Shown: positions 1 to 64,000 of the stretch, piece after piece
How the letters are laid out: each line of letters opens with the position of its first letter
Position numbering within the stretch: the stretch's first letter is position 1
Assembly: GCA_030535975.1 (NCBI GenBank)
Contig: JAUNQW010000007.1
Coordinates: 1-64,000 of the forward strand
Reading direction: 5' to 3'
DNA from: Atopococcus tabaci
Lineage (GTDB): Bacteria; Bacillota; Bacilli; Lactobacillales; Carnobacteriaceae_A
DNA length: 64,000 nt
Translations under genes and position numbers: made by a program
The notes under the pieces: generated by a model
What the model saw: only the letters and a program-made list of their open reading frames with translations
Told to the model about the DNA's origin: nothing
Database searches by the model: none

Positions 1-2
1 AC

Positions 3-44
3 TTCAATACTTCACTTAATGCAGAGAATGTAGAGAAAAAATAA
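3..44 (+). CDS. possible 3' end of a plus-strand gene (partial)
   Basis: The first bases read in one plus-strand frame as a hydrophilic tail ending NAENVEKK and a TAA stop, just ahead of a bidirectional terminator that faces the convergent V-ATPase operon. This would fit the end of a gene entering from the left. Only 13 codons are visible and a second frame is also open to position 33, so the gene cannot be named and the call is weak. Confidence 0.25.
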   Translation, partial: FNTSLNAENVEKK

Positions 45-53
45 TTATAATGA

Positions 54-100
54 ATAAAAAAATCCCCACTTAAGTAGTTACACTTTAAGTGGGGATTTTT
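54..100. terminator. bidirectional intrinsic terminator after ntpD
   Basis: The arms ATCCCCACTTAA and TTTAAGTGGGGAT flank a loop of about 10 bases. A run of A precedes the hairpin and a run of T follows it, so it can end transcription from either side. It closes the V-ATPase operon directly after ntpD; no ntpH or ntpJ homologue follows before it. Confidence 0.85.
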
Positions 101-119
101 ATTTACTTCATGAAGCTGA

Positions 120-743
120 TTATAGATCTTTAATTTTAATCATACGTGAAACCGTTTCACGTTGACTCTCAGCTATTTTCATTTCAATATACTTAATTGT
201 TTCTGCAGTTTCCGGAATCATCTTATGCTCCAGAGCATTTACTCGACGACGAGTTCCTTCAATTTCATCTGCTAACATTTGAGTTGTTTTTTCAATCTCA
301 CTTAACTCCAGCAATGACGGTAAGACTTCTTGAATATCTAATAAAGCTTTATCCAGTTCCGCATTACTATTCAAATACCCGTATTCAAAATCACTTGTCG
401 TATCCTGTTCATAGTTAAAATCCATTTTAGGAACAATAACCGACATAATGTTCTCTTCACGGATATCAAGAGTAACTGTTTGAGAAGGCAAGATTGTTAA
501 CTCATCCACCCATTTTTCACTAAGCATAGATTTTGACATAACAAATGATTTCAATGCCGAAGTAAGTTGTTCTTCAACTTCTTTTCGTAAATCATTATTC
601 TTACGTATCAATCCAATGAATTGACGCATCAATTCATCTTGCTTATTTTTTAATAAATCGTATCCATTCTGTGCCAATGCCAATTGGTTTTTTAATCGTT
701 GAAGTTCGACTTTGGTTGGTTTTACATTCAACACATTTGCCAT
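120..743 (-). CDS. ntpD: V-type ATPase subunit D
   Basis: Central rotor-shaft subunit of the V1 motor, about 207 residues from the chosen start (MANVLNVKPTKVELQRLKNQ). The protein is almost wholly helical, with a long N-terminal and a long C-terminal coiled-coil helix, as known for subunit D, which turns inside the A3B3 ring and couples ATP hydrolysis to the c-ring. A longer reading frame runs back into ntpB. The ATG at 743 is preferred because AGAGGAAG lies just upstream and the family begins with this sequence. The ntpB stop is one base before this ATG, so translation is probably coupled. Last gene of the operon. Confidence 0.95.
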   Translation of the reverse strand: MANVLNVKPTKVELQRLKNQLALAQNGYDLLKNKQDELMRQFIGLIRKNNDLRKEVEEQLTSALKSFVMSKSMLSEKWVDELTILPSQTVTLDIREENIMSVIVPKMDFNYEQDTTSDFEYGYLNSNAELDKALLDIQEVLPSLLELSEIEKTTQMLADEIEGTRRRVNALEHKMIPETAETIKYIEMKIAESQRETVSRMIKIKDL

Positions 744-744
744 A

Positions 745-2148
745 TTAAGCGTCTTCCTCTTCAGAAGAAGAACTATCTTCTTTTGGTAAATATTTCTCAA
801 TTTCTTCTTCAGATATACGTGTTAACTCTGAAGTTGGCAGAATGGATAGAAGTTCCCAAGCTAATTCTAGAGATTCTTCTATTGTACGATTCACATTGAA
901 CCCTTGGTTAACATAACGTTCTTCAAACTCATCTGTAAATTTAACATACAGGCGGTCTGTTTTGGATAAGGCTGACTCTCCTAAAACAACAGATAATTGT
1001 TTTGCATCTTTACCTGTAGCATAGGCAGCAAAGACCTGGTTCATTGTATTTGCATGGTCTTCTCGAGTCTTACCTTCACCAATACCCTCGTCTTTTAGAC
1101 GTGATAATGATGGTAAAACGTTAATTGGTGGTTGGATTCCACGGTTGTTCAACCCTTGATCCATGATAATCTGACCCTCAGTAATATATCCTGTTAAGTC
1201 AGGAATCGGGTGAGTAATATCATCTTCCGGCATAGTTAAGATAGGGATCTGGGTGAGTGATCCTTCACTACCTTCAACACGTCCAGCACGTTCATATAGT
1301 GTCGCTAAGTTAGTATACAGATAGCCTGGATATCCTCCACGTCCTGGTACTTCACGTCGGGCCGCTGATACTTCACGTAAAGCTTCCGCATAGTTAGTAA
1401 TATCAGTCATAATAACTAATACATGATAGCCTTTTTCAAATGCTAAATATTCGGCTGCTGTTAAAGCAATCTTAGGTGTTGCTAAACGTTCAATTGATGG
1501 GTCATTCGCTAAGTTAATGAATAATACTGAACGATCAATCGCACCAGTACTTTCGAACTCATTGATAAAGAATTCAGCTTCATCATAAGTTGTACCCATA
1601 GCAGCGAAAACTACTACGAATTCTTCGTCAGTCCCACGAACTGTCGCTTGTCTTGCAATTTGTGTAGCTAAACGCTCATGAGGTAGACCAGCTCCTGAGA
1701 ACACTGGTAATTTTTGCCCACGAACTAAAGTGTTCAAGTGGTCAATAGTTGAGATCCCTGTTTGAATAAACTCATCAGGGTAAATACGACCCATAGGGTT
1801 AATCGGCTGACCTTCGATGTCATCATAACGCTCTGGAATGATTTCTGGACCATCATCCATTAAGTTACCCATACCATCAAATGTACGACCTAAAATATCT
1901 TCCGATACTCCAAATTCTAAAGGACGTCCCTTGAAACGAACCTTAGTGTTTGATGCATTCATACCCGTACTAGAACCAAAAATCTGTACAACAGCTTTAT
2001 CTTCTTGAATTTCTAATACTTGACCGATAAGAGATCCATGATTTTCTGTTTGAATCTCTACCAGCTCATTATAACCGACCCCTTCAGTTCCTTCTACAAC
2101 AATAATCGGGCCGTAAATATCTGAAAATTCACGATAATCTTTAACCAT
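745..2148 (-). CDS. ntpB: V-type ATPase subunit B (non-catalytic)
   Basis: 467-residue regulatory subunit of the V1 head that alternates with subunit A in the hexamer. The P-loop position carries SGAGLPHE (residues 151-158) rather than a true Walker A motif, the hallmark of the non-catalytic V-type B subunit. The C-terminus ends in an acidic Ser/Glu tail. Its ATG overlaps the ntpA stop codon by one base (TAATG), implying coupled translation. Length and gene order match Enterococcus hirae ntpB. Confidence 0.97.
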
Positions 2149-3926
2149 TATTGAGCTCCTCCTTCTTGAATAACATTTTTCATTTCTTCAGGAATGCGAG
2201 CTTTCAATTGGTCTATTTCATCTAGTTGATCTTCTGGAATTTCTTTCATACGGGCAATTCTGTAGCGTAAATCTTCAGTTCCCTCTACCAGCTCATCATA
2301 GTAAGATCCTAATTTCATAGCTTCACGTGCTTCTTCTTCAAATGTTAAGATAGTATCTAACATTTTAACCATTTTTTCTTCTGATGTAGCTTCATCAACT
2401 GGATGGTAAGCATTCTGCTGTAAGAAGTCACGACGAATCATACCTGCAACGACCAGGGTCACACGGTCTGTTTCAGATAAGGAATCCGCACCAACTAATT
2501 GTACAATATCTTGTAAGCGGTCTTCTTCTTGAAGAAGTACTTTAGAGTGACGAATCATTTTACCCCAGTCAATACCTAAATGATTATCATAATATTCTTC
2601 TATATCACCTGAGTATAATGAATAAGAAGATAACCAGTTAATAGCTGGGAAGTGGCGTTGTTGAGATAGAGACGAATCTAATCCCCAATACACTTTAACA
2701 ACACGTAAAGTGTTCTGCGTCACCGGCTCAGAAGTATCCCCACCTGCTGGAGAAACAGCACCAATAGCAGATACACTTCCTTCACGATCATCCGATCCTA
2801 AAGTCTGAACATATCCTGCACGCTCGTAGTAGTCCGCTAATCGAGAACCTAAATATGCTGGATAACCTTCATCCCCCGGCATCTCTTCTAGACGTCCGGA
2901 CATCTCACGTAAAGCTTCCGCCCAACGAGAAGTAGAGTCTGCCATGATAGATACAGAGTAACCCATATCACGGAAATATTCAGCGATTGTAATACCAGTA
3001 TAGATAGAAGCTTCACGAGCAGCAACCGGCATATTAGAAGTGTTCGCTATAACTACTGTACGGTCCATTAAAGATCCACCAGTAGCCGGGTCTTCTAATT
3101 CCGGGAAGGAGTTAATAACCTCAGTCATCTCGTTCCCACGCTCTCCACACCCTACGTAGACAACAACGTCTACATCCGCAAATTTAGCAATCTGGTTCTG
3201 CACAACTGTTTTTCCTGCCCCGAAAGGTCCGGGAATTGCAGCTGTCCCCCCTTTTGCGATAGGGAAAAATGCGTCAATTACCCGTTGACCTGTACGTAAA
3301 GGTGTCTTAGGTGTTGTTTTAGATTTGAAAGGACGCCCTTGTTTAACCGGCCAATGTTGAGACATTTTTAACTCTCTCTCATTGCCCTCCCCATCGGCGA
3401 CGATTGCTACTACATCATCAAGTGTATAGTCACCTGATTTAATTTCTTTAATAGTTCCTTCCACTTGATAAGGCACTAAAATGCGATGTTCGAAGTATGC
3501 AGTTTCTTGAACTGTACCAATAATATCTCCCGCTATTACACTTTGTCCTACTTCTACCGTAGGCTTAAAGTTCCAAACTTTATCATGATCTAATGGACTT
3601 ATTTCAGCTCCACGAACGATGTAGTTTGAATCGGTAACTTCTAAGTATTTATCTAACGGACGTTGAATACCGTCAAACATCTGTGATAATAATCCAGGAC
3701 CCAACTCCACAGACAATGCTTGACCGGTGTCACGAACAGGTTGACCAGGTGCCAGACCTGATGTTTCCTCATATACCTGAATAGATACAATATCATCATG
3801 CATCTCAATAATTTCGCCGATAAGACCTTGCTCTCCTACACGGCAAATATTTTGAATGGAGGCATTTTCAAACCCCTTAGCAAAAACTAAAGGTCCTGAA
3901 ATTTGTGTGATTATACCTGTATTCAT
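2148..3926 (-). CDS. ntpA: V-type ATPase catalytic subunit A
   Basis: 592-residue catalytic subunit of the V1 head. The Walker A motif GPFGAGKT lies at residues 233-240. Residues about 110-200 form the 'non-homologous' insert that separates V/A-type A subunits from F-type beta. It hydrolyses (or could make) ATP to drive the membrane rotor. Start and stop overlap the neighbouring genes by one base each, so G, A and B are tightly coupled. No missing key residue was noticed. Confidence 0.97.
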
Positions 3927-4249
3927 TAGTCTCCTCCTTGTAAAATATTTGATCCAATTGCTTTTTCTACATTATCATTAATTCTGTTTCTACCAATACC
4001 CTCTGTTCCTCTATTTGTCGGAATAAGAGTGATTGCTGGTGTTGGAAGACCGTCATAACGACGGATAGTATCAGGAATTAAGTCAGCTAACTCTTCAGTT
4101 AAATAGATAATTCCATAATTTTCTTTTGCTAATTTATCAATTGTTCTTCTTGTTTCCTCAGCTGTGTAGCTGGGATATACATCAAAACCGATTAACTGGA
4201 ATGCTGTAACAATGTCTTTGCCGCCAACAACGGCAATTTTATATGCCAT
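3926..4249 (-). CDS. ntpG: V-type ATPase subunit F (NtpG)
   Basis: 107-residue central-stalk subunit with a Rossmann-like N-terminal half ([20 protein letters not shown]), typical of the V/A-type F subunit that binds subunit D. It lies between ntpC and ntpA exactly as in E. hirae, where the gene is called ntpG. It overlaps ntpC by 11 bases and ntpA by one base. Confidence 0.92.
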
Positions 4250-5243
4250 AAATTGGTCGCATCCTTTCTGTTATTGTCTTATTTGGAACACCGTTATCTT
4301 TTCCGATTAAAATTAATCGAATATTATTTATTTCATTAAATAAAAAGTGTAAATATGCGATAACAGGCATAGGTCCAAATGGTTCCAGACTATAATTGCG
4401 ATAAAATATTGCTTTTGCTTTATAAATGGCTGCACTTACCACCGCAGGATCTGTAAAGCTTAAATCCTCTTCAAGTAAGACTCTTTCTAAATATCCACCG
4501 TAGGTTGTTGAAAGAAAAGCATCTACAATACCGTCAATATTATTAGTAGAAGCATGCTCAACCAATTCATCAATTCTCACTGCACCTTCATCAGAAAGTA
4601 TACTTCTTATAAAACCTTGGCTTTTATTTTGCTTCATTGCTCGTAAAAGAGCAGAAAGATTTTCAAAGTCAACAACCATATTGGTTGTTTCAGTCACTTG
4701 TGGATCATCCAGCTCATTAGCAATCTCTTGAATATGAGCTAAATAGGCACGATCATAAATAATATCGATATTACCTAAGTCGCCATCATGTGCTAAGACT
4801 TCCTGAACTTCACGTGTGCTCTCCACTAATGTACGCGGCAGACGTTGACCATCTCCAGTATTCAAGAATGCTTTCAATTGATCAACAGGCATTCCCATAG
4901 GTGCTAAAAGATGATCCAAGTTTTCTTTAATTGCAGAAGCCTTCATTAAAACTTTTAAATTATGATAAGTGTATCTCCAAGAAAAAACACCTATCAAACG
5001 TGAATCTAAAATACTAGCCTCTAAAGATTCGAATATAATACGTAATCTTCGGCCTAAAAACCCTTCAAAGTTTTTAGTATCAGCTACGTCTGCTGGAATT
5101 TCATAAACTGTCTTATCTAAAATATTCAAAGCATCTTCTAAAGTGGGTGCACTTAATAATGAGGCAAAATCTGACTCATCTAATAATTCAGTTTCATAAA
5201 CAGCTAAGGTCGTATTTAAAGGAGCGTAATCATATTTATTCAA
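4239..5243 (-). CDS. ntpC: V-type ATPase subunit C (d-type)
   Basis: 334-residue helical, funnel-shaped adaptor that joins the D-F shaft to the membrane c-ring. It belongs to the V-type C / archaeal AC39 family and shows the repeated helical bundles of that family. The motif PFGPMPVIAYLHFLFNEINNI near residue 290 fits the conserved C-terminal region. The start has GGAGTAACTATTTTG upstream. The position in the operon supports the call. Confidence 0.93.
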   Translation of the reverse strand: MNKYDYAPLNTTLAVYETELLDESDFASLLSAPTLEDALNILDKTVYEIPADVADTKNFEGFLGRRLRIIFESLEASILDSRLIGVFSWRYTYHNLKVLMKASAIKENLDHLLAPMGMPVDQLKAFLNTGDGQRLPRTLVESTREVQEVLAHDGDLGNIDIIYDRAYLAHIQEIANELDDPQVTETTNMVVDFENLSALLRAMKQNKSQGFIRSILSDEGAVRIDELVEHASTNNIDGIVDAFLSTTYGGYLERVLLEEDLSFTDPAVVSAAIYKAKAIFYRNYSLEPFGPMPVIAYLHFLFNEINNIRLILIGKDNGVPNKTITERMRPIYGI

Positions 5244-5261
5244 AATAGTTACTCCTTTCTC

Positions 5262-5840
5262 TTAAAATACTTCTTTTGAAATATCTACTTTTAGTTCGGG
5301 CTCAATTTCTTTGATTAAGTCTTCAAAAATATAATTGTACTCTATACCATCTTGTTCAACTATAAAACCGCTTGATCTTTGAATCGTTTGATCTGAAATT
5401 ATTAATTCTATATTTTCTGCTTTCAAACGGTCAAGAAGTTCTTCTGAAATTTTGTCAATTGTTTGATCACCAAATTGAATTGTATGTGGTTTGTTTCCAT
5501 CAATTTGTGAAAGTGCCTGTTCTATAAATGGAACAAGCTGTTCTTCTTCAAATAACTGTAATTTAGCAAGCGCTTCTTGAATAACTTCACCGATGATACC
5601 TTCTTTAACCCCTAATAAATTATTTCTTTTTTCATTTTTATAGCTTTGTTTATTTTGAGTTAATAAACTATTATATTTTTGAGTAATTCGTTCAAAATCT
5701 CTTTCTTTAACTAAATCTGATTGAGCGCTGTAGGCAGCTAATTCTTCATTAATTTCTTGTTCTTTAGCTTCTACTTTTTCATCGCCATGACGAGTAATCT
5801 TTTCAATTACACCGCTTCTTAAGTTTTCAATATCTTTCAC
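5262..5840 (-). CDS. ntpE: V-type ATPase subunit E
   Basis: 192-residue peripheral-stalk subunit: a long charged N-terminal coiled coil (residues about 1-95) followed by a globular C-terminal part that binds the head. Together with NtpF it forms the stator stalks. The order K-E-C is the same as in E. hirae. GGAGGAG lies upstream of the ATG. Confidence 0.92.
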   Translation of the reverse strand: MKDIENLRSGVIEKITRHGDEKVEAKEQEINEELAAYSAQSDLVKERDFERITQKYNSLLTQNKQSYKNEKRNNLLGVKEGIIGEVIQEALAKLQLFEEEQLVPFIEQALSQIDGNKPHTIQFGDQTIDKISEELLDRLKAENIELIISDQTIQRSSGFIVEQDGIEYNYIFEDLIKEIEPELKVDISKEVF

Positions 5841-5874
5841 TTGCGCTCTCCTCCTAAATTATTTTTGTTTTAGA

Positions 5875-6366
<492 letters not shown>

Positions 6367-6379
6367 CTATTTTAATATT

Positions 6380-8356
6380 TTAAATATATTTCTTCTTTTG
6401 TTTAATACGTACATAATTTTCTCGTGCTTTTAATGGTTCAAATTTACGTCCGCCACCTTCATAGAATTTACCAAAGAACTCTACAAAAATTAGACGCAAT
6501 CCATGAACATAACCTGATAGTGCAGATAAGAATAGATTAAATAGGTGTAAACCTATAATTAATAAGATTCCTATTGTAAATCGAGCCCAGACAGGTAACA
6601 TTCCGACTAACAAGTTAAATGCTGCTGCGATACTTCCACCCGACATACCTAAAGCCATTAAACGAGAGTATGACACGACGTCTCCGATATATCCTGAAAC
6701 TCCATAAACATCATAAACTCCCCACATGAGTCCGGCGAATTTATTCTTTTCCTGGATAGTAGAGACAATAACTACTACTATCAAGGCGATTCCTATCGCA
6801 ATCAATGCTCCAGTAAGTAAACCAGAATTATTAAACACTAATCCAGCTAAAGCGGCAACTACTGCGGCAACCAGTACAGTCAGCCAGGTCAGTCCATCTT
6901 TAATAGCGTCCAGGGGCTTACCTAACTTTAAATTGACATAAATATTTAGAGCTAGAGCAAGAATCAAGTGGACGATACCAATTGCCATGGCTCCGATTAG
7001 AACTTCAACTGCCTGATCATTCAAGTTTATTATTTGTGTAGGAATCGTTGTTCCAAAGAGAGAACCGTAGACGAGTCCTACAATAATGGTCGGATAACTA
7101 AGGAGATGGAAGAATTTCACATTCTTTTTCATGCCATCTTTTAAGTTCATGAACCGCAGCATGAAGAATGTTCCCAGCCACAATAATAATCCGTAACCTA
7201 AATCCGCTAACATCATTCCGAAGAACAACATATAAAAGGGAGCTACCCACGGTGTAGGATCCATTTCATTATATTTTGGTAAAGCATACATCTGGGTAAC
7301 AGTTTCAAAAGGTGCAGTAATTGCATTATTGTTTAACTTGATAGGAACATCATCAATTTCTTCATCCTCAATATTGGCGTACTCAATGAGCAGCTCATTT
7401 TGAGGAATATTTTGATAGATGAAAGATTCCATTTCATCTGTTTTATCTTTTTCAATCCAACCTTCAAAAGCATGCAGATTATCTGTCTTAAATGCTAAGT
7501 GAGTTGCACGACGACGTTGTTCAGCAGCATAATAATATTCATAAGCTAACTGAAGAGTTTCCATATCATTCGTACGAACATTCAGTTCCTCGAGGATTTC
7601 TTTGCGCGTTTCTCTTAAATTATCAAGATACTCCCGCGTAAGTTTGACTTCTTCACTTGGAATATTTTCGTAAGGATAATGAAGTCTGTCAAAACGAATT
7701 TCCTGTAATTCTTCCATAACCTGTTCTTGATCCTCAGTATTATAATAACCAACAAAACCAAAAAGGTCATCGGTATGTAATACTTCTTCTACCAACAGCT
7801 CCGGAATATCTTTCAAACGATCTACATATTCGTTGTCTGCTGTGTGAGGAACAGTTCCAGCAAGTACTCCAACATACTTGAAATCACTAATGTCTTGAGG
7901 AGTTAACCTTAACTTATTCCAATTAATTAAGAAATCTTCTTTTTCAAGTTGTTCTTCAACTTCCACATCAATATCAACCAATTGGTCACGAATTTGGTGG
8001 AGTTCACGAACTAAGCCCGTAACATCATGTTTTTCTACTTCATCATCTAATTCCTCTAATGTAAAGACTGGAGTAGGCACACCATGTTTTTCTCTAAAGC
8101 TTTTTGCTGGAATATGCCTTTCAAGAAATTTTATCGCATTACCAGTTCTACTCTTCAAAGTCTGTAATCGAACAAGTTCTTTATCCGATTCCATAGAATC
8201 TCTTAATCTATCTTCATAGTTTTCATCCTCTTCCAAGGTCTCTCTAGATACTTCTTTAGGTTCAACGACTTGAAGACTTTGAAGAACGGAGTACAAGAAT
8301 TCAGCATGCTTTTTCAAAGTAACAACGCGAATTTTGTGCATTTTAGCTATGGCCAT
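6380..8356 (-). CDS. ntpI: V-type ATPase membrane subunit I (a subunit)
   Basis: 658-residue stator subunit. The N-terminal half (residues about 1-370) is cytoplasmic and rich in coiled coil. The C-terminal half has about seven to eight membrane helices that form the ion half-channels against the NtpK ring. The sequence GYIGDVVSYSRLMALGMSGG near residue 560 contains the conserved arginine region of the family. The chosen ATG overlaps the end of ntpF and has AAGGTGG upstream. Confidence 0.95.
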   Translation of the reverse strand: MAIAKMHKIRVVTLKKHAEFLYSVLQSLQVVEPKEVSRETLEEDENYEDRLRDSMESDKELVRLQTLKSRTGNAIKFLERHIPAKSFREKHGVPTPVFTLEELDDEVEKHDVTGLVRELHQIRDQLVDIDVEVEEQLEKEDFLINWNKLRLTPQDISDFKYVGVLAGTVPHTADNEYVDRLKDIPELLVEEVLHTDDLFGFVGYYNTEDQEQVMEELQEIRFDRLHYPYENIPSEEVKLTREYLDNLRETRKEILEELNVRTNDMETLQLAYEYYYAAEQRRRATHLAFKTDNLHAFEGWIEKDKTDEMESFIYQNIPQNELLIEYANIEDEEIDDVPIKLNNNAITAPFETVTQMYALPKYNEMDPTPWVAPFYMLFFGMMLADLGYGLLLWLGTFFMLRFMNLKDGMKKNVKFFHLLSYPTIIVGLVYGSLFGTTIPTQIINLNDQAVEVLIGAMAIGIVHLILALALNIYVNLKLGKPLDAIKDGLTWLTVLVAAVVAALAGLVFNNSGLLTGALIAIGIALIVVVIVSTIQEKNKFAGLMWGVYDVYGVSGYIGDVVSYSRLMALGMSGGSIAAAFNLLVGMLPVWARFTIGILLIIGLHLFNLFLSALSGYVHGLRLIFVEFFGKFYEGGGRKFEPLKARENYVRIKQKKKYI

Positions 8357-8666
8357 ATGTTTTCACCACCTTATCTACCACATAGTTGACTAAATCTTGC
8401 TTCTTACCTTCAAACCTTCTGTCTAGTGCTTGCTGTTCTGACTTAAATTGTCGATCAGCTAATTCTTTATAGGCATAAAGTTCTTGTTCCGTTTTCGATT
8501 CTTGAGTTTTCCGATGTTGTTCTTTTTCATCTTCTACTTTTGAATCGATAGCTCTCTTATCTGACTCTAAGCGGTCATCTAAGCCCCGAAGTTGTTGAGC
8601 AAATTTTTCTTCGAGTTTTCGAGCTTCTTCCTCAATTGAATATATTTCATCAATTGTGCTTGACAT
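8343..8666 (-). CDS. ntpF: V-type ATPase peripheral-stalk subunit (NtpF)
   Basis: 107-residue, strongly charged coiled-coil protein (Glu, Lys, Gln, Asp repeats throughout) at the head of the ntp operon. Its size, composition and position match NtpF of E. hirae (G/H-type subunit), which pairs with NtpE in the peripheral stalk. It overlaps ntpI by 14 bases. The start has AAGAGGTGAGAAC upstream. A cre-like site lies 35-48 bases before the ATG. Confidence 0.88.
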   Translation of the reverse strand: MSSTIDEIYSIEEEARKLEEKFAQQLRGLDDRLESDKRAIDSKVEDEKEQHRKTQESKTEQELYAYKELADRQFKSEQQALDRRFEGKKQDLVNYVVDKVVKTYGHS

Positions 8667-8700
8667 GTTCTCACCTCTTTCTAATTTTTTTTAATAAAAG

Positions 8701-8714
8701 AGAAAACGCTTACA
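8701..8714 (-). promoter_or_regulatory. candidate CcpA cre site before the ntp operon
   Basis: Read on the minus strand the sequence is TGTAAGCGTTTTCT. It fits the Bacillus/Lactobacillales cre consensus TGWAANCGNTNWCA at 13 of 14 positions, differing only in the last base. It lies between the end of prsA and ntpF, close to the ntpF start, where CcpA binding would normally repress or block elongation. I could not identify a convincing promoter next to it. Confidence 0.5.
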
Positions 8715-8841
8715 TTATTCATATAAAAGGAAAGCCCACACTTATCTTTCTGGTAAACAAATACTGTCAGTATAAGTAGAATGCTTTTCGATTTTCTGGA
8801 TACTCCAGCTAATATTAAACTCCCCTTTTATATGGCCTTGG

Positions 8842-9807
8842 TTATTCTGCCGATGATTCTTCCTGCTCAGCAGTTTCTTCTTCGGTCGGTTCTTCTTCGA
8901 CACTTTCATCTGAGTCAGACTCTTCTGAATTACTTTCTGTGCCAAGAATTCCAGTTAATGCTGCTGTCAATTCTTCATCTTCTATGATGATATTAGATTC
9001 TTCAGCAACCATTTTTATAGCTTCCTGAATAGTTTCTTGATCTGTCATTAATGATTCGACATAATCTTTTTCTATTTGTTCTTTTTCTTCTTCATATGTT
9101 CCTTTTTCAGGCTTTTCATTCATATAAATAATATGATAACCGAATGCAGACTCCACAGGTTCTTCTGTATATTCGCCTTCCTCCAGGGCCATGGCTGCAT
9201 CTTCATATTCTTTAACCACGGTATCAGAACCTGGAGCAAAAGTAACACGGCCGTCATTTTGAACGCTTCCAGTGTCAGTAGAATGCTCTTGTACCATCTC
9301 TGTAAAATCAGCACCATCATTTAATTGAGCAATAATCTCTTCGGCCTCTTCTTCATCTTCCACCAAAATATGTGATGTGGTCAGCTCAGGTGTCCATTCT
9401 TCATAGTGGGCTTCTAACTCTTCCTCAGTGACACCATCGTACTCTTTGACTGCCTCAGCGATAAGCAGACTTAAACGTGTAGATTCTTTTATAGTATCCA
9501 TGGTCTGGCCTTGAGCAGCTAAATACATTTCAAACTGTTCTTCTCCTCCGGCGCTATCCACATTTTCCTGGACAAGAGCATCTACATCTTCTTCTGTGAC
9601 TTGATCACCATATCTATGCTCTAAAACTTCTTCTATAAGTATAGCCTGTAGAGTCTGTGCACCGTAGCGGCTTTTCATTTCCTCATATAATTCAGTAGAA
9701 TAAACTTTTCCGGCTTCAGTTGATGCGACGGTTTCGCCCTGATCATTTGTACAGCCAGATAAAATTAGTGCTGAGAATAACACAGCTCCCGTTAAAATTT
9801 TTTTCAT
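8842..9807 (-). CDS. prsA: foldase PrsA (peptidyl-prolyl isomerase lipoprotein)
   Basis: About 321-residue lipoprotein that helps exported proteins fold at the membrane-wall interface. The N-terminus has a signal peptide with lipobox LILSGC. The parvulin (rotamase) domain lies near residues 135-235 (TTSHILVEDEEEAEEI and SAFGYHIIYM). The C-terminal 35 residues are an acidic Glu/Ser/Thr tail. ATG at 9807 is chosen; a TTG one codon upstream (9810) is an alternative because AAGGAAAG is better spaced to it. yhaM lies next upstream, as in Bacillus. Confidence 0.9.
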   Translation of the reverse strand: MKKILTGAVLFSALILSGCTNDQGETVASTEAGKVYSTELYEEMKSRYGAQTLQAILIEEVLEHRYGDQVTEEDVDALVQENVDSAGGEEQFEMYLAAQGQTMDTIKESTRLSLLIAEAVKEYDGVTEEELEAHYEEWTPELTTSHILVEDEEEAEEIIAQLNDGADFTEMVQEHSTDTGSVQNDGRVTFAPGSDTVVKEYEDAAMALEEGEYTEEPVESAFGYHIIYMNEKPEKGTYEEEKEQIEKDYVESLMTDQETIQEAIKMVAEESNIIIEDEELTAALTGILGTESNSEESDSDESVEEEPTEEETAEQEESSAE

Positions 9808-9944
9808 CAAACGACACTCTTTCCTTAGTAAACTAATTATATTTTTACTTTAATAGACACTCACAATATATATATTATCATAATCAAGTGATAAATTAAA
9901 AATTTTTTTATAAATATCCATATTTTTTTTAATATTCACCTGTC

Positions 9945-10904
9945 TTATGGCTTTTGACGAGGGTGATTGGGCTTATAAAAACTTCTGTTATCCATCCCAA
10001 ACAACCTTTCACTGAATTCTCCTGCTTGTGTACGGCTTAAAGCGTCTGATACTTGAGTGATTGAAGCGTCTAGATGGTCAAGCTGATGCAGAATCTCAGC
10101 TTCTAAAATACGGGGTCTTACTGGGGATCCATACTCCAGCAATCCGTGATGAGATAGTATCATATGTTTTAGCAGGAGTATATCTTCTTTGTTCTCATCA
10201 ATTTTCAAAGCCTGACAAGCTTTAGATATCTCTTCATCAGCTATAACAATGTGACCCACTAAGTTTCCTTCTAAAGTATATTCAGTATTAATGGGTCCAG
10301 TCAACTCACGGACTTTACCCAAATCATGAATAATAGCTCCTGAATAAAGCAAAGATACATCCACATCTTGATATTGATTAACAACCACTTGAGCTAAACG
10401 GAGAATAGACACGGTATGATAGGCCAGCCCTCCCCTGTAAGCATGATGAAGTTTTTTAGCTGCCGGTCCGATAAAAAACTCTTCTTGATATTTATTCAGT
10501 AAATATCGAACCACACGGTTCATAGTTGGATTAGTGATTTGAAAAATAATCTGATTGAATTCTTCTTTTAAATCTTCGATATTTTCAGGTGCTGTTTCTA
10601 CAAATTTATCCAGATTCTGGTGGGCGGGGTCATTACTGGGGTGCATATTAAAGATTTTAAGTTGTGGATTCCCTTGATAGAGTTCCCGCTTACCTTTGAC
10701 TGCCACAACAATGCCCGGTCGGAACATCTCTATATCTTTTTCGCCTGCATCCCAAAACTTTCCATCCATCTTTCCGCTTTTATCTTGAAAAGTAAGTGCC
10801 AAAAATTTTTTTCCATTTTTAGCAATTCTCACATCACAGGACTCAATCATTACATATATTTCTAAATTATCATCAAGTTCATAATCATATAGACGTTTTT
10901 CCAT
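9945..10904 (-). CDS. yhaM: 3'-5' exoribonuclease YhaM
   Basis: 319-residue exoribonuclease of the YhaM/Cbf1 family. It has an N-terminal OB-fold (residues about 12-95, with GKKFLALTFQDKSGKMDGKF) and a C-terminal HD phosphohydrolase domain (about 155-285) with the metal-binding HDLGK and the H of LSHHG. The family trims RNA 3' ends in Firmicutes. GGAGG lies just upstream. A good extended -10 promoter lies about 95 bases upstream, so it probably has its own transcript. Confidence 0.93.
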   Translation of the reverse strand: MEKRLYDYELDDNLEIYVMIESCDVRIAKNGKKFLALTFQDKSGKMDGKFWDAGEKDIEMFRPGIVVAVKGKRELYQGNPQLKIFNMHPSNDPAHQNLDKFVETAPENIEDLKEEFNQIIFQITNPTMNRVVRYLLNKYQEEFFIGPAAKKLHHAYRGGLAYHTVSILRLAQVVVNQYQDVDVSLLYSGAIIHDLGKVRELTGPINTEYTLEGNLVGHIVIADEEISKACQALKIDENKEDILLLKHMILSHHGLLEYGSPVRPRILEAEILHQLDHLDASITQVSDALSRTQAGEFSERLFGMDNRSFYKPNHPRQKP

Positions 10905-10998
10905 TTTTCCTCCTGGACGTGTATTCTGTCAGTTTACCGGCAAAGATGATTTCTTTAAATTGATATTACTTAAAAAATCATTTCCGGCTATTTCTACT

Positions 10999-11027
10999 AG
11001 TATACCATTTTTTTATTCTTTTTTAAA
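10999..11027 (-). promoter_or_regulatory. predicted promoter of yhaM
   Basis: On the minus strand TTTAAA (-35), a 17-base spacer and TATACT (-10) with an extended TGG just before the -10. It lies about 95 bases upstream of the yhaM ATG and downstream of the terminator of the preceding gene. Predicted from consensus only. Confidence 0.55.
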
Positions 11028-11102
11028 TTGAGTATAACTTTCTGACTCTTTCTAGTGGCTTTCAATAAAAAAAGAGCTGTTTATTTATGAAGTATAATTG
11101 GA

Positions 11103-11138
11103 AATAAAAAAGAAAGCCTGCACTATACAAGCTCTCTT
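11103..11138 (-). terminator. intrinsic terminator after the YheA/YlbF-family gene
   Basis: On the minus strand AAGAGAGCTTG, a loop, then CAGGCTTTCTT followed by a T tract. The 11-base stem contains two G-U pairs. It follows the stop codon of the small gene at 11146 by a few bases. Confidence 0.75.
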
Positions 11139-11145
11139 GGATTCT

Positions 11146-11493
11146 TTATAAATAAAGCTTGGTGAGAGGCGACACTACCACTCGGTTAACATCATTTAAG
11201 AGCATATTCATTTCCTGCTCATTTTTTAATACTTCCTTTAATAAGTCATCATCCTGCATTTCTTCACTTAATTCCTGTAGACGTTTAATTTTTTCTTGCT
11301 CAACTTCCTGACCCGCAGCCTGCTGCTGCTGGATAGTCAGCTGTGTTTCTTGAAATTCAGTATAAATTTTATTTGATGCTTCATCGGCTTTAGCTTGATC
11401 TAAAGCTTCTTTTAAATCTTTAAATTCCTTTGTTTCAGTTACTTCTTTCGCTAATTGATTAGCTGTATCATAAATATTTACTTGTTCTGCCAT
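11146..11493 (-). CDS. YlbF/YmcA-family protein (UPF0342, YheA-like)
   Basis: 115-residue, helical, highly charged protein of the YlbF/YmcA/YheA family. The start MAEQVNIYDTANQLAKEV is chosen because AAAGAGGAGAAACA precedes it; an upstream in-frame extension runs back into the PBP gene and is not supported by a ribosome binding site. Relatives YlbF and YmcA form the RNase Y specificity complex in B. subtilis, but the role of YheA-like members is unknown and I do not assign one. It follows the PBP gene by about 20 bases and probably shares its transcript. Confidence 0.85.
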   Translation of the reverse strand: MAEQVNIYDTANQLAKEVTETKEFKDLKEALDQAKADEASNKIYTEFQETQLTIQQQQAAGQEVEQEKIKRLQELSEEMQDDDLLKEVLKNEQEMNMLLNDVNRVVVSPLTKLYL

Positions 11494-11512
11494 TGTTTCT
11501 CCTCTTTCTTTT

Positions 11513-13621
11513 TTATAGTCTAGAAAATAAATTGTAGAAGAATTCATAAGTCTTTTCAACTGCTATTTTAGTTGCTTCTACAGTAGATTGCCATGCTTTT
11601 ACAATGATTGGCCGGGCCTGCTCAAAAAGATTTGAAAAATAGGATTCTGTTTGTTCCGAATCAACCGCTACTATACTACCTTCTGTATCAAAAGTCGAAC
11701 CTTCAGTATAAGGAAGTATCCCTTCTAATTGCAACTGAACAATCTCACCTATATTATGATTCGATGCTAATGATCGTTCAGCTGTAGGCTCATCAAAGCC
11801 CACCCATCCTGCTACGACGATATCAGGCGTATAGCCGACCAGCCATTTGTCAGTTACACCAGATTCGAAACGAGCATCTGTGGTTCCCGTTTTTCCAGCA
11901 ACATTATACCCGGCTGGCTGGAAGCTGGCTGCGGTCCCATTAGGTCCGAAAACTTCAAGTAACATAGCGTTCATATCTTTACTTACTGACTTCGGAGTCG
12001 CCCGATTACTAGATGCACGTGTATTATCTACTACCGTTTTTCCTGTCGAATCAACTATTTTTGTAATAAAATGAGGCTTAGTCCTTACACCCTGATTAGC
12101 TAAAGCACCATAAGCACCTGCCAACTCCAGGGGAGTGACTCCTTTACTCATTCCTCCTAATCCCACTGCTGCTAAATTTTCATCTTCACTCGATACTTTA
12201 AGACCAAAATCTTTAGCTGTAGAAACTCCTCGGCTTAAACCAATTTCATTCAAGAGCCAGACCGCAGGCGCGTTTTTACTTTCAGCTACTGCCTGGTACA
12301 TAGGTACTTCACCTGTTGGGGAAAACTGACGATCGACATTAAATGGTGTATATTCTTCCTCCCCATAGGATAATTCTTGATCTATCAACATATCATCCGT
12401 GTCATAACCTCTTTCTAAAGCAGGAACATAGACCCCGAAAGGCTTCATGGTTGATCCCGGCTGACGTCTCATTTGAGTTGCACGATTATACCCTCTGAAA
12501 GAATGCTCTCCTCTGCCTCCTATTACTCCCGTTACTCCTCCCGTTTGAGGGTCTAGAGCAACAGAGGCACTTTCTACTGATGTTCCATCGAGAGCAGATG
12601 GGAAGTAACCTTCATAAGTATAGGCACTATTCATAGCTTGCTGGTGACTTTGGTTTAAAGAAGTATAAACATGGTATCCATTGTTCAGTAAATCTTCCTC
12701 TTTAATCCCATGGTCATTAATAGCTTCTTCAATCACCGCATCAAAATAATAAGGATAACGATAATCATCCGTATCTTGATAAAGATCCATTAATTCAAGA
12801 CCAGCCGCTTGGGAAGACGCCATAACTTCTTGATTAATGTAGCCTTCTTCAGCCATAAGCATTAAGACAGTGTTTTTTCTCTTCATCGAGTTATCATAAT
12901 TATCAATGGGATTATTAACAGAAGGCGCAGTCAGCATACCCGCAATAGCAGCAGATTCTGATACACCAACATCGCTTGAGGTCTTACCGAAATACTTCAT
13001 TGAAGCATCTTCAACACCCCATACCCCATTACCAAAATAAACATTATTTAAATACATTTCTAAGATTTCATCTTTAGAATAATTTTTTTCTATTTCGATA
13101 GATAGAAAAAGCTCTTTTAATTTACGCAGTAAGGTCTGATCTGCAGACAAATAAGCATTTTTAGCCAACTGCTGAGTAAGAGTCGACCCGCCTCCAACAA
13201 TATTTCCCCGATTCAACACATAGCCTAGAGCTGCTCGGCCAATCCCTTTAATAGAGAAGCCCGGATGCTGATAAAAATTTTGATCTTCTGTAGATACAAC
13301 TGCTAACTCTATATTGTCAGAGATATGGTCTAAAGAGACTGCAGTCCCCTTTTGAGAGTATAGGCTCCCCGCTGTTTCCTCATTTATGTCATAAACAATC
13401 GTTTTTTGCTCTAAGTTAGATTTTAAGTTGGACACATTCGTCATTTTTGCATTGACATATAAAGATACAGTCATAATTAAAGCGATAGACATGACTGACA
13501 GTAAAATTATTTTGTTTATATGATATTTTTGAAAAACAACTTTTCTTTTACGATTCCATTCTAAAAATTGCTTTTTAAAATTTTCTTTAAACTTTTGTAG
13601 TTTATCTTCATTTTTTTTCAA
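11513..13621 (-). CDS. class A penicillin-binding protein (PBP1A/2A type)
   Basis: 702-residue bifunctional cell-wall synthase. It has a short basic cytoplasmic tail and one membrane helix (about residues 38-57), then a GT51 glycosyltransferase domain with the catalytic Glu in EDQNFYQHPG (E112). The transpeptidase domain carries STMK at 390-393, SKN at 448-450 and KTGT at 577-580. The last 50 residues are an unusual amphipathic, aromatic-rich tail (YEFFYNLFSRL) in place of a long Pro- or Gly-rich tail. It polymerises and crosslinks peptidoglycan outside the membrane. Confidence 0.95.
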   Translation of the reverse strand: MKKNEDKLQKFKENFKKQFLEWNRKRKVVFQKYHINKIILLSVMSIALIMTVSLYVNAKMTNVSNLKSNLEQKTIVYDINEETAGSLYSQKGTAVSLDHISDNIELAVVSTEDQNFYQHPGFSIKGIGRAALGYVLNRGNIVGGGSTLTQQLAKNAYLSADQTLLRKLKELFLSIEIEKNYSKDEILEMYLNNVYFGNGVWGVEDASMKYFGKTSSDVGVSESAAIAGMLTAPSVNNPIDNYDNSMKRKNTVLMLMAEEGYINQEVMASSQAAGLELMDLYQDTDDYRYPYYFDAVIEEAINDHGIKEEDLLNNGYHVYTSLNQSHQQAMNSAYTYEGYFPSALDGTSVESASVALDPQTGGVTGVIGGRGEHSFRGYNRATQMRRQPGSTMKPFGVYVPALERGYDTDDMLIDQELSYGEEEYTPFNVDRQFSPTGEVPMYQAVAESKNAPAVWLLNEIGLSRGVSTAKDFGLKVSSEDENLAAVGLGGMSKGVTPLELAGAYGALANQGVRTKPHFITKIVDSTGKTVVDNTRASSNRATPKSVSKDMNAMLLEVFGPNGTAASFQPAGYNVAGKTGTTDARFESGVTDKWLVGYTPDIVVAGWVGFDEPTAERSLASNHNIGEIVQLQLEGILPYTEGSTFDTEGSIVAVDSEQTESYFSNLFEQARPIIVKAWQSTVEATKIAVEKTYEFFYNLFSRL

Positions 13622-13644
13622 TGTATCAGCCTTCTTTTTATTAA

Positions 13645-14616
13645 TTACTTGTAGACTTTGTTAAAAGATTCAGCTGCCTTGGACAGTTTATCAATCATAA
13701 TATCGATCTCATCTTGATCTTTTGCATTAGCTCCACTCGCCAAAGCGTGTCCTCCTCCATCATGTTCGGCAGCAATATGATTAATAACCGGGCCGTTGGA
13801 TCTTAAACGACAGCGATAGCTTCCATTGTCCTGCTGAACAAATATTGCCCAAGTCACTACTCCTTCAATTCGTCTCGGAAGTGAGACAATGGACTGAGTA
13901 TGCTCATCTTGAATACCCAGCTCTTGGAGAAGCTCTTGATTGATAATGATATAAGCCATCCCTGACTCTAAAATCTTAAGATTATTTAAGACATAACCCA
14001 TAAGGAGTGCTTCTTTTTCACCTATTCGATTCATAAGGTCATTAATTTCTGTGTGGTCAAATTCATAGGTCATGAGATCGGCAGCGATACGCATTGTTTG
14101 AGGGGAGGTAGCGTTATATAAAAATCGATTCGTATCCCCCACTATACCTGCGTATAAGAGGCGGGCAGCTGCATCATTCATCTTCAACTCATCTTGGTGA
14201 TTGAGCCATAATTCTCCAATCATCTCACTACACGAACTATAACTGGACTCTTCCCATGTCAAATGGGCATAATCTCCATCAGGATTACTTGGATGATGGT
14301 CAATCTTAATCACATGATCCGCTTGATTATAACGATCATCGTCGATTCTACTGGCATTAGCAGTGTCAGTGACGATGACTAAGGAATCAGCATAATCTTC
14401 ATCTTGGACCTGATCCATCTCAGCCAAAAACTTTAAGCTGCCGGGTGATGATCCTGCAGCCAGCACTGTTTTTTGGGGAAAAGTATTTTTAATCAGGTCA
14501 CGCAGGCCGCACTGGGATCCGACCGCATCTGGATCCGGACGCTGGTGACGGTGGATGATAATTGTTTGATATCGCTTAATAGCTTCAACAATTTTATTTT
14601 GTATTAATTTTGTCAT
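13645..14616 (-). CDS. nrnA: DHH/DHHA1 phosphoesterase (NrnA-like)
   Basis: About 323-residue DHH-family phosphoesterase. The motifs RHQRPDPDAVGSQ (first), DTANASR (second), DHHPSNPDG (third) and the C-terminal GGGHALASGA are all present. Family members in Bacillus degrade nano-RNA and dephosphorylate pAp; others cleave cyclic dinucleotides, so the exact substrate is inferred. ATG at 14616 is chosen over an upstream one because AAAGGAG lies before it. The spacing of 10 bases to ytkL repeats the B. subtilis arrangement. Confidence 0.88.
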   Translation of the reverse strand: MTKLIQNKIVEAIKRYQTIIIHRHQRPDPDAVGSQCGLRDLIKNTFPQKTVLAAGSSPGSLKFLAEMDQVQDEDYADSLVIVTDTANASRIDDDRYNQADHVIKIDHHPSNPDGDYAHLTWEESSYSSCSEMIGELWLNHQDELKMNDAAARLLYAGIVGDTNRFLYNATSPQTMRIAADLMTYEFDHTEINDLMNRIGEKEALLMGYVLNNLKILESGMAYIIINQELLQELGIQDEHTQSIVSLPRRIEGVVTWAIFVQQDNGSYRCRLRSNGPVINHIAAEHDGGGHALASGANAKDQDEIDIMIDKLSKAAESFNKVYK

Positions 14617-14626
14617 GGTTTCTCCT

Positions 14627-15307
14627 TTAGAAATCGATAGATTCGCCAATATTCGGGATAATACCGACAGCTTCTTCCAGGTGGTCCGTAAATTCTTGTG
14701 GATTCTGTTCGATAGCCGGGAAAGTATTATAATGAATAGGCACTATTTTTTTTGCTTTAATCCACTTACTCGCTTGGAGGGCATCTCTAATACCCATCGT
14801 ATAAGTATCTCCAATAGGTATGAAGGCTAAATCAATATCAAAACGACTTCCAATTAATTTCATATCTGAGTATAAAGCAGTATCTCCCATATGATAAATA
14901 GTCTTTCCATCAGCCTCTAAGATAATACCACAAGCCAAGCCGAGTGTATGCGGCCTGCCGTCTATTTCTAGACTTGAGCCATGGATTGCCGGAGTAAAAG
15001 ATATCTTACCGAAGTCTAAAGTAGAAGAACCTCCAGGCTGCATTCCATATGTTTCAATATTAAATTGACTCAAGTAAGCAGATATTTCCACATTAGCAAT
15101 AACAAGTGCTTCGTTTCTTTGTGCAAGCTCAATCGTATCGCCAAAATGATCATCGTGGGCATGTGTCAAGAGAATCACATCAATCTCCAGCTGGTCCACA
15201 TCTAAATCACATTTTTCATTTCCCTTTATAAACGGATCGACAATTATTTTAGTCCCGTCATTTGTTTCAATAGTGACAACAGCATGATTATGGAAAGCCA
15301 CTTTCAT
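14627..15307 (-). CDS. ytkL: UPF0173 metallo-beta-lactamase-fold hydrolase YtkL
   Basis: 226-residue member of the metallo-beta-lactamase superfamily with the signature THAHDDHFGD (about residue 50) and additional metal His and Asp in ATPAIHGS and MGDTALYSD. The substrate of the UPF0173 group is unknown. The start at 15307 (MKVAFHNHAVV) is supported by AAGAGGG upstream and by the conserved N-terminus. Cotranscribed with the nrnA-like gene. Confidence 0.88.
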   Translation of the reverse strand: MKVAFHNHAVVTIETNDGTKIIVDPFIKGNEKCDLDVDQLEIDVILLTHAHDDHFGDTIELAQRNEALVIANVEISAYLSQFNIETYGMQPGGSSTLDFGKISFTPAIHGSSLEIDGRPHTLGLACGIILEADGKTIYHMGDTALYSDMKLIGSRFDIDLAFIPIGDTYTMGIRDALQASKWIKAKKIVPIHYNTFPAIEQNPQEFTDHLEEAVGIIPNIGESIDF

Positions 15308-15368
15308 ATCTATCCCTCTTTCTTTTCCGGTAATTATAACAAATTTAAAAGACACACAGCTGAGTCCC

Positions 15369-15404
15369 TATTCCAATGTATAGACATACTATGATACTGG
15401 AATA
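15369..15404. repeat. imperfect inverted repeat between dinB and ytkL
   Basis: TATTCCA at 15369-15375 and TGGAATA at 15398-15404, with a further internal GTAT/ATAC pairing, form an interrupted hairpin. No T tract follows on the minus strand, so it does not look like a terminator. It could be an operator or an mRNA hairpin upstream of ytkL. Confidence 0.35.
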
Positions 15405-15435
15405 TCCATTATATAGGATAATTTTTTATTTTTAC

Positions 15436-16557
15436 TTAAGTCTCCCATAGAGGCAACTTTAAATTTTCATAAAGAATCGGATCTAATCCTGTCAAAGTAA
15501 CACCTAAAAGTCTAATGCCTCTTTCCATATTTCCAACATCTTCCCATATATCTTGAGCCACTCGAAAGAGCTCTTCTTCTTCTTTTATATAATTAGGAAA
15601 CGTTTTTCTTTTAGTAATCGTTTCAAAATCATTATAACGAATTTTAAGTACTACCGTTTTTCCGTGGCTCTGGTGCTTTTTCAAGGCTTGAATAACACTC
15701 TTCGATAACTGTCTCAGCTCTTGGATCACTTGTTCTTCCCGGGTTAAACTTCGACCAAAAGTATGCTCCTTTCCACAAGATTTCCTATCTCTTTCATTGA
15801 TAACCGGCGAATCATCTATTCCCCGGACCTTACGATATAAAGAACGACCCATCTTACCAAATAATTGGACCAGGTCATATTCAGACCTTTGATATAAGTC
15901 CTTACCATCATAAATATCTAATTCATGCATTCGCTCTACTGTTTTTTTACCCACACCATAAAAATCCTTAATAGGTAACTGCCATAAAAAGTCTTGAGCC
16001 ATAGAAGGTTCGATAGTTGTTAATCCCTTAGGTTTTTGATAATCAGAAGCTAATTTAGCGATAAATTTATTATAAGAGACACCCGCAGAACAAGTTAATT
16101 CTAACTTTTCATAGATATGGTGCTGGATCTTCTGAGCTAGTAAAGTAGCACTCCTTAAACCTAGATGATTTTCAGTCACATCGAGGAAGGCTTCATCTAC
16201 TGATACTTTTTGAATCAAGTTCGTATAATGCTTAAAAATCGCATATATTTCTTCTGAAACTTGCCGGTAAAGTTCATGGCGGCCGGGAACAAAAATTCCT
16301 TGTGGACAAAGTTCATAGGCCTTTTGAGCAGGCATAGCAGAATGTACCCCATATTTACGAGCTTCATAACTTGCTGTTGTAACTACTCCCCGTCCGTAAG
16401 TATCTTTCGGGTGCCGGGCAATAATCACTGGCTTTCCTTGCAGGGAAGGATTTTCTCTAATCTCTACAGAGGCATAAAATGCGTCCATATCGATATGAAT
16501 GATTTTTCTTGACACATCTCTCTTAGGTTCATTAAATGTTAAAAGACCATATTGCAA
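15436..16557 (-). CDS. dinB: DNA polymerase IV
   Basis: 373-residue Y-family translesion polymerase. The catalytic carboxylates lie in IIHIDMDAFYASVE (about residues 20-33) and SVDEAFLDVT; the little-finger domain occupies the C-terminal 130 residues. No beta-clamp motif as clear as in E. coli was noticed at the very C-terminus. GGAGGGAG lies upstream of the start. It has a terminator upstream (comN-like gene), so it is probably a separate transcript. Confidence 0.95.
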   Translation of the reverse strand: MQYGLLTFNEPKRDVSRKIIHIDMDAFYASVEIRENPSLQGKPVIIARHPKDTYGRGVVTTASYEARKYGVHSAMPAQKAYELCPQGIFVPGRHELYRQVSEEIYAIFKHYTNLIQKVSVDEAFLDVTENHLGLRSATLLAQKIQHHIYEKLELTCSAGVSYNKFIAKLASDYQKPKGLTTIEPSMAQDFLWQLPIKDFYGVGKKTVERMHELDIYDGKDLYQRSEYDLVQLFGKMGRSLYRKVRGIDDSPVINERDRKSCGKEHTFGRSLTREEQVIQELRQLSKSVIQALKKHQSHGKTVVLKIRYNDFETITKRKTFPNYIKEEEELFRVAQDIWEDVGNMERGIRLLGVTLTGLDPILYENLKLPLWET

Positions 16558-16653
16558 GATTCTCCCTCCTTTTCTTTATTAAATTATAAAACAAAGTCTG
16601 CCGAACGTCCATTCGTACTTTTCTTTTAATTCTTCTGCCGATGCACTAAACAA

Positions 16654-16690
16654 AAGAAAAACTGAAACATATTATAGTTTCAGTTTTTTG
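16654..16690. terminator. intrinsic terminator after the comN-like gene
   Basis: ACTGAAAC and GTTTCAGT flank an 8-base loop, with A and T tracts on the two sides. It lies 12 bases after the stop of the small minus-strand gene at 16702. Confidence 0.85.
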
Positions 16691-16701
16691 TTAAGCAGTT
16701 A

Positions 16702-16983
16702 TTAAAATAATTTAGAGAGATCATAATCATTCATATCTTTAACATCATGGATTTGGGCTTTTAATGTCGCATAATTAAAGTATTCATTGGGTGTTAAAGA
16801 TAATATATCACTGATAGCTGCAAAATAATGATCAGGCCGATCATTTTTCCAGGAATAATACTCAAAATAATTCCAAATATCTTCTTGGCTGACGTTATAA
16901 TAACCTTGGGCCGTAAAATCTCTCTTCTTTTTTGTTAACCAAAAAGCGTATTGGCCATCATACTGTCTTTTTTCCCTCGACAT
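16702..16983 (-). CDS. comN: ComN/YrzD-like post-transcriptional regulator
   Basis: 93-residue acidic and aromatic protein resembling the Com_YrzD family, whose B. subtilis member ComN controls comE mRNA localisation or expression. The support is size, the pattern KRDFTAQGYYNVSQEDIWNYF, and the position next to yajC and tgt, where the Bacillus gene also lies. The homology call rests on memory of the family, so moderate confidence. GGAGGGAAG precedes the ATG. Confidence 0.65.
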   Translation of the reverse strand: MSREKRQYDGQYAFWLTKKKRDFTAQGYYNVSQEDIWNYFEYYSWKNDRPDHYFAAISDILSLTPNEYFNYATLKAQIHDVKDMNDYDLSKLF

Positions 16984-17009
16984 TAACTTCCCTCCTTAAG
17001 GTTCAATAT

Positions 17010-17043
17010 GAAAGAAAAAAAGCGCCTCAGTATAAGCGCTTCT
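17010..17043 (-). terminator. intrinsic terminator after yajC
   Basis: On the minus strand AAGCGC, a 10-base loop and GCGCTT followed by seven T. It lies between the yajC stop and the comN-like start. Confidence 0.85.
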
Positions 17044-17069
17044 TAATCATTTTCTACTAAAGCGGGTTA

Positions 17070-17393
17070 TTATTCTTCTTCAGCAGCATCAGAAGAAGGT
17101 TGATAAGATTCGGCTGCTATCTGGCTGCTTTCCTCAACAACACGAGAAACGGAGCGTAATTCAAAAGTTAAATAAACGCCTTCGCAATCTAATACAATAG
17201 TATTAGCGGTGCGGTCAACTTCGTCAATAATACCATGCAAACCACCAACAGTAACAACATGGTCACCTGGGGATAATTGATCATACATATTTTGTGCTTT
17301 TTTCATTTGTTTTTGTTGTGGTCTGATAATCATGAAGTACATCAAAGCAAACATGATGATTAATGGAATAATAAATCCAACAATTTGATTCAT
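17070..17393 (-). CDS. yajC: preprotein translocase subunit YajC
   Basis: 107-residue membrane protein with one N-terminal helix (FIIPLIIMFALMYFMIIRPQ), the conserved RPQQKQMKK just after it, and a beta-rich cytoplasmic domain (GDHVVTVGGLHGII). YajC associates with SecDF at the Sec translocon. secDF is not in this window. It lies downstream of tgt, as in Bacillus, and ends in its own terminator. Confidence 0.93.
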   Translation of the reverse strand: MNQIVGFIIPLIIMFALMYFMIIRPQQKQMKKAQNMYDQLSPGDHVVTVGGLHGIIDEVDRTANTIVLDCEGVYLTFELRSVSRVVEESSQIAAESYQPSSDAAEEE

Positions 17394-17476
17394 ATTTTAT
17401 ATCTTCCTTTCACTAATAAGCTCAGATTCTACTTTATCAAAAATAAGATCTAATTACTATTATAATTTCATAAAGT

Positions 17477-18676
<1,200 letters not shown>

Positions 18677-18746
18677 TTATATAACAATCCTTAAATATAC
18701 TGACCTATTTTTACAAATAACTTGGTGGCTGTCAAGTCCACAAGGT

Positions 18747-19763
18747 CTAAGTCTTCTCTTTATCAATATAAGGATATCCTAAGTAATTATACCCTGTTTC
18801 AGTCACGATTCGACCACGGGGAGTTCTTTGCAATACTCCAATTTGTAAGAGATAAGGCTCAATCATATCTTCAATAGTATCGATCTCTTCACCGATATTT
18901 GCTGCTATAGTAGTCAATCCGACCGGTCCCCCGCGATATGTCTCAATCATAGTCTGGAGCATCTGTTTATCTGTGGCATCCAGACCATTTTCATCGACAT
19001 CGAGTAAAGCTAAGGCCTGCTTCGCAAGAAGTTCATCTATAATACCATCCGCCTTGACCTCTGCTATATCTCGGACTCGTTTGAGCAGTCGGTTGGCCAC
19101 ACGCGGAGTTCCTCGACTTCTGCGAGCAATCTCATAAGCACCTGCTTCTTCAATCTGAGCATTTAAGATATTTCCTGTCCGTAAAGCGACCTGGCTTAAT
19201 TCATCCACATTATAATATTGCATATGAACAACAATACCAAAACGATCCCGTAAAGGCGCGGACAAAGCTCCCGCCCGTGTTGTCGCACCTATCAAAGTAA
19301 AAGGAGGCAGCGGAAAGTGGACAGGTCGAGCTTCGGGGCCCTCTCCGATAATAATATCCACATAAAAATCTTCCATCGCTGAATAGAGCATTTCTTCAAT
19401 GACACGCGGCAGCCGATGAATTTCATCAATAAATAAAACATCACCGGGCTCTAATTCATTCAGCATAGCTAATAAGTCGCCCATTTTTTCAATAGCGGGT
19501 CCACTCGTTGTTCTTATATTCACACCCAATTCATTCGCAATGACAAAAGCTAGGGTCGTCTTCCCTAAGCCCGGGGGACCATGCAATAATACATGGTCTA
19601 ACGCTTCTTGCCGCTGCTGAGCAGCTTCAATATATATTTCCAATTGGTGCTTAGCTTTTCCTTGCCCAATATACTCTTTGAGCCGTTGAGGTCTTAAAGA
19701 TTTCTCGATAATTTCTTCATTTTCATCCCTGTTTTCAGGAGAAATCATACGCTCTTCATCCAT
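18747..19763 (-). CDS. ruvB: Holliday junction branch-migration ATPase RuvB
   Basis: 338-residue AAA+ motor. Walker A GPPGLGKT at residues 62-69, Walker B DEIHRL, and the arginine-finger region [15 protein letters not shown] are present, followed by the C-terminal winged helix (GYNYLGYPY). It pumps DNA through the RuvA tetramer during recombination repair. It lies 28 bases downstream of ruvA. Confidence 0.97.
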
Positions 19764-19791
19764 TATCCTTTTCTCCTTTCCAATTTTTTAG

Positions 19792-20394
19792 TTAAGACGA
19801 AGTTAATAAAGACAAAGCTTGTCTGAGGTATCCATCAGTGGCTTTTTCCTCTTCTTCTTCCAATATTTTCCGAATCTTTGTACATTCTCGTTTCGAATAA
19901 CCTAAAGCTTCTAACGCCTGCAATGCTTCATCTAAAGCAGGATTGTTCGAAGAAATAGGTAAGTCTGGTAAATCTTCCATCTCATCAGATACTAAGTCGC
20001 CCAGCTTACCTTTTAAATCGAGAATCAACTGGCCTGCTGTTTTTTTACCTACTCCTGGAAACTGCATGAGATATTTCTCATCCTTACCTTCTATCGCTCG
20101 AATTAAACCTGCATGATTTTCATTAGCTAAAATAGCTAATGCTGACTTAGGGCCTATACCTGATACTTTAATCAGGCGTAAGAAGAGATCTTTCTCCTTT
20201 TCATCCTTAAACCCATACAAGAGCTGGCTGTCTTGGCCGATGTGCTGGTAAATATATAATACAATCTCTTGGTGAATAACATCAGTAAAACGATAAGGGT
20301 TGGCCATATATAACAAATAACCTATCCCCCCTACTTCTATCACCAGATAAGCTGGCTCAATTTGAGTTATAATTCCTTTAATATATTGATACAT
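19792..20394 (-). CDS. ruvA: Holliday junction DNA helicase RuvA
   Basis: 200-residue junction-binding subunit: N-terminal OB-fold, two helix-hairpin-helix motifs (VSGIGPKSALAIL and FPGVGKKTAGQLILDL), and a C-terminal domain III that contacts RuvB. Full length for the family. First gene of a ruvA-ruvB pair with tgt following. Confidence 0.96.
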   Translation of the reverse strand: MYQYIKGIITQIEPAYLVIEVGGIGYLLYMANPYRFTDVIHQEIVLYIYQHIGQDSQLLYGFKDEKEKDLFLRLIKVSGIGPKSALAILANENHAGLIRAIEGKDEKYLMQFPGVGKKTAGQLILDLKGKLGDLVSDEMEDLPDLPISSNNPALDEALQALEALGYSKRECTKIRKILEEEEEKATDGYLRQALSLLTSS

Positions 20395-20476
20395 CTTATA
20401 ATCACTCCAATCAATCGAACTTATGTTCTCACATCATATAGTTTATCATAATCATCAGGTCTTTTCATCGAATCTA

Positions 20477-20519
20477 AAAAACATGATTACTTAAAAAATA
20501 TAAATAATCATGTCTTTTT
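20477..20519. terminator. intrinsic terminator after ilvA
   Basis: ACATGATTA and TAATCATGT flank an AT-rich loop with T tracts on both sides. It separates ilvA from ruvA. Confidence 0.8.
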
Positions 20520-20546
20520 AACTTTTACAGTCTGATTCATTCCAGC

Positions 20547-21815
20547 CTAGACTAAGAGGTCATAGAGAGTTGAGTTGTCATTTAATGAAACATACTTCGG
20601 ATCGAAAGCTTCAATACGCTTGAGCAAGTCAGGTAAACTGTCAGGATCTGCTATTTCTAAGCCCACAAGTAAAGGCCCGTCATTTTGATTAGTTTTTTTC
20701 GTATATTGGAAAGTAGTGATGTCATCCCCCTGGCCTAAAACTTCGCTCACAAACTCTAATAAAGCTCCCGCACGTTGTGGAAAGTGTAAAATAAAGTAAT
20801 GTTTACGGCCTTCATACATTAAGGCTTTTTCCTCTATTTCGGCTAGACGGTTAATATCATTATTTCCTCCACTGACTAAACAGATCACATTCTTGCCTTT
20901 TATTTCTTCCTTCATCTTATCCAGAGCAGCAATAGTCAAAGCACCGGAAGGCTCTGAAATAATTGCCTGGCGTGTGTACATATCTAAAATTTTAGAACAG
21001 ACTAATCCTTCTTCCACAACTACGATGCGCTGAATCAAATCTTTCGTTACTTCAAAAGTGAGATTCCCAACTTGTGCGACTGCAGTTCCATCACAAAAAG
21101 GATCGATATCCTCAAGAGCCCTGACTTCATTATTGCGAATCGAGCTCTGCATCGAAGGTGCTCCACTAGCTTCTACTCCGATAACTTCAGCTTCCGGCAT
21201 CGCATCAGAAGCATAAGCTGCAACACCCGAAATTAAGCCCCCGCCGCCAATCGGACAGAAAAAGTAGTCTGCACTTTCCCCGGCAGCTACTAAATCCTGG
21301 TGAGCTTCTACAGCCAGAGTTCCCTGCCCGGCCATCACATTATAATCGTTGAAAGGTTCAACAAAGTATTTTTTTTCCGTTGCGGAAAATTCATGGGCTG
21401 ATGCACTGCATTCATCAAAAGTATCGCCGATTAAATGAATTTTGACATTGTTCTCTCCAAAATATTCAACCTGTTGAATTTTTTGATTAGGGGTAGTAAC
21501 CGGCATAAATATATCCGCATGAGTGTCTAAAGCTTTAGCAGTATAAGCCACACCTTGGGCATGATTACCTGCTGAAGCACAGACCACTCCTTTGTCTAAC
21601 TCTTTCTGTGCTAATTGAGACATAGCATAGTAAGCCCCGCGTAACTTAAACGAGCGGACTTTTTGTAAATCTTCACGTTTGAGATAGATGTTTGCTTCAT
21701 ATTTCTGTGAAAGATAATCATCTAATTGAAGTGGTGTTTTATTAACGATAGGTTTTAATACCTTATAGGCATCTAATACTTTTTCTTTATTGATATGCTT
21801 TTTGTATTCAGGCAT
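20547..21815 (-). CDS. ilvA: threonine ammonia-lyase (biosynthetic)
   Basis: 422-residue PLP enzyme that converts threonine to 2-oxobutanoate, the first committed step to isoleucine. The PLP lysine lies in RSFKLRGAYYAM (K57), and the glycine loop is GGGGLISG. The C-terminal 90 residues (HYFILHFPQRAGALLEFVSE) form one ACT-like regulatory domain, as in the short Firmicutes enzymes. It follows ilvC, but a strong terminator lies between them, so it may be transcribed separately or by read-through. Confidence 0.95.
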   Translation of the reverse strand: MPEYKKHINKEKVLDAYKVLKPIVNKTPLQLDDYLSQKYEANIYLKREDLQKVRSFKLRGAYYAMSQLAQKELDKGVVCASAGNHAQGVAYTAKALDTHADIFMPVTTPNQKIQQVEYFGENNVKIHLIGDTFDECSASAHEFSATEKKYFVEPFNDYNVMAGQGTLAVEAHQDLVAAGESADYFFCPIGGGGLISGVAAYASDAMPEAEVIGVEASGAPSMQSSIRNNEVRALEDIDPFCDGTAVAQVGNLTFEVTKDLIQRIVVVEEGLVCSKILDMYTRQAIISEPSGALTIAALDKMKEEIKGKNVICLVSGGNNDINRLAEIEEKALMYEGRKHYFILHFPQRAGALLEFVSEVLGQGDDITTFQYTKKTNQNDGPLLVGLEIADPDSLPDLLKRIEAFDPKYVSLNDNSTLYDLLV

Positions 21816-21857
21816 GAGCGTCCTCCTCTATTTACATCAATGCGATATGTGCTTAAA

Positions 21858-21885
21858 AGTTTAACAGAAATTTTAAAAAAACAAA
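21858..21885 (-). promoter_or_regulatory. weak candidate promoter of ilvA
   Basis: On the minus strand TTGTTT, a 15-base spacer, and TAAACT with an extended TGT just before it. It lies just downstream of the ilvC terminator, which would allow ilvA to be expressed on its own. The short spacer makes it weak. Confidence 0.3.
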
Positions 21886-21918
21886 ATACTATCAAGCTTG
21901 ATTTAAGCCTGATAGTAT
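21881..21918 (-). terminator. strong terminator between ilvC and ilvA
   Basis: On the minus strand ATACTATCAGGCTT and AAGCTTGATAGTAT pair over about 13 bases with a short loop, followed by TTTGTTTTTTT. It ends or attenuates the ilvBNC transcript before ilvA. Confidence 0.85.
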
Positions 21919-21940
21919 TTAAGACTGCTTATTTTTTTTA

Positions 21941-22975
<1,035 letters not shown>

Positions 22976-23014
22976 CTATTTTTATTATAACAATAATATC
23001 TCTTATTCAACTAA

Positions 23015-23278
23015 TTAAAAATGCGTTTCTAAAGAAGTCATATCTAGAGCACTGATAACATCCACTTGTTTTTCTAAAGTAAGTGTCAGTAAGGTGGCCT
23101 GCTCTTCTGCTTTTTCTTCCGGCAGGCGCACACCGATTGTGATGATAGATATTTTTGGATCTTCTGTTGCGATTAAAGAAAGTGAATCAATATTATAATG
23201 AGGCTTCAAAACCACTTGTGTAATTCTATGTAAAACACCTGGACGATTAACAACCTTTAATTGAATTAATCTGTACAT
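23015..23278 (-). CDS. ilvN: acetolactate synthase small subunit, ACT domain only
   Basis: 87-residue regulatory subunit consisting of a single ACT domain (LKVVNRPGVLHRITQVV). Most Firmicutes IlvN/IlvH proteins are about twice as long and carry a second C-terminal domain that is absent here; only 63 bases separate the stop from ilvC, so nothing is left of it. The size resembles enteric IlvM/IlvN. It overlaps the end of ilvB by 13 bases, so translation is coupled. Confidence 0.9.
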   Translation of the reverse strand: MYRLIQLKVVNRPGVLHRITQVVLKPHYNIDSLSLIATEDPKISIITIGVRLPEEKAEEQATLLTLTLEKQVDVISALDMTSLETHF

Positions 23279-24981
23279 GTATATACACCTCTCATTTGAT
23301 CATTTGAGTCTCCAGCTGCAACCATTGGATAAACGATGTCCTCGCCCGAGATTACGATTTCCAATAGGTAAGAGCCGTCGTATTCAAAAGCCTTATCTAT
23401 CGCTGATTCTAATTCTTTGGGGTCACTTACACGATCAGCTGTTACTCCTAATGCTTCTGATAATTTTACAAAGTCTGGTAATTTATCAGAAATCGTATGA
23501 GAGTATCTTTTGTCATAAAAAAGTGTCTGCCACTGGCGAACCATTCCTAATGAGGAATTATTAAATAGGAAAAACTTAACATTTACGTCATTTTCTTCCA
23601 GGATATTCAATTCCTGATTGGTCATCTGGAAGCCGCCGTCTCCCACAAAACAAACAACATCACGGTGACGGGCTCCCATTTTAGCTCCTATAGCAGCTGG
23701 TACTGCGAAGCCCATGGTACCGAGTCCTCCAGAAGTCAGATGCTGGTCACCATATTTGTATGGATAAGCTTGTGCCACCCACATCTGGTGTTGACCGACA
23801 TCAGAAACTACCAAGGCTTCTCCATCAGTTACTTCCCCAACATATTCAACTGCTCGATGAGCCAGAATGGTGTCTTTTTGTTCATAATGAATAGGATGTT
23901 TTTTACGATTATTAAAGCAGTGCTCAATCCAATCTTCGTTCGCTTTATAGTCTTCTAAATCATAATCAAGTAAAGCTCGTAAAGCTTGCTTAGCATCGGC
24001 CTGATAAGTAAAGTCAGTATCAATTATTTTACCCAGCTCACTGGCATCGATGTCAAAATGAGCAATTTTAGCATCTGGTGCAAAATTATCCGGGTTAGTT
24101 GCTACACGGTCATCAAAACGCGAACCAATATTAATCATCAAATCACATTCCACAATAGCCATGTTGGCTGCGTAAGTACCATGCATCCCGGCAAATCCTA
24201 AATTATACTTCCCGCGGACTGGATAAGCCCCCTGACCCAGCAGAGTAGAAATAGCAGGAATTTGATATCTATCGATAAATTCAGTTAACTCTTCTTCAGC
24301 ATCAGCTAAAGAAACACCATGTCCAAATAAGAAGAGAGGCTTCTCAGATTCCTTCAAAGCTTCCATGACTGGTGCAACATCAAAATCCACCTCAGCTAAT
24401 TTTTCCGGAGCATATCCCGGCAGATCTATTTCAATCTCATCTGGGTTTTTCAGCTCTGCAAAATTGTTACCAACATTTTTAGGAATATCCACAACAACAG
24501 GACCTTTACGTCCGGTGTTAGAAATATATAACGCTTCTTTAATAACACGCTGTATATCTTCAGCTTTTCTCACTTGATAGACATATTTTGTGATAGGAGT
24601 CATTAAGCCTTGAACATCTACCTCTTGGAAAGCATCCTTACCGATCCCAGTTTCTGCAACTTGACCTGTAATGATGACCATTGGAATAGAGTCCATCAGG
24701 GCTGTGGTAATCGCTGTCACTGTATTAGTAGCACCGGGTCCACTTGTCACGATACACACACCTGGACGTCCTGTTGCTCTTGCATAACCATCAGCCATAT
24801 GCGCCGCACCCTGTTCATGACGAGCCAGAATATGATTAGTTTTTGATTTATAGAACTGATCAAAAATATCAATAACAGCGCCGCCTGGATAACCAAATAA
24901 AACGTCCACACCTTCATCTTCCAGTGCTTGGACTAATAATTCAGTCCCCTTCTTCATTGTCGATGACTGCGTTTCTTCCAT
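23266..24981 (-). CDS. ilvB: acetolactate synthase large subunit
   Basis: 571-residue thiamine-diphosphate enzyme that condenses two pyruvates to acetolactate, or pyruvate with 2-oxobutanoate. The catalytic Glu lies in LARHEQGAAHMADGYAR and the ThDP/Mg motif is GDGGFQMTNQELNILEENDV. It has the FAD-type central domain of anabolic AHAS, and the ilvN partner follows. TAGGAGATG lies upstream. Expression is predicted to be set by the leader attenuator at 25017-25164. Confidence 0.96.
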   Translation of the reverse strand: MEETQSSTMKKGTELLVQALEDEGVDVLFGYPGGAVIDIFDQFYKSKTNHILARHEQGAAHMADGYARATGRPGVCIVTSGPGATNTVTAITTALMDSIPMVIITGQVAETGIGKDAFQEVDVQGLMTPITKYVYQVRKAEDIQRVIKEALYISNTGRKGPVVVDIPKNVGNNFAELKNPDEIEIDLPGYAPEKLAEVDFDVAPVMEALKESEKPLFLFGHGVSLADAEEELTEFIDRYQIPAISTLLGQGAYPVRGKYNLGFAGMHGTYAANMAIVECDLMINIGSRFDDRVATNPDNFAPDAKIAHFDIDASELGKIIDTDFTYQADAKQALRALLDYDLEDYKANEDWIEHCFNNRKKHPIHYEQKDTILAHRAVEYVGEVTDGEALVVSDVGQHQMWVAQAYPYKYGDQHLTSGGLGTMGFAVPAAIGAKMGARHRDVVCFVGDGGFQMTNQELNILEENDVNVKFFLFNNSSLGMVRQWQTLFYDKRYSHTISDKLPDFVKLSEALGVTADRVSDPKELESAIDKAFEYDGSYLLEIVISGEDIVYPMVAAGDSNDQMRGVYTCTD

Positions 24982-25016
24982 AAATTACATCTCCTATCTT
25001 TCGAATTTCCAAAACA

Positions 25017-25054
25017 ATTAAAAAAGCATCCCATAGGTTAGTATGGGATGCTTT
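25017..25054 (-). terminator. ilv attenuator terminator hairpin
   Basis: On the minus strand AGCATCCCATA, loop CTAACC and TATGGGATGCT followed by TTTTTT: a perfect 11-base stem about 40 bases before ilvB. It lies inside the transcribed leader, downstream of the leader peptide, and so acts as the attenuator rather than the end of a gene. Confidence 0.9.
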
Positions 25055-25074
25055 GATCCCACTTGTCTGCTAAC
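25029..25074 (-). promoter_or_regulatory. candidate ilv antiterminator
   Basis: On the minus strand GTTAG...TGGGAT, loop CAAAGC, ATCCCA...CTAAC. The TGGGAT segment can pair with the 5' arm of the terminator and GTTAG with its loop, so this fold and the terminator exclude each other. The pairing was found by eye; folding energies were not computed. Confidence 0.65.
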
Positions 25075-25113
25075 AACAAATAGGATTCAAACACTGAAGT
25101 AAATTCTCAGGTC

Positions 25114-25164
25114 TCAATCCTCGTTTAAAACGACTAATAATAAATTAGAATTTGCTGATAACAT
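25114..25164 (-). CDS. ilv operon leader peptide (16 residues)
   Basis: Small open frame MLSANSNLLLVVLNED with stop TGA, preceded by AAGAGGCGG about 10 bases before the ATG. Five of 16 residues are Leu (three in a row) and two are Val, directly adjacent; Ile is absent. Its place between a strong promoter and the attenuator hairpin fits ribosome-mediated attenuation as known for the Lactococcus lactis leu-ilv operon. Ribosome stalling at Leu/Val codons during starvation would favour the antiterminator. Confidence 0.85.
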   Translation of the reverse strand: MLSANSNLLLVVLNED

Positions 25165-25203
25165 AGTGGAACCGCCTCTTATATTTTTGTTTTGTTAGAT
25201 ACA

Positions 25204-25232
25204 ACTATACGTGTCCCTTTCCTTAAAGTCAA
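25204..25232 (-). promoter_or_regulatory. promoter of the ilv leader and operon
   Basis: On the minus strand TTGACT (-35), a 17-base spacer and TATAGT (-10), close to consensus. It places the transcript start near 25197, about 30 bases before the leader-peptide ATG and about 215 bases before ilvB. Confidence 0.85.
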
Positions 25233-25241
25233 CTACTAAGT

Positions 25242-25274
25242 ATAAAGATAAAAACTATCTTGATTTATCTTTAT
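25242..25274. repeat. 11-bp perfect inverted repeat upstream of the ilv promoter
   Basis: ATAAAGATAAA at 25242-25252 and TTTATCTTTAT at 25264-25274, separated by 11 bases, so the half-sites are centred 22 bp (two helical turns) apart. It lies between the divergent ilv promoter and the ABC ATPase gene, where a regulator could act on either. No T tract suggests a terminator. It does not match the CodY box. Confidence 0.55.
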
Positions 25275-25364
25275 TTCTGACCCCTTCCAAATAACCAGCC
25301 AATAAGGTCCTACCGCTTAGTATCTTTTTTTGATAGAATGAAAATTATAGACGGGGTGATGAAA

Positions 25365-26138
25365 ATGATTGAGTTAAATAATGTTTCCTTTGTTCGTCAA
25401 GGCCGCACAATACTGGAAGCTATTGACTGGCAGATTAAGCCGGGTGAACACTGGGTAATGATGGGTCTCAACGGATCCGGTAAAACAAGTATCTTAAATA
25501 TCATACAAGGACAAAACTGGCCCACTACAGGCAGCGTGAAAATTTTAGGGGAAACCTTTGGGAAAACAAGTATCCCCAATCTTCAAAAAAGAATTGGATG
25601 GGTAGGATCTACATTAAATACTAGAATTAATCATTATCAAGCAGTTGAGAAAATAATATTATCCGGTATTTTTTCAACTATTGGGGTCTATCAAAAATAT
25701 ACAGAATCAGATTTGGAAGCAGTAGATCAGGTGATGAAAAATTTAGATATTTATGATTTGAAAGGTAAAAAATATTCCGAATGTTCTCAGGGCCAGCAGC
25801 AATTTATTTTAATTGCTCGTTCTCTGATCAACCAACCGGAACTCTTAATTTTAGACGAACCGTGTAATGGATTGGATTTATTTGCTACAGAAAAGCTGTT
25901 GCATAAAACTGTTGAATTGATTGGCAGAGAGAGTGGGCCTACTATTATTTTTGTCACCCACCATGCTGAACAAATCATGCCGGAGTTTGATCACACTTTA
26001 CTACTGAAGGATGGTCGGATTTTTGAACAAGGCTCTACGCAGGATATCTTAAATGTCGACAAACTCACTGCATTTTATGACCAACCTGTTAATGTGGTTA
26101 ATTTAGACAACGATCGTTTCCTAGTGCATGTAAAATAA
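25365..26138 (+). CDS. orphan ABC transporter ATP-binding protein (YlmA-like)
   Basis: About 257-residue stand-alone ABC ATPase. Walker A GLNGSGKT, a signature of the form CSQGQQQ (in place of LSGGQ), Walker B LLILDEPCNGLD and the H-loop FVTHHAEQ are present. No permease or binding protein is adjacent, so the transported substrate is unknown; B. subtilis YlmA and ModF-like ATPases look similar. ATG at 25365 is chosen because GGGGTG lies seven bases upstream; two earlier ATGs lack a suitable site. One of the few plus-strand genes here, divergent from ilvB. Confidence 0.85.
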   Translation: MIELNNVSFVRQGRTILEAIDWQIKPGEHWVMMGLNGSGKTSILNIIQGQNWPTTGSVKILGETFGKTSIPNLQKRIGWVGSTLNTRINHYQAVEKIILSGIFSTIGVYQKYTESDLEAVDQVMKNLDIYDLKGKKYSECSQGQQQFILIARSLINQPELLILDEPCNGLDLFATEKLLHKTVELIGRESGPTIIFVTHHAEQIMPEFDHTLLLKDGRIFEQGSTQDILNVDKLTAFYDQPVNVVNLDNDRFLVHVK

Positions 26139-26140
26139 AG

Positions 26141-26174
26141 ATAAAAAGTAAGAACCTGAGTTCTTACTTTTTAT
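26141..26174. terminator. bidirectional terminator
   Basis: ATAAAAAGTAAGAAC and GTTCTTACTTTTTAT form a perfect 15-base stem with a 4-base loop. It serves the ABC ATPase gene on the plus strand and the small minus-strand membrane peptide, whose stop codon lies inside the stem. Confidence 0.9.
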
Positions 26175-26304
26175 TTTTGTCTATAAACCACTCCACTGCC
26201 TCCCACATCAAAACAAGCCCCAGACCAATAGAAAATCCAACCAGCCAATCTTGAACAAACCACCCAATAATCGCACCTATAATAAAACCAAGCAATATCC
26301 TCAC
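26164..26304 (-). CDS. small membrane protein, 46 residues
   Basis: A GTG-started frame encoding 46 residues, beginning MRILLGFIIGAIIGWFVQDW and ending in DKNKK. It has two hydrophobic stretches (about 3-16 and 20-34) and a charged C-terminus, so a small membrane peptide is likely. AAAGGA lies about 10 bases before the GTG, inside the end of the hydrolase gene. The gap to that gene is only five bases, so the two are probably coupled. I do not recognise a family. Confidence 0.65.
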   Translation of the reverse strand: MRILLGFIIGAIIGWFVQDWLVGFSIGLGLVLMWEAVEWFIDKNKK

Positions 26305-26309
26305 AACAT

Positions 26310-27041
26310 TTATCCTTTCTCTAGATTCTGCCCAAACACACCCGATTGATTCTGATGTTCAATTTCTTCAGCATCTGCTGTCAAAAAGCGAATAACTTCA
26401 GGAGCTATTCGATCGGTTCCAATTAAAAAGTTCATGTGGTTGGTGCCAGGCACAATATAGAGCTGGCTACAAGGCAGCAGTCTTGCAATTTCGGCATATT
26501 TGTCTGTATCCATAATGTCATTATCCCCTGCCACTATTAATGCCGGCACTCTGACCTGCAACAAGTCATCATGCGGTATATTAGGTTCATGGAGCATCAG
26601 CTCCACCATTGGGCTGTGACCAGATTTCTCATATAAGTCATTAATAAGATCTTTTGTTTCTTGAGTCAAGTCTGAAGTGTTTAAGTTTATTCCTAATAAA
26701 ACGAGGTGACTTAAATAGTCTTTCTGTTGGATTGCCAGCATTAAAGCTACGATGGCACCATCTGAATGCCCCATGATAGAAACATCACTTAACTGCAGAT
26801 TTTGAATAAATAAATCAATATCTTCGGCCATCTGCTCATAAGACACAAGCTCACCTCGATGCGAACTTGCACCCTGTCCACGAGAATCTACTCCATAAAC
26901 TGTAAAATACTCTGCAAGAGCTGGAGCAATCTTGTCAAAACTGCGATGGCTCTCTCCATTGCCATGCAGCAGAAGCAAAACGGGTCCCTCACCCATTTTC
27001 TCATAATGCAAAGTTACACCATTGGTTAAGACTTTTTTCAT
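26310..27041 (-). CDS. alpha/beta hydrolase
   Basis: 243-residue alpha/beta-hydrolase fold protein. It has the oxyanion-hole HGNGES, nucleophile elbow GHSDG (S93), acid in VAGDNDIMD and catalytic His in PGTNHMNFL. No lid domain of note and no signal peptide, so cytoplasmic. Substrate unknown; many such proteins are carboxylesterases or lipases. GGAGGCG precedes the ATG. The small membrane peptide follows in the same transcript. Confidence 0.88.
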   Translation of the reverse strand: MKKVLTNGVTLHYEKMGEGPVLLLLHGNGESHRSFDKIAPALAEYFTVYGVDSRGQGASSHRGELVSYEQMAEDIDLFIQNLQLSDVSIMGHSDGAIVALMLAIQQKDYLSHLVLLGINLNTSDLTQETKDLINDLYEKSGHSPMVELMLHEPNIPHDDLLQVRVPALIVAGDNDIMDTDKYAEIARLLPCSQLYIVPGTNHMNFLIGTDRIAPEVIRFLTADAEEIEHQNQSGVFGQNLEKG

Positions 27042-27183
27042 TTTTTACGCCTCCATTCACTCTTCTTTATTATAAACCTATATCAATTCTTTTTCTAAGA
27101 TTATAGTATACTGTTTTCCCACTTTTTATCTTAAATCCATATAAAACTCCCATAGAAATGAATATCATGAAAATATTTACAGA

Positions 27184-27218
27184 TGAAAAAAACGCCCCTT
27201 TTATCAAAGAGCGTCATT
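27184..27218 (-). terminator. terminator after the CAP/CWB2 gene
   Basis: On the minus strand ACGCTCTTT, loop GATA, AAAGGGGCGT (one bulge, one G-U) followed by seven T, directly after the stop at 27221. Confidence 0.8.
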
Positions 27219-27220
27219 TC

Positions 27221-29365
27221 CTATCGAAATAGGTCGGGTAAGTATTTTTCAGGATTTTTTATCATTCTTTGTGTAGATAGACTTAAAGTTCTTAATCCAC
27301 CTATAAAAGTAAACTCTTCTACCCCTTGATCCATGGCAAATCCTAACTGTTCTTTAAGATTAGAGGGACTGCCTGACCGAACAAATAGAATACCTGCCTT
27401 CATCTTATCCGCTAATAATGAAGCTGGTAAAGCATCTGAATAGTGATCTCCAGACACTACAAAATAGTGATCAACAGGAGAAGACTGCGTCAAGATATTG
27501 CGGTTTACTGTGTAACGATTTGCGCCTTGTATTCTATCGACAGAAGCTAATTCAGATAAGTCATCTTCTAAACCTTGTCTGATAGAGTGAGGCCCTCCCA
27601 CAATAGTAAATGAGCGATTTTCTTCTACAAAAGAAGTGACATGGTCTGATAATTGATTATTAACTAAAAGAATAGGAGTTTCTTTACTTGCAGCTAAAGT
27701 AGCAATATTTAATGAATCAGAAAAGTTTTTGCCGTCTGCTATGTACATTTCATCAACTGCATCATCTTTTCTCAGATTGAGAATTTCTCTCGCTACTAGA
27801 GCCGCCTGCTCATACCGGTCTTTTCCACCAATTCGTTTAACTGTAATACCCAGCTGCTCAATAATGTGCGCTAAGTTTGGTGTTAAAGAGCGAATACCTC
27901 CAAGTAAAGTCACCGTTTTTGTTTGGAGACGTTTGAGTTCTTCTTTTACTGCATCATCCAGGCTGTTTTCCCTCACTAACAAAAGAGGTGCATTATGGAT
28001 AGCTGCTAAAGGCGAGCCTGTTAAAGCATCCGCAAACTTATCCCCATTAGATATAAAGACCTGGTCTGATTTTTCCCAGCCTTTCTTACTGATTTCCACA
28101 GCATTGGTATAGCGGTTAGATCCAGAGATCCTATCCACTTGATGGGTTCCTTTCCCCTCGGTCACTTCAGTAATAATCTCACCAGGCGCCATTCGAATGA
28201 CATGAGTAGGATCTTCACGGTCTAAGGTTTTTATATATTTAGATTTTTCAGGATCCGTTGTTAAATAAGGAATTTCATACCAGCCTACTAAGCCTGATCC
28301 ATTGGTTTCTTTTGGATTCAGGTATTGCTTGTATCCTGACATCCCGGTTGCCAGTATCCCTTCTGGACCATAAATCAATGCTGAGGCATAGGTATCATAC
28401 TCTGGATTTAAGGAAGCATGCAGGTGACCATTGACCGATGGATTAGGCCTATAAATATAGCCGTTGGTTTTTATAAGATCTGGTAATTCACTGTAGCCCC
28501 ACCCTCCATAATAAATAAGATCATGCATGCTGGAATAATTTTCTGCTAAATTTTCAGAAAAAGAAGTATCGTTATTATCTATTTTGGCAATAGTAAAAGT
28601 CTCCATACCGCCCGGACGTGAGTGGTTAGCCATTCCTGTCTCATAGGCTGTCTCCATTGCCCGCTGAATAGCGATTGCTTCCAGGTCATTATCCCAAGAC
28701 CAGGCTGTTGCATAGGACTCTGCATCATGATAACCATGTTCTTTGGCTGCCTCCTGCAGTTTTTTACCATTAAAAGGAACATTCATCTCATACATTTCCC
28801 GGCGCAGCTCGGTTAATGCTTTTGTAGACGCCTCTTTCACCTTGACTTGATCGAGATAAGTGATATCAGAAGTCGTATGGAGAGTGTCAGGAATAGGATT
28901 TTCTTTCGTCTCTACGGTCCGAGCCTGCGTATCCAGAACAGTCGCCTCTTTCGGCGCATTTTTCCAAGACTCCAGTCCAAGGACTACCTGCTCATGATAA
29001 GCTTGTAATTCTTGTTGCTGGACGTTTTGACCGGTCTCGTATTGTGTATCTTTTCCTGACTGAATCGTCTGACTAGAGGATTGAATTAAGTGATTAGTTC
29101 CGGAATCAATATTCTTATAGGTGAGTTGGCTTTGTGTTTTTTGTGGACGGCCTTTTTCAATAAGCTTGATTTCTTGTGAGGGAATCGAAGAATCTTTTTT
29201 CCACACATAAGCTTCATGCTGATAATTTGAGCTATGTTGTGTGTAAGTATTTTGAGCCGCTTCAGCTTCTATACTTACGAGGCATGCCATCATTGAAAAC
29301 CCCAACAAAGTGCCTTTTATATTGAGTTTAATTTTGCTTTTACTGGATGTTGGATAATTTTTCAT
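27221..29365 (-). CDS. secreted CAP/SCP-domain protein with three CWB2 repeats
   Basis: 714-residue secreted protein. It has an N-terminal signal peptide (to about residue 36, ending EAEAAQ), then a low-complexity Gln/Thr/Ser linker (about 37-180). A CAP/SCP domain follows (about 185-370; ELRREMYEMN, GMANHSRPGG, FSENLAENYS). Three cell-wall-binding type 2 repeats start at RISGSNRY, RIGGKDRY and RIQGANRY (about 412-700). CWB2 modules bind anionic wall polymers in Clostridioides and Bacillus. Enzymatic activity of the CAP domain is uncertain. It has its own promoter and terminator. Confidence 0.88.
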   Translation of the reverse strand: MKNYPTSSKSKIKLNIKGTLLGFSMMACLVSIEAEAAQNTYTQHSSNYQHEAYVWKKDSSIPSQEIKLIEKGRPQKTQSQLTYKNIDSGTNHLIQSSSQTIQSGKDTQYETGQNVQQQELQAYHEQVVLGLESWKNAPKEATVLDTQARTVETKENPIPDTLHTTSDITYLDQVKVKEASTKALTELRREMYEMNVPFNGKKLQEAAKEHGYHDAESYATAWSWDNDLEAIAIQRAMETAYETGMANHSRPGGMETFTIAKIDNNDTSFSENLAENYSSMHDLIYYGGWGYSELPDLIKTNGYIYRPNPSVNGHLHASLNPEYDTYASALIYGPEGILATGMSGYKQYLNPKETNGSGLVGWYEIPYLTTDPEKSKYIKTLDREDPTHVIRMAPGEIITEVTEGKGTHQVDRISGSNRYTNAVEISKKGWEKSDQVFISNGDKFADALTGSPLAAIHNAPLLLVRENSLDDAVKEELKRLQTKTVTLLGGIRSLTPNLAHIIEQLGITVKRIGGKDRYEQAALVAREILNLRKDDAVDEMYIADGKNFSDSLNIATLAASKETPILLVNNQLSDHVTSFVEENRSFTIVGGPHSIRQGLEDDLSELASVDRIQGANRYTVNRNILTQSSPVDHYFVVSGDHYSDALPASLLADKMKAGILFVRSGSPSNLKEQLGFAMDQGVEEFTFIGGLRTLSLSTQRMIKNPEKYLPDLFR

Positions 29366-29396
29366 CTATTTCTCCTTATTCAAAGATATTATAAGT

Positions 29397-29424
29397 ATTA
29401 TAATGATTAAACGGGTAAAAGCAA
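29397..29424 (-). promoter_or_regulatory. promoter of the CAP/CWB2 gene
   Basis: On the minus strand TTGCTT (-35), 16-base spacer, TATAAT (-10), about 30 bases before the ATG at 29365. A second TATAAT-like run follows 4 bases later. Confidence 0.65.
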
Positions 29425-29437
29425 TGAGAACGTCTTT

Positions 29438-30028
29438 TTATAAATCAATCCAATGATACAAGCGCAGCCAGTAACCTATATTATTAACAACTTCCTTGAG
29501 GGCCAGACGACGGCCCTCTTTATGTTTCCAATAAGGAAGATCTTCCCCTTTAGAATTTTGATGATAAGAGGATGTAAAGTGCAGGTCAAATTCATAGTCT
29601 TGATTAACTTTTTCAAAGCACCAGCGTACCCGCCGAATATGATAGTCAGATGAAACAATCAACGCTGAATTAAATTGATGTTTCTTCATTAAACTTAAGG
29701 AATATACAGCATTGGTATAGGTACTTGTTGCCTGGTTTTCTTGAATAATTTGATTCTTGGGTATCCCCAGCCGGTCAAAATACAAAGGACGAAAATCTGC
29801 TTTTGTTTCCTTATTATAAAAAGAAGTGATAATCATCTGGTTGCTCTCTGCATAACCCTTTTTTAACAAGTGAGATGTTGTTTTGGCACGGTCTCGAGTA
29901 GGGCCTTCTGGTCCAATGATAACGTCCATTTTTCGGGGTTTCCTTCCAACATCCAAAGAAAAAAATAAAGCGACTAAGGGAACTAACACTAGTAAAACTA
30001 AAATGAATACGACTAAAGCTAACTGCAT
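29438..30028 (-). CDS. YdcF family protein (DUF218)
   Basis: 196-residue membrane-anchored protein: one N-terminal helix (LALVVFILVLLVLVPLVALFF) followed by a DUF218 domain with DVIIGPEGPTRDRAKTT, QATSTYTNAVYS and VSSDYHIRRVRW. Family members such as SanA, ElyC and YdcF affect envelope integrity or bind S-adenosylmethionine, but function is unsettled. ATG at 30028 is chosen with AAAGAG upstream; a TTG two codons earlier is possible. Confidence 0.85.
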   Translation of the reverse strand: MQLALVVFILVLLVLVPLVALFFSLDVGRKPRKMDVIIGPEGPTRDRAKTTSHLLKKGYAESNQMIITSFYNKETKADFRPLYFDRLGIPKNQIIQENQATSTYTNAVYSLSLMKKHQFNSALIVSSDYHIRRVRWCFEKVNQDYEFDLHFTSSYHQNSKGEDLPYWKHKEGRRLALKEVVNNIGYWLRLYHWIDL

Positions 30029-30218
30029 AATCAAACTCTTTTCTATAAATAATAATTCTATTATATCAATATTTTATAATAAAAAATAGAAGGTTTGAAA
30101 TATGTAAAACATCGTAACTCCACGCTTATTGTTAAAGTTTTTTATTCATTCTGAATTATCTTAAAAAAACTGCTAAACTAGAGCTGGTTATTATGCAAAG
30201 AATATAAAGGAGTAAACT

Positions 30219-31094
30219 ATGGAAAAGTTTTATGTTAATCAAGAAACAGAATTACTTAAATATATGCAGGAGGTTTTTTCTGACAAATCCCGTTCCGCAG
30301 TGAAAAAAATGCTACAACATGGACAATTCATCGTCGGAGGTAAGCCTGTTACTCAATTCAACTACCCCTTAAAAAAAGACCAGGTCGTCTATGTTCTTTC
30401 ACAAAAAGAATCTAAACAGATTGATTATCTGGAAAGTGTATCCGTTATCTATGAAGACCGCGATCTCCTCGCTATAGAGAAAGAATCCGGGCTCTTGTCA
30501 GTTCCATCTGAAAACGCCGCGCCCGACGAAGATTCAGCATACATTCAAGTCATGGGGTATGTTCAAAGTGTAGATAGTCGCGGAGAAGTTTTCTCAGTCC
30601 ACCGTCTTGATCGAAATACATCAGGTGTCATGCTTTTTGCAAAAAATAAAAGAGCTGAAAAAATTCTTCAAGATCGCTGGTCAGAACTTGTGCTTAAGCG
30701 GTCCTATACAGCGGTTGTCGAAGGATGTGATTTTCCAGAAGAGAAAGGAACGCATACTTCCTATATTAAGGAATTAGATAACTATCAGGTGATTTCTTCT
30801 CCAGACGATAATGGCGGAAAATTCGCTGAAACAAAATATAAAAAAATTAAGTCCAACGATCTTTATTCCTTGGTCGAGGCTGAGCTTGTAACGGGTCGTC
30901 GAAATCAGATTCGTTTACACATGAAAGATATGGGCCATCCTATTTCAGGTGATAGTAAATATGGAGCTGCATCCAATCCGCTGAATCGTCTGGCTCTCCA
31001 CGCTGTAAGTTTAGAAATTATCCATCCGATCAGCCAGGAAGAGCTTATCTTTGAATCTAAAGTACCAAACTCTTTCATAAATTTAGTAAAATAG
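30219..31094 (+). CDS. RluA-family pseudouridine synthase
   Basis: 291-residue RNA pseudouridine synthase with an N-terminal S4-like RNA-binding domain (SRSAVKKMLQHGQFIVGGKPV) and the RluA catalytic motif HRLDRNTSG with its essential Asp. The target RNA position cannot be read from the sequence; RluD-like 23S rRNA modification is the usual role. AAAGGAGTAAACT gives a strong start. Monocistronic, plus strand. Confidence 0.9.
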   Translation: MEKFYVNQETELLKYMQEVFSDKSRSAVKKMLQHGQFIVGGKPVTQFNYPLKKDQVVYVLSQKESKQIDYLESVSVIYEDRDLLAIEKESGLLSVPSENAAPDEDSAYIQVMGYVQSVDSRGEVFSVHRLDRNTSGVMLFAKNKRAEKILQDRWSELVLKRSYTAVVEGCDFPEEKGTHTSYIKELDNYQVISSPDDNGGKFAETKYKKIKSNDLYSLVEAELVTGRRNQIRLHMKDMGHPISGDSKYGAASNPLNRLALHAVSLEIIHPISQEELIFESKVPNSFINLVK

Positions 31095-31100
31095 TCAATA

Positions 31101-31156
31101 TAAAAACTCTCCTCATGCCTTTACTTTCTTAAGTAAAGCTTTAGGAGAGTTTTTCT
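31101..31156. terminator. bidirectional terminator between convergent genes
   Basis: AAAACTCTCCT pairs with AGGAGAGTTTT and an inner CTTTACTT with AAGTAAAG, forming a long two-part hairpin with A/T tracts. It serves the RluA-family gene (plus) and the lipoprotein gene (minus). Confidence 0.9.
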
Positions 31157-31164
31157 GATATCTT

Positions 31165-32217
31165 TTATTCTTCAATTACATTGTCTGGAGCAGACCCAGC
31201 AAAAGGATCAACCGCCGGAACCGGAGGAGTAGATTCTGGTGCGGCTGATTGACTTGTTTCTGGCTGAGTTCTGGGTGGTTGAGTGGTAGTTGGCTGAGTT
31301 CTCGACGGTTGAGTTCTTGGGGGCTGAGTGGTTGGAGCCTGAGTTCTAGGCGGCGTCGGAGTTGAGGGACGAGTCGAACGAGACTCAGCCGGCTGGGCTG
31401 GCTGAGATGTCTCTTCTTCATCTTCATCAATCTCTTCCTCTACCGCATCTTCTTCTGGTTGATTGTTTAATACAGCAGAAATAACTGCCGCTGTATCCGT
31501 TGCACCTAGGCTGATCAGCTCATTGTAATAAGATTGTAACTCTCCCACAGAAAGATCTGTATTCACACTGCCATCAGCATTCAAAACTAAGTTTCTAATA
31601 GCATCTATACGTGCCTGGTTAGTATCTTCTTCTGTATGCTCACTCTCAAGACCTGTCGCAGCTACAAAAGCTTCATAAATCGCCATATATTTTTCATAAA
31701 ACACAGGCTTGATTTCTTCCAAACTTTGAAGCTGCATCATAAAGTCTGAAGGTAATTCACTTTCGTCAATTACTATTTGAGTTTCCACCTCAAATCGATC
31801 AGCAAGCACTTGTTTCACATTATACATCGTCTCGATAATCCCATACTCTTTTTGCAGCTCTCGAACTTGGTCAACTTCTTCTTCCATTTCGAGTTGGTCC
31901 AGCATTTCTTCTAAATCTTCCTTCAAGGTCTCTTCTGCTTCAAATTTTTCAAGGGAAACTTCTTCCTCATCTAAATTTACATCAGGCTCTTCATCTAAGT
32001 TTTCTTCATCTAATTGTACTTCTTCATAGAGAGATGTCACACGTTCTTCTAAAGCAGTAATCTCTTCTGTATAAGAAGTTGTTTCCTCTTCAGCAAGCTG
32101 AGAAACTTCTTTCACTTCACTAGTTGAATTTGTATCGTTATTATTACACCCGGCTAATCCAAACAGGGACAAGGCCGTCACAGTAAAAAACAATCTTTTA
32201 AGGGTTATATTATCCAT
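31165..32217 (-). CDS. lipoprotein with acidic coiled coil and Pro/Thr/Gln tail
   Basis: 350-residue predicted lipoprotein. The signal peptide ends in lipobox LFGLAGC. Residues about 30-150 are very acidic and helical, residues about 190-245 form a small mixed domain, and another Glu/Asp block lies near 250-265. The last 80 residues are a low-complexity tail with repeats of the type TQPPRTQP. Such tails often span the cell wall. I recognise no functional family. The TTACAATG region gives a plausible start, though the ribosome binding site (AAAGGATTTACT) is moderate. Confidence 0.8.
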   Translation of the reverse strand: MDNITLKRLFFTVTALSLFGLAGCNNNDTNSTSEVKEVSQLAEEETTSYTEEITALEERVTSLYEEVQLDEENLDEEPDVNLDEEEVSLEKFEAEETLKEDLEEMLDQLEMEEEVDQVRELQKEYGIIETMYNVKQVLADRFEVETQIVIDESELPSDFMMQLQSLEEIKPVFYEKYMAIYEAFVAATGLESEHTEEDTNQARIDAIRNLVLNADGSVNTDLSVGELQSYYNELISLGATDTAAVISAVLNNQPEEDAVEEEIDEDEEETSQPAQPAESRSTRPSTPTPPRTQAPTTQPPRTQPSRTQPTTTQPPRTQPETSQSAAPESTPPVPAVDPFAGSAPDNVIEE

Positions 32218-32316
32218 AGTAAATCCTTTCCAAAAAGTATAAATATTATGTGAGTCGTGTTTTTTATTAACTTTTTATCCAATCATTTTACTATTTTATC
32301 AGAATATAAGCCAATA

Positions 32317-32772
32317 TCAAAGTTCAATTCCTTCGAGGGCAAGTAATTCTTTTTTTATAGATAATCCCAAACGATAGCCAATTAAATTCCCACTTGAACC
32401 AACTACCCGGTGACAGGGAACGATGATGGGTAAAGGATTTTTATTATTTGCTCCTCCTACGGCCCGACTGGCTTTCTCATTGCAGATCCTTTGAGCCACC
32501 TGCTTATAGGACCTGGTTTGTCCATAAGGGATAGTCTGCAGGTCTTTCCAAACTTTTTCTTGAAAGTCTGTTCCGTTAAATTTAACCGGCAGATTAAACT
32601 TTTTTAAATCACCTTTTAAATAGGACTTTAACTGCTTTTCAGCCTCTTTTAATAACAAACTATCTTGACTATGATCTTCCTTATGCTTAAGCAACTCTAA
32701 TTTGACCAAAGATCCTTGATCCTCTGTAATTTTGATCCAACCTATAGGAGTTGAAAATACTTTACGTTTCAT
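32317..32772 (-). CDS. ogt: methylated-DNA-[protein]-cysteine S-methyltransferase
   Basis: 151-residue suicide repair enzyme that removes O6-alkyl groups from guanine. The acceptor cysteine lies in IVPCHRVVGS (C120). An N-terminal RNase H-like domain of about 70 residues precedes it, as in Ogt. ATG at 32772 is chosen because AAGGGTG lies upstream. It sits just beyond the atp operon terminator. Confidence 0.93.
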   Translation of the reverse strand: MKRKVFSTPIGWIKITEDQGSLVKLELLKHKEDHSQDSLLLKEAEKQLKSYLKGDLKKFNLPVKFNGTDFQEKVWKDLQTIPYGQTRSYKQVAQRICNEKASRAVGGANNKNPLPIIVPCHRVVGSSGNLIGYRLGLSIKKELLALEGIEL

Positions 32773-32799
32773 CTTTTCACCCTTTTTCTGCCAATAAAA

Positions 32800-32836
32800 C
32801 AAAAAAATCAAAAGTAAAGTTACTTTTGATTTTTTA
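32800..32836. terminator. terminator of the atp operon
   Basis: ATCAAAAGTA and TACTTTTGAT flank loop AAGT, with A and T tracts on both sides. The atpC stop codon lies within the 3' arm on the plus strand, so the gene ends inside its own terminator. Confidence 0.85.
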
Positions 32837-33269
32837 ATTTAGCTGTTTTTACATCAATTTGATTAATAGCATGCTTTAGCTCTATTCTTGCACGGGTATA
32901 AGCCGCCGTATCTTTTTTCATTAAAGCCGTTTCCATTTCAGATTCCGCTTTTTGCATCTCTAATCGTACGTCAGCTTCGTCAATATCCCTGGCTCGTATA
33001 GCAAAACTGGCAACAATATTAACAGTATTATTATGGACTTCCATAATTCCCCCGTTAACTGCGATATAAGCTTCCTTATCTTCTTGATTTTTTTTGTTTA
33101 ATGTAACCTTGACAGCTCCAGTATCTATAGGAGTAACTAAGGAAATATGGTGAGGTAAAATACCAATTTCTCCACTGGGTGTGTCTGCAGTAACAAACGA
33201 TGCTTGATTAGAAAATATGAGCCCATTCGGGGCGTACACATTAACTTCTAGATATGTTTGATTTGTCAT
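32820..33269 (-). CDS. atpC: F-type ATP synthase epsilon subunit
   Basis: 149-residue rotor subunit: beta-sandwich N-terminal domain (SGEIGILPHHISLVTPI) and a C-terminal helical hairpin from about residue 90 that inhibits hydrolysis in many bacteria. Slightly longer than usual because of a Lys-rich C-terminal extension. It lies two bases after atpD. Confidence 0.94.
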   Translation of the reverse strand: MTNQTYLEVNVYAPNGLIFSNQASFVTADTPSGEIGILPHHISLVTPIDTGAVKVTLNKKNQEDKEAYIAVNGGIMEVHNNTVNIVASFAIRARDIDEADVRLEMQKAESEMETALMKKDTAAYTRARIELKHAINQIDVKTAKLKNQK

Positions 33270-33271
33270 AC

Positions 33272-35673
<2,402 letters not shown>

Positions 35674-35685
35674 TAGTACTCACCC

Positions 35686-37197
35686 CTAAGTATGAAGAAC
35701 AGAAATATCGAAGCTTTCAATGAAATCTAATATAATTTGACGCATCTTTTCCTCATCATCAAAACTCCCTACCGTCAACAAACGATTCATTTCACCTGGG
35801 TAGGTTAAATTGAGATAGTCATAAAGCTCTTCTTCGAATCGATGCAGGTCTTCTACAGGTATGCCCTCTAAGAGATCTTCAGTTAAAGCATAGAGTATCA
35901 TGATTTGTTGATTGGCAGGAAGAGTGTGGTGAGCAGCCTGCTTTAGAATTTCTACTGTCGCTTCTCCTTTTTTCAATCGTCGCTGGGTATCTTCGTCAAG
36001 ATCAGCACCAAATTGAGCAAAAGCTTCCAGCTCTCTGTAAGCAGCCAAATCAATACGTAAAGTACCTGATACTTGTTTCATTGCTTTCAATTGAGCTGAT
36101 CCACCCACACGGGAAACAGATAATCCTGCATTAATAGCGGGTCTGAAGCCGGAGTTAAATAAATCTTGTTCTAAGAAAATTTGTCCATCAGTGATAGAAA
36201 TAACATTGGTCGGGATATAAGCAGATATATCTCCTGCCTGTGTCTCAATAATAGGCAAAGCGGTTATAGAGCCGCCTCCCTTTGACTCACTTAATTTGGC
36301 AGCCCGTTCCAATAAGCGGGAATGGGTATAGAAGACATCACCAGGATAAGCCTCACGTCCAGGCGGTCTTTTCAACAGTAAACTCATCTCACGATAAGCT
36401 GTAGCCTGCTTACTTAAATCATCATAGACAATAAGTACATGACGACCGTTATACATGAACTCCTCTGCCATAGCAGTGGCAGCATAAGGAGAAATATAAA
36501 GCAGACTCGAAGTTTCTGAAGCACTTGCTGAGACAATAATTGTATGACTCATAGCTCCATGTTTCTCTAAAATTGTAGCGATGTTCTTAACGGTGGATGC
36601 TTTTTGACCGATTGCAACATAAATACAAAGAACATCTGTATTTTTTTGATTAATAATAGTATCGACGGCTAAAGTTGTTTTTCCAGTCTTCCTATCACCG
36701 ATGATTAATTCTCTTTGACCTCGTCCAATTGGAACAAGCGAGTCAATCGCTTTAATTCCTGTCTGCAGAGGTTGATTAATACTTTGACGATCCATAATAC
36801 CCGGGGCTTCAAACTCTACAGGGCGAGTATTAGATGTTCGAACAGATCCTTTACCATCTAAAGGATTCCCCATTGGATCAACCACTCGTCCAAGTAAAGC
36901 TTCTCCTACAGGAACTTGCATAACATCTCCAGTCCGGCGGACCAAATCACCTTCTTGAATATCTTTATATTCTCCTAAGATAATAATCCCTATCGTGTCT
37001 GCCTCTAAATTCTGAACCATGCCTAAAGAACCATTCGAAAATTCAATCATCTCACCATACATGGCATCGTATAAGCCAGTAACATTAGCGATACCATCAC
37101 CAACATTATCGATAATACCAATCTCTTCAATATGATTGGCAACATCAAACTGGTTAATCTGGTCACTCAGTCTTTGAGTTACGGTATTGTTACTCAT
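35686..37197 (-). CDS. atpA: F-type ATP synthase alpha subunit
   Basis: 503-residue non-catalytic head subunit. Walker A GDRKTGKT at residues 167-174. The N-terminal segment ([23 protein letters not shown]) diverges from the usual AEEISALIKQQIENYES pattern. In the known enzyme this helix is one of those that dock the delta subunit, and delta is truncated in this operon. The rest of the protein is standard. Confidence 0.97.
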
Positions 37198-37211
37198 TTT
37201 TCCACCTCTAT

Positions 37212-37559
37212 TTATTCACTAATTAAATGATGTCGCATATCTTCCAGCTTACGTAGAAGGCTGTTGTCATAATAATAAGAACGGCTTTGTATACGTATAC
37301 CAGCAATTAATCTCGCGTCAACAATATATTGAATATCATCTTGTTCAAAAGTTATTATCCGTTCCAATGCTCTAAGAACTACTTCTTTGTCCTGCTGGCT
37401 TAATGGATGTGCGCTGGTAATTCGTATGACCGGTGACTCTTTTTGTTCTTTCAGTCTCTCTTGTCCAGCTTCAATTTGCTGTCTTTGCTTCAAAAGAATT
37501 TCAAGAATATCACTTTCATTCATCTCATTACTTTGATTATTCTTCATCTTGATCAGCAT
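37212..37559 (-). CDS. atpH: truncated F-type ATP synthase delta subunit
   Basis: Only 115 residues at most, against about 175-180 for usual AtpH/OSCP. The C-terminal half is present: [18 protein letters not shown] matches the usual 'V.SA.PL...' strand and [20 protein letters not shown] the 'GG.RI....DGS' segment. The six-helix N-terminal domain, which binds the alpha subunits at the top of the head, is missing, replaced by about 40 residues of charged helix. The preceding atpF is full length and overlaps the start, so no lost exon or frameshift is hidden. Other ATGs at 37547 and 37523 are possible. Confidence 0.85.
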
Positions 37560-38046
37560 CCAATTCCAAGACGAGGTCTTTAATAAGCTGCTGATGATCT
37601 TCTATATCAACTTCTCTTTGTAAGATTTGACCTGCAATATTGACAGACAGCTGAGCAACTTCGTCCTGCATAGCAATCATCATTTCTTGACGATCATGCT
37701 CGATAGCTTCTTCTTCTCTTTTGCGTTTTTGAGCAATCTCCATCTCAGCTGCTTCTACAGCTAACATTTTTTCACGTTCAATTTTTTTGTTTGTCTCCTG
37801 CATAATAGCAGTAGCATCCAGCTTGGCCTTCTTACGGTCAGCTTGAGCTTCTTCCTGCAAAAACCGAGCTTTTTCCTGCGATACACTGGCTTGGTTAATA
37901 TCATCTTTTATCCGATTTTCACGTTCTTCTAATATCCCGTTAATAGGTTTCCAAGCAAACTTATAGACAATTGCAAGGAGTAAGATAAACGAGATTAAGG
38001 TCATCAGAAAATGACCAAGGCCAGTCTGTTGTAAAACTTCTAGCAC
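37537..38046 (-). CDS. atpF: F-type ATP synthase b subunit
   Basis: 169-residue stator subunit with one N-terminal membrane helix (about 12-30) and a long charged coiled coil to residue 150. Typical size. A single b gene is present, so a homodimer is expected. Its 3' end overlaps the start of the shortened atpH. Confidence 0.95.
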   Translation of the reverse strand: MLEVLQQTGLGHFLMTLISFILLLAIVYKFAWKPINGILEERENRIKDDINQASVSQEKARFLQEEAQADRKKAKLDATAIMQETNKKIEREKMLAVEAAEMEIAQKRKREEEAIEHDRQEMMIAMQDEVAQLSVNIAGQILQREVDIEDHQQLIKDLVLELDADQDEE

Positions 38047-38064
38047 TGAACTTCCTCCTAACTA

Positions 38065-38283
38065 TTAGCTGAACAGTAACATGAAGGCAATAACCGCTGC
38101 CATGATAGGAATTGCCTCAATGAGACCTACCCCAATAAACATCGTTGTTCTAATCTTACTTTCCATTTCTGGTTGGCGTGCCATTGACTCCAAAGCTTTT
38201 GAAATAACCATCCCGTTACCTATTGCCGAACCAAATGCTGCAATCCCTACTGCAAATGCTGCTGCTAATCCATTTAAATCCAT
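38065..38283 (-). CDS. atpE: F-type ATP synthase c subunit, H+ type
   Basis: 72-residue two-helix hairpin that forms the rotor ring. The ion-binding carboxylate is E56 in GLIEAIPI. The Na+ signature of Na+-type c subunits (a Gln in helix 1 and a Ser-Thr pair after the Glu) is not present, so proton coupling is predicted. The polar loop is ARQPE. Confidence 0.96.
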
Positions 38284-38294
38284 TTTATTTTCTC

Positions 38295-39014
38295 CTATTC
38301 CTCTTCTTCTAATGTAATTTTATCCTTTAAATAAACAGTACTTAATGTGACAAAAATATAAGCTTGAATCACTCCAATAAATAAGGAAAAAGTCTGCCAT
38401 ATCATTTGGAGTGGGATTCCTGCTAACCAAGTTACTAAGCCCAGCGAGTTACCCATTGAAGCTATAAGGGCTAATAAAATTTCACCAGCAAATATATTAC
38501 CAAATAAACGCATCGCTAAAGTAAATAAATTTAGCAGTTCTTCACCAATTACAATCGGAAAACCGATTACGGGACTAAAATAGGTCTGCTTAAAATAGCC
38601 ACCAAAACCTTTTTTTCGGATACCTAACAAATGAGAAATGATGTTCATTACGAGGGCCAAAGAAAAAGCAACGGCAGGATCAGCCGTTGGACTTTTCCAT
38701 AAGGAGACATGATATGGCTCCACTAAAAAGGGTAATCCAAGTAGGTTAGCTACAAAAACAAAGAGAAATAAGGTCATCATAATCCACACATAAATCGGTT
38801 CAGCAGCTTTGCCTAAATTATCATTGACAATCCCTTTAATAAAATCCACCAAGCTTTCAAGTACAAGTTGGGGTTTTCCTGGACTCTCCACCGATAATTT
38901 TCGGGTTAAGAGTATAGAGGCGATTAATACAACAATCAAAGTTCCTGCCGTTGCAATTAGCGTGTTAAAGCTAAAGGTTAGGCCAAATATTTCAATAAAT
39001 TTTGTTTCAGCCAT
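38295..39014 (-). CDS. atpB: F-type ATP synthase a subunit
   Basis: 239-residue stator membrane subunit with about five to six helices. The essential arginine lies in LAMRLFGN (R169), on the helix facing the c-ring. First gene of the operon; no atpI is found upstream, only a 220-base leader with two hairpins. AAAGAAGG precedes the ATG. Confidence 0.96.
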
Positions 39015-39074
39015 TTGATACCTTCTTTCCTATCATTGGCTTCACTAGTTCCCTAATGAAGGTTCTATATTTAA

Positions 39075-39099
39075 AAAATTAACCACTCTTGCCAGAGTG
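39075..39099 (-). terminator. second hairpin/U-tract element in the atp leader
   Basis: On the minus strand CACTCT, loop GGCA, AGAGTG followed by GTTAATTTTTT. A short terminator-like hairpin inside the atp leader, about 60 bases before atpB. Confidence 0.45.
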
Positions 39100-39113
39100 A
39101 GTATTTCTCTGTA

Positions 39114-39145
39114 GGCAAAAAAATCTAGAGATTATTTAATCTCTA
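39114..39145 (-). terminator. first hairpin/U-tract element in the atp leader
   Basis: TAGAGATTA and TAATCTCTA are perfectly complementary around two bases, followed on the minus strand by GATTTTTTT. It would act as an intrinsic terminator or attenuator about 100 bases upstream of atpB, within the operon's own leader. Confidence 0.55.
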
Positions 39146-39437
39146 CACAATTTTGAACTGACTACAACATCTCTAAGATTTCTTTTAAAAACATCGTGAA
39201 AGGGTTACCAACTCCTTTGTATAGCCTTCTATCTTTAGTATCTATTATAGTCTTCAATAAATAAATAGCAAGGCAGCTGCTGCATATAAATAAGAAGAAA
39301 CATTTTAAAGTAATAGATTCATCATAGACAAAGCTTGCCTTTGCAAGGTTCTTCTTTGATTCATTTTTTTTTATACTTTTATGAATCTGAGAGAAATAAT
39401 AAAGAATATCTTTGAATTATTCCTGTTTTTAAAACAA

Positions 39438-39471
39438 AAAAATTAAGAAAGTAAAATAACTTTCTTAATTT
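39438..39471. terminator. terminator after pepA
   Basis: AAATTAAGAAAGT and ACTTTCTTAATTT form a perfect 13-base stem around loop AAAATA, with an A tract on the plus side. It follows the pepA stop by ten bases. Confidence 0.85.
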
Positions 39472-39480
39472 AGAGATGAA

Positions 39481-40881
39481 TTAAAGAGCGGCAATCCAGC
39501 GATAAAGTGTTTTAACTCCAGTCCCACTTGCACCCTGAGGGAGATAGTCATAAGCATTCTTTGAATAGGAAGGACCCGCAATGTCTAAGTGGACCCAAGG
39601 GATATCTTCAGTAAAATGCTCCAGGAATACACCCGCTGTAATAGCACCTGCTCCACCTTTAGGCGCATTATCTAAATCACCAAACTTCCCTTTAATTTGT
39701 TTATAGTGGCTTGGAAAAGCTTGAAGACGCTGAGTAGGTTCTGCACCATTTTGACTGGCAGTTAAAATCTGATCAGCTAACTCATCCTCATTTGACATCA
39801 TCACCGTACAACGAGGACCCACTGCTGCGATTGCTGCTCCCGTCAGAGTTGCCAGATCAACGATAGCTTTTGAGTTTAATTTTGTTGCTGCATAATAAAT
39901 AGCATCGGCTAAAGTCAGGCGACCTTCAGCATCGGTATTATTAACTTCGATCGTGGTTCCTTTCATAGATGAGACAATATCGCCATTCTTGAAGGCCTTC
40001 CCATCAATGAGATTTTCTGCAGCGGCAATCACACCTACCACATTTTGCTTAACCCCAACTGTAGACAGAGCATAGATCCCCCCCACGACAGCAGCTGCTC
40101 CAGCCATGTCTGAATGCATCGTTTCCATCGATCCGCCGGGTTTAATAGCATAACCACCTGAATCATAAGTCATACCCTTGCCTACCAAGGTCAAATGGTC
40201 TTTCTCATCAGTCGGCATGTACTTTAATACAATAAACCGGGGTGGACGATCGGAACCTTTAGCGACCTGTAAAAAAGCCTCCATTCCCATAGATTTAATT
40301 TGATCTTCATCGTAAATTTCGACTTCAACATCCGTCTCCTGGAAGAGTTCCCGGACTTGTTCAGCCAAAGTTTCAGGATACAAATCTAATGGTCGTTGGT
40401 TTACTAAGTCACGAGCATGGAAAACAGCTTTGGCGACTTTCTCTACTAGATCAAATGTCGGTTTCCAATAGTCATAATCATCCATTGAAAGTTCCAGTTC
40501 GATCAAATCACCTTTCTCCGTTTTGTAGTGGTCAAAGCGGTATTCAGCTTGGTATAGACCTTCTAAGGTTTTCCCTGGAAACTCTTCATCCTCTTTAAAT
40601 GAATCAGGAACCTCTAAATGGATTTTATTAATCCCTAATCCTTGTAAATATCTCCCTAGATTATAGAAATAAAGAGTAGCTTGATAAGGATCATTATCTT
40701 CTTCTTTACCAATACCATAATAAATAGTTCCATGACCATTTTCATCTAACATAGCGTAATGAGAATCAGCTGCACCATCAAAAAGGGTTTTCTCTTTGAG
40801 GGCCAAGGCTGTTTCATCTTGACTATCTTCGTAAACAACATGCACAGTGACATCTGTCACTTGATCTTTTAATAATTTCAT
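39481..40881 (-). CDS. pepA: M17 family leucyl aminopeptidase
   Basis: 466-residue two-metal aminopeptidase. The C-terminal catalytic domain holds the metal and active-site motifs GKGMTYDSGGYAIKP, MHSDMAGAAAV and the family signature NTDAEGRLTLADAI. The N-terminal half is a divergent regulatory domain. Cytosolic peptide turnover is the usual role. The gene carries its own terminator; GGAGG lies before the ATG. Confidence 0.93.
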   Translation of the reverse strand: MKLLKDQVTDVTVHVVYEDSQDETALALKEKTLFDGAADSHYAMLDENGHGTIYYGIGKEEDNDPYQATLYFYNLGRYLQGLGINKIHLEVPDSFKEDEEFPGKTLEGLYQAEYRFDHYKTEKGDLIELELSMDDYDYWKPTFDLVEKVAKAVFHARDLVNQRPLDLYPETLAEQVRELFQETDVEVEIYDEDQIKSMGMEAFLQVAKGSDRPPRFIVLKYMPTDEKDHLTLVGKGMTYDSGGYAIKPGGSMETMHSDMAGAAAVVGGIYALSTVGVKQNVVGVIAAAENLIDGKAFKNGDIVSSMKGTTIEVNNTDAEGRLTLADAIYYAATKLNSKAIVDLATLTGAAIAAVGPRCTVMMSNEDELADQILTASQNGAEPTQRLQAFPSHYKQIKGKFGDLDNAPKGGAGAITAGVFLEHFTEDIPWVHLDIAGPSYSKNAYDYLPQGASGTGVKTLYRWIAAL

Positions 40882-40939
40882 CTATATACCTCCAGAATGT
40901 ATGATATATCCAGTATAGCAAACTGTTATAAAAAAACTC

Positions 40940-41899
40940 TTAAAACTCTGTCAGCTGGTTCTGCGGGCGACCTTCTACATATGCTTCAAGATTTTTAACA
41001 GCCGTATCTAATAGTCTTTGACGACTTTCCCCGGCCAACCAAGCCATATGGGGAGTGATGATGCAGCCCTCTGTTGTCAACAGCGGGTGGTCTTCCGGAA
41101 TGGGTTCCTCTTCAACTACATCCAACCCCGCTCCAGCAATTTTTCCTTGATCTAAAGCAGTTTTCAAGGCCGCTTCATCCACAATACCTCCTCGGGAGAC
41201 ATTGATTAATATTGCAGATTTCTTCATGATCTCCAGTTCTTTGCTGCCAATCATACCTTGTGTTTCGTCAGTCAGCGGTACATGGAGACTGATAATATCA
41301 GATTCTTTGATCAGCTCCTCTAAACTTACAAAACTTCCTACTTCTGCTTCTTTTTGGCTGGCATTGTGGTCATAAATAATAATTTCCATGCCGAAACCAT
41401 GAGCAATTTTTTCTAAAGCTTGACCGATCGCACCATAGCCTACAATACCTAGTGTTTTACCATAAAGCTCGTAAGTAGGCTGATCATGCAAAGTAAAGCT
41501 TTCATGTCTGGACCATTCGCCCTTTTTCACGAGGTCTGCATGATAAGCGACTTTAGAATAAAAGCTTAGGATAAGGGCAAAAGCAAACTGAGCCACCCCT
41601 TGACTCCCATAACGTGGAATATTCGTCACAGTGATCCCTGCTTTTTGACAAGCTTCTAAATCGATATTATCGAAACCGGTAGCTAATTCCCCAACATACT
41701 CAATGCTTGGATTTTCTTCTATAAATGTCTGATCTACCTGTAACTTGTTCACTAAGACAGCTTGAGCACCTGCAAGACGTTTTTGAATTTGATGCTCTTC
41801 AGTATTGTCATAAACTTCCAGCTCACCGAAGGCTTCCAAAGCCGACCAGGATAAATCATTGGGATTGACAGCAAATCCTTCCAGTACCACAATTTTCAT
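40940..41899 (-). CDS. D-2-hydroxyacid dehydrogenase (glycerate dehydrogenase-like)
   Basis: 319-residue NAD-dependent oxidoreductase. The Rossmann motif GYGAIGQALEKIAHGFGMEIIIYD, catalytic Arg in NVSRGGIVDE, Glu in DVVEEEP and His in ITPHMAWLAGES are visible. The HMAW sequence after the catalytic His is common in glycerate/hydroxypyruvate reductases, but the substrate is not certain. ATG at 41899 is preferred because AAGGAG lies eight bases upstream. Confidence 0.88.
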   Translation of the reverse strand: MKIVVLEGFAVNPNDLSWSALEAFGELEVYDNTEEHQIQKRLAGAQAVLVNKLQVDQTFIEENPSIEYVGELATGFDNIDLEACQKAGITVTNIPRYGSQGVAQFAFALILSFYSKVAYHADLVKKGEWSRHESFTLHDQPTYELYGKTLGIVGYGAIGQALEKIAHGFGMEIIIYDHNASQKEAEVGSFVSLEELIKESDIISLHVPLTDETQGMIGSKELEIMKKSAILINVSRGGIVDEAALKTALDQGKIAGAGLDVVEEEPIPEDHPLLTTEGCIITPHMAWLAGESRQRLLDTAVKNLEAYVEGRPQNQLTEF

Positions 41900-41932
41900 A
41901 CTAGCATCTCCTTGAATATTTAATGTTCTCAC

Positions 41933-42201
41933 TTCTAATCATAACCCTTCACCCTTCACTTATTCAATTTTTAAGATAAAAGGGTCCTTTATCCCCGCTT
42001 CTGCTCACTTATTAAGGGTTTGGAGAAGCATGCCTTATCCTAAAATCCAAAAAACCTTGTATGACACCTTGATAATAGTGAAATAGAATGTTTGGCTGAA
42101 AAAGCAAATAACTACAGTTGGAGAAAATCGTCCCTCAAATCAAATCAGTTAATAAAACAGCTATTTATTAGTATACTAAATATAGAGAAGAATCCTCCGT
42201 T
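41933..42201. other. intergenic stretch, no gene seen
   Basis: I see no supported gene, tRNA or known riboswitch here. The only structure is the 12-base palindrome TTAGTATACTAA at 42168-42179, and TTAGTA recurs at 42208 and 42232 around the next promoter, so it may be an operator. Confidence 0.4.
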
Positions 42202-42230
42202 TTGTTCTTAGTATATTTGTTTTTTGTAAT
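42202..42230 (+). promoter_or_regulatory. predicted promoter of the HesB-like gene
   Basis: TTGTTC, a 17-base spacer and TGTAAT (five of six matches to the -10), about 22 bases before the ATG. Together with the strong ribosome binding site and the downstream terminator it suggests an expressed unit. Confidence 0.5.
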
Positions 42231-42252
42231 CTTAGTAAACATGGAGGTGGAT

Positions 42253-42534
42253 ATGATGGAAATCGTCATCGATCATTTAGCCAAAGAGGTATTAGACAGC
42301 GCAGACATATCCCAATATTATATCAAATTATATTATCTTAGATCTGGCTGATGTCCAGGTATGCAAATGGAATTTGCTGAAAATATCAATGACCATTTCG
42401 AAGTCTTTGAAGAAGAAGGCTATAAAATAGCTATTGAAAAAGATACAATGAAAAGATATGATTATTTTGAAATCAAATATAGCAATAAAGCAGGTCAAGA
42501 AGGATTTTATCCTCATGTAGAAAAAAATAAATAA
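42253..42534 (+). pseudogene. HesB/IscA-like gene with an in-frame TGA (nonsense or Sec)
   Basis: A frame of 93 codons is open except for a TGA at codon 33 (42349-42351). The text around it reads LRSG-TGA-CPGMQMEF. The rest resembles A-type Fe-S carriers (IscA/ErpA): (S)GCSGM-like motif, then VFEEEGYKIAIEKD and a GF near the end; the C-terminal CxC is absent. GGAGGTGGAT gives a perfect start, and promoter and terminator are intact. Either a recent nonsense mutation (for example GGA or TGG to TGA) or selenocysteine could explain it. A small hairpin (GCAAAT/ATTTGC) starts 11 bases after the TGA. Confidence 0.6.
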
Positions 42535-42536
42535 TA

Positions 42537-42587
42537 AAAAAAGATGTCTTAGAATCGGTTATTTACCAAAAAAGACATCTTTTTTTA
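42537..42587 (+). terminator. terminator after the HesB-like gene
   Basis: AAAGATGTCTT and AAGACATCTTT flank an approximately 20-base loop, followed by TTTTTT on the plus strand. It closes the monocistronic HesB-like unit and may also serve rlmCD from the other side. Confidence 0.8.
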
Positions 42588-42759
42588 ATGATGAGATTAA
42601 TTTTTATCCTATAATATTAATGAAGATAATAGTTATCCTCCACAAAACATAAATATTTCCTGTGAATTCTTCTGCTTGTTCCTCTGGCCGTTTCTGATAA
42701 CATATGACTTTCTCTTCTCTTTTTATCTTCGGCTGCAGAACGAATCTTGCTCCCTTTTT

Positions 42760-44139
42760 TTATTCTTTTGTCATTAAAACAACTGATTCCACATGAAGTG
42801 TCTGTGGAAACATATCGACCGGCTGAGCTTTAACCGCCTGGTAGCCATTTTCTGTAAAGTATTTAACATCTCTAGCCAGAGTTGCCGGATTACAAGAAAC
42901 ATAAACTATTCTCTCTGGTGCCATGATCAAAGAAGCTTCTATAAAGTCTTCTTCTAAACCTTTACGTGGCGGATCCACCACTAAGACATCCACTTGCCGA
43001 CCCTCTTCTGCCCACTGTGGTAATATTTCTTCAGAAGCACCTACAAAAAACTTCGCATTATCCACCTGATTAATCGCGGCATTTCTCTCAGCATTCTGGA
43101 CAGCATCTTCTACAATTTCTATACCATAGACTTGCTTGGCATGACGAGAAAGAGCCAAACTAATGGTACCAATGCCACAATAGGCATCGACCACAACATC
43201 ATCTTCGGTTAAATCGGCATAGTCTATTACGGTTTGATAAAGCTTTTCTGTTTGTATTGGATTTACTTGATAAAAGCTCTGGTGAGAAATTTCAAAAGTA
43301 AAATCAAGCAGTCGGTCCCGATATTTATCTTCTCCATAAAGCACATGAGATTTACGGCCTAAAATAACATTCGTATTTTTATCATTGATATTTTGCATCA
43401 CAGATACAGTGTCTGGCAGAGCTTCAATAATTTCATCCACAATTTCTTCTTGATGCGGCAGATGACTTCCATTGGTGACCAAGACGACCATTAATTCACC
43501 TGTATAATACCCTCTTCTAATAATCAAATGACGAATAAGACCTGTTAACGCGACCTCATCATAGGCTTCGATTTGATACTTACGTAAAATGTTTCGCACA
43601 ATTACAATCGCTCGATCAATTTCCGGGTCTTGAATCTTAAAATCTTCCAAAGGAATTAAATCGTGGCTTCTCTGCCGGTAAGTCCCGGTTTCTAAGGCTC
43701 CATCGACCATTTGGACAGGGATTTGGGCTTTATTACGATAGCCATAAGGTTCATCCATACCTAAGGTTTCATAGACGGGAATATCGATGATTTTTGCAGT
43801 TCTTTGTAAATTATTACTCACTTGATCCTGTTTAAATTTAAGCTGGGCTTCATAGGTCATATGCTGCAAGGGCATCGTTCCTGTATTTGAATATATCTTG
43901 TTTTCGATTTCAACACGATCTGGACTCTCTGTTAATATTTCTTCCAATCGTCCGTAACCAAAATTTTTATTCGTTTTAATGACTTTAAAACGAATATTTT
44001 CTCCAGTCAGAGCGCCTTCAATAAAAAGAGGGTAGTTATCTATTTTAACTACTCCCATTCCTTCATATGTTAAGTCAATAACTTCAGCTTCATAAGACTT
44101 ATTTTTATCAACTGCATATTTTGGCTTTCTTTTTGCCAT
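42760..44139 (-). CDS. rlmCD: 23S rRNA (uracil) C5-methyltransferase, RlmCD-like, without Fe-S cysteines
   Basis: 459-residue RumA-type methyltransferase: N-terminal TRAM domain (about 10-65), SAM-binding core with VVDAYCGIGTISLAL and DPPRKGL, and catalytic cysteine in VYVSCNPATL. Firmicutes RlmCD methylates U747 and U1939. The usual iron-sulfur ligands are absent: the family's CGGCQLQH reads GTMPLQH here and the later conserved Cys in 'DC.VQD' is Phe (EDFKIQD). The fold and active site otherwise look complete. It follows dgkB by three bases. Confidence 0.92.
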   Translation of the reverse strand: MAKRKPKYAVDKNKSYEAEVIDLTYEGMGVVKIDNYPLFIEGALTGENIRFKVIKTNKNFGYGRLEEILTESPDRVEIENKIYSNTGTMPLQHMTYEAQLKFKQDQVSNNLQRTAKIIDIPVYETLGMDEPYGYRNKAQIPVQMVDGALETGTYRQRSHDLIPLEDFKIQDPEIDRAIVIVRNILRKYQIEAYDEVALTGLIRHLIIRRGYYTGELMVVLVTNGSHLPHQEEIVDEIIEALPDTVSVMQNINDKNTNVILGRKSHVLYGEDKYRDRLLDFTFEISHQSFYQVNPIQTEKLYQTVIDYADLTEDDVVVDAYCGIGTISLALSRHAKQVYGIEIVEDAVQNAERNAAINQVDNAKFFVGASEEILPQWAEEGRQVDVLVVDPPRKGLEEDFIEASLIMAPERIVYVSCNPATLARDVKYFTENGYQAVKAQPVDMFPQTLHVESVVLMTKE

Positions 44140-44142
44140 TCT

Positions 44143-45171
44143 CTAATCTCCTTTTTCTTCCTCGTATTCTTCTATCTGGTTAAAGAATTCTTTTTTGAAA
44201 TCTTCAAGATGTTCACTGTTTTCATTTCCTTTTTCCAGCTGGCTCGCCATATTATCAACATCTGCAACAAATTCAATGTGTTGCTGCAAGTTAATAAACT
44301 CAACGGGTGTCATGCTACCCAATTCACCGTCTAAATTAACTTTAATAGGTTCTTCATCCAGCGACTCCACCTTGATATGAGAAGTCTTCGTATAGATAAT
44401 ATCTTTTTCACCTACATGCTGACCATTTGACAATATTTTGAAAAATAAATTTGCAATACGAACTACATTGTTCGTTTTTAATACGATGAGGGTGAAGTTT
44501 CCATCACCTGGTATAGAATCTGGAGCAACATAATTCAGCCCCCCAAAAGTTTCGGTTAAAGTCACAAAAATTAAGGATGCTTCTCCTTCATATACCCCGT
44601 CATCATAGGTAATTCTCACTACATCTGAATTCCTGGCTTCAGGTAATAATTCTGCTCCTTTAGCAAAATAGGCTAAATAGCCAAAAATAGTTTTTAGCTC
44701 TGAACTGACCCTGTAAGATAATTCTGTGAGTGTACCCATGGCTGCTATATTAACAAAAGTTCTTTTTCCTTTTGGACTTTTGGCATAGCCTATATCCATA
44801 GGGATCGTTTGTTCTTTATAAATACAGCGGGCAGCTTCCAGAATATTCGTTCGTGAAATACCTAGAGCATGAGCGTAGTCGTTACTTGTACCCCCAGGCA
44901 CCACCGCAACAACAGGACGTTCAGGAAGAGGACTGATGCCAGCTACTACCTCATTAACTGTTCCGTCGCCGCCTGCTGCTATAATCAGGTCAAATCCGTC
45001 TTCAGCTGCACGTTTAGCTTCCTTTTGAGCAGATAAAGGTTCTGTAGTTGTGCGAAAAGCACTGGTTTCAAATCCTGCTTTTTCATAAATATCCAGTAGA
45101 TCTGCTAAATTATCTTTCAGTAATTCACGGCCGGCAACTGGATTATAAATTAATCTTGCTTTCTTTCCCAC
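44143..45171 (-). CDS. dgkB: diacylglycerol kinase DgkB
   Basis: 342-residue soluble lipid kinase of the DAGK catalytic family. It has the nucleotide-binding GGDGTVNEVVAGI near residue 65 and the GGTSNDYAH motif near residue 94. It recycles diacylglycerol released during lipoteichoic acid synthesis. An acidic C-terminal tail of about 40 residues is present. Location between gat genes and rlmCD matches the Bacillus yerQ-yefA order. Confidence 0.92.
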   Translation of the reverse strand: MGKKARLIYNPVAGRELLKDNLADLLDIYEKAGFETSAFRTTTEPLSAQKEAKRAAEDGFDLIIAAGGDGTVNEVVAGISPLPERPVVAVVPGGTSNDYAHALGISRTNILEAARCIYKEQTIPMDIGYAKSPKGKRTFVNIAAMGTLTELSYRVSSELKTIFGYLAYFAKGAELLPEARNSDVVRITYDDGVYEGEASLIFVTLTETFGGLNYVAPDSIPGDGNFTLIVLKTNNVVRIANLFFKILSNGQHVGEKDIIYTKTSHIKVESLDEEPIKVNLDGELGSMTPVEFINLQQHIEFVADVDNMASQLEKGNENSEHLEDFKKEFFNQIEEYEEEKGD

Positions 45172-45254
45172 AAGTCCACCTCCTCTTTATTTGTTTAATT
45201 ATAGCATATCCTTACTCCTTTATGATATATCCTCAATCTCGAAAGTCGCAGTAA

Positions 45255-45288
45255 AACTAAAAGACCCACTCTTCGACAGAGTGAGTCT
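45255..45288 (-). terminator. terminator after gatB
   Basis: On the minus strand AGACTCACTCT, loop GTCGA, AGAGTGGGTCT (one G-U pair) followed by TTTTAG. It separates the gatCAB unit from dgkB. Confidence 0.75.
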
Positions 45289-45310
45289 CGAAAATAAATT
45301 CACGATAAAA

Positions 45311-46741
45311 TTAACGTTTATTAATTTCTTCAAGTAATATCTTATTAACCATTTCTGGGTTGGCTTGTCCGCGAGTCGCTTTCATCGTCTGTCCGACTAA
45401 GAAGCCTAAAGCACGGTCTTTTCCACCTTTGAAGTCCTCAATTGACTGCTCATTTTCATCTAAAATACCATTAATAATATCACTTAACTGACCCGGATCA
45501 GAGAGTTGCTTCCAACCATTCTTTTCAACCACTTCATCAGCATCTCCGCCATCAGCCATTAATTCAGCGAATAATTTTTTAGCAATTTTAGAAGAAATTG
45601 TACCGTCATTTACTAAGCGAATCATATCCGCTAAGTGCTGAGGAATAAAGTTTGTCTCTAAGATGTCTTCCTGCGTCTCATTTAAGTGTGCAGAGACATC
45701 TCCCATTAACCAGTTAGCAGCTTGTTTAGAATCTGCACCTAATTCAATCGTCTCATCAAAGAAATCTGAAATATTTCTATTAGCCGTTAAAACTTCTGCA
45801 TCATATTCTGAAAGATCAAATTCTTCTACATAGCGTTTTCTCAATACATCCGGCATTTCTGGTAAGGCTTTGCGGGCTTCTTCTACCCACTCATCACTAA
45901 TGTGGAAGGGTGCGATATCGACATCAGGAATAATACGATAATCAGCTTCTTCACCTTTAGCTCGCATTAATTCTGTCTTATTCGTATCTGGATGATAGCG
46001 CAACGTACCCCCTTGAACCGTTCCACCCGTCATGTAGATTTTCTCTTGACGCTTAATTTCATACTCAAGAGCTTTTTGAATATAATTTAACGAGTTTAAG
46101 TTTTTAATCTCTGATTTAGGGTTAAACTCTTCTTGACCGTAGGGACGCAGAGAAATATTCGCATCACAACGCAGCGATCCTTCTTGCATCTTCACGTCAG
46201 ATACTCCTGAATAAAGAATTGTTTCACGAACTTTATCAAGAAAAGCATACGCTTCTTGAGGAGAGCGAATATCCGGCTCGGAAACAATCTCTATTAAAGA
46301 AGTTCCAGCTCGGTTTAAATCTGCATAAGAGTCATTATTGTTTCCATGTGTATTCTTACCTGCATCTGTTTCCAGGTGCAGACGTTCGATATGAATACGT
46401 TTATTTTTACCATCCACTTCAATATCCACATAGCCATCATGACCAATTGGATAAGGCATTTGGGAAATTTGATAGCCCAGAGGCATATCTGGATAGTAAT
46501 AGTTTTTACGGTCAAACCAAGAATCTTGGTGAATATCCATGTTTAATGCGAGAGAGGCACGTAAACCATAGTCTATCGCTTTTTTATTTAATCTCGGTAA
46601 AACTCCTGGGTGAGCCCAGTCATAAGCATTCGTATTCTCATTAGGCTCTGCTCCAAAATGAGAAGGAGAAGATGAGAATATTTTAGTATCTGTTTTTAAT
46701 TCAATATGGATTTCTAGACCGATAATCGTCTCTAAATTCAT
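45311..46741 (-). CDS. gatB: Asp/Glu-tRNA amidotransferase subunit B
   Basis: 476-residue subunit of the GatCAB complex that binds and phosphorylates mischarged Glu-tRNAGln or Asp-tRNAAsn. The cradle domain starts with ETIIGLEIHIELKT, and the helical tail and YqeY-like domain lie after residue 300. It lies two bases after gatA. GatCAB implies indirect Gln-tRNA synthesis, normal for Lactobacillales. Confidence 0.96.
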   Translation of the reverse strand: MNLETIIGLEIHIELKTDTKIFSSSPSHFGAEPNENTNAYDWAHPGVLPRLNKKAIDYGLRASLALNMDIHQDSWFDRKNYYYPDMPLGYQISQMPYPIGHDGYVDIEVDGKNKRIHIERLHLETDAGKNTHGNNNDSYADLNRAGTSLIEIVSEPDIRSPQEAYAFLDKVRETILYSGVSDVKMQEGSLRCDANISLRPYGQEEFNPKSEIKNLNSLNYIQKALEYEIKRQEKIYMTGGTVQGGTLRYHPDTNKTELMRAKGEEADYRIIPDVDIAPFHISDEWVEEARKALPEMPDVLRKRYVEEFDLSEYDAEVLTANRNISDFFDETIELGADSKQAANWLMGDVSAHLNETQEDILETNFIPQHLADMIRLVNDGTISSKIAKKLFAELMADGGDADEVVEKNGWKQLSDPGQLSDIINGILDENEQSIEDFKGGKDRALGFLVGQTMKATRGQANPEMVNKILLEEINKR

Positions 46742-46743
46742 TA

Positions 46744-48207
46744 TTAGTTTCCTCCATTCATTTCTGCATGAGCTTGATGATGGTCAGTTGTTGTTTGAAA
46801 AGCTTGACCGACTTGATATAATCTCGCTTCATCTTTAACTTGCCCGATAATCTGCATACCGACCGGCAGTCCTTGAGTTTGTCCTATTGGTAAAGTGAGG
46901 GCTGGCAGACCTGTTAAATTAACCATTGCAGCCAAAGCTGTTTCCAGTTCACCCACCTGATCTTCTCGCTCGCCGGCTAAGTTATGAGCAGTATCTGCTG
47001 TGATCGGTGTAATAATTACATCCACTTCTTCATAAGCTTTACTAAAATCTTCTTTTAATAAAGTACGGACTTGGGCCGCTTTAAAGAAGTAATCATCAAT
47101 ACGATCTTTAGAGATAATATAAGCCCCTTCTACAATACGGTCTTTAGTTTCACTTCCAAAAGCTTCTGTACGGGAATTAACATATAAAGATTCTAAGTCC
47201 TCATAATCTTCAGCTCGATGACCAAAGCGAATACCATCATAACGGTGCATAGATGTGAAAGATTCAGCTCTACCGATAAGAGCATATAAATCATTGGCAT
47301 ACGATGCATGTGGCAAGGAGACTGTTTTAATTTGTGCACCCTGAGCCTTTAATGTTTCTATTGCTGCTTGAACGAGCTCTTTAACATCTGAAGAAATTGC
47401 TTCATGATCGATAAGTTCGTCGACTATACCTATCGTTAAACCCTCTACTCCCGCATCAATATTTTCCAAATAATCTGCTGCCGGATCTGGTAAAGAAGTC
47501 ATCTCAGCTTCATCATAGCCAGCAATGGCTTGTAGAACAATCGCATTATCTTTAACTGTGCGTGTCATCGGCCCCACTGTATCCAATGAGCCTGACATAG
47601 CGATTAGACCCAAACGCGAAACAAGTCCATAAGAAGGTTTCATTCCTACCAAACCAGTAAATGAAGCAGGCTGACGAATGGACCCACCCGTATCGGAACC
47701 AAGAGCAGCAGGCACTTGCCCTGCGGCTACACTGGCTGCAGATCCCCCGGATGAACCGCCAGGCACTTTAGATATATCCCAGGGATTAGCAGTTTTACCA
47801 AAGTAAGAAGTCTCTGTTGTCGCTCCCATAGCGAACTCATCCATATTTGTTTTACCCACAACTACAGCCCCGGCTTCTTTTAATTTTGAGTAAGCTGTTG
47901 AATCAAAAATAGCCTCATAGTTCTCCAGGTAACGACTTCCAGCCGTTGTTTTTTCACCTTTAATTAAAAGATTATCTTTAACAGCTACTGGAATCCCTTT
48001 GAGATATTCTCCCTCTTGAATTCCTTCTGAATCAATAGTTTGAGCTTGTTCTAAAGCTTTTTCTTTATTTGTAGAGATAAAAGCATTAATATCGCCGTCG
48101 CTTGCTTCAATTTGTGCAAATGCTTGTTCCACTAAATCCACGGCTGTGACTTCCTTATTAACTAACTGTTCATGTAGAGATATAATATTCGTATCAAAGA
48201 AACTCAT
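46744..48207 (-). CDS. gatA: Asp/Glu-tRNA amidotransferase subunit A
   Basis: 487-residue amidase-signature enzyme that supplies ammonia from glutamine. The Ser-cisSer-Lys triad is visible: K77 in VAVKDN, S152 in GGSSGGSAA and S176 in SDTGGSIRQ. Start overlaps the gatC stop by one base. Standard length. Confidence 0.97.
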   Translation of the reverse strand: MSFFDTNIISLHEQLVNKEVTAVDLVEQAFAQIEASDGDINAFISTNKEKALEQAQTIDSEGIQEGEYLKGIPVAVKDNLLIKGEKTTAGSRYLENYEAIFDSTAYSKLKEAGAVVVGKTNMDEFAMGATTETSYFGKTANPWDISKVPGGSSGGSAASVAAGQVPAALGSDTGGSIRQPASFTGLVGMKPSYGLVSRLGLIAMSGSLDTVGPMTRTVKDNAIVLQAIAGYDEAEMTSLPDPAADYLENIDAGVEGLTIGIVDELIDHEAISSDVKELVQAAIETLKAQGAQIKTVSLPHASYANDLYALIGRAESFTSMHRYDGIRFGHRAEDYEDLESLYVNSRTEAFGSETKDRIVEGAYIISKDRIDDYFFKAAQVRTLLKEDFSKAYEEVDVIITPITADTAHNLAGEREDQVGELETALAAMVNLTGLPALTLPIGQTQGLPVGMQIIGQVKDEARLYQVGQAFQTTTDHHQAHAEMNGGN

Positions 48208-48515
48208 TAGGCGCCTTCCTTTCCATCTTCAATCATTGCAGGTACTTCAATAAAATCATCTGCTGTTTGTTGTGGTACATTTCTAAACAACTCTTCACGT
48301 GTCTCTGATTTCACTATCTCATCCTCACGGAAAACATTTCTAACTTCATTACCAAAGAAAGTACTGTCTACTCCCTCGGTGTTCACTTCACTGATCCGTT
48401 TCATTCGCTCATCAATAACAGCTAAGCGCTCTTCTAACCTGCTGACATCTTCATCACTTAAGCTCAATTTGGCTGAGGCAGCGATTGTTTTAATTTCTTC
48501 ATTTGAAATACTCAT
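48207..48515 (-). CDS. gatC: Asp/Glu-tRNA amidotransferase subunit C
   Basis: 102-residue helical subunit that wraps around GatA and stabilises the GatAB interface. It starts with MSISNEEIKTIAASAKLSLS, the usual family pattern. First of the tight gatC-gatA-gatB cluster, 25 bases after camS. Confidence 0.94.
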   Translation of the reverse strand: MSISNEEIKTIAASAKLSLSDEDVSRLEERLAVIDERMKRISEVNTEGVDSTFFGNEVRNVFREDEIVKSETREELFRNVPQQTADDFIEVPAMIEDGKEGA

Positions 48516-48540
48516 GATATTCTCCTATCTTTTATATAAA

Positions 48541-49673
48541 TCAATTAAAAACATGACTAAAATAATGGCTTGATTCACCATTAGTGTACAAGAAAGCTTC
48601 AACATCATCCATAGAATCTACAGTAATTTCTACAGGGATATTAGTTGGCAGATGATTTTGTGCAGCAACCTCTAGATACTGAGCAAAAGCAATCATTTCT
48701 GCTTCTCCATAAAACTGAGTGGTGATGTCAATTTGAAGAGATTCAATTTGATCCCCCATATAAGAAGCTATACCGGTTACCCCGCTTAAATTAGGGAAAA
48801 ACTGCTCTACTTCAGATTTAAAAGCTTCAAAACTCGTGCCAACAGGAGTCTCTTCTCCTTCAAGAGGTAACACTAATTTAGAAAAATCAAGATCTTCATA
48901 TTCACCTAACTCATTTCCAGATAAACTCACTGTCTGGCTGATGTAATTTCCGCCAGCCAAGCTATCCCGCGGGCTTTGTTTGAATACAGCGAAAACAATA
49001 GGAACATCACTTAATGCTTCTACTTCCCTTACCTCATTCAGAATTTGATCAATCATCTCACGAGATTGATTTCTAATGTCTTCATCGGGTATGTCTTGAG
49101 ATAAAACAGGACCAAATTGTTCAGCCTGGTAATAATCAACTGAATTCATGGCCAGCCCGATCATCATGCCGGCCAGCTGCATCCCATTTTCTGTCTGCAT
49201 ATAATAGTCTTGTTCCAGGACACTTTCTAAATAGATTGGTGCGCGCATCTCTGCTGACGTTTCCCCATTATCTGCCGGATTCAATCCTTGAGGGTTATCT
49301 GAACTTTCCCGCCTGACCCAAGCATTCACATTTTCTGAAGAAATAAATTGACCTTCTTCAAAAAAATGTGTGTCAGTCGAGAAATGTTGTCTGGCAAGTG
49401 ACATTAATTCGGATTCAAAAGCTTTGATATTTATTGTAGAATTTAACCTTTGGGTAATCCCTCGCGATTGGCTTGGTCGATAAGTTCCCTCGCGAATAAC
49501 TGGGCGATAGTAATCCCCAGTGGTTCCATAAAACGATGGAGTATCTTCCTCTTGTTCCAGATATTCTTCGGTGTCCTGGTCTTGACCCGGTTGGATTTGG
49601 GTATTTGAACAGGCTGTTAAAACCAAAAATATAAAAAGAAAAATGAACAGCCTTTTTAACTTTTCTTTTTTCA

Positions 49674-49674
<1 letters not shown>
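48541..49674 (-). CDS. camS: CamS family lipoprotein (sex pheromone precursor family)
   Basis: 377-residue lipoprotein. The signal peptide (FIFLFIFLVLTAC) ends in lipobox LTAC at about residue 22. The rest matches the CamS domain (NVNAWVRRESSDNPQGLNP; SLSGNELGEYEDL). In enterococci and staphylococci peptides cut from such signal peptides act as cAM373-type pheromones; whether this one does is unknown. The start overlaps the ligA stop codon. Confidence 0.88.
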
Positions 49675-53926
<4,252 letters not shown>

Positions 53927-54018
53927 CTTTATTCCTCCTTATGAAAAATCACATGTTTTATTATATCAAAATTCACTATGAATTTATATCTTTCAAGTCA
54001 ACTTACATAGTTTCAATC

Positions 54019-54669
54019 TTAAAAAGGATGACCGGCCGGCCCTTGAAAAATATTCATGATCATTTGATTAAATAAAATTCTCAGCTCACGACGAGCATAG
54101 GGATAATCATTATTTGTCAGATAGATGAGCAGCTGAGACAAGTGTTTTATCTTTTCTTTTTGACTGCCGTTTATCACATCCTGAATGTAACCTTTCTGCT
54201 CAAAAATAGTATGCAAGGTCTGTATCATTAAGCGGACATTGTAGTCATTGCCGGCATAGCTTAAAAAGTCGGTCCAGAATTGAAGCTCTGCTTTTAAGAA
54301 AGCTTCTGCTTCTCCTGTTTTTTCTTCTTCTTGCATCTTGATAAGGGCTTCTTGCAGAGCGGAGGTTATGTAGTCAATTTCTCTTCTTTCTAGCTCTTGC
54401 AGATAATGCAGAGACATTAATTCAAAAAATTCCACAGCTTCTTGAAAATCCTTCTTGCTTATTTTTTTAGGAGCTACAAGGACTCCTTTATTATTAAGAT
54501 GCTCGATATAACCTTCTTCTTCTAATTGAACAAAAGCATGTCGGATGGGGGTGCGGCTCATACCTAATTCTTTTGAGATATCCTGCTCTTTAATAGGCTG
54601 GCCTGAAAGCCACTCAGATTCTTCAATTTTTTTCTTCATATATTCATAGGCTTCCCGGGTACGATTCAT
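54019..54669 (-). CDS. GntR family transcriptional regulator (FCD type)
   Basis: 216-residue regulator with an N-terminal winged helix (about 5-70; LGMSRTPIRHAFVQLEEEGYIEHL) and an all-helical C-terminal FCD-like effector domain. Metal or organic-acid ligands are usual for FCD proteins, but none can be named. A terminator separates it from the PurK-like gene upstream. Its start is preceded by GGAAAGGAAGAAT. Confidence 0.88.
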   Translation of the reverse strand: MNRTREAYEYMKKKIEESEWLSGQPIKEQDISKELGMSRTPIRHAFVQLEEEGYIEHLNNKGVLVAPKKISKKDFQEAVEFFELMSLHYLQELERREIDYITSALQEALIKMQEEEKTGEAEAFLKAELQFWTDFLSYAGNDYNVRLMIQTLHTIFEQKGYIQDVINGSQKEKIKHLSQLLIYLTNNDYPYARRELRILFNQMIMNIFQGPAGHPF

Positions 54670-54698
54670 TATTCTTCCTTTCCTGTTTTCTCTAAAGA

Positions 54699-54726
54699 GA
54701 AAAAAACCGCCTTTTCAGACGGTTCA
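54699..54726 (-). terminator. terminator after the PurK-like gene
   Basis: On the minus strand AACCG, loop, CGGTT followed by TTTTT. It lies between the PurK-like stop and the GntR gene. Confidence 0.7.
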
Positions 54727-54747
54727 ACATATCGTAAGTAATTACAA

Positions 54748-55857
54748 TTAAAAATAAAGTTTTTCTCTCACTTCTTGGATCTCATATTGATCTTCTGAAG
54801 TGAAAGTGACATGGCCGAATGGATGTGAATTTTTGGTTTCATTATAGTAATAAACCTTTCCTTCAGGATAATTAATCAACAGTTCGACTACCTTTTCAAA
54901 TTGTCCACTATAGAAAGGAAAAGATAAGCTCGCCTCATGATGCTTAATTTCTGGGACTGACCAGTTGGTAACTGTCCGCACAAACAATTCATATTGCGTT
55001 AAATTTTGTGCATCAAATGTATTAATACCTGCTAATGTTGTGAAAGGTGAAATTTCTTTGACATATAAAATTCCAGATTCGCTAATCAAAAAATCAAGGG
55101 ATAAAATCCCGATATAATCAAAGGACTCAGCAATTTGATAGGTAATACGATAAGCTTCCAGGGCGAGCTGATCCTCAATTTCAGGCGGATTCATCGTAGA
55201 TTTTAATCGGTTTTTATCATATTCTGTCTCACAAAGTGCGACTGGATGAACCTGGCCCTGCACATCAACAGCAACTGTAATGTTTAATTCTGTTTGAGCT
55301 CCAATAAAAGATTCTTGAATGCAAGTCATCTCCAACATTTCATCAGATAACTGTTCAATCTCCTCTTCATTGCTTATTATCGTTCTGGCATAGTCATAAT
55401 CCTTGGAAAAATTATTAGATATTAAGGCAGGATAACCCGTTGATTCAGCAGCTTCTTTAACATCTTCCTTGGAAAGCACAGTGGAATAAGGTGCAACATT
55501 AATATTTAGTGAGTCAAAAGTTATTTTTTGCAGAGCTTTATCTTGGGCTAGAGAAAGAATCTCATCCCCTTGTGGAATATAGGTCTCATTCATCATCATA
55601 CCAATCATTTCATTGCCTATATTTTTACTTGTATAGACTAAACAATTAACATGTTGAGCAAATTGTTTTAATTGCCCACGGTCTGTTAAAGAGCCTATCC
55701 AATGCTCATCCGATATCGATCCCGCCATATTCATCTCATCTTCATTATAAACATAGACCTGATAACCCATTCTCAATGCAGTCTGAGTAAAGTATAAAGC
55801 ATCTACATTATCACCAATCACGCCGATGATTCTACCGGGAATAATCCATTCATCCAT
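54748..55857 (-). CDS. PurK-like ATP-grasp protein, divergent
   Basis: 369-residue ATP-grasp protein whose layout follows PurK (N5-CAIR synthetase): Rossmann-like N-terminus (RIIGVIGDNVDALYFTQTALRMG), ATP-grasp middle and C-terminal subdomain. Key PurK motifs are not conserved: GGGQLGRM is replaced by GDNVDALY, the glycine-rich 'GGYDGKGQ' loop is absent and NEIAPRPHNSGH reads KEISPFTTLAGINTF. No purine gene is nearby. It probably has a different substrate or is inactive. It sits after the CNNM gene with AAGGAG before the ATG. Confidence 0.75.
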   Translation of the reverse strand: MDEWIIPGRIIGVIGDNVDALYFTQTALRMGYQVYVYNEDEMNMAGSISDEHWIGSLTDRGQLKQFAQHVNCLVYTSKNIGNEMIGMMMNETYIPQGDEILSLAQDKALQKITFDSLNINVAPYSTVLSKEDVKEAAESTGYPALISNNFSKDYDYARTIISNEEEIEQLSDEMLEMTCIQESFIGAQTELNITVAVDVQGQVHPVALCETEYDKNRLKSTMNPPEIEDQLALEAYRITYQIAESFDYIGILSLDFLISESGILYVKEISPFTTLAGINTFDAQNLTQYELFVRTVTNWSVPEIKHHEASLSFPFYSGQFEKVVELLINYPEGKVYYYNETKNSHPFGHVTFTSEDQYEIQEVREKLYF

Positions 55858-55923
55858 TTCACAAAACTCCTTGTCTTTTCATTCATAAAAGAAGCTGGGC
55901 CTTTTAAAGCTCCAGCTAAATGT

Positions 55924-57315
55924 TTAATTTTCCTGCTTAATATTATCGTAAGGGTCCTTATTATCTTCTTCTGTCTCTTCTTCCAAAACATGCAGATACA
56001 GGCTCGAAACTCTAGCCCCCTCGACACTCTTAATTGATAATTCATAGCGGTCAATTTGAATCGATACTTCTTCAGCAGAATCTTCAGGTGAATCAAACTC
56101 TATTTCATTAGGTATAGTCCCTGTCTGTGTAATGAAGTATCCTGCAATGGTATCTACAGCTTCAGAAGAAGCGATGGTATTAAAATATTCATTAAAGTCA
56201 TGCAGCGGCATCGATCCCTCAATCACGTAATGAGAGTCATCGATCTTTTCGATATAAACATCTTGAGGAGCATCATATTCATCATCAATATCTCCTACAA
56301 TTTCTTCGATAATATCTTCGATGGTGATAATCCCAGAAACCCCGCCATACTCATCTATGACAATCATCATGGTATTATTTGTTCTCTGCATTTCATAAAG
56401 AAGGTCGTCAATATAGATCGTTTCTGGAACAAACTGGGCTTCATTCATGATATCGTATAAGTCGACTTCGTATAAAGGTTGCTCTACAGAAGCTTTTAAT
56501 AAGTTTTTTACATGAATGATACCAATGACATTATCTTTTTCTTCATTATACATCGGCACTCTTGAATATTGTAGTTCCAATAATTTATCCATATTACTTT
56601 CAGTGCCGTCATCATAATCTATCATATAAGCATCTGTTCTTGGCACCATCAGTTCTCTTACAATTTTGTTGTCCAGGGACAGAACTCCTTCCAGCATCGA
56701 CAATTCTTCCACATCAATCGCCATATCTTGGTGGCTGCGCGCTAAGTAAGCCCGAAATTCATCACGTGTCATTTTCTCTTCAGTTGCAGTAAAATCAACA
56801 GGAGTCATCCTTTTTAGAACATTCGTTGATGTGCTGAGAAGCCATATCAACGGTTTGAAAAGAGTATTTACAAATGATATTATCCCGCCCGTGGACTTTG
56901 CAATTTTTTCAGGCATCTGTAGAGCAAGCGCTTTGGGATACAATTCACCAAAAACTAAAGTAATATATGAAATAATCAAAGTAATAATCACAACAGCCAA
57001 GGTCTGAGCTGCCGGAATTCCTCCTAATAAAGGTTCAATATATTGAGCAATCGATGTTGCTGCAGAGGCAGAGTTTAGAAATCCAGCTAAAGTAATAGCA
57101 ATTTGAATCGTTGATAAAAAATCATCTGAATTATCAAGTAAAGCTAATACTCTGTGAGATTTTTTATCCCCCGCTTCAGCTTCATCCTCTAGTTTTCTTT
57201 TATCTACACTTACATAAGCCATTTCAGCAGCAGCAAAGAAAGCATTAACTAAAGTTAAGATAATAACTAAAATAAGTTGTCCCAACAAGGGACTGGCACC
57301 TGCAGATTCTTCCAT
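55924..57315 (-). CDS. CNNM/CorC family membrane protein (hemolysin-like)
   Basis: About 463-residue integral membrane protein. An N-terminal DUF21/CNNM domain (four helices, about 1-185) is followed by a pair of CBS domains (about 205-320; VPRTDAYMIDYD) and a C-terminal CorC_HlyC domain (about 345-430). Relatives are linked to Mg2+ or other cation transport; the 'hemolysin' name is historical. ATG at 57315 is chosen because AAGGAG lies seven bases upstream. Confidence 0.9.
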   Translation of the reverse strand: MEESAGASPLLGQLILVIILTLVNAFFAAAEMAYVSVDKRKLEDEAEAGDKKSHRVLALLDNSDDFLSTIQIAITLAGFLNSASAATSIAQYIEPLLGGIPAAQTLAVVIITLIISYITLVFGELYPKALALQMPEKIAKSTGGIISFVNTLFKPLIWLLSTSTNVLKRMTPVDFTATEEKMTRDEFRAYLARSHQDMAIDVEELSMLEGVLSLDNKIVRELMVPRTDAYMIDYDDGTESNMDKLLELQYSRVPMYNEEKDNVIGIIHVKNLLKASVEQPLYEVDLYDIMNEAQFVPETIYIDDLLYEMQRTNNTMMIVIDEYGGVSGIITIEDIIEEIVGDIDDEYDAPQDVYIEKIDDSHYVIEGSMPLHDFNEYFNTIASSEAVDTIAGYFITQTGTIPNEIEFDSPEDSAEEVSIQIDRYELSIKSVEGARVSSLYLHVLEEETEEDNKDPYDNIKQEN

Positions 57316-57401
57316 AAGTTTTCTCCTTAAAGACATGTTTTCTAACCATTAATTGGATTCATTATAGCATTAGAACTCAGGGCTGACAATTAAGACTTGC
57401 A

Positions 57402-58037
57402 CTAATCATATTGATACAAATGGTATTCTTCAATTAACCCAATCAACTTGGCAGCATAATTTGGATCTGTCGCATATCCTGCTTCTTGTAAAGCATAGGC
57501 TGCTTCTCGATAATTAGAGGCATACAAGACGTCATGATAGATTTGAGGGTCGTAGGATGTTCCATTGACTAATAATACAGCATGATCTTCCATCGATTCT
57601 TCAAAGCTGTTGTAGATCCTAAAAGGCTCATCAACCGTGATGAACTCTCCACCACTAAATTCTTGAGTTAAATAAGTGGAATCTTCATCTTCCCCTTTAA
57701 TCCCATATAAATTATTACTTTCCTTCGCTAAGTCACTCCGTCCCCAATCCGATTCCAGTATGGCTTGGGCCAGGCTGATACTGGATAATACATGGTAAGT
57801 CTGCTGATTTCTTTGAGCAGATGAGGCCAGGTAATCAATAAACTCCTGCCGGGTCATGTTTTTTTCGAGAGTTGTTTGAGCAGATTCCTCATCCTTTTTT
57901 CCCGAAGTAACAGTCATGTAGTGAATCGTACTCAGAGCCAATAGAAACATAGCCAAACTAATAAAAATGGCAAAAACAGCCTGTTTTAAGGCTGTTTTCT
58001 GACCTTTTCTTCTTTTATATCTTTTATATTTTCTCAA
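57402..58037 (-). CDS. membrane-anchored N-acetylglucosaminidase (GH73)
   Basis: 211-residue protein with a basic N-terminus, one membrane helix (AVFAIFISLAMFLLALSTI) and an extracellular glucosaminidase domain. The motif SISLAQAILESDWGRSDLAKESNNLYGIKG holds the catalytic Glu. The family cleaves glycan strands of peptidoglycan. It follows the VanY-type gene by six bases, a pair suited to wall remodelling. Confidence 0.88.
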   Translation of the reverse strand: MRKYKRYKRRKGQKTALKQAVFAIFISLAMFLLALSTIHYMTVTSGKKDEESAQTTLEKNMTRQEFIDYLASSAQRNQQTYHVLSSISLAQAILESDWGRSDLAKESNNLYGIKGEDEDSTYLTQEFSGGEFITVDEPFRIYNSFEESMEDHAVLLVNGTSYDPQIYHDVLYASNYREAAYALQEAGYATDPNYAAKLIGLIEEYHLYQYD

Positions 58038-58043
58038 TTTATA

Positions 58044-58892
58044 TTACTCCTGTCCTAACTGGCTGTCTCTTACTTCAATTAGGGCATGATATTCTTCAAG
58101 ACTTAGATTCTTTTCAGTCATAAATTTTGCATTTTCTTTACCGACATAACGGTAGTGCCAAGGCTCAAAATAAACACCTGTAATATCTATTTTTTCTTCA
58201 GGATATCTCAAAATAAAACCATGATTATTCATCGTATCAAGATAGTAAGAATAAGATTCTTCCTCAGAAAACTCCCGGGTCAATCCGCCTCCTCGCTGGT
58301 GAAAGTCCTGGCCGATAATATCTACAGCCAGCCCGGTATGATGCTCGCTTGCTCCCGGAGGCTGTTGGAAGCGGTAAGTCATTTCCAATGCTTCTTCCTG
58401 CTCATAGCCCTGAGACAGATAGCCATTGAGCGTATGGTTAAAGTTGTTCTCTTGATGTTCAATTGTTCTAAAGCCTGATATCAGCTGCATCGGATACCCG
58501 TCTTGCTCAGCTTGTTCAGCCCATGCATTGAAATCCCTTAAAATTCTTTGGTCTATTAATTGATCCCCGGCTGTCGTTTCTAAGGGCCAGTTCAAATCAT
58601 ATTTAATTCGATTCTCCCGATTAATTAAGGTTAACTCCCAGTTAGAAGTTTCAACACCTAGCGGAATATCCCCTATCAAGGCTAATTGTTTGTCGCTCAA
58701 ATCGACATCTAAGTTTCTGGGTGAGCTGACGTCTTGATTAACATATTCTTCAGGCACCTTCTCTTGAGGGGCAGAACTTTCCTCACTTGGTTCTTGTTGT
58801 TGCGCTGATAAAAAATGTCCCATGGTTTGACATCCCGTGAGAGAGATTAAGATAAATAATAACGGTATTAGGTATTTAAGCCTTTTTTTCAT
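58044..58892 (-). CDS. D-alanyl-D-alanine carboxypeptidase, VanY-type lipoprotein
   Basis: 282-residue lipoprotein with lipobox LTGC. The M15B zinc peptidase domain has SGFRT, the metal motif SEHHTGLAVDI and EPWHYRYVG. It trims the terminal D-Ala of peptidoglycan stem peptides outside the membrane; nothing here indicates vancomycin resistance. It is followed at once by the glucosaminidase. Confidence 0.92.
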   Translation of the reverse strand: MKKRLKYLIPLLFILISLTGCQTMGHFLSAQQQEPSEESSAPQEKVPEEYVNQDVSSPRNLDVDLSDKQLALIGDIPLGVETSNWELTLINRENRIKYDLNWPLETTAGDQLIDQRILRDFNAWAEQAEQDGYPMQLISGFRTIEHQENNFNHTLNGYLSQGYEQEEALEMTYRFQQPPGASEHHTGLAVDIIGQDFHQRGGGLTREFSEEESYSYYLDTMNNHGFILRYPEEKIDITGVYFEPWHYRYVGKENAKFMTEKNLSLEEYHALIEVRDSQLGQE

Positions 58893-59007
58893 CCTCTAAC
58901 TCCTTTTTACTTAACTCCACACTTTTCTTCACGAACTGTCTGTATCTTATAATTAATTACCCTATTTTGAAAGCCACTTTAAGATAATATTCACTTTATT
59001 TATTTTA

Positions 59008-61749
59008 TTAATCCTCATTCAGTGCATCTATCATTTTTGTTTTTTTCAATTTAAAGTGCATGAAAAACATGACAACAGCTGAGAATAAAAGTGTTAAAAG
59101 AGCGGAATAGATATAACTGGATAAATGAATATGACGGCCGAACATTAAATCATCAAATTCTACAACACGGACGATATACTGATGGAGAAGTGCTCCCAGC
59201 ATACTTCCAAAAATTATTCCCAGTAAGGTCAGAAATATATTTTCTCTAAAAATATACATTGAAACCTCATTGTCATAAAAACCAAGAACTTTGATAGTCG
59301 CCAGTTCTTTTTGCCTTTCTCCAATATTAACATTCGTTAAATTATATAAGACAACGAAAGCTAACAAAGCAGCTGCTATAATCAGCATAGTAACTACAAG
59401 GTCTAAGCTGGATAGTGATTCTTCGAACTGCTCGGCAATTTCCGTAACTGACAGCACACCATTCACAGACTCATGTTCCACAAGTTCATCACTTAGGAGA
59501 GCTTCCTTTTCTGAGTTCAGCTGATACATCAACCAGGCTTGGTTTGTTTTCATCGTTTCATTCATAATTGACTCATAAGCTTCGGGATGAAGATAAGCAT
59601 AGTGACCTTGATAATTTTTAACAACACCTTCGATCAAAAATTCATAAGTCTCGTCTTCCTCACTTGTTGCTTCTAAAGTATCTCCTTTAGATAAACCTTT
59701 CATTTCAGCGATTTTCTCAGTGATTAAAATACCTTCTTTAGGAAGAGCTGATATTTCACCTGATTCTACATCTTCTAAATTGATATAGGCGCCAAAACTA
59801 CCTACATCATGAGGACTGACGAGACTCAAGTTTTGGTCATTTTCTCCCTCAACTTTAAGTGTTAAATCTTCTACAGTTAGAGAAAGACCTGCATCAATTA
59901 ATTCATTGTCGGATACAGCCTGCTCAAAATTATCGACATCTTCAGGATCTGCATCTTTATAAAGTGATACGACAGCATCATATTGATTAATTTGACCAAA
60001 CTGACCATCCAAAACATCATTTAAAGAATCTGAGATACCGAATCCCATCACCATCAAAGCCATGCAGCCTGCGATTCCAAAAATAGTCATAAACATACGT
60101 TTTTTATATCTGAATAAATTACGTAAGGTGATTTTATAGTTAAAACTCAGTGCGTTCCATAAAGGAGTAATTCTCTCCAAAAGGATACGCTTACCTTGTT
60201 TAGGTGCTTTAGGATGCATGAGATCAGCAGGACTGGATTGAAGAGATGGAACGAGAGCAAATAGAGCAGCCCCTAAAGTGGCTAGCACGGCACCGGCTAA
60301 AGAGGTCCAGGTTATCCAAGGATAAGTTGTCAAAATAACATCCGGCATCGTATAGAGTGAGCCGTAAGCATTGTAAATAACCGTCGGGAAAATCACATAG
60401 CCGATAAGGCCAAGTAACCATCCGGACAAACCGGCTAAAAAGGCATAGGTGACATATTTCAAAGCTGTCTGGCTATTATTGTAGCCGAAAGATTTCAGAA
60501 TTCCCATTTCTAATCGGCCTTCGTCTACCATGCGAGTCATAGTAGTCAGGCTGACTAAAATAGCTACAATAAAGAAAAAGACCGGAAAGACTCTGGCAAT
60601 CGCTTTGATTCTGTCAGCATTTCTTCCATAACCTGCATAAGCAGGATCATCACTGCGGTCTAAAACCATGACACTCGCATCTTCTAACTGCGTCAATTGA
60701 TCATGAGCTTCTTCTATATCAGCTTCTGCCTGGTCAAATTCTCTTTCTGCTTCTTCTTTTTCCTGATTAAAATCTTCCAAGCCTTCTTCATAAGCTTGCA
60801 CTTGGCTCCTGAGAACTGGCGGGAGTAAATCTGCCGGACGGTCTAATAGACCATTATCATCCAGCTGATCAGCTATCCTGTCCAATTCCTCCTGGCCTTC
60901 TTCCAGTTGATCTCTACCCGCTTGCAGATCGGCTTCAGCTTGCCCCAAATCGGCCTTTCCTTCTTCATAAAGTTCTTGAGCTCTTTGGCTGACTTGGTCA
61001 CTTAATAAAGAATCGACTTGTTTATTCTTCTTTTCTATAAAATTTTCATATTCTTCAGTATAAGATTGGTATTCATCAGCTTCAGGATATTTGATAAAAG
61101 CCTGCTGATAAACATCCGAGTCAAAGTCTTTTTCATTGACTAAGGCAAATGCTTCAAGGCTTCCATTGCCAACATCTGTATAACCTCGCTGGCCATTTTC
61201 AATATATAAAGAACTATTCACAAGCCCTACGATCTCGTAAGTTTGATCAGTCAGATGATCCAGCTGCTCACCCTCCCCTTTAGATACTTCGAGGATATCC
61301 CCAATCTTATAATTTTTCTGCGCAGAATCATAAGCATCTAAAGCTATCTCTCCTTCAGCTTCAGGCAGACGTCCTTCTGCCACCTGCCACTGATTCACCT
61401 CATCTTGATCCGGATTTGAAGCATAGCTGTAAATACGCGTTAAAGAATTCCCTTCAGATATAAATGCATCCTCAAAATAAGTGGCTTGAATGGTCATATC
61501 TTCTTCCATATTTTTTTCTAAACTTTTAATATCTTCATCTACTAAACCGATACTCGATCGAATAATCTGATCCGAACGATTGGTCGTCTTAAAATATTGA
61601 TCTGAAGTATGTTCCATCACATAACCTGAAGCAAATACACCTACAAACATAGCGACACCCAGCATAACAATGATAAGAATGGAGATAAAACGAGCCTTGG
61701 TGTGCCATAGGGTACGAAAGGTATTCTTAAAGATACTTTTTAATTTCAA
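59008..61749 (-). CDS. ABC transporter permease (FtsX/MacB type) with coiled coil
   Basis: 913-residue permease with an N-terminal membrane helix, a long extracellular region containing a Gln/Glu-rich coiled coil at about residues 240-350 (QAEADLQAGRDQLEEGQEEL), then two FtsX-type groups of membrane helices (about 385-515 and 785-900) with a second extracellular domain between. Such proteins act as mechanotransmission or efflux permeases. Downstream of and partner to the adjacent ATPase. Confidence 0.9.
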   Translation of the reverse strand: MKLKSIFKNTFRTLWHTKARFISILIIVMLGVAMFVGVFASGYVMEHTSDQYFKTTNRSDQIIRSSIGLVDEDIKSLEKNMEEDMTIQATYFEDAFISEGNSLTRIYSYASNPDQDEVNQWQVAEGRLPEAEGEIALDAYDSAQKNYKIGDILEVSKGEGEQLDHLTDQTYEIVGLVNSSLYIENGQRGYTDVGNGSLEAFALVNEKDFDSDVYQQAFIKYPEADEYQSYTEEYENFIEKKNKQVDSLLSDQVSQRAQELYEEGKADLGQAEADLQAGRDQLEEGQEELDRIADQLDDNGLLDRPADLLPPVLRSQVQAYEEGLEDFNQEKEEAEREFDQAEADIEEAHDQLTQLEDASVMVLDRSDDPAYAGYGRNADRIKAIARVFPVFFFIVAILVSLTTMTRMVDEGRLEMGILKSFGYNNSQTALKYVTYAFLAGLSGWLLGLIGYVIFPTVIYNAYGSLYTMPDVILTTYPWITWTSLAGAVLATLGAALFALVPSLQSSPADLMHPKAPKQGKRILLERITPLWNALSFNYKITLRNLFRYKKRMFMTIFGIAGCMALMVMGFGISDSLNDVLDGQFGQINQYDAVVSLYKDADPEDVDNFEQAVSDNELIDAGLSLTVEDLTLKVEGENDQNLSLVSPHDVGSFGAYINLEDVESGEISALPKEGILITEKIAEMKGLSKGDTLEATSEEDETYEFLIEGVVKNYQGHYAYLHPEAYESIMNETMKTNQAWLMYQLNSEKEALLSDELVEHESVNGVLSVTEIAEQFEESLSSLDLVVTMLIIAAALLAFVVLYNLTNVNIGERQKELATIKVLGFYDNEVSMYIFRENIFLTLLGIIFGSMLGALLHQYIVRVVEFDDLMFGRHIHLSSYIYSALLTLLFSAVVMFFMHFKLKKTKMIDALNED

Positions 61750-61767
61750 ACTGTGCCTCCTTTCTTT

Positions 61768-62469
61768 TTACCATTCAATCTCTTCTATAGGACTCGGTTG
61801 AGGATTGACCTCCATATTTCTAACAGATGCATCCTGAATATCGATGATGCGATCTGCCATATCCGCAATAGCTCGATTGTGGGTAATGACAATCACAGTA
61901 GCATTATAATTTTTGATCGCAGCATGCAATTCACTCAATACTCTTTTACCTGTTTCGTAATCTAGGGCTCCAGTGGGTTCATCACAAAGTAATAACTTAG
62001 GCTGTGTGGCAATAGCTCTCGCTATAGCCACCCGCTGCTGTTCCCCTCCCGATAACTGGGCTGGAAAATTATCTAATCGGTGTCCTAGCCCTACACTTTC
62101 TAAAATCTCTACAGGATTGAGAGGATTATTAGCAATTTCAGTTGCCATTTCTACATTTTCTTTGGCTGATAAATTAGGAATTAAATTATAGTTTTGAAAG
62201 ATAAAACCAACATCCTCGCGGCGGTATTTTGTAAGTTCTTTAGGTTTATAGGTTGCAATATTTTTACCATCAATAATAATTTCTCCTTCATCCGGAGAAT
62301 CCATACCGCCAAGCAGATTAAGCACTGTTGACTTCCCTGCCCCGCTTGGTCCCACAATAACCGTGAACTCTTTTTCTTCTATTTCAAAATTCATATCTTT
62401 ATTGGCAGCAGTTTTATTTTTACCTTCACCATAATATTTAGACACATGTTTCAATTCAATATAAGCCAA
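61768..62469 (-). CDS. ABC transporter ATP-binding protein (MacB/LolD type)
   Basis: About 233-residue ATPase: Walker [10 protein letters not shown]-loop FIFQNYNLI, signature [14 protein letters not shown], Walker [14 protein letters not shown]-loop VITHN. It pairs with the FtsX/MacB-type permease 18 bases downstream. TTG at 62469 is chosen because GGCGGAG lies directly upstream; the ATG at 62487 has no ribosome binding site. Confidence 0.92.
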
Positions 62470-62612
62470 TTGATCTCCGCCTTTCATTACTTATTTTAAT
62501 GATTAAATTTATCAAGTAAAACTTAACTTATTATTAATTTATATTAGCTATCTTAAAGCATTTTTTTAATAAAAAAATGCTATGCTCTCAGCATAAACAT
62601 TAGTAAGCAGCT

Positions 62613-62645
62613 TATTAAAAAGCTCAATCTTCCTCCGATTGAGCC
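62613..62645 (-). terminator. terminator after the TrhA gene
   Basis: On the minus strand GCTCAATC, loop GGAGGAA, GATTGAGC followed by TTTTT. A second weaker hairpin with T tract follows at about 62555-62600. Confidence 0.8.
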
Positions 62646-62652
62646 TGCTGCA

Positions 62653-63318
62653 TTAGGCGTAAAAATAGATTGACATAAACATTGAAGCAGCTGCAGCGAC
62701 TACGAAAACATGCCAAATGACGTGCATCCAAGGCTTGGACTTTTGTTTATAAAAAATCGTACCGATTGAATATAAGAGCCCGCCTATGAGCAGCCATAAA
62801 AGACCATTGACATCAGCGTTTGTGAGAAGAGGTTTGATAAGAAAAACAGCACACCAACCCATAGATAAATATAAAATAGTGCTGAGTCTTGGAAATTTGT
62901 CCAGATAAAGAACCTCAAAGACAATGCCGGATAGAGCAATCACCCATATAATTGTTAAAAAGACATACCCAAATGCTCCATCAACCACATTAATAAGATA
63001 AGGAGTATAAGTTCCTGCTATGAGTAAATAAATAGCCGAGTGGTCAATCTTTTGAAAAAAAGTACACGCTTTAGTATAAGACAAACTGTGATAAAGAGTT
63101 GAGGCCAGGAATAAAAGAATATTGGAGGATCCATAAATGATATAAGAGACAAGGGTACTGACCGAATTTGTTTGTATTCCTTTCGAAATAAGTAAAACCA
63201 AACCAAGAATACTCAAAATTACAGCTAAACCATGGGTAAGAGCGTTAAAAACTTCAGCAGATATGGATTTTGGCTTCGCTAATCGGAGACTTGGATTTGC
63301 TTGTTGAATCTGGTCCAT
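62653..63318 (-). CDS. trhA: hemolysin III / PAQR family membrane protein (TrhA)
   Basis: 221-residue seven-helix membrane protein. The PAQR signature residues are visible: YHS in STLYHSLSY, DHSAIYLLIAGTYTPY and the two His in MHVIWHVFVV, which form a zinc site in the family. Bacterial members affect membrane lipid order; the haemolysin name does not prove toxin activity. GGAGG lies upstream of the ATG. Confidence 0.88.
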   Translation of the reverse strand: MDQIQQANPSLRLAKPKSISAEVFNALTHGLAVILSILGLVLLISKGIQTNSVSTLVSYIIYGSSNILLFLASTLYHSLSYTKACTFFQKIDHSAIYLLIAGTYTPYLINVVDGAFGYVFLTIIWVIALSGIVFEVLYLDKFPRLSTILYLSMGWCAVFLIKPLLTNADVNGLLWLLIGGLLYSIGTIFYKQKSKPWMHVIWHVFVVAAAASMFMSIYFYA

Positions 63319-63398
63319 GTGTTTTTCCTCCCTCTAAATAACTACCAGCAGCGCACATTTCTTTAAAATATATGTACTTTTATATTAACATTTTTATC

Positions 63399-63443
63399 TA
63401 AAAAACCCATAATTAAGCTTACCATACCCTCCAAGCTTAATTA
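63399..63443 (-). terminator. terminator after the ssb gene
   Basis: TAATTAAGCTT at 63410-63420 and AAGCTTAATTA at 63433-63443 form a perfect 11-base stem with a 12-base loop; on the minus strand it is followed by TGGGTTTTTT. Confidence 0.8.
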
Positions 63444-63490
63444 CAGGCATTATATTCTATTAAATTCAACAAACTTTTTTGACAGCAGTG

Positions 63491-63832
63491 CTAAATCATC
63501 TCTTTAGTTTCATTCATTTTAGATTTGGGTTGAATAAAGTGTATGTTTTCTACTATACATTCTAGAACATAGATTTTATTATTATCTTTTTCATAATGAC
63601 GGGACTGCATTTTTCCAGTAATTCCTAACAAATGACCTTTTTTACAATATTCATCTATAAGTTGAGCACGGTTGCCCCATGCAACAAAAGGAATAAAATC
63701 AGCATCTTCATTGTCCTTTGTCTGATAAGGCCGATTAATGGCCAGGGTGTTATTCAAAACAGCTGTGCCGTCTTGTGTCTGATTTAAATTGATTTCTCTA
63801 CATATTCTTCCTATAAAAGCGACTTGATTCAT
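63491..63832 (-). CDS. ssbB: single-stranded DNA-binding protein, SsbB-like
   Basis: 113-residue OB-fold protein (MNQVAFIGRICREINLNQT; FVAWGNRAQLIDEYCKKGHLLGITGKMQ). It lacks the long linker and the acidic DDDIPF tip of the essential SSB, like SsbB of B. subtilis, which is used in natural transformation. A competence role is therefore inferred, not shown. GGAGGAG lies before the start and may be covered by an upstream hairpin. Confidence 0.82.
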   Translation of the reverse strand: MNQVAFIGRICREINLNQTQDGTAVLNNTLAINRPYQTKDNEDADFIPFVAWGNRAQLIDEYCKKGHLLGITGKMQSRHYEKDNNKIYVLECIVENIHFIQPKSKMNETKEMI

Positions 63833-63841
63833 CTTTTATCT

Positions 63842-63871
63842 CCTCCTAAAGATAACTTACGTAAGAGGAGG
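63842..63871 (-). promoter_or_regulatory. hairpin that may hide the ssbB ribosome binding site
   Basis: On the minus strand CCTCCT (63871-63866) is complementary to AGGAGG (63847-63842), the ribosome binding site of ssbB, with an 18-base loop that contains TTACGTAA. Pairing would mask the site and reduce translation. Found by eye; energies not computed. Confidence 0.4.
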
Positions 63872-63880
63872 GAGTATTTT

Positions 63881-64000
63881 TTATATAAAGTCAAATAACG
63901 TTGTCCAAAAACTGGGAGTAAAAATATCAAATGGATTTCCCCCACCGATAACACTGTAGCCGATAAGAGCACCCAGTAAAAATAAGAGTATAAAAACACC
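63881..64000 (-). CDS. epuA: EpuA-like small membrane protein (annotated as RNA polymerase beta-type), partial
   Basis: Only the C-terminal 39 residues are inside the window; the start lies beyond 64000. The visible part has a membrane helix (VFILLFLLGALIGYSVIGGG) followed by NPFDIFTPSFWTTLFDFI and a stop, the pattern of the EpuA family of small membrane proteins usually found near murA in Lactobacillales. The name comes from recall of the family, so moderate confidence. Confidence 0.6.
   Translation of the reverse strand, partial: GVFILLFLLGALIGYSVIGGGNPFDIFTPSFWTTLFDFI

Follow-up and report, generated by a model that had tools for sequence, protein, structure and literature searches.

The window analysed here, 64,000 nucleotides of an Atopococcus tabaci contig (JAUNQW010000007.1, positions 1 to 64,000), contains a leader before ilvB that is very probably a ribosome-mediated transcription attenuator of the Rli60-like kind, controlling ilvBNC, and at least partly ilvA, through the charging of leucyl- and valyl-tRNA. 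Its mechanism is ordinary and its specificity unusual; among the 67 ilvB and ilvD leaders tallied (24 and 43, respectively), it was the only one free of Ile codons.

Organization of the leader and of the ilvB gene cluster

The Leu/Val leader arrangement before ilvB is real, and its parts were found on the minus strand in the order proposed by a sequence-only reading (Table 1). Both the TTGACT-17-TATAGT promoter and the 16-residue leader peptide of that reading were present, and from the promoter position transcription is predicted to start near 25197. The gap between the Shine-Dalgarno-like motif and the leader ATG is 10 nt, which is long and was counted against the attenuator interpretation. 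The terminator was AAAGCATCCCATA-CTAACC-TATGGGATGCTTT; the six T described earlier were there, and the 11 pairs assigned to it became 13 in the terminator scan. From the end of this terminator to ilvB there are 38 nt, and an ABC-type ATPase gene lies divergently upstream of the leader. The genes ilvB-N-C-A with a nearby ABC-type ATPase gene recurred in the six relatives compared, the ATPase gene lying one gene further away in L123. The short IlvN covers only the first half of its family profile, and its length was 84-108 aa in these six relatives. The hairpin between ilvC and ilvA may partly uncouple ilvA from the leader. L118 and L119, the two nearest relatives, showed a similar hairpin, so this element alone cannot explain the missing Ile codons of the window leader.

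Table 1. Features of the ilvB leader and gene cluster in the window.
Feature	Positions	Strand	Basis
Promoter, sigma-70-type: TTGACT (25232-25227), 17-nt spacer, TATAGT (25209-25204)	25204-25232	-	sequence
Shine-Dalgarno-like AAGAGG of the leader ORF	25175-25180	-	sequence
Start arm (protector) GGUUCCACU, partner of antiterminator arm	25165-25173	-	folding, cognate-pairing test
Leader ORF MLSANSNLLLVVLNED, 16 codons, ATG at 25164, stop TGA ending at 25114	25114-25164	-	sequence
Control codons 8-13, TTA TTA TTA GTC GTT TTA (L L L V V L)	25126-25143	-	sequence, relatives' leaders
Conserved hairpin P2, AGGAUU...AAUCCU, overlapping the ORF end	25082-25121	-	alignment of leaders
Antiterminator arm AGUGGGAUC	25055-25063	-	folding, pairing test
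Terminator 5' arm, also partner of antiterminator arm	25042-25054	-	terminator scan, folding
Terminator 3' arm (25035-25023) and T run (25025-25020)	25020-25035	-	terminator scan
ilvB, acetolactate synthase large subunit	23266-24981	-	TIGR00118, 692 bits
ilvN, short acetolactate synthase small subunit, 87 aa	23015-23278	-	TIGR00119, 51.2 bits, just below curated cut-off of 56.9
ilvC, ketol-acid reductoisomerase	21941-22951	-	NCBIfam
Strong terminator-like hairpin, 16 pairs and T tract, between ilvC and ilvA	21884-21920	-	terminator scan
ilvA, threonine ammonia-lyase	20547-21815	-	NCBIfam

The promoter pattern alone was not above chance, with 18 such sites found in the 64 kb and 20.1 expected. 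Its position was conserved: a match to at least 10 of 12 bases, with a 17-nt spacer, was located 31-56 nt 5' of the leader ATG in 22 of 22 leaders (21 before ilvB, plus that of leuA in the same genome). Folding of the leader RNA, proposed earlier as a check, gave -64.9 kcal/mol versus -39.3 kcal/mol for shuffled sequences (z -6.07), and none of 200 shuffles was as low. When the window was scanned for a Shine-Dalgarno-ATG-ORF with six or more I/L/V codons in a row and then a T-hairpin, one case was detected, the ilvB leader, and 60 Markov-shuffled 64-kb copies gave none. Two marks of branched-chain amino acid (BCAA) attenuators were found in the window leader: a short ORF whose run of cognate codons immediately precedes competing hairpins, and a mutually exclusive antiterminator and intrinsic terminator.

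Conservation of the scaffold

We then analyzed 30 ilvB loci of the order, the window's own included: 21 had a leader directly 5' of ilvB, and ilvD occupied this place in the other nine. Twenty relatives (20 of the 29 other loci) thus shared, before ilvB, a promoter, a terminator and between them an ORF of BCAA codons that ends at a hairpin. A scan of 15 out of 80 named loci found such a leader directly 5' of ilvB only in Trichococcus (L009), and none in the others, six streptococci among them.

A covariance model of the 3' half, R1, built from 15 sequences (ilvB leaders and the leuA leader of the same genome), matched 153 of the 395 genomes of the order at E ≤0.01, with Listeria rli60 among the matches. 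The window leader showed the R1 scaffold, i.e., an AGGAxU..AxUCCU hairpin at the ORF end, an antiterminator arm and a terminator, in this order, its score being high by construction because it is one of the training sequences. Among the 92 best matches, 72 were read for leader ORF and next gene, the remaining 20 being ilvB leaders already compared; with an ORF picker that favours ILV runs, 70 of the 72 showed an ORF with a BCAA run that ends at the hairpin and is followed by a fitting gene. The two left out of the codon tally were L198, with no BCAA leader, and L161, not located before a BCAA gene. The tally therefore comprised 90 rows from the best-scoring matches, many of them close relatives, with 15 distinct ilvB and 39 distinct ilvD peptides. 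Within it, the control run was mixed I/L/V at ilvB and ilvD and LLL at leuA, and it was Ile-rich before SBF-type transporters, a BrnQ-type transporter and substrate-binding proteins.

The scaffold with an Ile-rich run was found before SBF (bile-acid symporter) transporter genes at L154, L155, L156, L157, L158, L159, L182 and L193, assigned by Pfam for L154, L155 and L182 and by similar starts for the others; L154-L159 come from the window's own family. These leaders suggest that the transported substrate is related to isoleucine or to a branched 2-oxo acid. No SBF transporter gene was found in the A. tabaci genome itself. The scaffold also preceded, with an Ile run, an iron-containing alcohol dehydrogenase-like gene, recognized by Pfam in L183 and only by a similar start in L192, and, with VVIII, an aminotransferase class IV gene (L171 by Pfam, and L172), which is probably a branched-chain aminotransferase. 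In L084, L085, L096 and L099, the 17-nt promoter spacer held an imperfect palindrome, TGAG..CTCA, with CCCCTAATTAGGGG in L097; this is a possible operator, and the TGAG..CTCA palindrome was not seen in the window promoter.

Folding and arm pairing of the switch

The competing antiterminator claimed earlier was supported by arm covariation and by folding at defined ribosome positions. Cognate and non-cognate duplex energies were compared for the start and antiterminator arms of 25 leaders, and the cognate mean was -9.98 kcal/mol versus -7.96 kcal/mol (sd 0.40), with none of 20,000 permutations as good. For seven ilvB representatives, only the true one of 5040 arm assignments reached the observed mean. 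In the single leaders L084, L175 (rli60), L176 and L182, start-arm pairing was no better than non-cognate pairing.

When the leader transcript of the window was cut before the terminator 3' arm and folded free of ribosomes, the antiterminator arm paired with the start arm with a probability of 0.95, and the antiterminator had one of 0.01. For ribosome-bound folds, the ribosome was assumed to cover 17 nt on the 5' side of the first base of the A-site codon and 14 nt on its 3' side. A ribosome placed on any of codons 8-11 (L L L V) raised the antiterminator probability in the cut transcript to 0.24-0.38, start-arm pairing in the model still being 0.49-0.67; for codons 12 and 13 and for the stop, the antiterminator probability was 0.00-0.01. 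A ribosome on the start codon also freed the antiterminator arm (0.75, cut transcript). In the full-length fold, the terminator won at every ribosome position (pairing of its arms at least 0.94), and since it was favoured in every such equilibrium fold, the switch would have to work by timing. The same scan of ribosome positions in 29 leaders gave mixed results, with little or no dependence near the control codons in L096, L151, L176 and L190.

These results are consistent with the following order of events. Transcription would begin near the predicted start. With no ribosome on the leader, or once it has left after the stop, the start arm would pair with the antiterminator arm, helped by pairing of codons 1-6 with a stretch 3' of hairpin P2; the terminator 5' arm would be left free, and the terminator would form. 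When leucyl- or valyl-tRNA is short, the ribosome would stall on codons 8-11 (TTA TTA TTA GTC) and cover the codons just 5' of them, breaking the helper pairing, and the antiterminator arm would capture the 5' arm of the terminator while its 3' arm is still to be made, so that RNA polymerase would read into ilvB. Isoleucine would not be sensed, because the leader has no Ile codon.

Comparison with known systems

The closest known system is Rli60. The R1 match L175 is rli60 itself (Rfam RF02414, 180.3 bits), with the 13-residue peptide MKTTKSVITILLL. According to the available text of PMC5864092, Rli60 precedes ilvD in Listeria, encodes a peptide of 13 aa and was shown experimentally to be a ribosome-mediated attenuator, by means of a lux fusion and mutants of the leader start, the RBS and the terminator. 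It shares with the window leader the BCAA-rich peptide, the competition between antiterminator and terminator, and the control of BCAA genes, as far as that source goes, and it differs in that the L175 peptide has Val, Ile and Leu codons and its start-arm pairing is weak. Since the layout recurs before ilvB in relatives and R1 matches rli60, we take the window leader to be a member of the Rli60-like scaffold. The earlier claim of a ribosome-mediated attenuator was thus supported by this homology along with conservation, arm covariation and folding. Against the Rfam model of rli60 the window leader scored 19.9 bits (cut-off 60). Its best sub-threshold Rfam match was the Lactococcus leu-phe_leader, RF01743, over its full length (25191-25020), with 30.7 bits and E 0.0018-0.0035 (cut-off 70), and it is therefore assigned to neither Rfam family. 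Listeria Rli60 is a better precedent than the Lactococcus leu-ilv operon offered earlier.

A T-box or metabolite riboswitch that holds a short ORF by chance is scarcely credible as an alternative. The leader is strongly structured, and T-boxes control ilv-leu in Bacillus (PMC5794164, available part), but the conserved ORF of BCAA codons would then go unexplained. Moreover, no Rfam T-box or riboswitch family reached its threshold in the window and no T-box appeared among the sub-threshold matches to E 5, so this identity was rejected. The attenuator reading has a further parallel in the ilvD leader of Staphylococcus aureus, for which the accessible portion of PMC5794164 gives genetic evidence of Leu-dependent attenuation. 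As described there, that leader also has a peptide with Leu codons and a terminator, and unlike the window leader it encodes 26 aa with three Ile codons, isoleucine acting via CodY. The motifs described in the available parts of PMC8632094 and PMC2965389 are other ones. In the literature covered, which left out most subscription journals, we found neither this leader nor a family that unites such leaders described in any paper.

The ilvBN attenuator of Escherichia coli reads valine and leucine and is not known to read isoleucine. It is an ilvB leader with the same Val and Leu response as that predicted here and can serve as a functional precedent for the specificity of the window leader, being a Gram-negative leader likened to it by function only. 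Its leader peptide has 32 aa, of which 11 are BCAAs (PMC6123439, available part).

Leucine and valine codons without isoleucine

The sensing of Leu and Val but not Ile proposed by the sequence-only reading stands as a prediction, with the window leader the sole Ile-free one in the tally; in the model, however, a stalled ribosome opened the antiterminator only at codons 8-11, and not at V12 and L13. The peptide of the nearest relative, L084, is MLTPKSLLIIVIIS. Aligned in register with the window, its Ile codons 9, 10, 12 and 13 correspond to Leu, Leu, Val and Leu, and the Val codon GTC at position 11 is kept; GTC was found in 21 of the 21 ilvB leaders compared.

One alternative is that the attenuator answers BCAA shortage in general, with isoleucine acting indirectly, e.g., through valine and leucine pools that drop when the pathway runs short, and that the missing Ile codons matter little. 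In agreement, ilvBNCD are common to isoleucine, valine and leucine synthesis, ilvA is in the same gene cluster, and the S. aureus and Listeria leaders read several BCAAs in the available parts of their descriptions. We nevertheless regard it as unlikely, since at least one Ile codon was kept in 66 of the 67 ilvB and ilvD leaders, suggesting that codon choice is under selection. Still less probable is a decaying leader, in which the operon is permanently attenuated or the Ile to Leu/Val changes are drift. In its favour, at E ≤1e-150 an ilvB of this kind was detected in this genome only among 27 of its family, and the ORF no longer stops where those of the nearest relatives have their TAG but is two codons longer. 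However, each of the four replaced Ile codons gave way to one for Leu or Val, nothing is lost from the promoter, the arms or the terminator, and a stop further downstream is common among other leaders (stop +7 rows).

The predicted Leu/Val-only specificity comes from a single assembly of 1.33 Mb in 57 contigs, 85% complete. It contains leuA, leuB and a leuD-like gene, and the sequence from leuB to the contig end looks by eye like the start of leuC. The ilvD gene, on another contig, showed no leader of the ilvB-leader kind in the 97 nt 5' of it. A second attenuator of the same scaffold was found before leuA (L117:3967-4134, contig C14), with the peptide MVNIQINDNDFLRTSLLLI and control codons TTA TTA TTA ATC before the stop. 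R1 gave six matches over this genome at E ≤5: the ilvB leader, the leuA leader, C14:4024 (plus strand, over the leuA leader), L230, L231 and L233. As candidates for an Ile-sensing leader elsewhere, the last three were rejected, L230 and L233 showing no BCAA leader and L231 (contig C51) carrying what we take to be a T-box-like element, GGTGGTACCACG, before an apparent tRNA-synthetase gene. CodY (PF06018) was found in G380, G190 and G112, and was not found in the A. tabaci genome, in its nearest relatives G292 and G058, or in G086. This route for isoleucine was therefore discarded, which leaves the operon with no known control by isoleucine.

Leucine biosynthesis genes were also considered as the cause of the Leu codons. 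No leuB match above cut-off was found in G086, G030, G281 and G324, whose ilvB leaders have no Leu codons, and genomes with leuB mostly have ilvB leaders with Leu codons, G058 being an exception; this association is only a hint, because the first four genomes are close relatives. The explanation was rejected, as leuB is also present in G292 and G058, whose leaders keep Ile codons.

Discussion

A broader interpretation, to which we give somewhat less than even credence, is that one conserved scaffold, in Lactobacillales and Listeria-like genomes, senses different amino acids interchangeably, the control codons alone deciding which: mixed I/L/V at ilvB and ilvD, Leu at leuA, and Ile at transporters. 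In this lineage the ilvB copy would have been retuned from Ile/Val to Leu/Val, perhaps in part because the reading frame of an (ATT)n tract rotated by one base and ATT ATT (Ile Ile) turned into TTA TTA (Leu Leu). The retuning would have uncoupled acetolactate synthase from isoleucine, in a genome in which no CodY was found. The analysis assigns an ilvB leader that had no annotation to a scaffold family with an experimentally proven member in Listeria, and suggests that the rli60 of Rfam is one corner of a much wider family. The Ile-run transporter leaders offer testable substrate hints for SBF-family genes. The window leader would itself show, in nature, the amino-acid specificity of a sensor shifting codon by codon, with the RNA switch unchanged.

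Follow-up and report, generated by a model that had tools for sequence, protein, structure and literature searches.

The atp operon of the window and its short delta subunit

The window, the whole 64,000-nucleotide stretch that was analyzed, carries an atp operon on its minus strand in the order a, c, b, delta, alpha, gamma, beta, epsilon. All subunits other than delta are intact (Table 1).

Table 1. Features of the atp operon in the window
Feature	Coordinates	Strand	Length	Basis
atpB, a subunit	38295..39014	-	239 aa	Pfam ATP-synt_A, 3.8e-50
atpE, c subunit	38065..38283	-	72 aa	ORF; up to 94% identity to g42 relatives
atpF, b subunit, full length	37537..38046	-	169 aa	Pfam ATP-synt_B, 3.5e-23
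atpH, delta subunit without the N-terminal domain	37212..37559	-	115 aa	ORF and Pfam OSCP
Short amphipathic motif NESDILEIL in the tail preceding the C-domain	37494..37520	-		Window copy of the clade motif E..[LI]L..[IL]
Delta C-terminal domain, b-binding part	37215..37427	-		C-domain profile
atpA, alpha subunit	35686..37197	-	503 aa	Pfam
Alpha N-terminal helix, shortened and remodelled, retained across the clade	37123..37197	-
atpG, gamma subunit	34747..35673	-	308 aa	Pfam
atpD, beta subunit	33272..34735	-	487 aa	ORF and similarity to relatives
atpC, epsilon subunit	32820..33269	-	149 aa	ORF and position

The initial annotation described AtpH as having at most 115 residues and only its C-terminal part. 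We found that the first ATG gives 115 residues, that two later in-frame ATGs give 111 or 103, and that the match to Pfam OSCP, which passes the cutoff (E = 5e-11), pairs residues 29 to 112 with only positions 89 to 172 of the 172-position profile. The frame measures 129 codons from stop to stop, and so the N-terminal domain (NTD) of about 105 residues cannot fit in it. The distance from the c stop to the alpha start is likewise 867 nt, compared with about 1,030 to 1,170 nt in most operons that retain the NTD. Of the features of PF00213, the window protein has the b-binding C-domain, and its gene is flanked by atpF and atpA in an intact F1Fo operon. The protein does not have the six-helix NTD, which a dedicated profile failed to match (E = 2 to 3), as the annotation had said. 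An alignment of the relatives' sequences matched the delta subunit of the Bacillus PS3 structure 6n2y (E = 1.9e-7). Thus, AtpH is a delta subunit that has lost the six-helix NTD, encoded in an F1Fo-ATPase operon that is complete in every other respect.

A predicted lipoprotein of 350 residues is encoded next to the operon at positions 31165 to 32217; its middle is long and rich in Glu, and its C-terminal tail is rich in Pro and Thr.

The NTD is not encoded elsewhere in the genome

A short AtpH could in principle reflect a frameshift or codons missing from the assembly between atpF and atpH. Nothing speaks for such an artifact beyond the state of the assembly of the window genome (G000), which has 1.33 Mb in 57 contigs and is 85% complete. 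The full-length atpF overlaps the start of atpH by 23 nt, as the annotation had noted in arguing against a frameshift, and the relatives have the same state. The short AtpH recurs in separately assembled genomes of about 15 genera, some of them complete chromosomes and some from named isolates. We therefore rejected a frameshift or assembly gap; the relatives refute an artifact, and we assign it a negligible probability.

The NTD could also be present as a separate protein encoded elsewhere. A first contig search with the window AtpH protein as the query gave no match. The whole assembly of G000 contains no second OSCP match, and thus no other full-length atpH, the finding that would have overturned the annotation. 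A six-frame search of G000 with a profile of the NTD alone gave no match either. We ran the NTD profile on 20 genomes, with positive controls at E values of 1e-29 to 1e-33. The NTD was absent from the complete, single-contig genomes of the mini-delta relatives G005, G061, G085, G096, and G114, and G108 likewise gave no match. Weak matches appeared in a few relatives (G092, 1.3e-4; G094, 0.0055; G103, 0.018; G087, 0.029), but these sit inside open frames of 229 to 645 residues and at differing profile positions. A separate NTD gene is thus already largely refuted, and we consider it very improbable. The same profile also detected the domain in G109 and G084, in the second F-type operon of each. 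In these two genomes (contigs L109 and L110), a divergent F-type operon with a full-length delta occurs beside the mini-delta operon.

Loss of the NTD is a conserved trait of a clade

We collected the operons of relatives and measured the delta gene in each, in the window family (f1) and in a neighboring family (f5). An NTD profile was built from other Lactobacillales and then iterated. This profile split the f1 and f5 deltas of this operon type into two classes, with E values of about 1e-13 or better and above 0.2, while a C-domain profile matched all 101 of 101 deltas. The NTD is present in genera g20, g30, g31, g44, and g46 and in four of the six g41 species. It is absent from g1 (the window genus), g6, g26, g28, g32 to g34, g36 to g40, g42, g43, and g45 and from the other two g41 species. 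Named genera without it are Abiotrophia (g26), Dolosicoccus (g32), Facklamia (g34), Fundicoccus (g36), Globicatella (g38), and Vaginisenegalia (g45), all from one of the two neighboring families.

The NTD-less deltas of the clade range from 88 to 185 residues. The longest, from Abiotrophia, is of normal length, but a disordered tail stands where the NTD would be; length alone therefore hides the loss. Among the 295 Lactobacillales and 250 Bacilli genomes sampled, weak delta scores were confined to f1 and f5, and every genome of the Bacilli sample except that of the window had a delta score of 1e-24 or better. By these scores, delta appears to be full length elsewhere in the sampled Lactobacillales and Bacilli. 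The reading of a reduced delta was thus correct in that the loss is real; the trait is not peculiar to one genome and belongs to a large clade.

Several genomes depart from this arrangement in other ways. In f1, 19 of 27 genomes have no F-type a subunit whatsoever, and the window operon and that of G005 group with different f5 genera. Together, these two observations suggest transfer or repeated loss. Genus g13 of f5 is missing both delta and the F-type a subunit in 15 of 15 genomes. G020 encodes a 250-residue b-like protein with a delta-C-domain-like end and has no separate delta gene (L041:8546-9295); this operon is probably N-ATPase-like. The delta and alpha genes of G094 (L099) lie 385 nt apart, and the gap contains a 66-codon ORF.

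The delta tail carries a short motif, and the alpha N-terminal helix is remodelled

The tail that precedes the C-domain is variable across the clade except for a short motif, [YFHN]E..LL..[IL], that occurs once or twice. There are two copies in Abiotrophia, Globicatella, and Fundicoccus and one in Facklamia and in the window. The description of this delta as a C-terminal part alone is accurate for the C-domain but incomplete, because the tail is not empty and holds these conserved motifs in most members. When the pattern is loosened to E..[LI][LIVM]..[ILVMF], 16 of 25 tails contain it, whereas 2,000 shuffles gave 1.0 on average and never more than 6; these shuffles are descriptive, since the motif had been spotted beforehand in the same sequences and related sequences are not independent. 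No recognizable motif was found in the tails of genera g28, g39, g40, and g43 or of the Dolosicoccus metagenome-assembled genome G083, and so the motif cannot be essential everywhere. Some tails are merely 11 to 31 residues long.

The alpha N-terminal segment had been said to diverge, and it does differ from the usual one. However, the helix is not lost. It is present throughout the clade, 2 to 5 residues shorter and rewritten from (A)EEIS.LIK.QI..Y to L..RLR.QI.QF, with its hydrophobic positions retained (for example, Ile at -23 in 26 of 27). Because the helix is kept with a new conserved pattern, it still binds something. The tail motif and the change in the alpha helix are both compatible with a contact between two helices that substitutes for the NTD bundle. 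We also considered the delta motif as a mimic of the alpha N-terminal helix. The resemblance was weak (mean z of 1.3 versus 0.3 for controls, with many comparisons nonsignificant), and this idea was dropped.

A predicted model of the Abiotrophia delta has a well-formed C-domain (pLDDT 73 to 85) and helices over both motifs, with most of the remaining tail at a pLDDT below 50. For docking models, the stop codon between delta and alpha was read as a residue, in Abiotrophia (G060/L083) and in a control with an intact NTD (G130/L096). No docking could be read from the Abiotrophia model (pTM 0.35), nor did the control show any sign of the known docking; what the modeling supports is limited to the fold of the C-domain and the helical state of the motifs.

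NTD loss arose at least twice, and the mini-delta is under purifying selection

We built a tree of 66 operons from the a, beta, and gamma subunits and alpha minus its N terminus. Of these operons, 31 lack the NTD, and the state clusters on the tree, with 3 changes versus a shuffled mean of 22. This is far beyond what chance or assembly error would give. Twenty-eight NTD-less operons, from about 15 genera in two families, group in a single clade with full support; the window operon belongs to it, with g42 as its nearest neighbor. The loss is conserved in this old clade and does not represent a defect. The g41 operons of G108 and G109 represent a separate loss, independent of the main clade. Their short tails still resemble both ends of full-length g41 proteins, and a single group of all NTD-less operons of this type was rejected (AU P = 3e-5). 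The loss therefore arose at least twice. The divergent F-type operon of G006 encodes a 149-residue delta with a partly eroded N-domain (L046:3782-4228), a possible third, partial loss.

The mini-delta is under purifying selection. In most within-genus pairs dN was clearly lower than dS, with dN/dS of about 0.03 to 0.26 (0.03 and 0.12 in pairs from g34 and g42), and in most of these pairs constraint was stronger on the C-domain than on the tail. Tail evolution is rapid in pairs that have diverged further, and the pair G093/G095 is so close that its few changes do not allow a dN/dS reading. Alpha is also under purifying selection.

These results bear on whether the NTD simply decayed with nothing replacing it. 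These fermenters might need the enzyme for no more than modest ATP-driven proton pumping and might for that reason tolerate a looser stator, and both the wide variation of the tails, down to the shortest, and the repeated loss would fit such a relaxation. Purifying selection on delta and alpha does not, nor does conservation of the tail motif far above chance. In addition, sampled genomes of other Lactobacillales families, likewise fermenters, have kept the NTD. We consider simple decay improbable.

How the stator may be held without the NTD

In Bacillus PS3, the delta C-domain touches one alpha subunit and the NTD touches two (PMC12229609), and in Escherichia coli the stalk contacts the three alpha N-terminal helices through different interfaces (PMC5214741). 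The mini-delta resembles the delta subunits of PS3 (6n2y) and E. coli in its homologous C-domain, its operon position between b and alpha, and its partners. It differs from them in having no NTD, the source of two of the three alpha contacts. With the NTD lost in about 15 genera, the stator of these enzymes must be attached, and the number of stators perhaps set, in a way that differs from other known bacterial ATP synthases.

We favor, with a probability of roughly 55%, a functional stator that is anchored by the delta C-domain together with a short tail helix on the alpha N-terminal helices. The delta-alpha interface, the role of the motif, and the number of stalks are what we infer. The C-domain would still hold the b dimer by its tips, as usual, and would dock straight onto one alpha N-terminal helix, a contact that already exists in PS3 (PMC12229609). 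The two former NTD contacts with the other alpha helices would be replaced by weaker, flexible ones, in which the short amphipathic helix (E..LL..I) of the disordered tail packs on alpha N-terminal helices remodelled to match it. The NTD wedge on the threefold axis would be gone, and therefore nothing within delta would restrict the enzyme to one stalk. An engineered precedent supports this mechanism: fusing an NTD-less delta to alpha yielded an enzyme that works and is coupled (PMC12229609). However, that enzyme relied on the covalent delta-alpha fusion, which is absent here.

Other systems with altered deltas differ from the mini-delta. The engineered PS3 deltaDN-alpha protein (9jc1) and the natural deltaDN-alpha fusion reported in Acidaminococcus fermentans (cited in PMC12229609) also lack the NTD and retain the C-domain, but in them delta is covalently fused to alpha. 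Here, delta is a free subunit with tail motifs of its own, in another lineage and with at least two losses. In the window, delta and alpha have their own stop and start codons and lie in different frames, and they are unfused in all relatives examined. The N-ATPase, a Na+/H+ F-type enzyme, lacks a delta gene, and its b is longer and resembles the E subunit (PMC5706428). Both are natural F-type enzymes without a full delta, but the window operon has a delta gene, a b of ordinary length (169 aa), and the ordinary gene order; an N-ATPase identity was rejected on this gene content. In mycobacteria, delta is fused to b and retains its NTD. The stator delta is thus altered there too, but here the NTD is gone and delta is unfused. 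A free, natural NTD-less delta appears to be undescribed: we found none in the literature searched, which covered few subscription journals, and this agrees with the initial annotation, according to which a mini-delta is not known from Lactobacillales.

A single stator is regarded as a universal feature of ATP synthase, enforced by the N-domain of delta/OSCP. Natural, unfused, and repeated loss of this domain in culturable bacteria makes stator attachment without it directly testable, along with natural variation in stalk number and the tuning of H+/ATP by stalk number besides c-ring size. The g41 sister species with and without the NTD provide a natural before-and-after comparison.

Since the NTD limits bacterial ATP synthase to one peripheral stalk, as Ueno et al. 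(2025) concluded (PMC12229609), its loss may permit multi-stalk enzymes. Two or three mini-deltas would then sit on three equivalent alpha N-terminal helices, each with a b dimer and an a subunit, raising H+/ATP. We regard such an enzyme as possible, at clearly less than even odds. The PS3 enzyme whose delta lost its NTD and had its C-domain fused to alpha forms up to three stalks, with an H+/ATP of 5.8 (PMC12229609), and the one common alpha N-helix pattern across the clade is expected if all three helices face the same partner. However, delta and alpha are unfused, and each genome has a single copy of a, b, and delta in the operon, so extra stalks would need more translation. The tails with two motifs could equally hold a single delta on two alphas. 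In G060, G061, and G082 (L083, L092, and L078), the TAG stop of delta abuts the ATG of alpha in the same frame, which leans toward the multi-stalk arrangement; read-through of this one stop codon would give a delta-alpha fusion resembling the engineered one.
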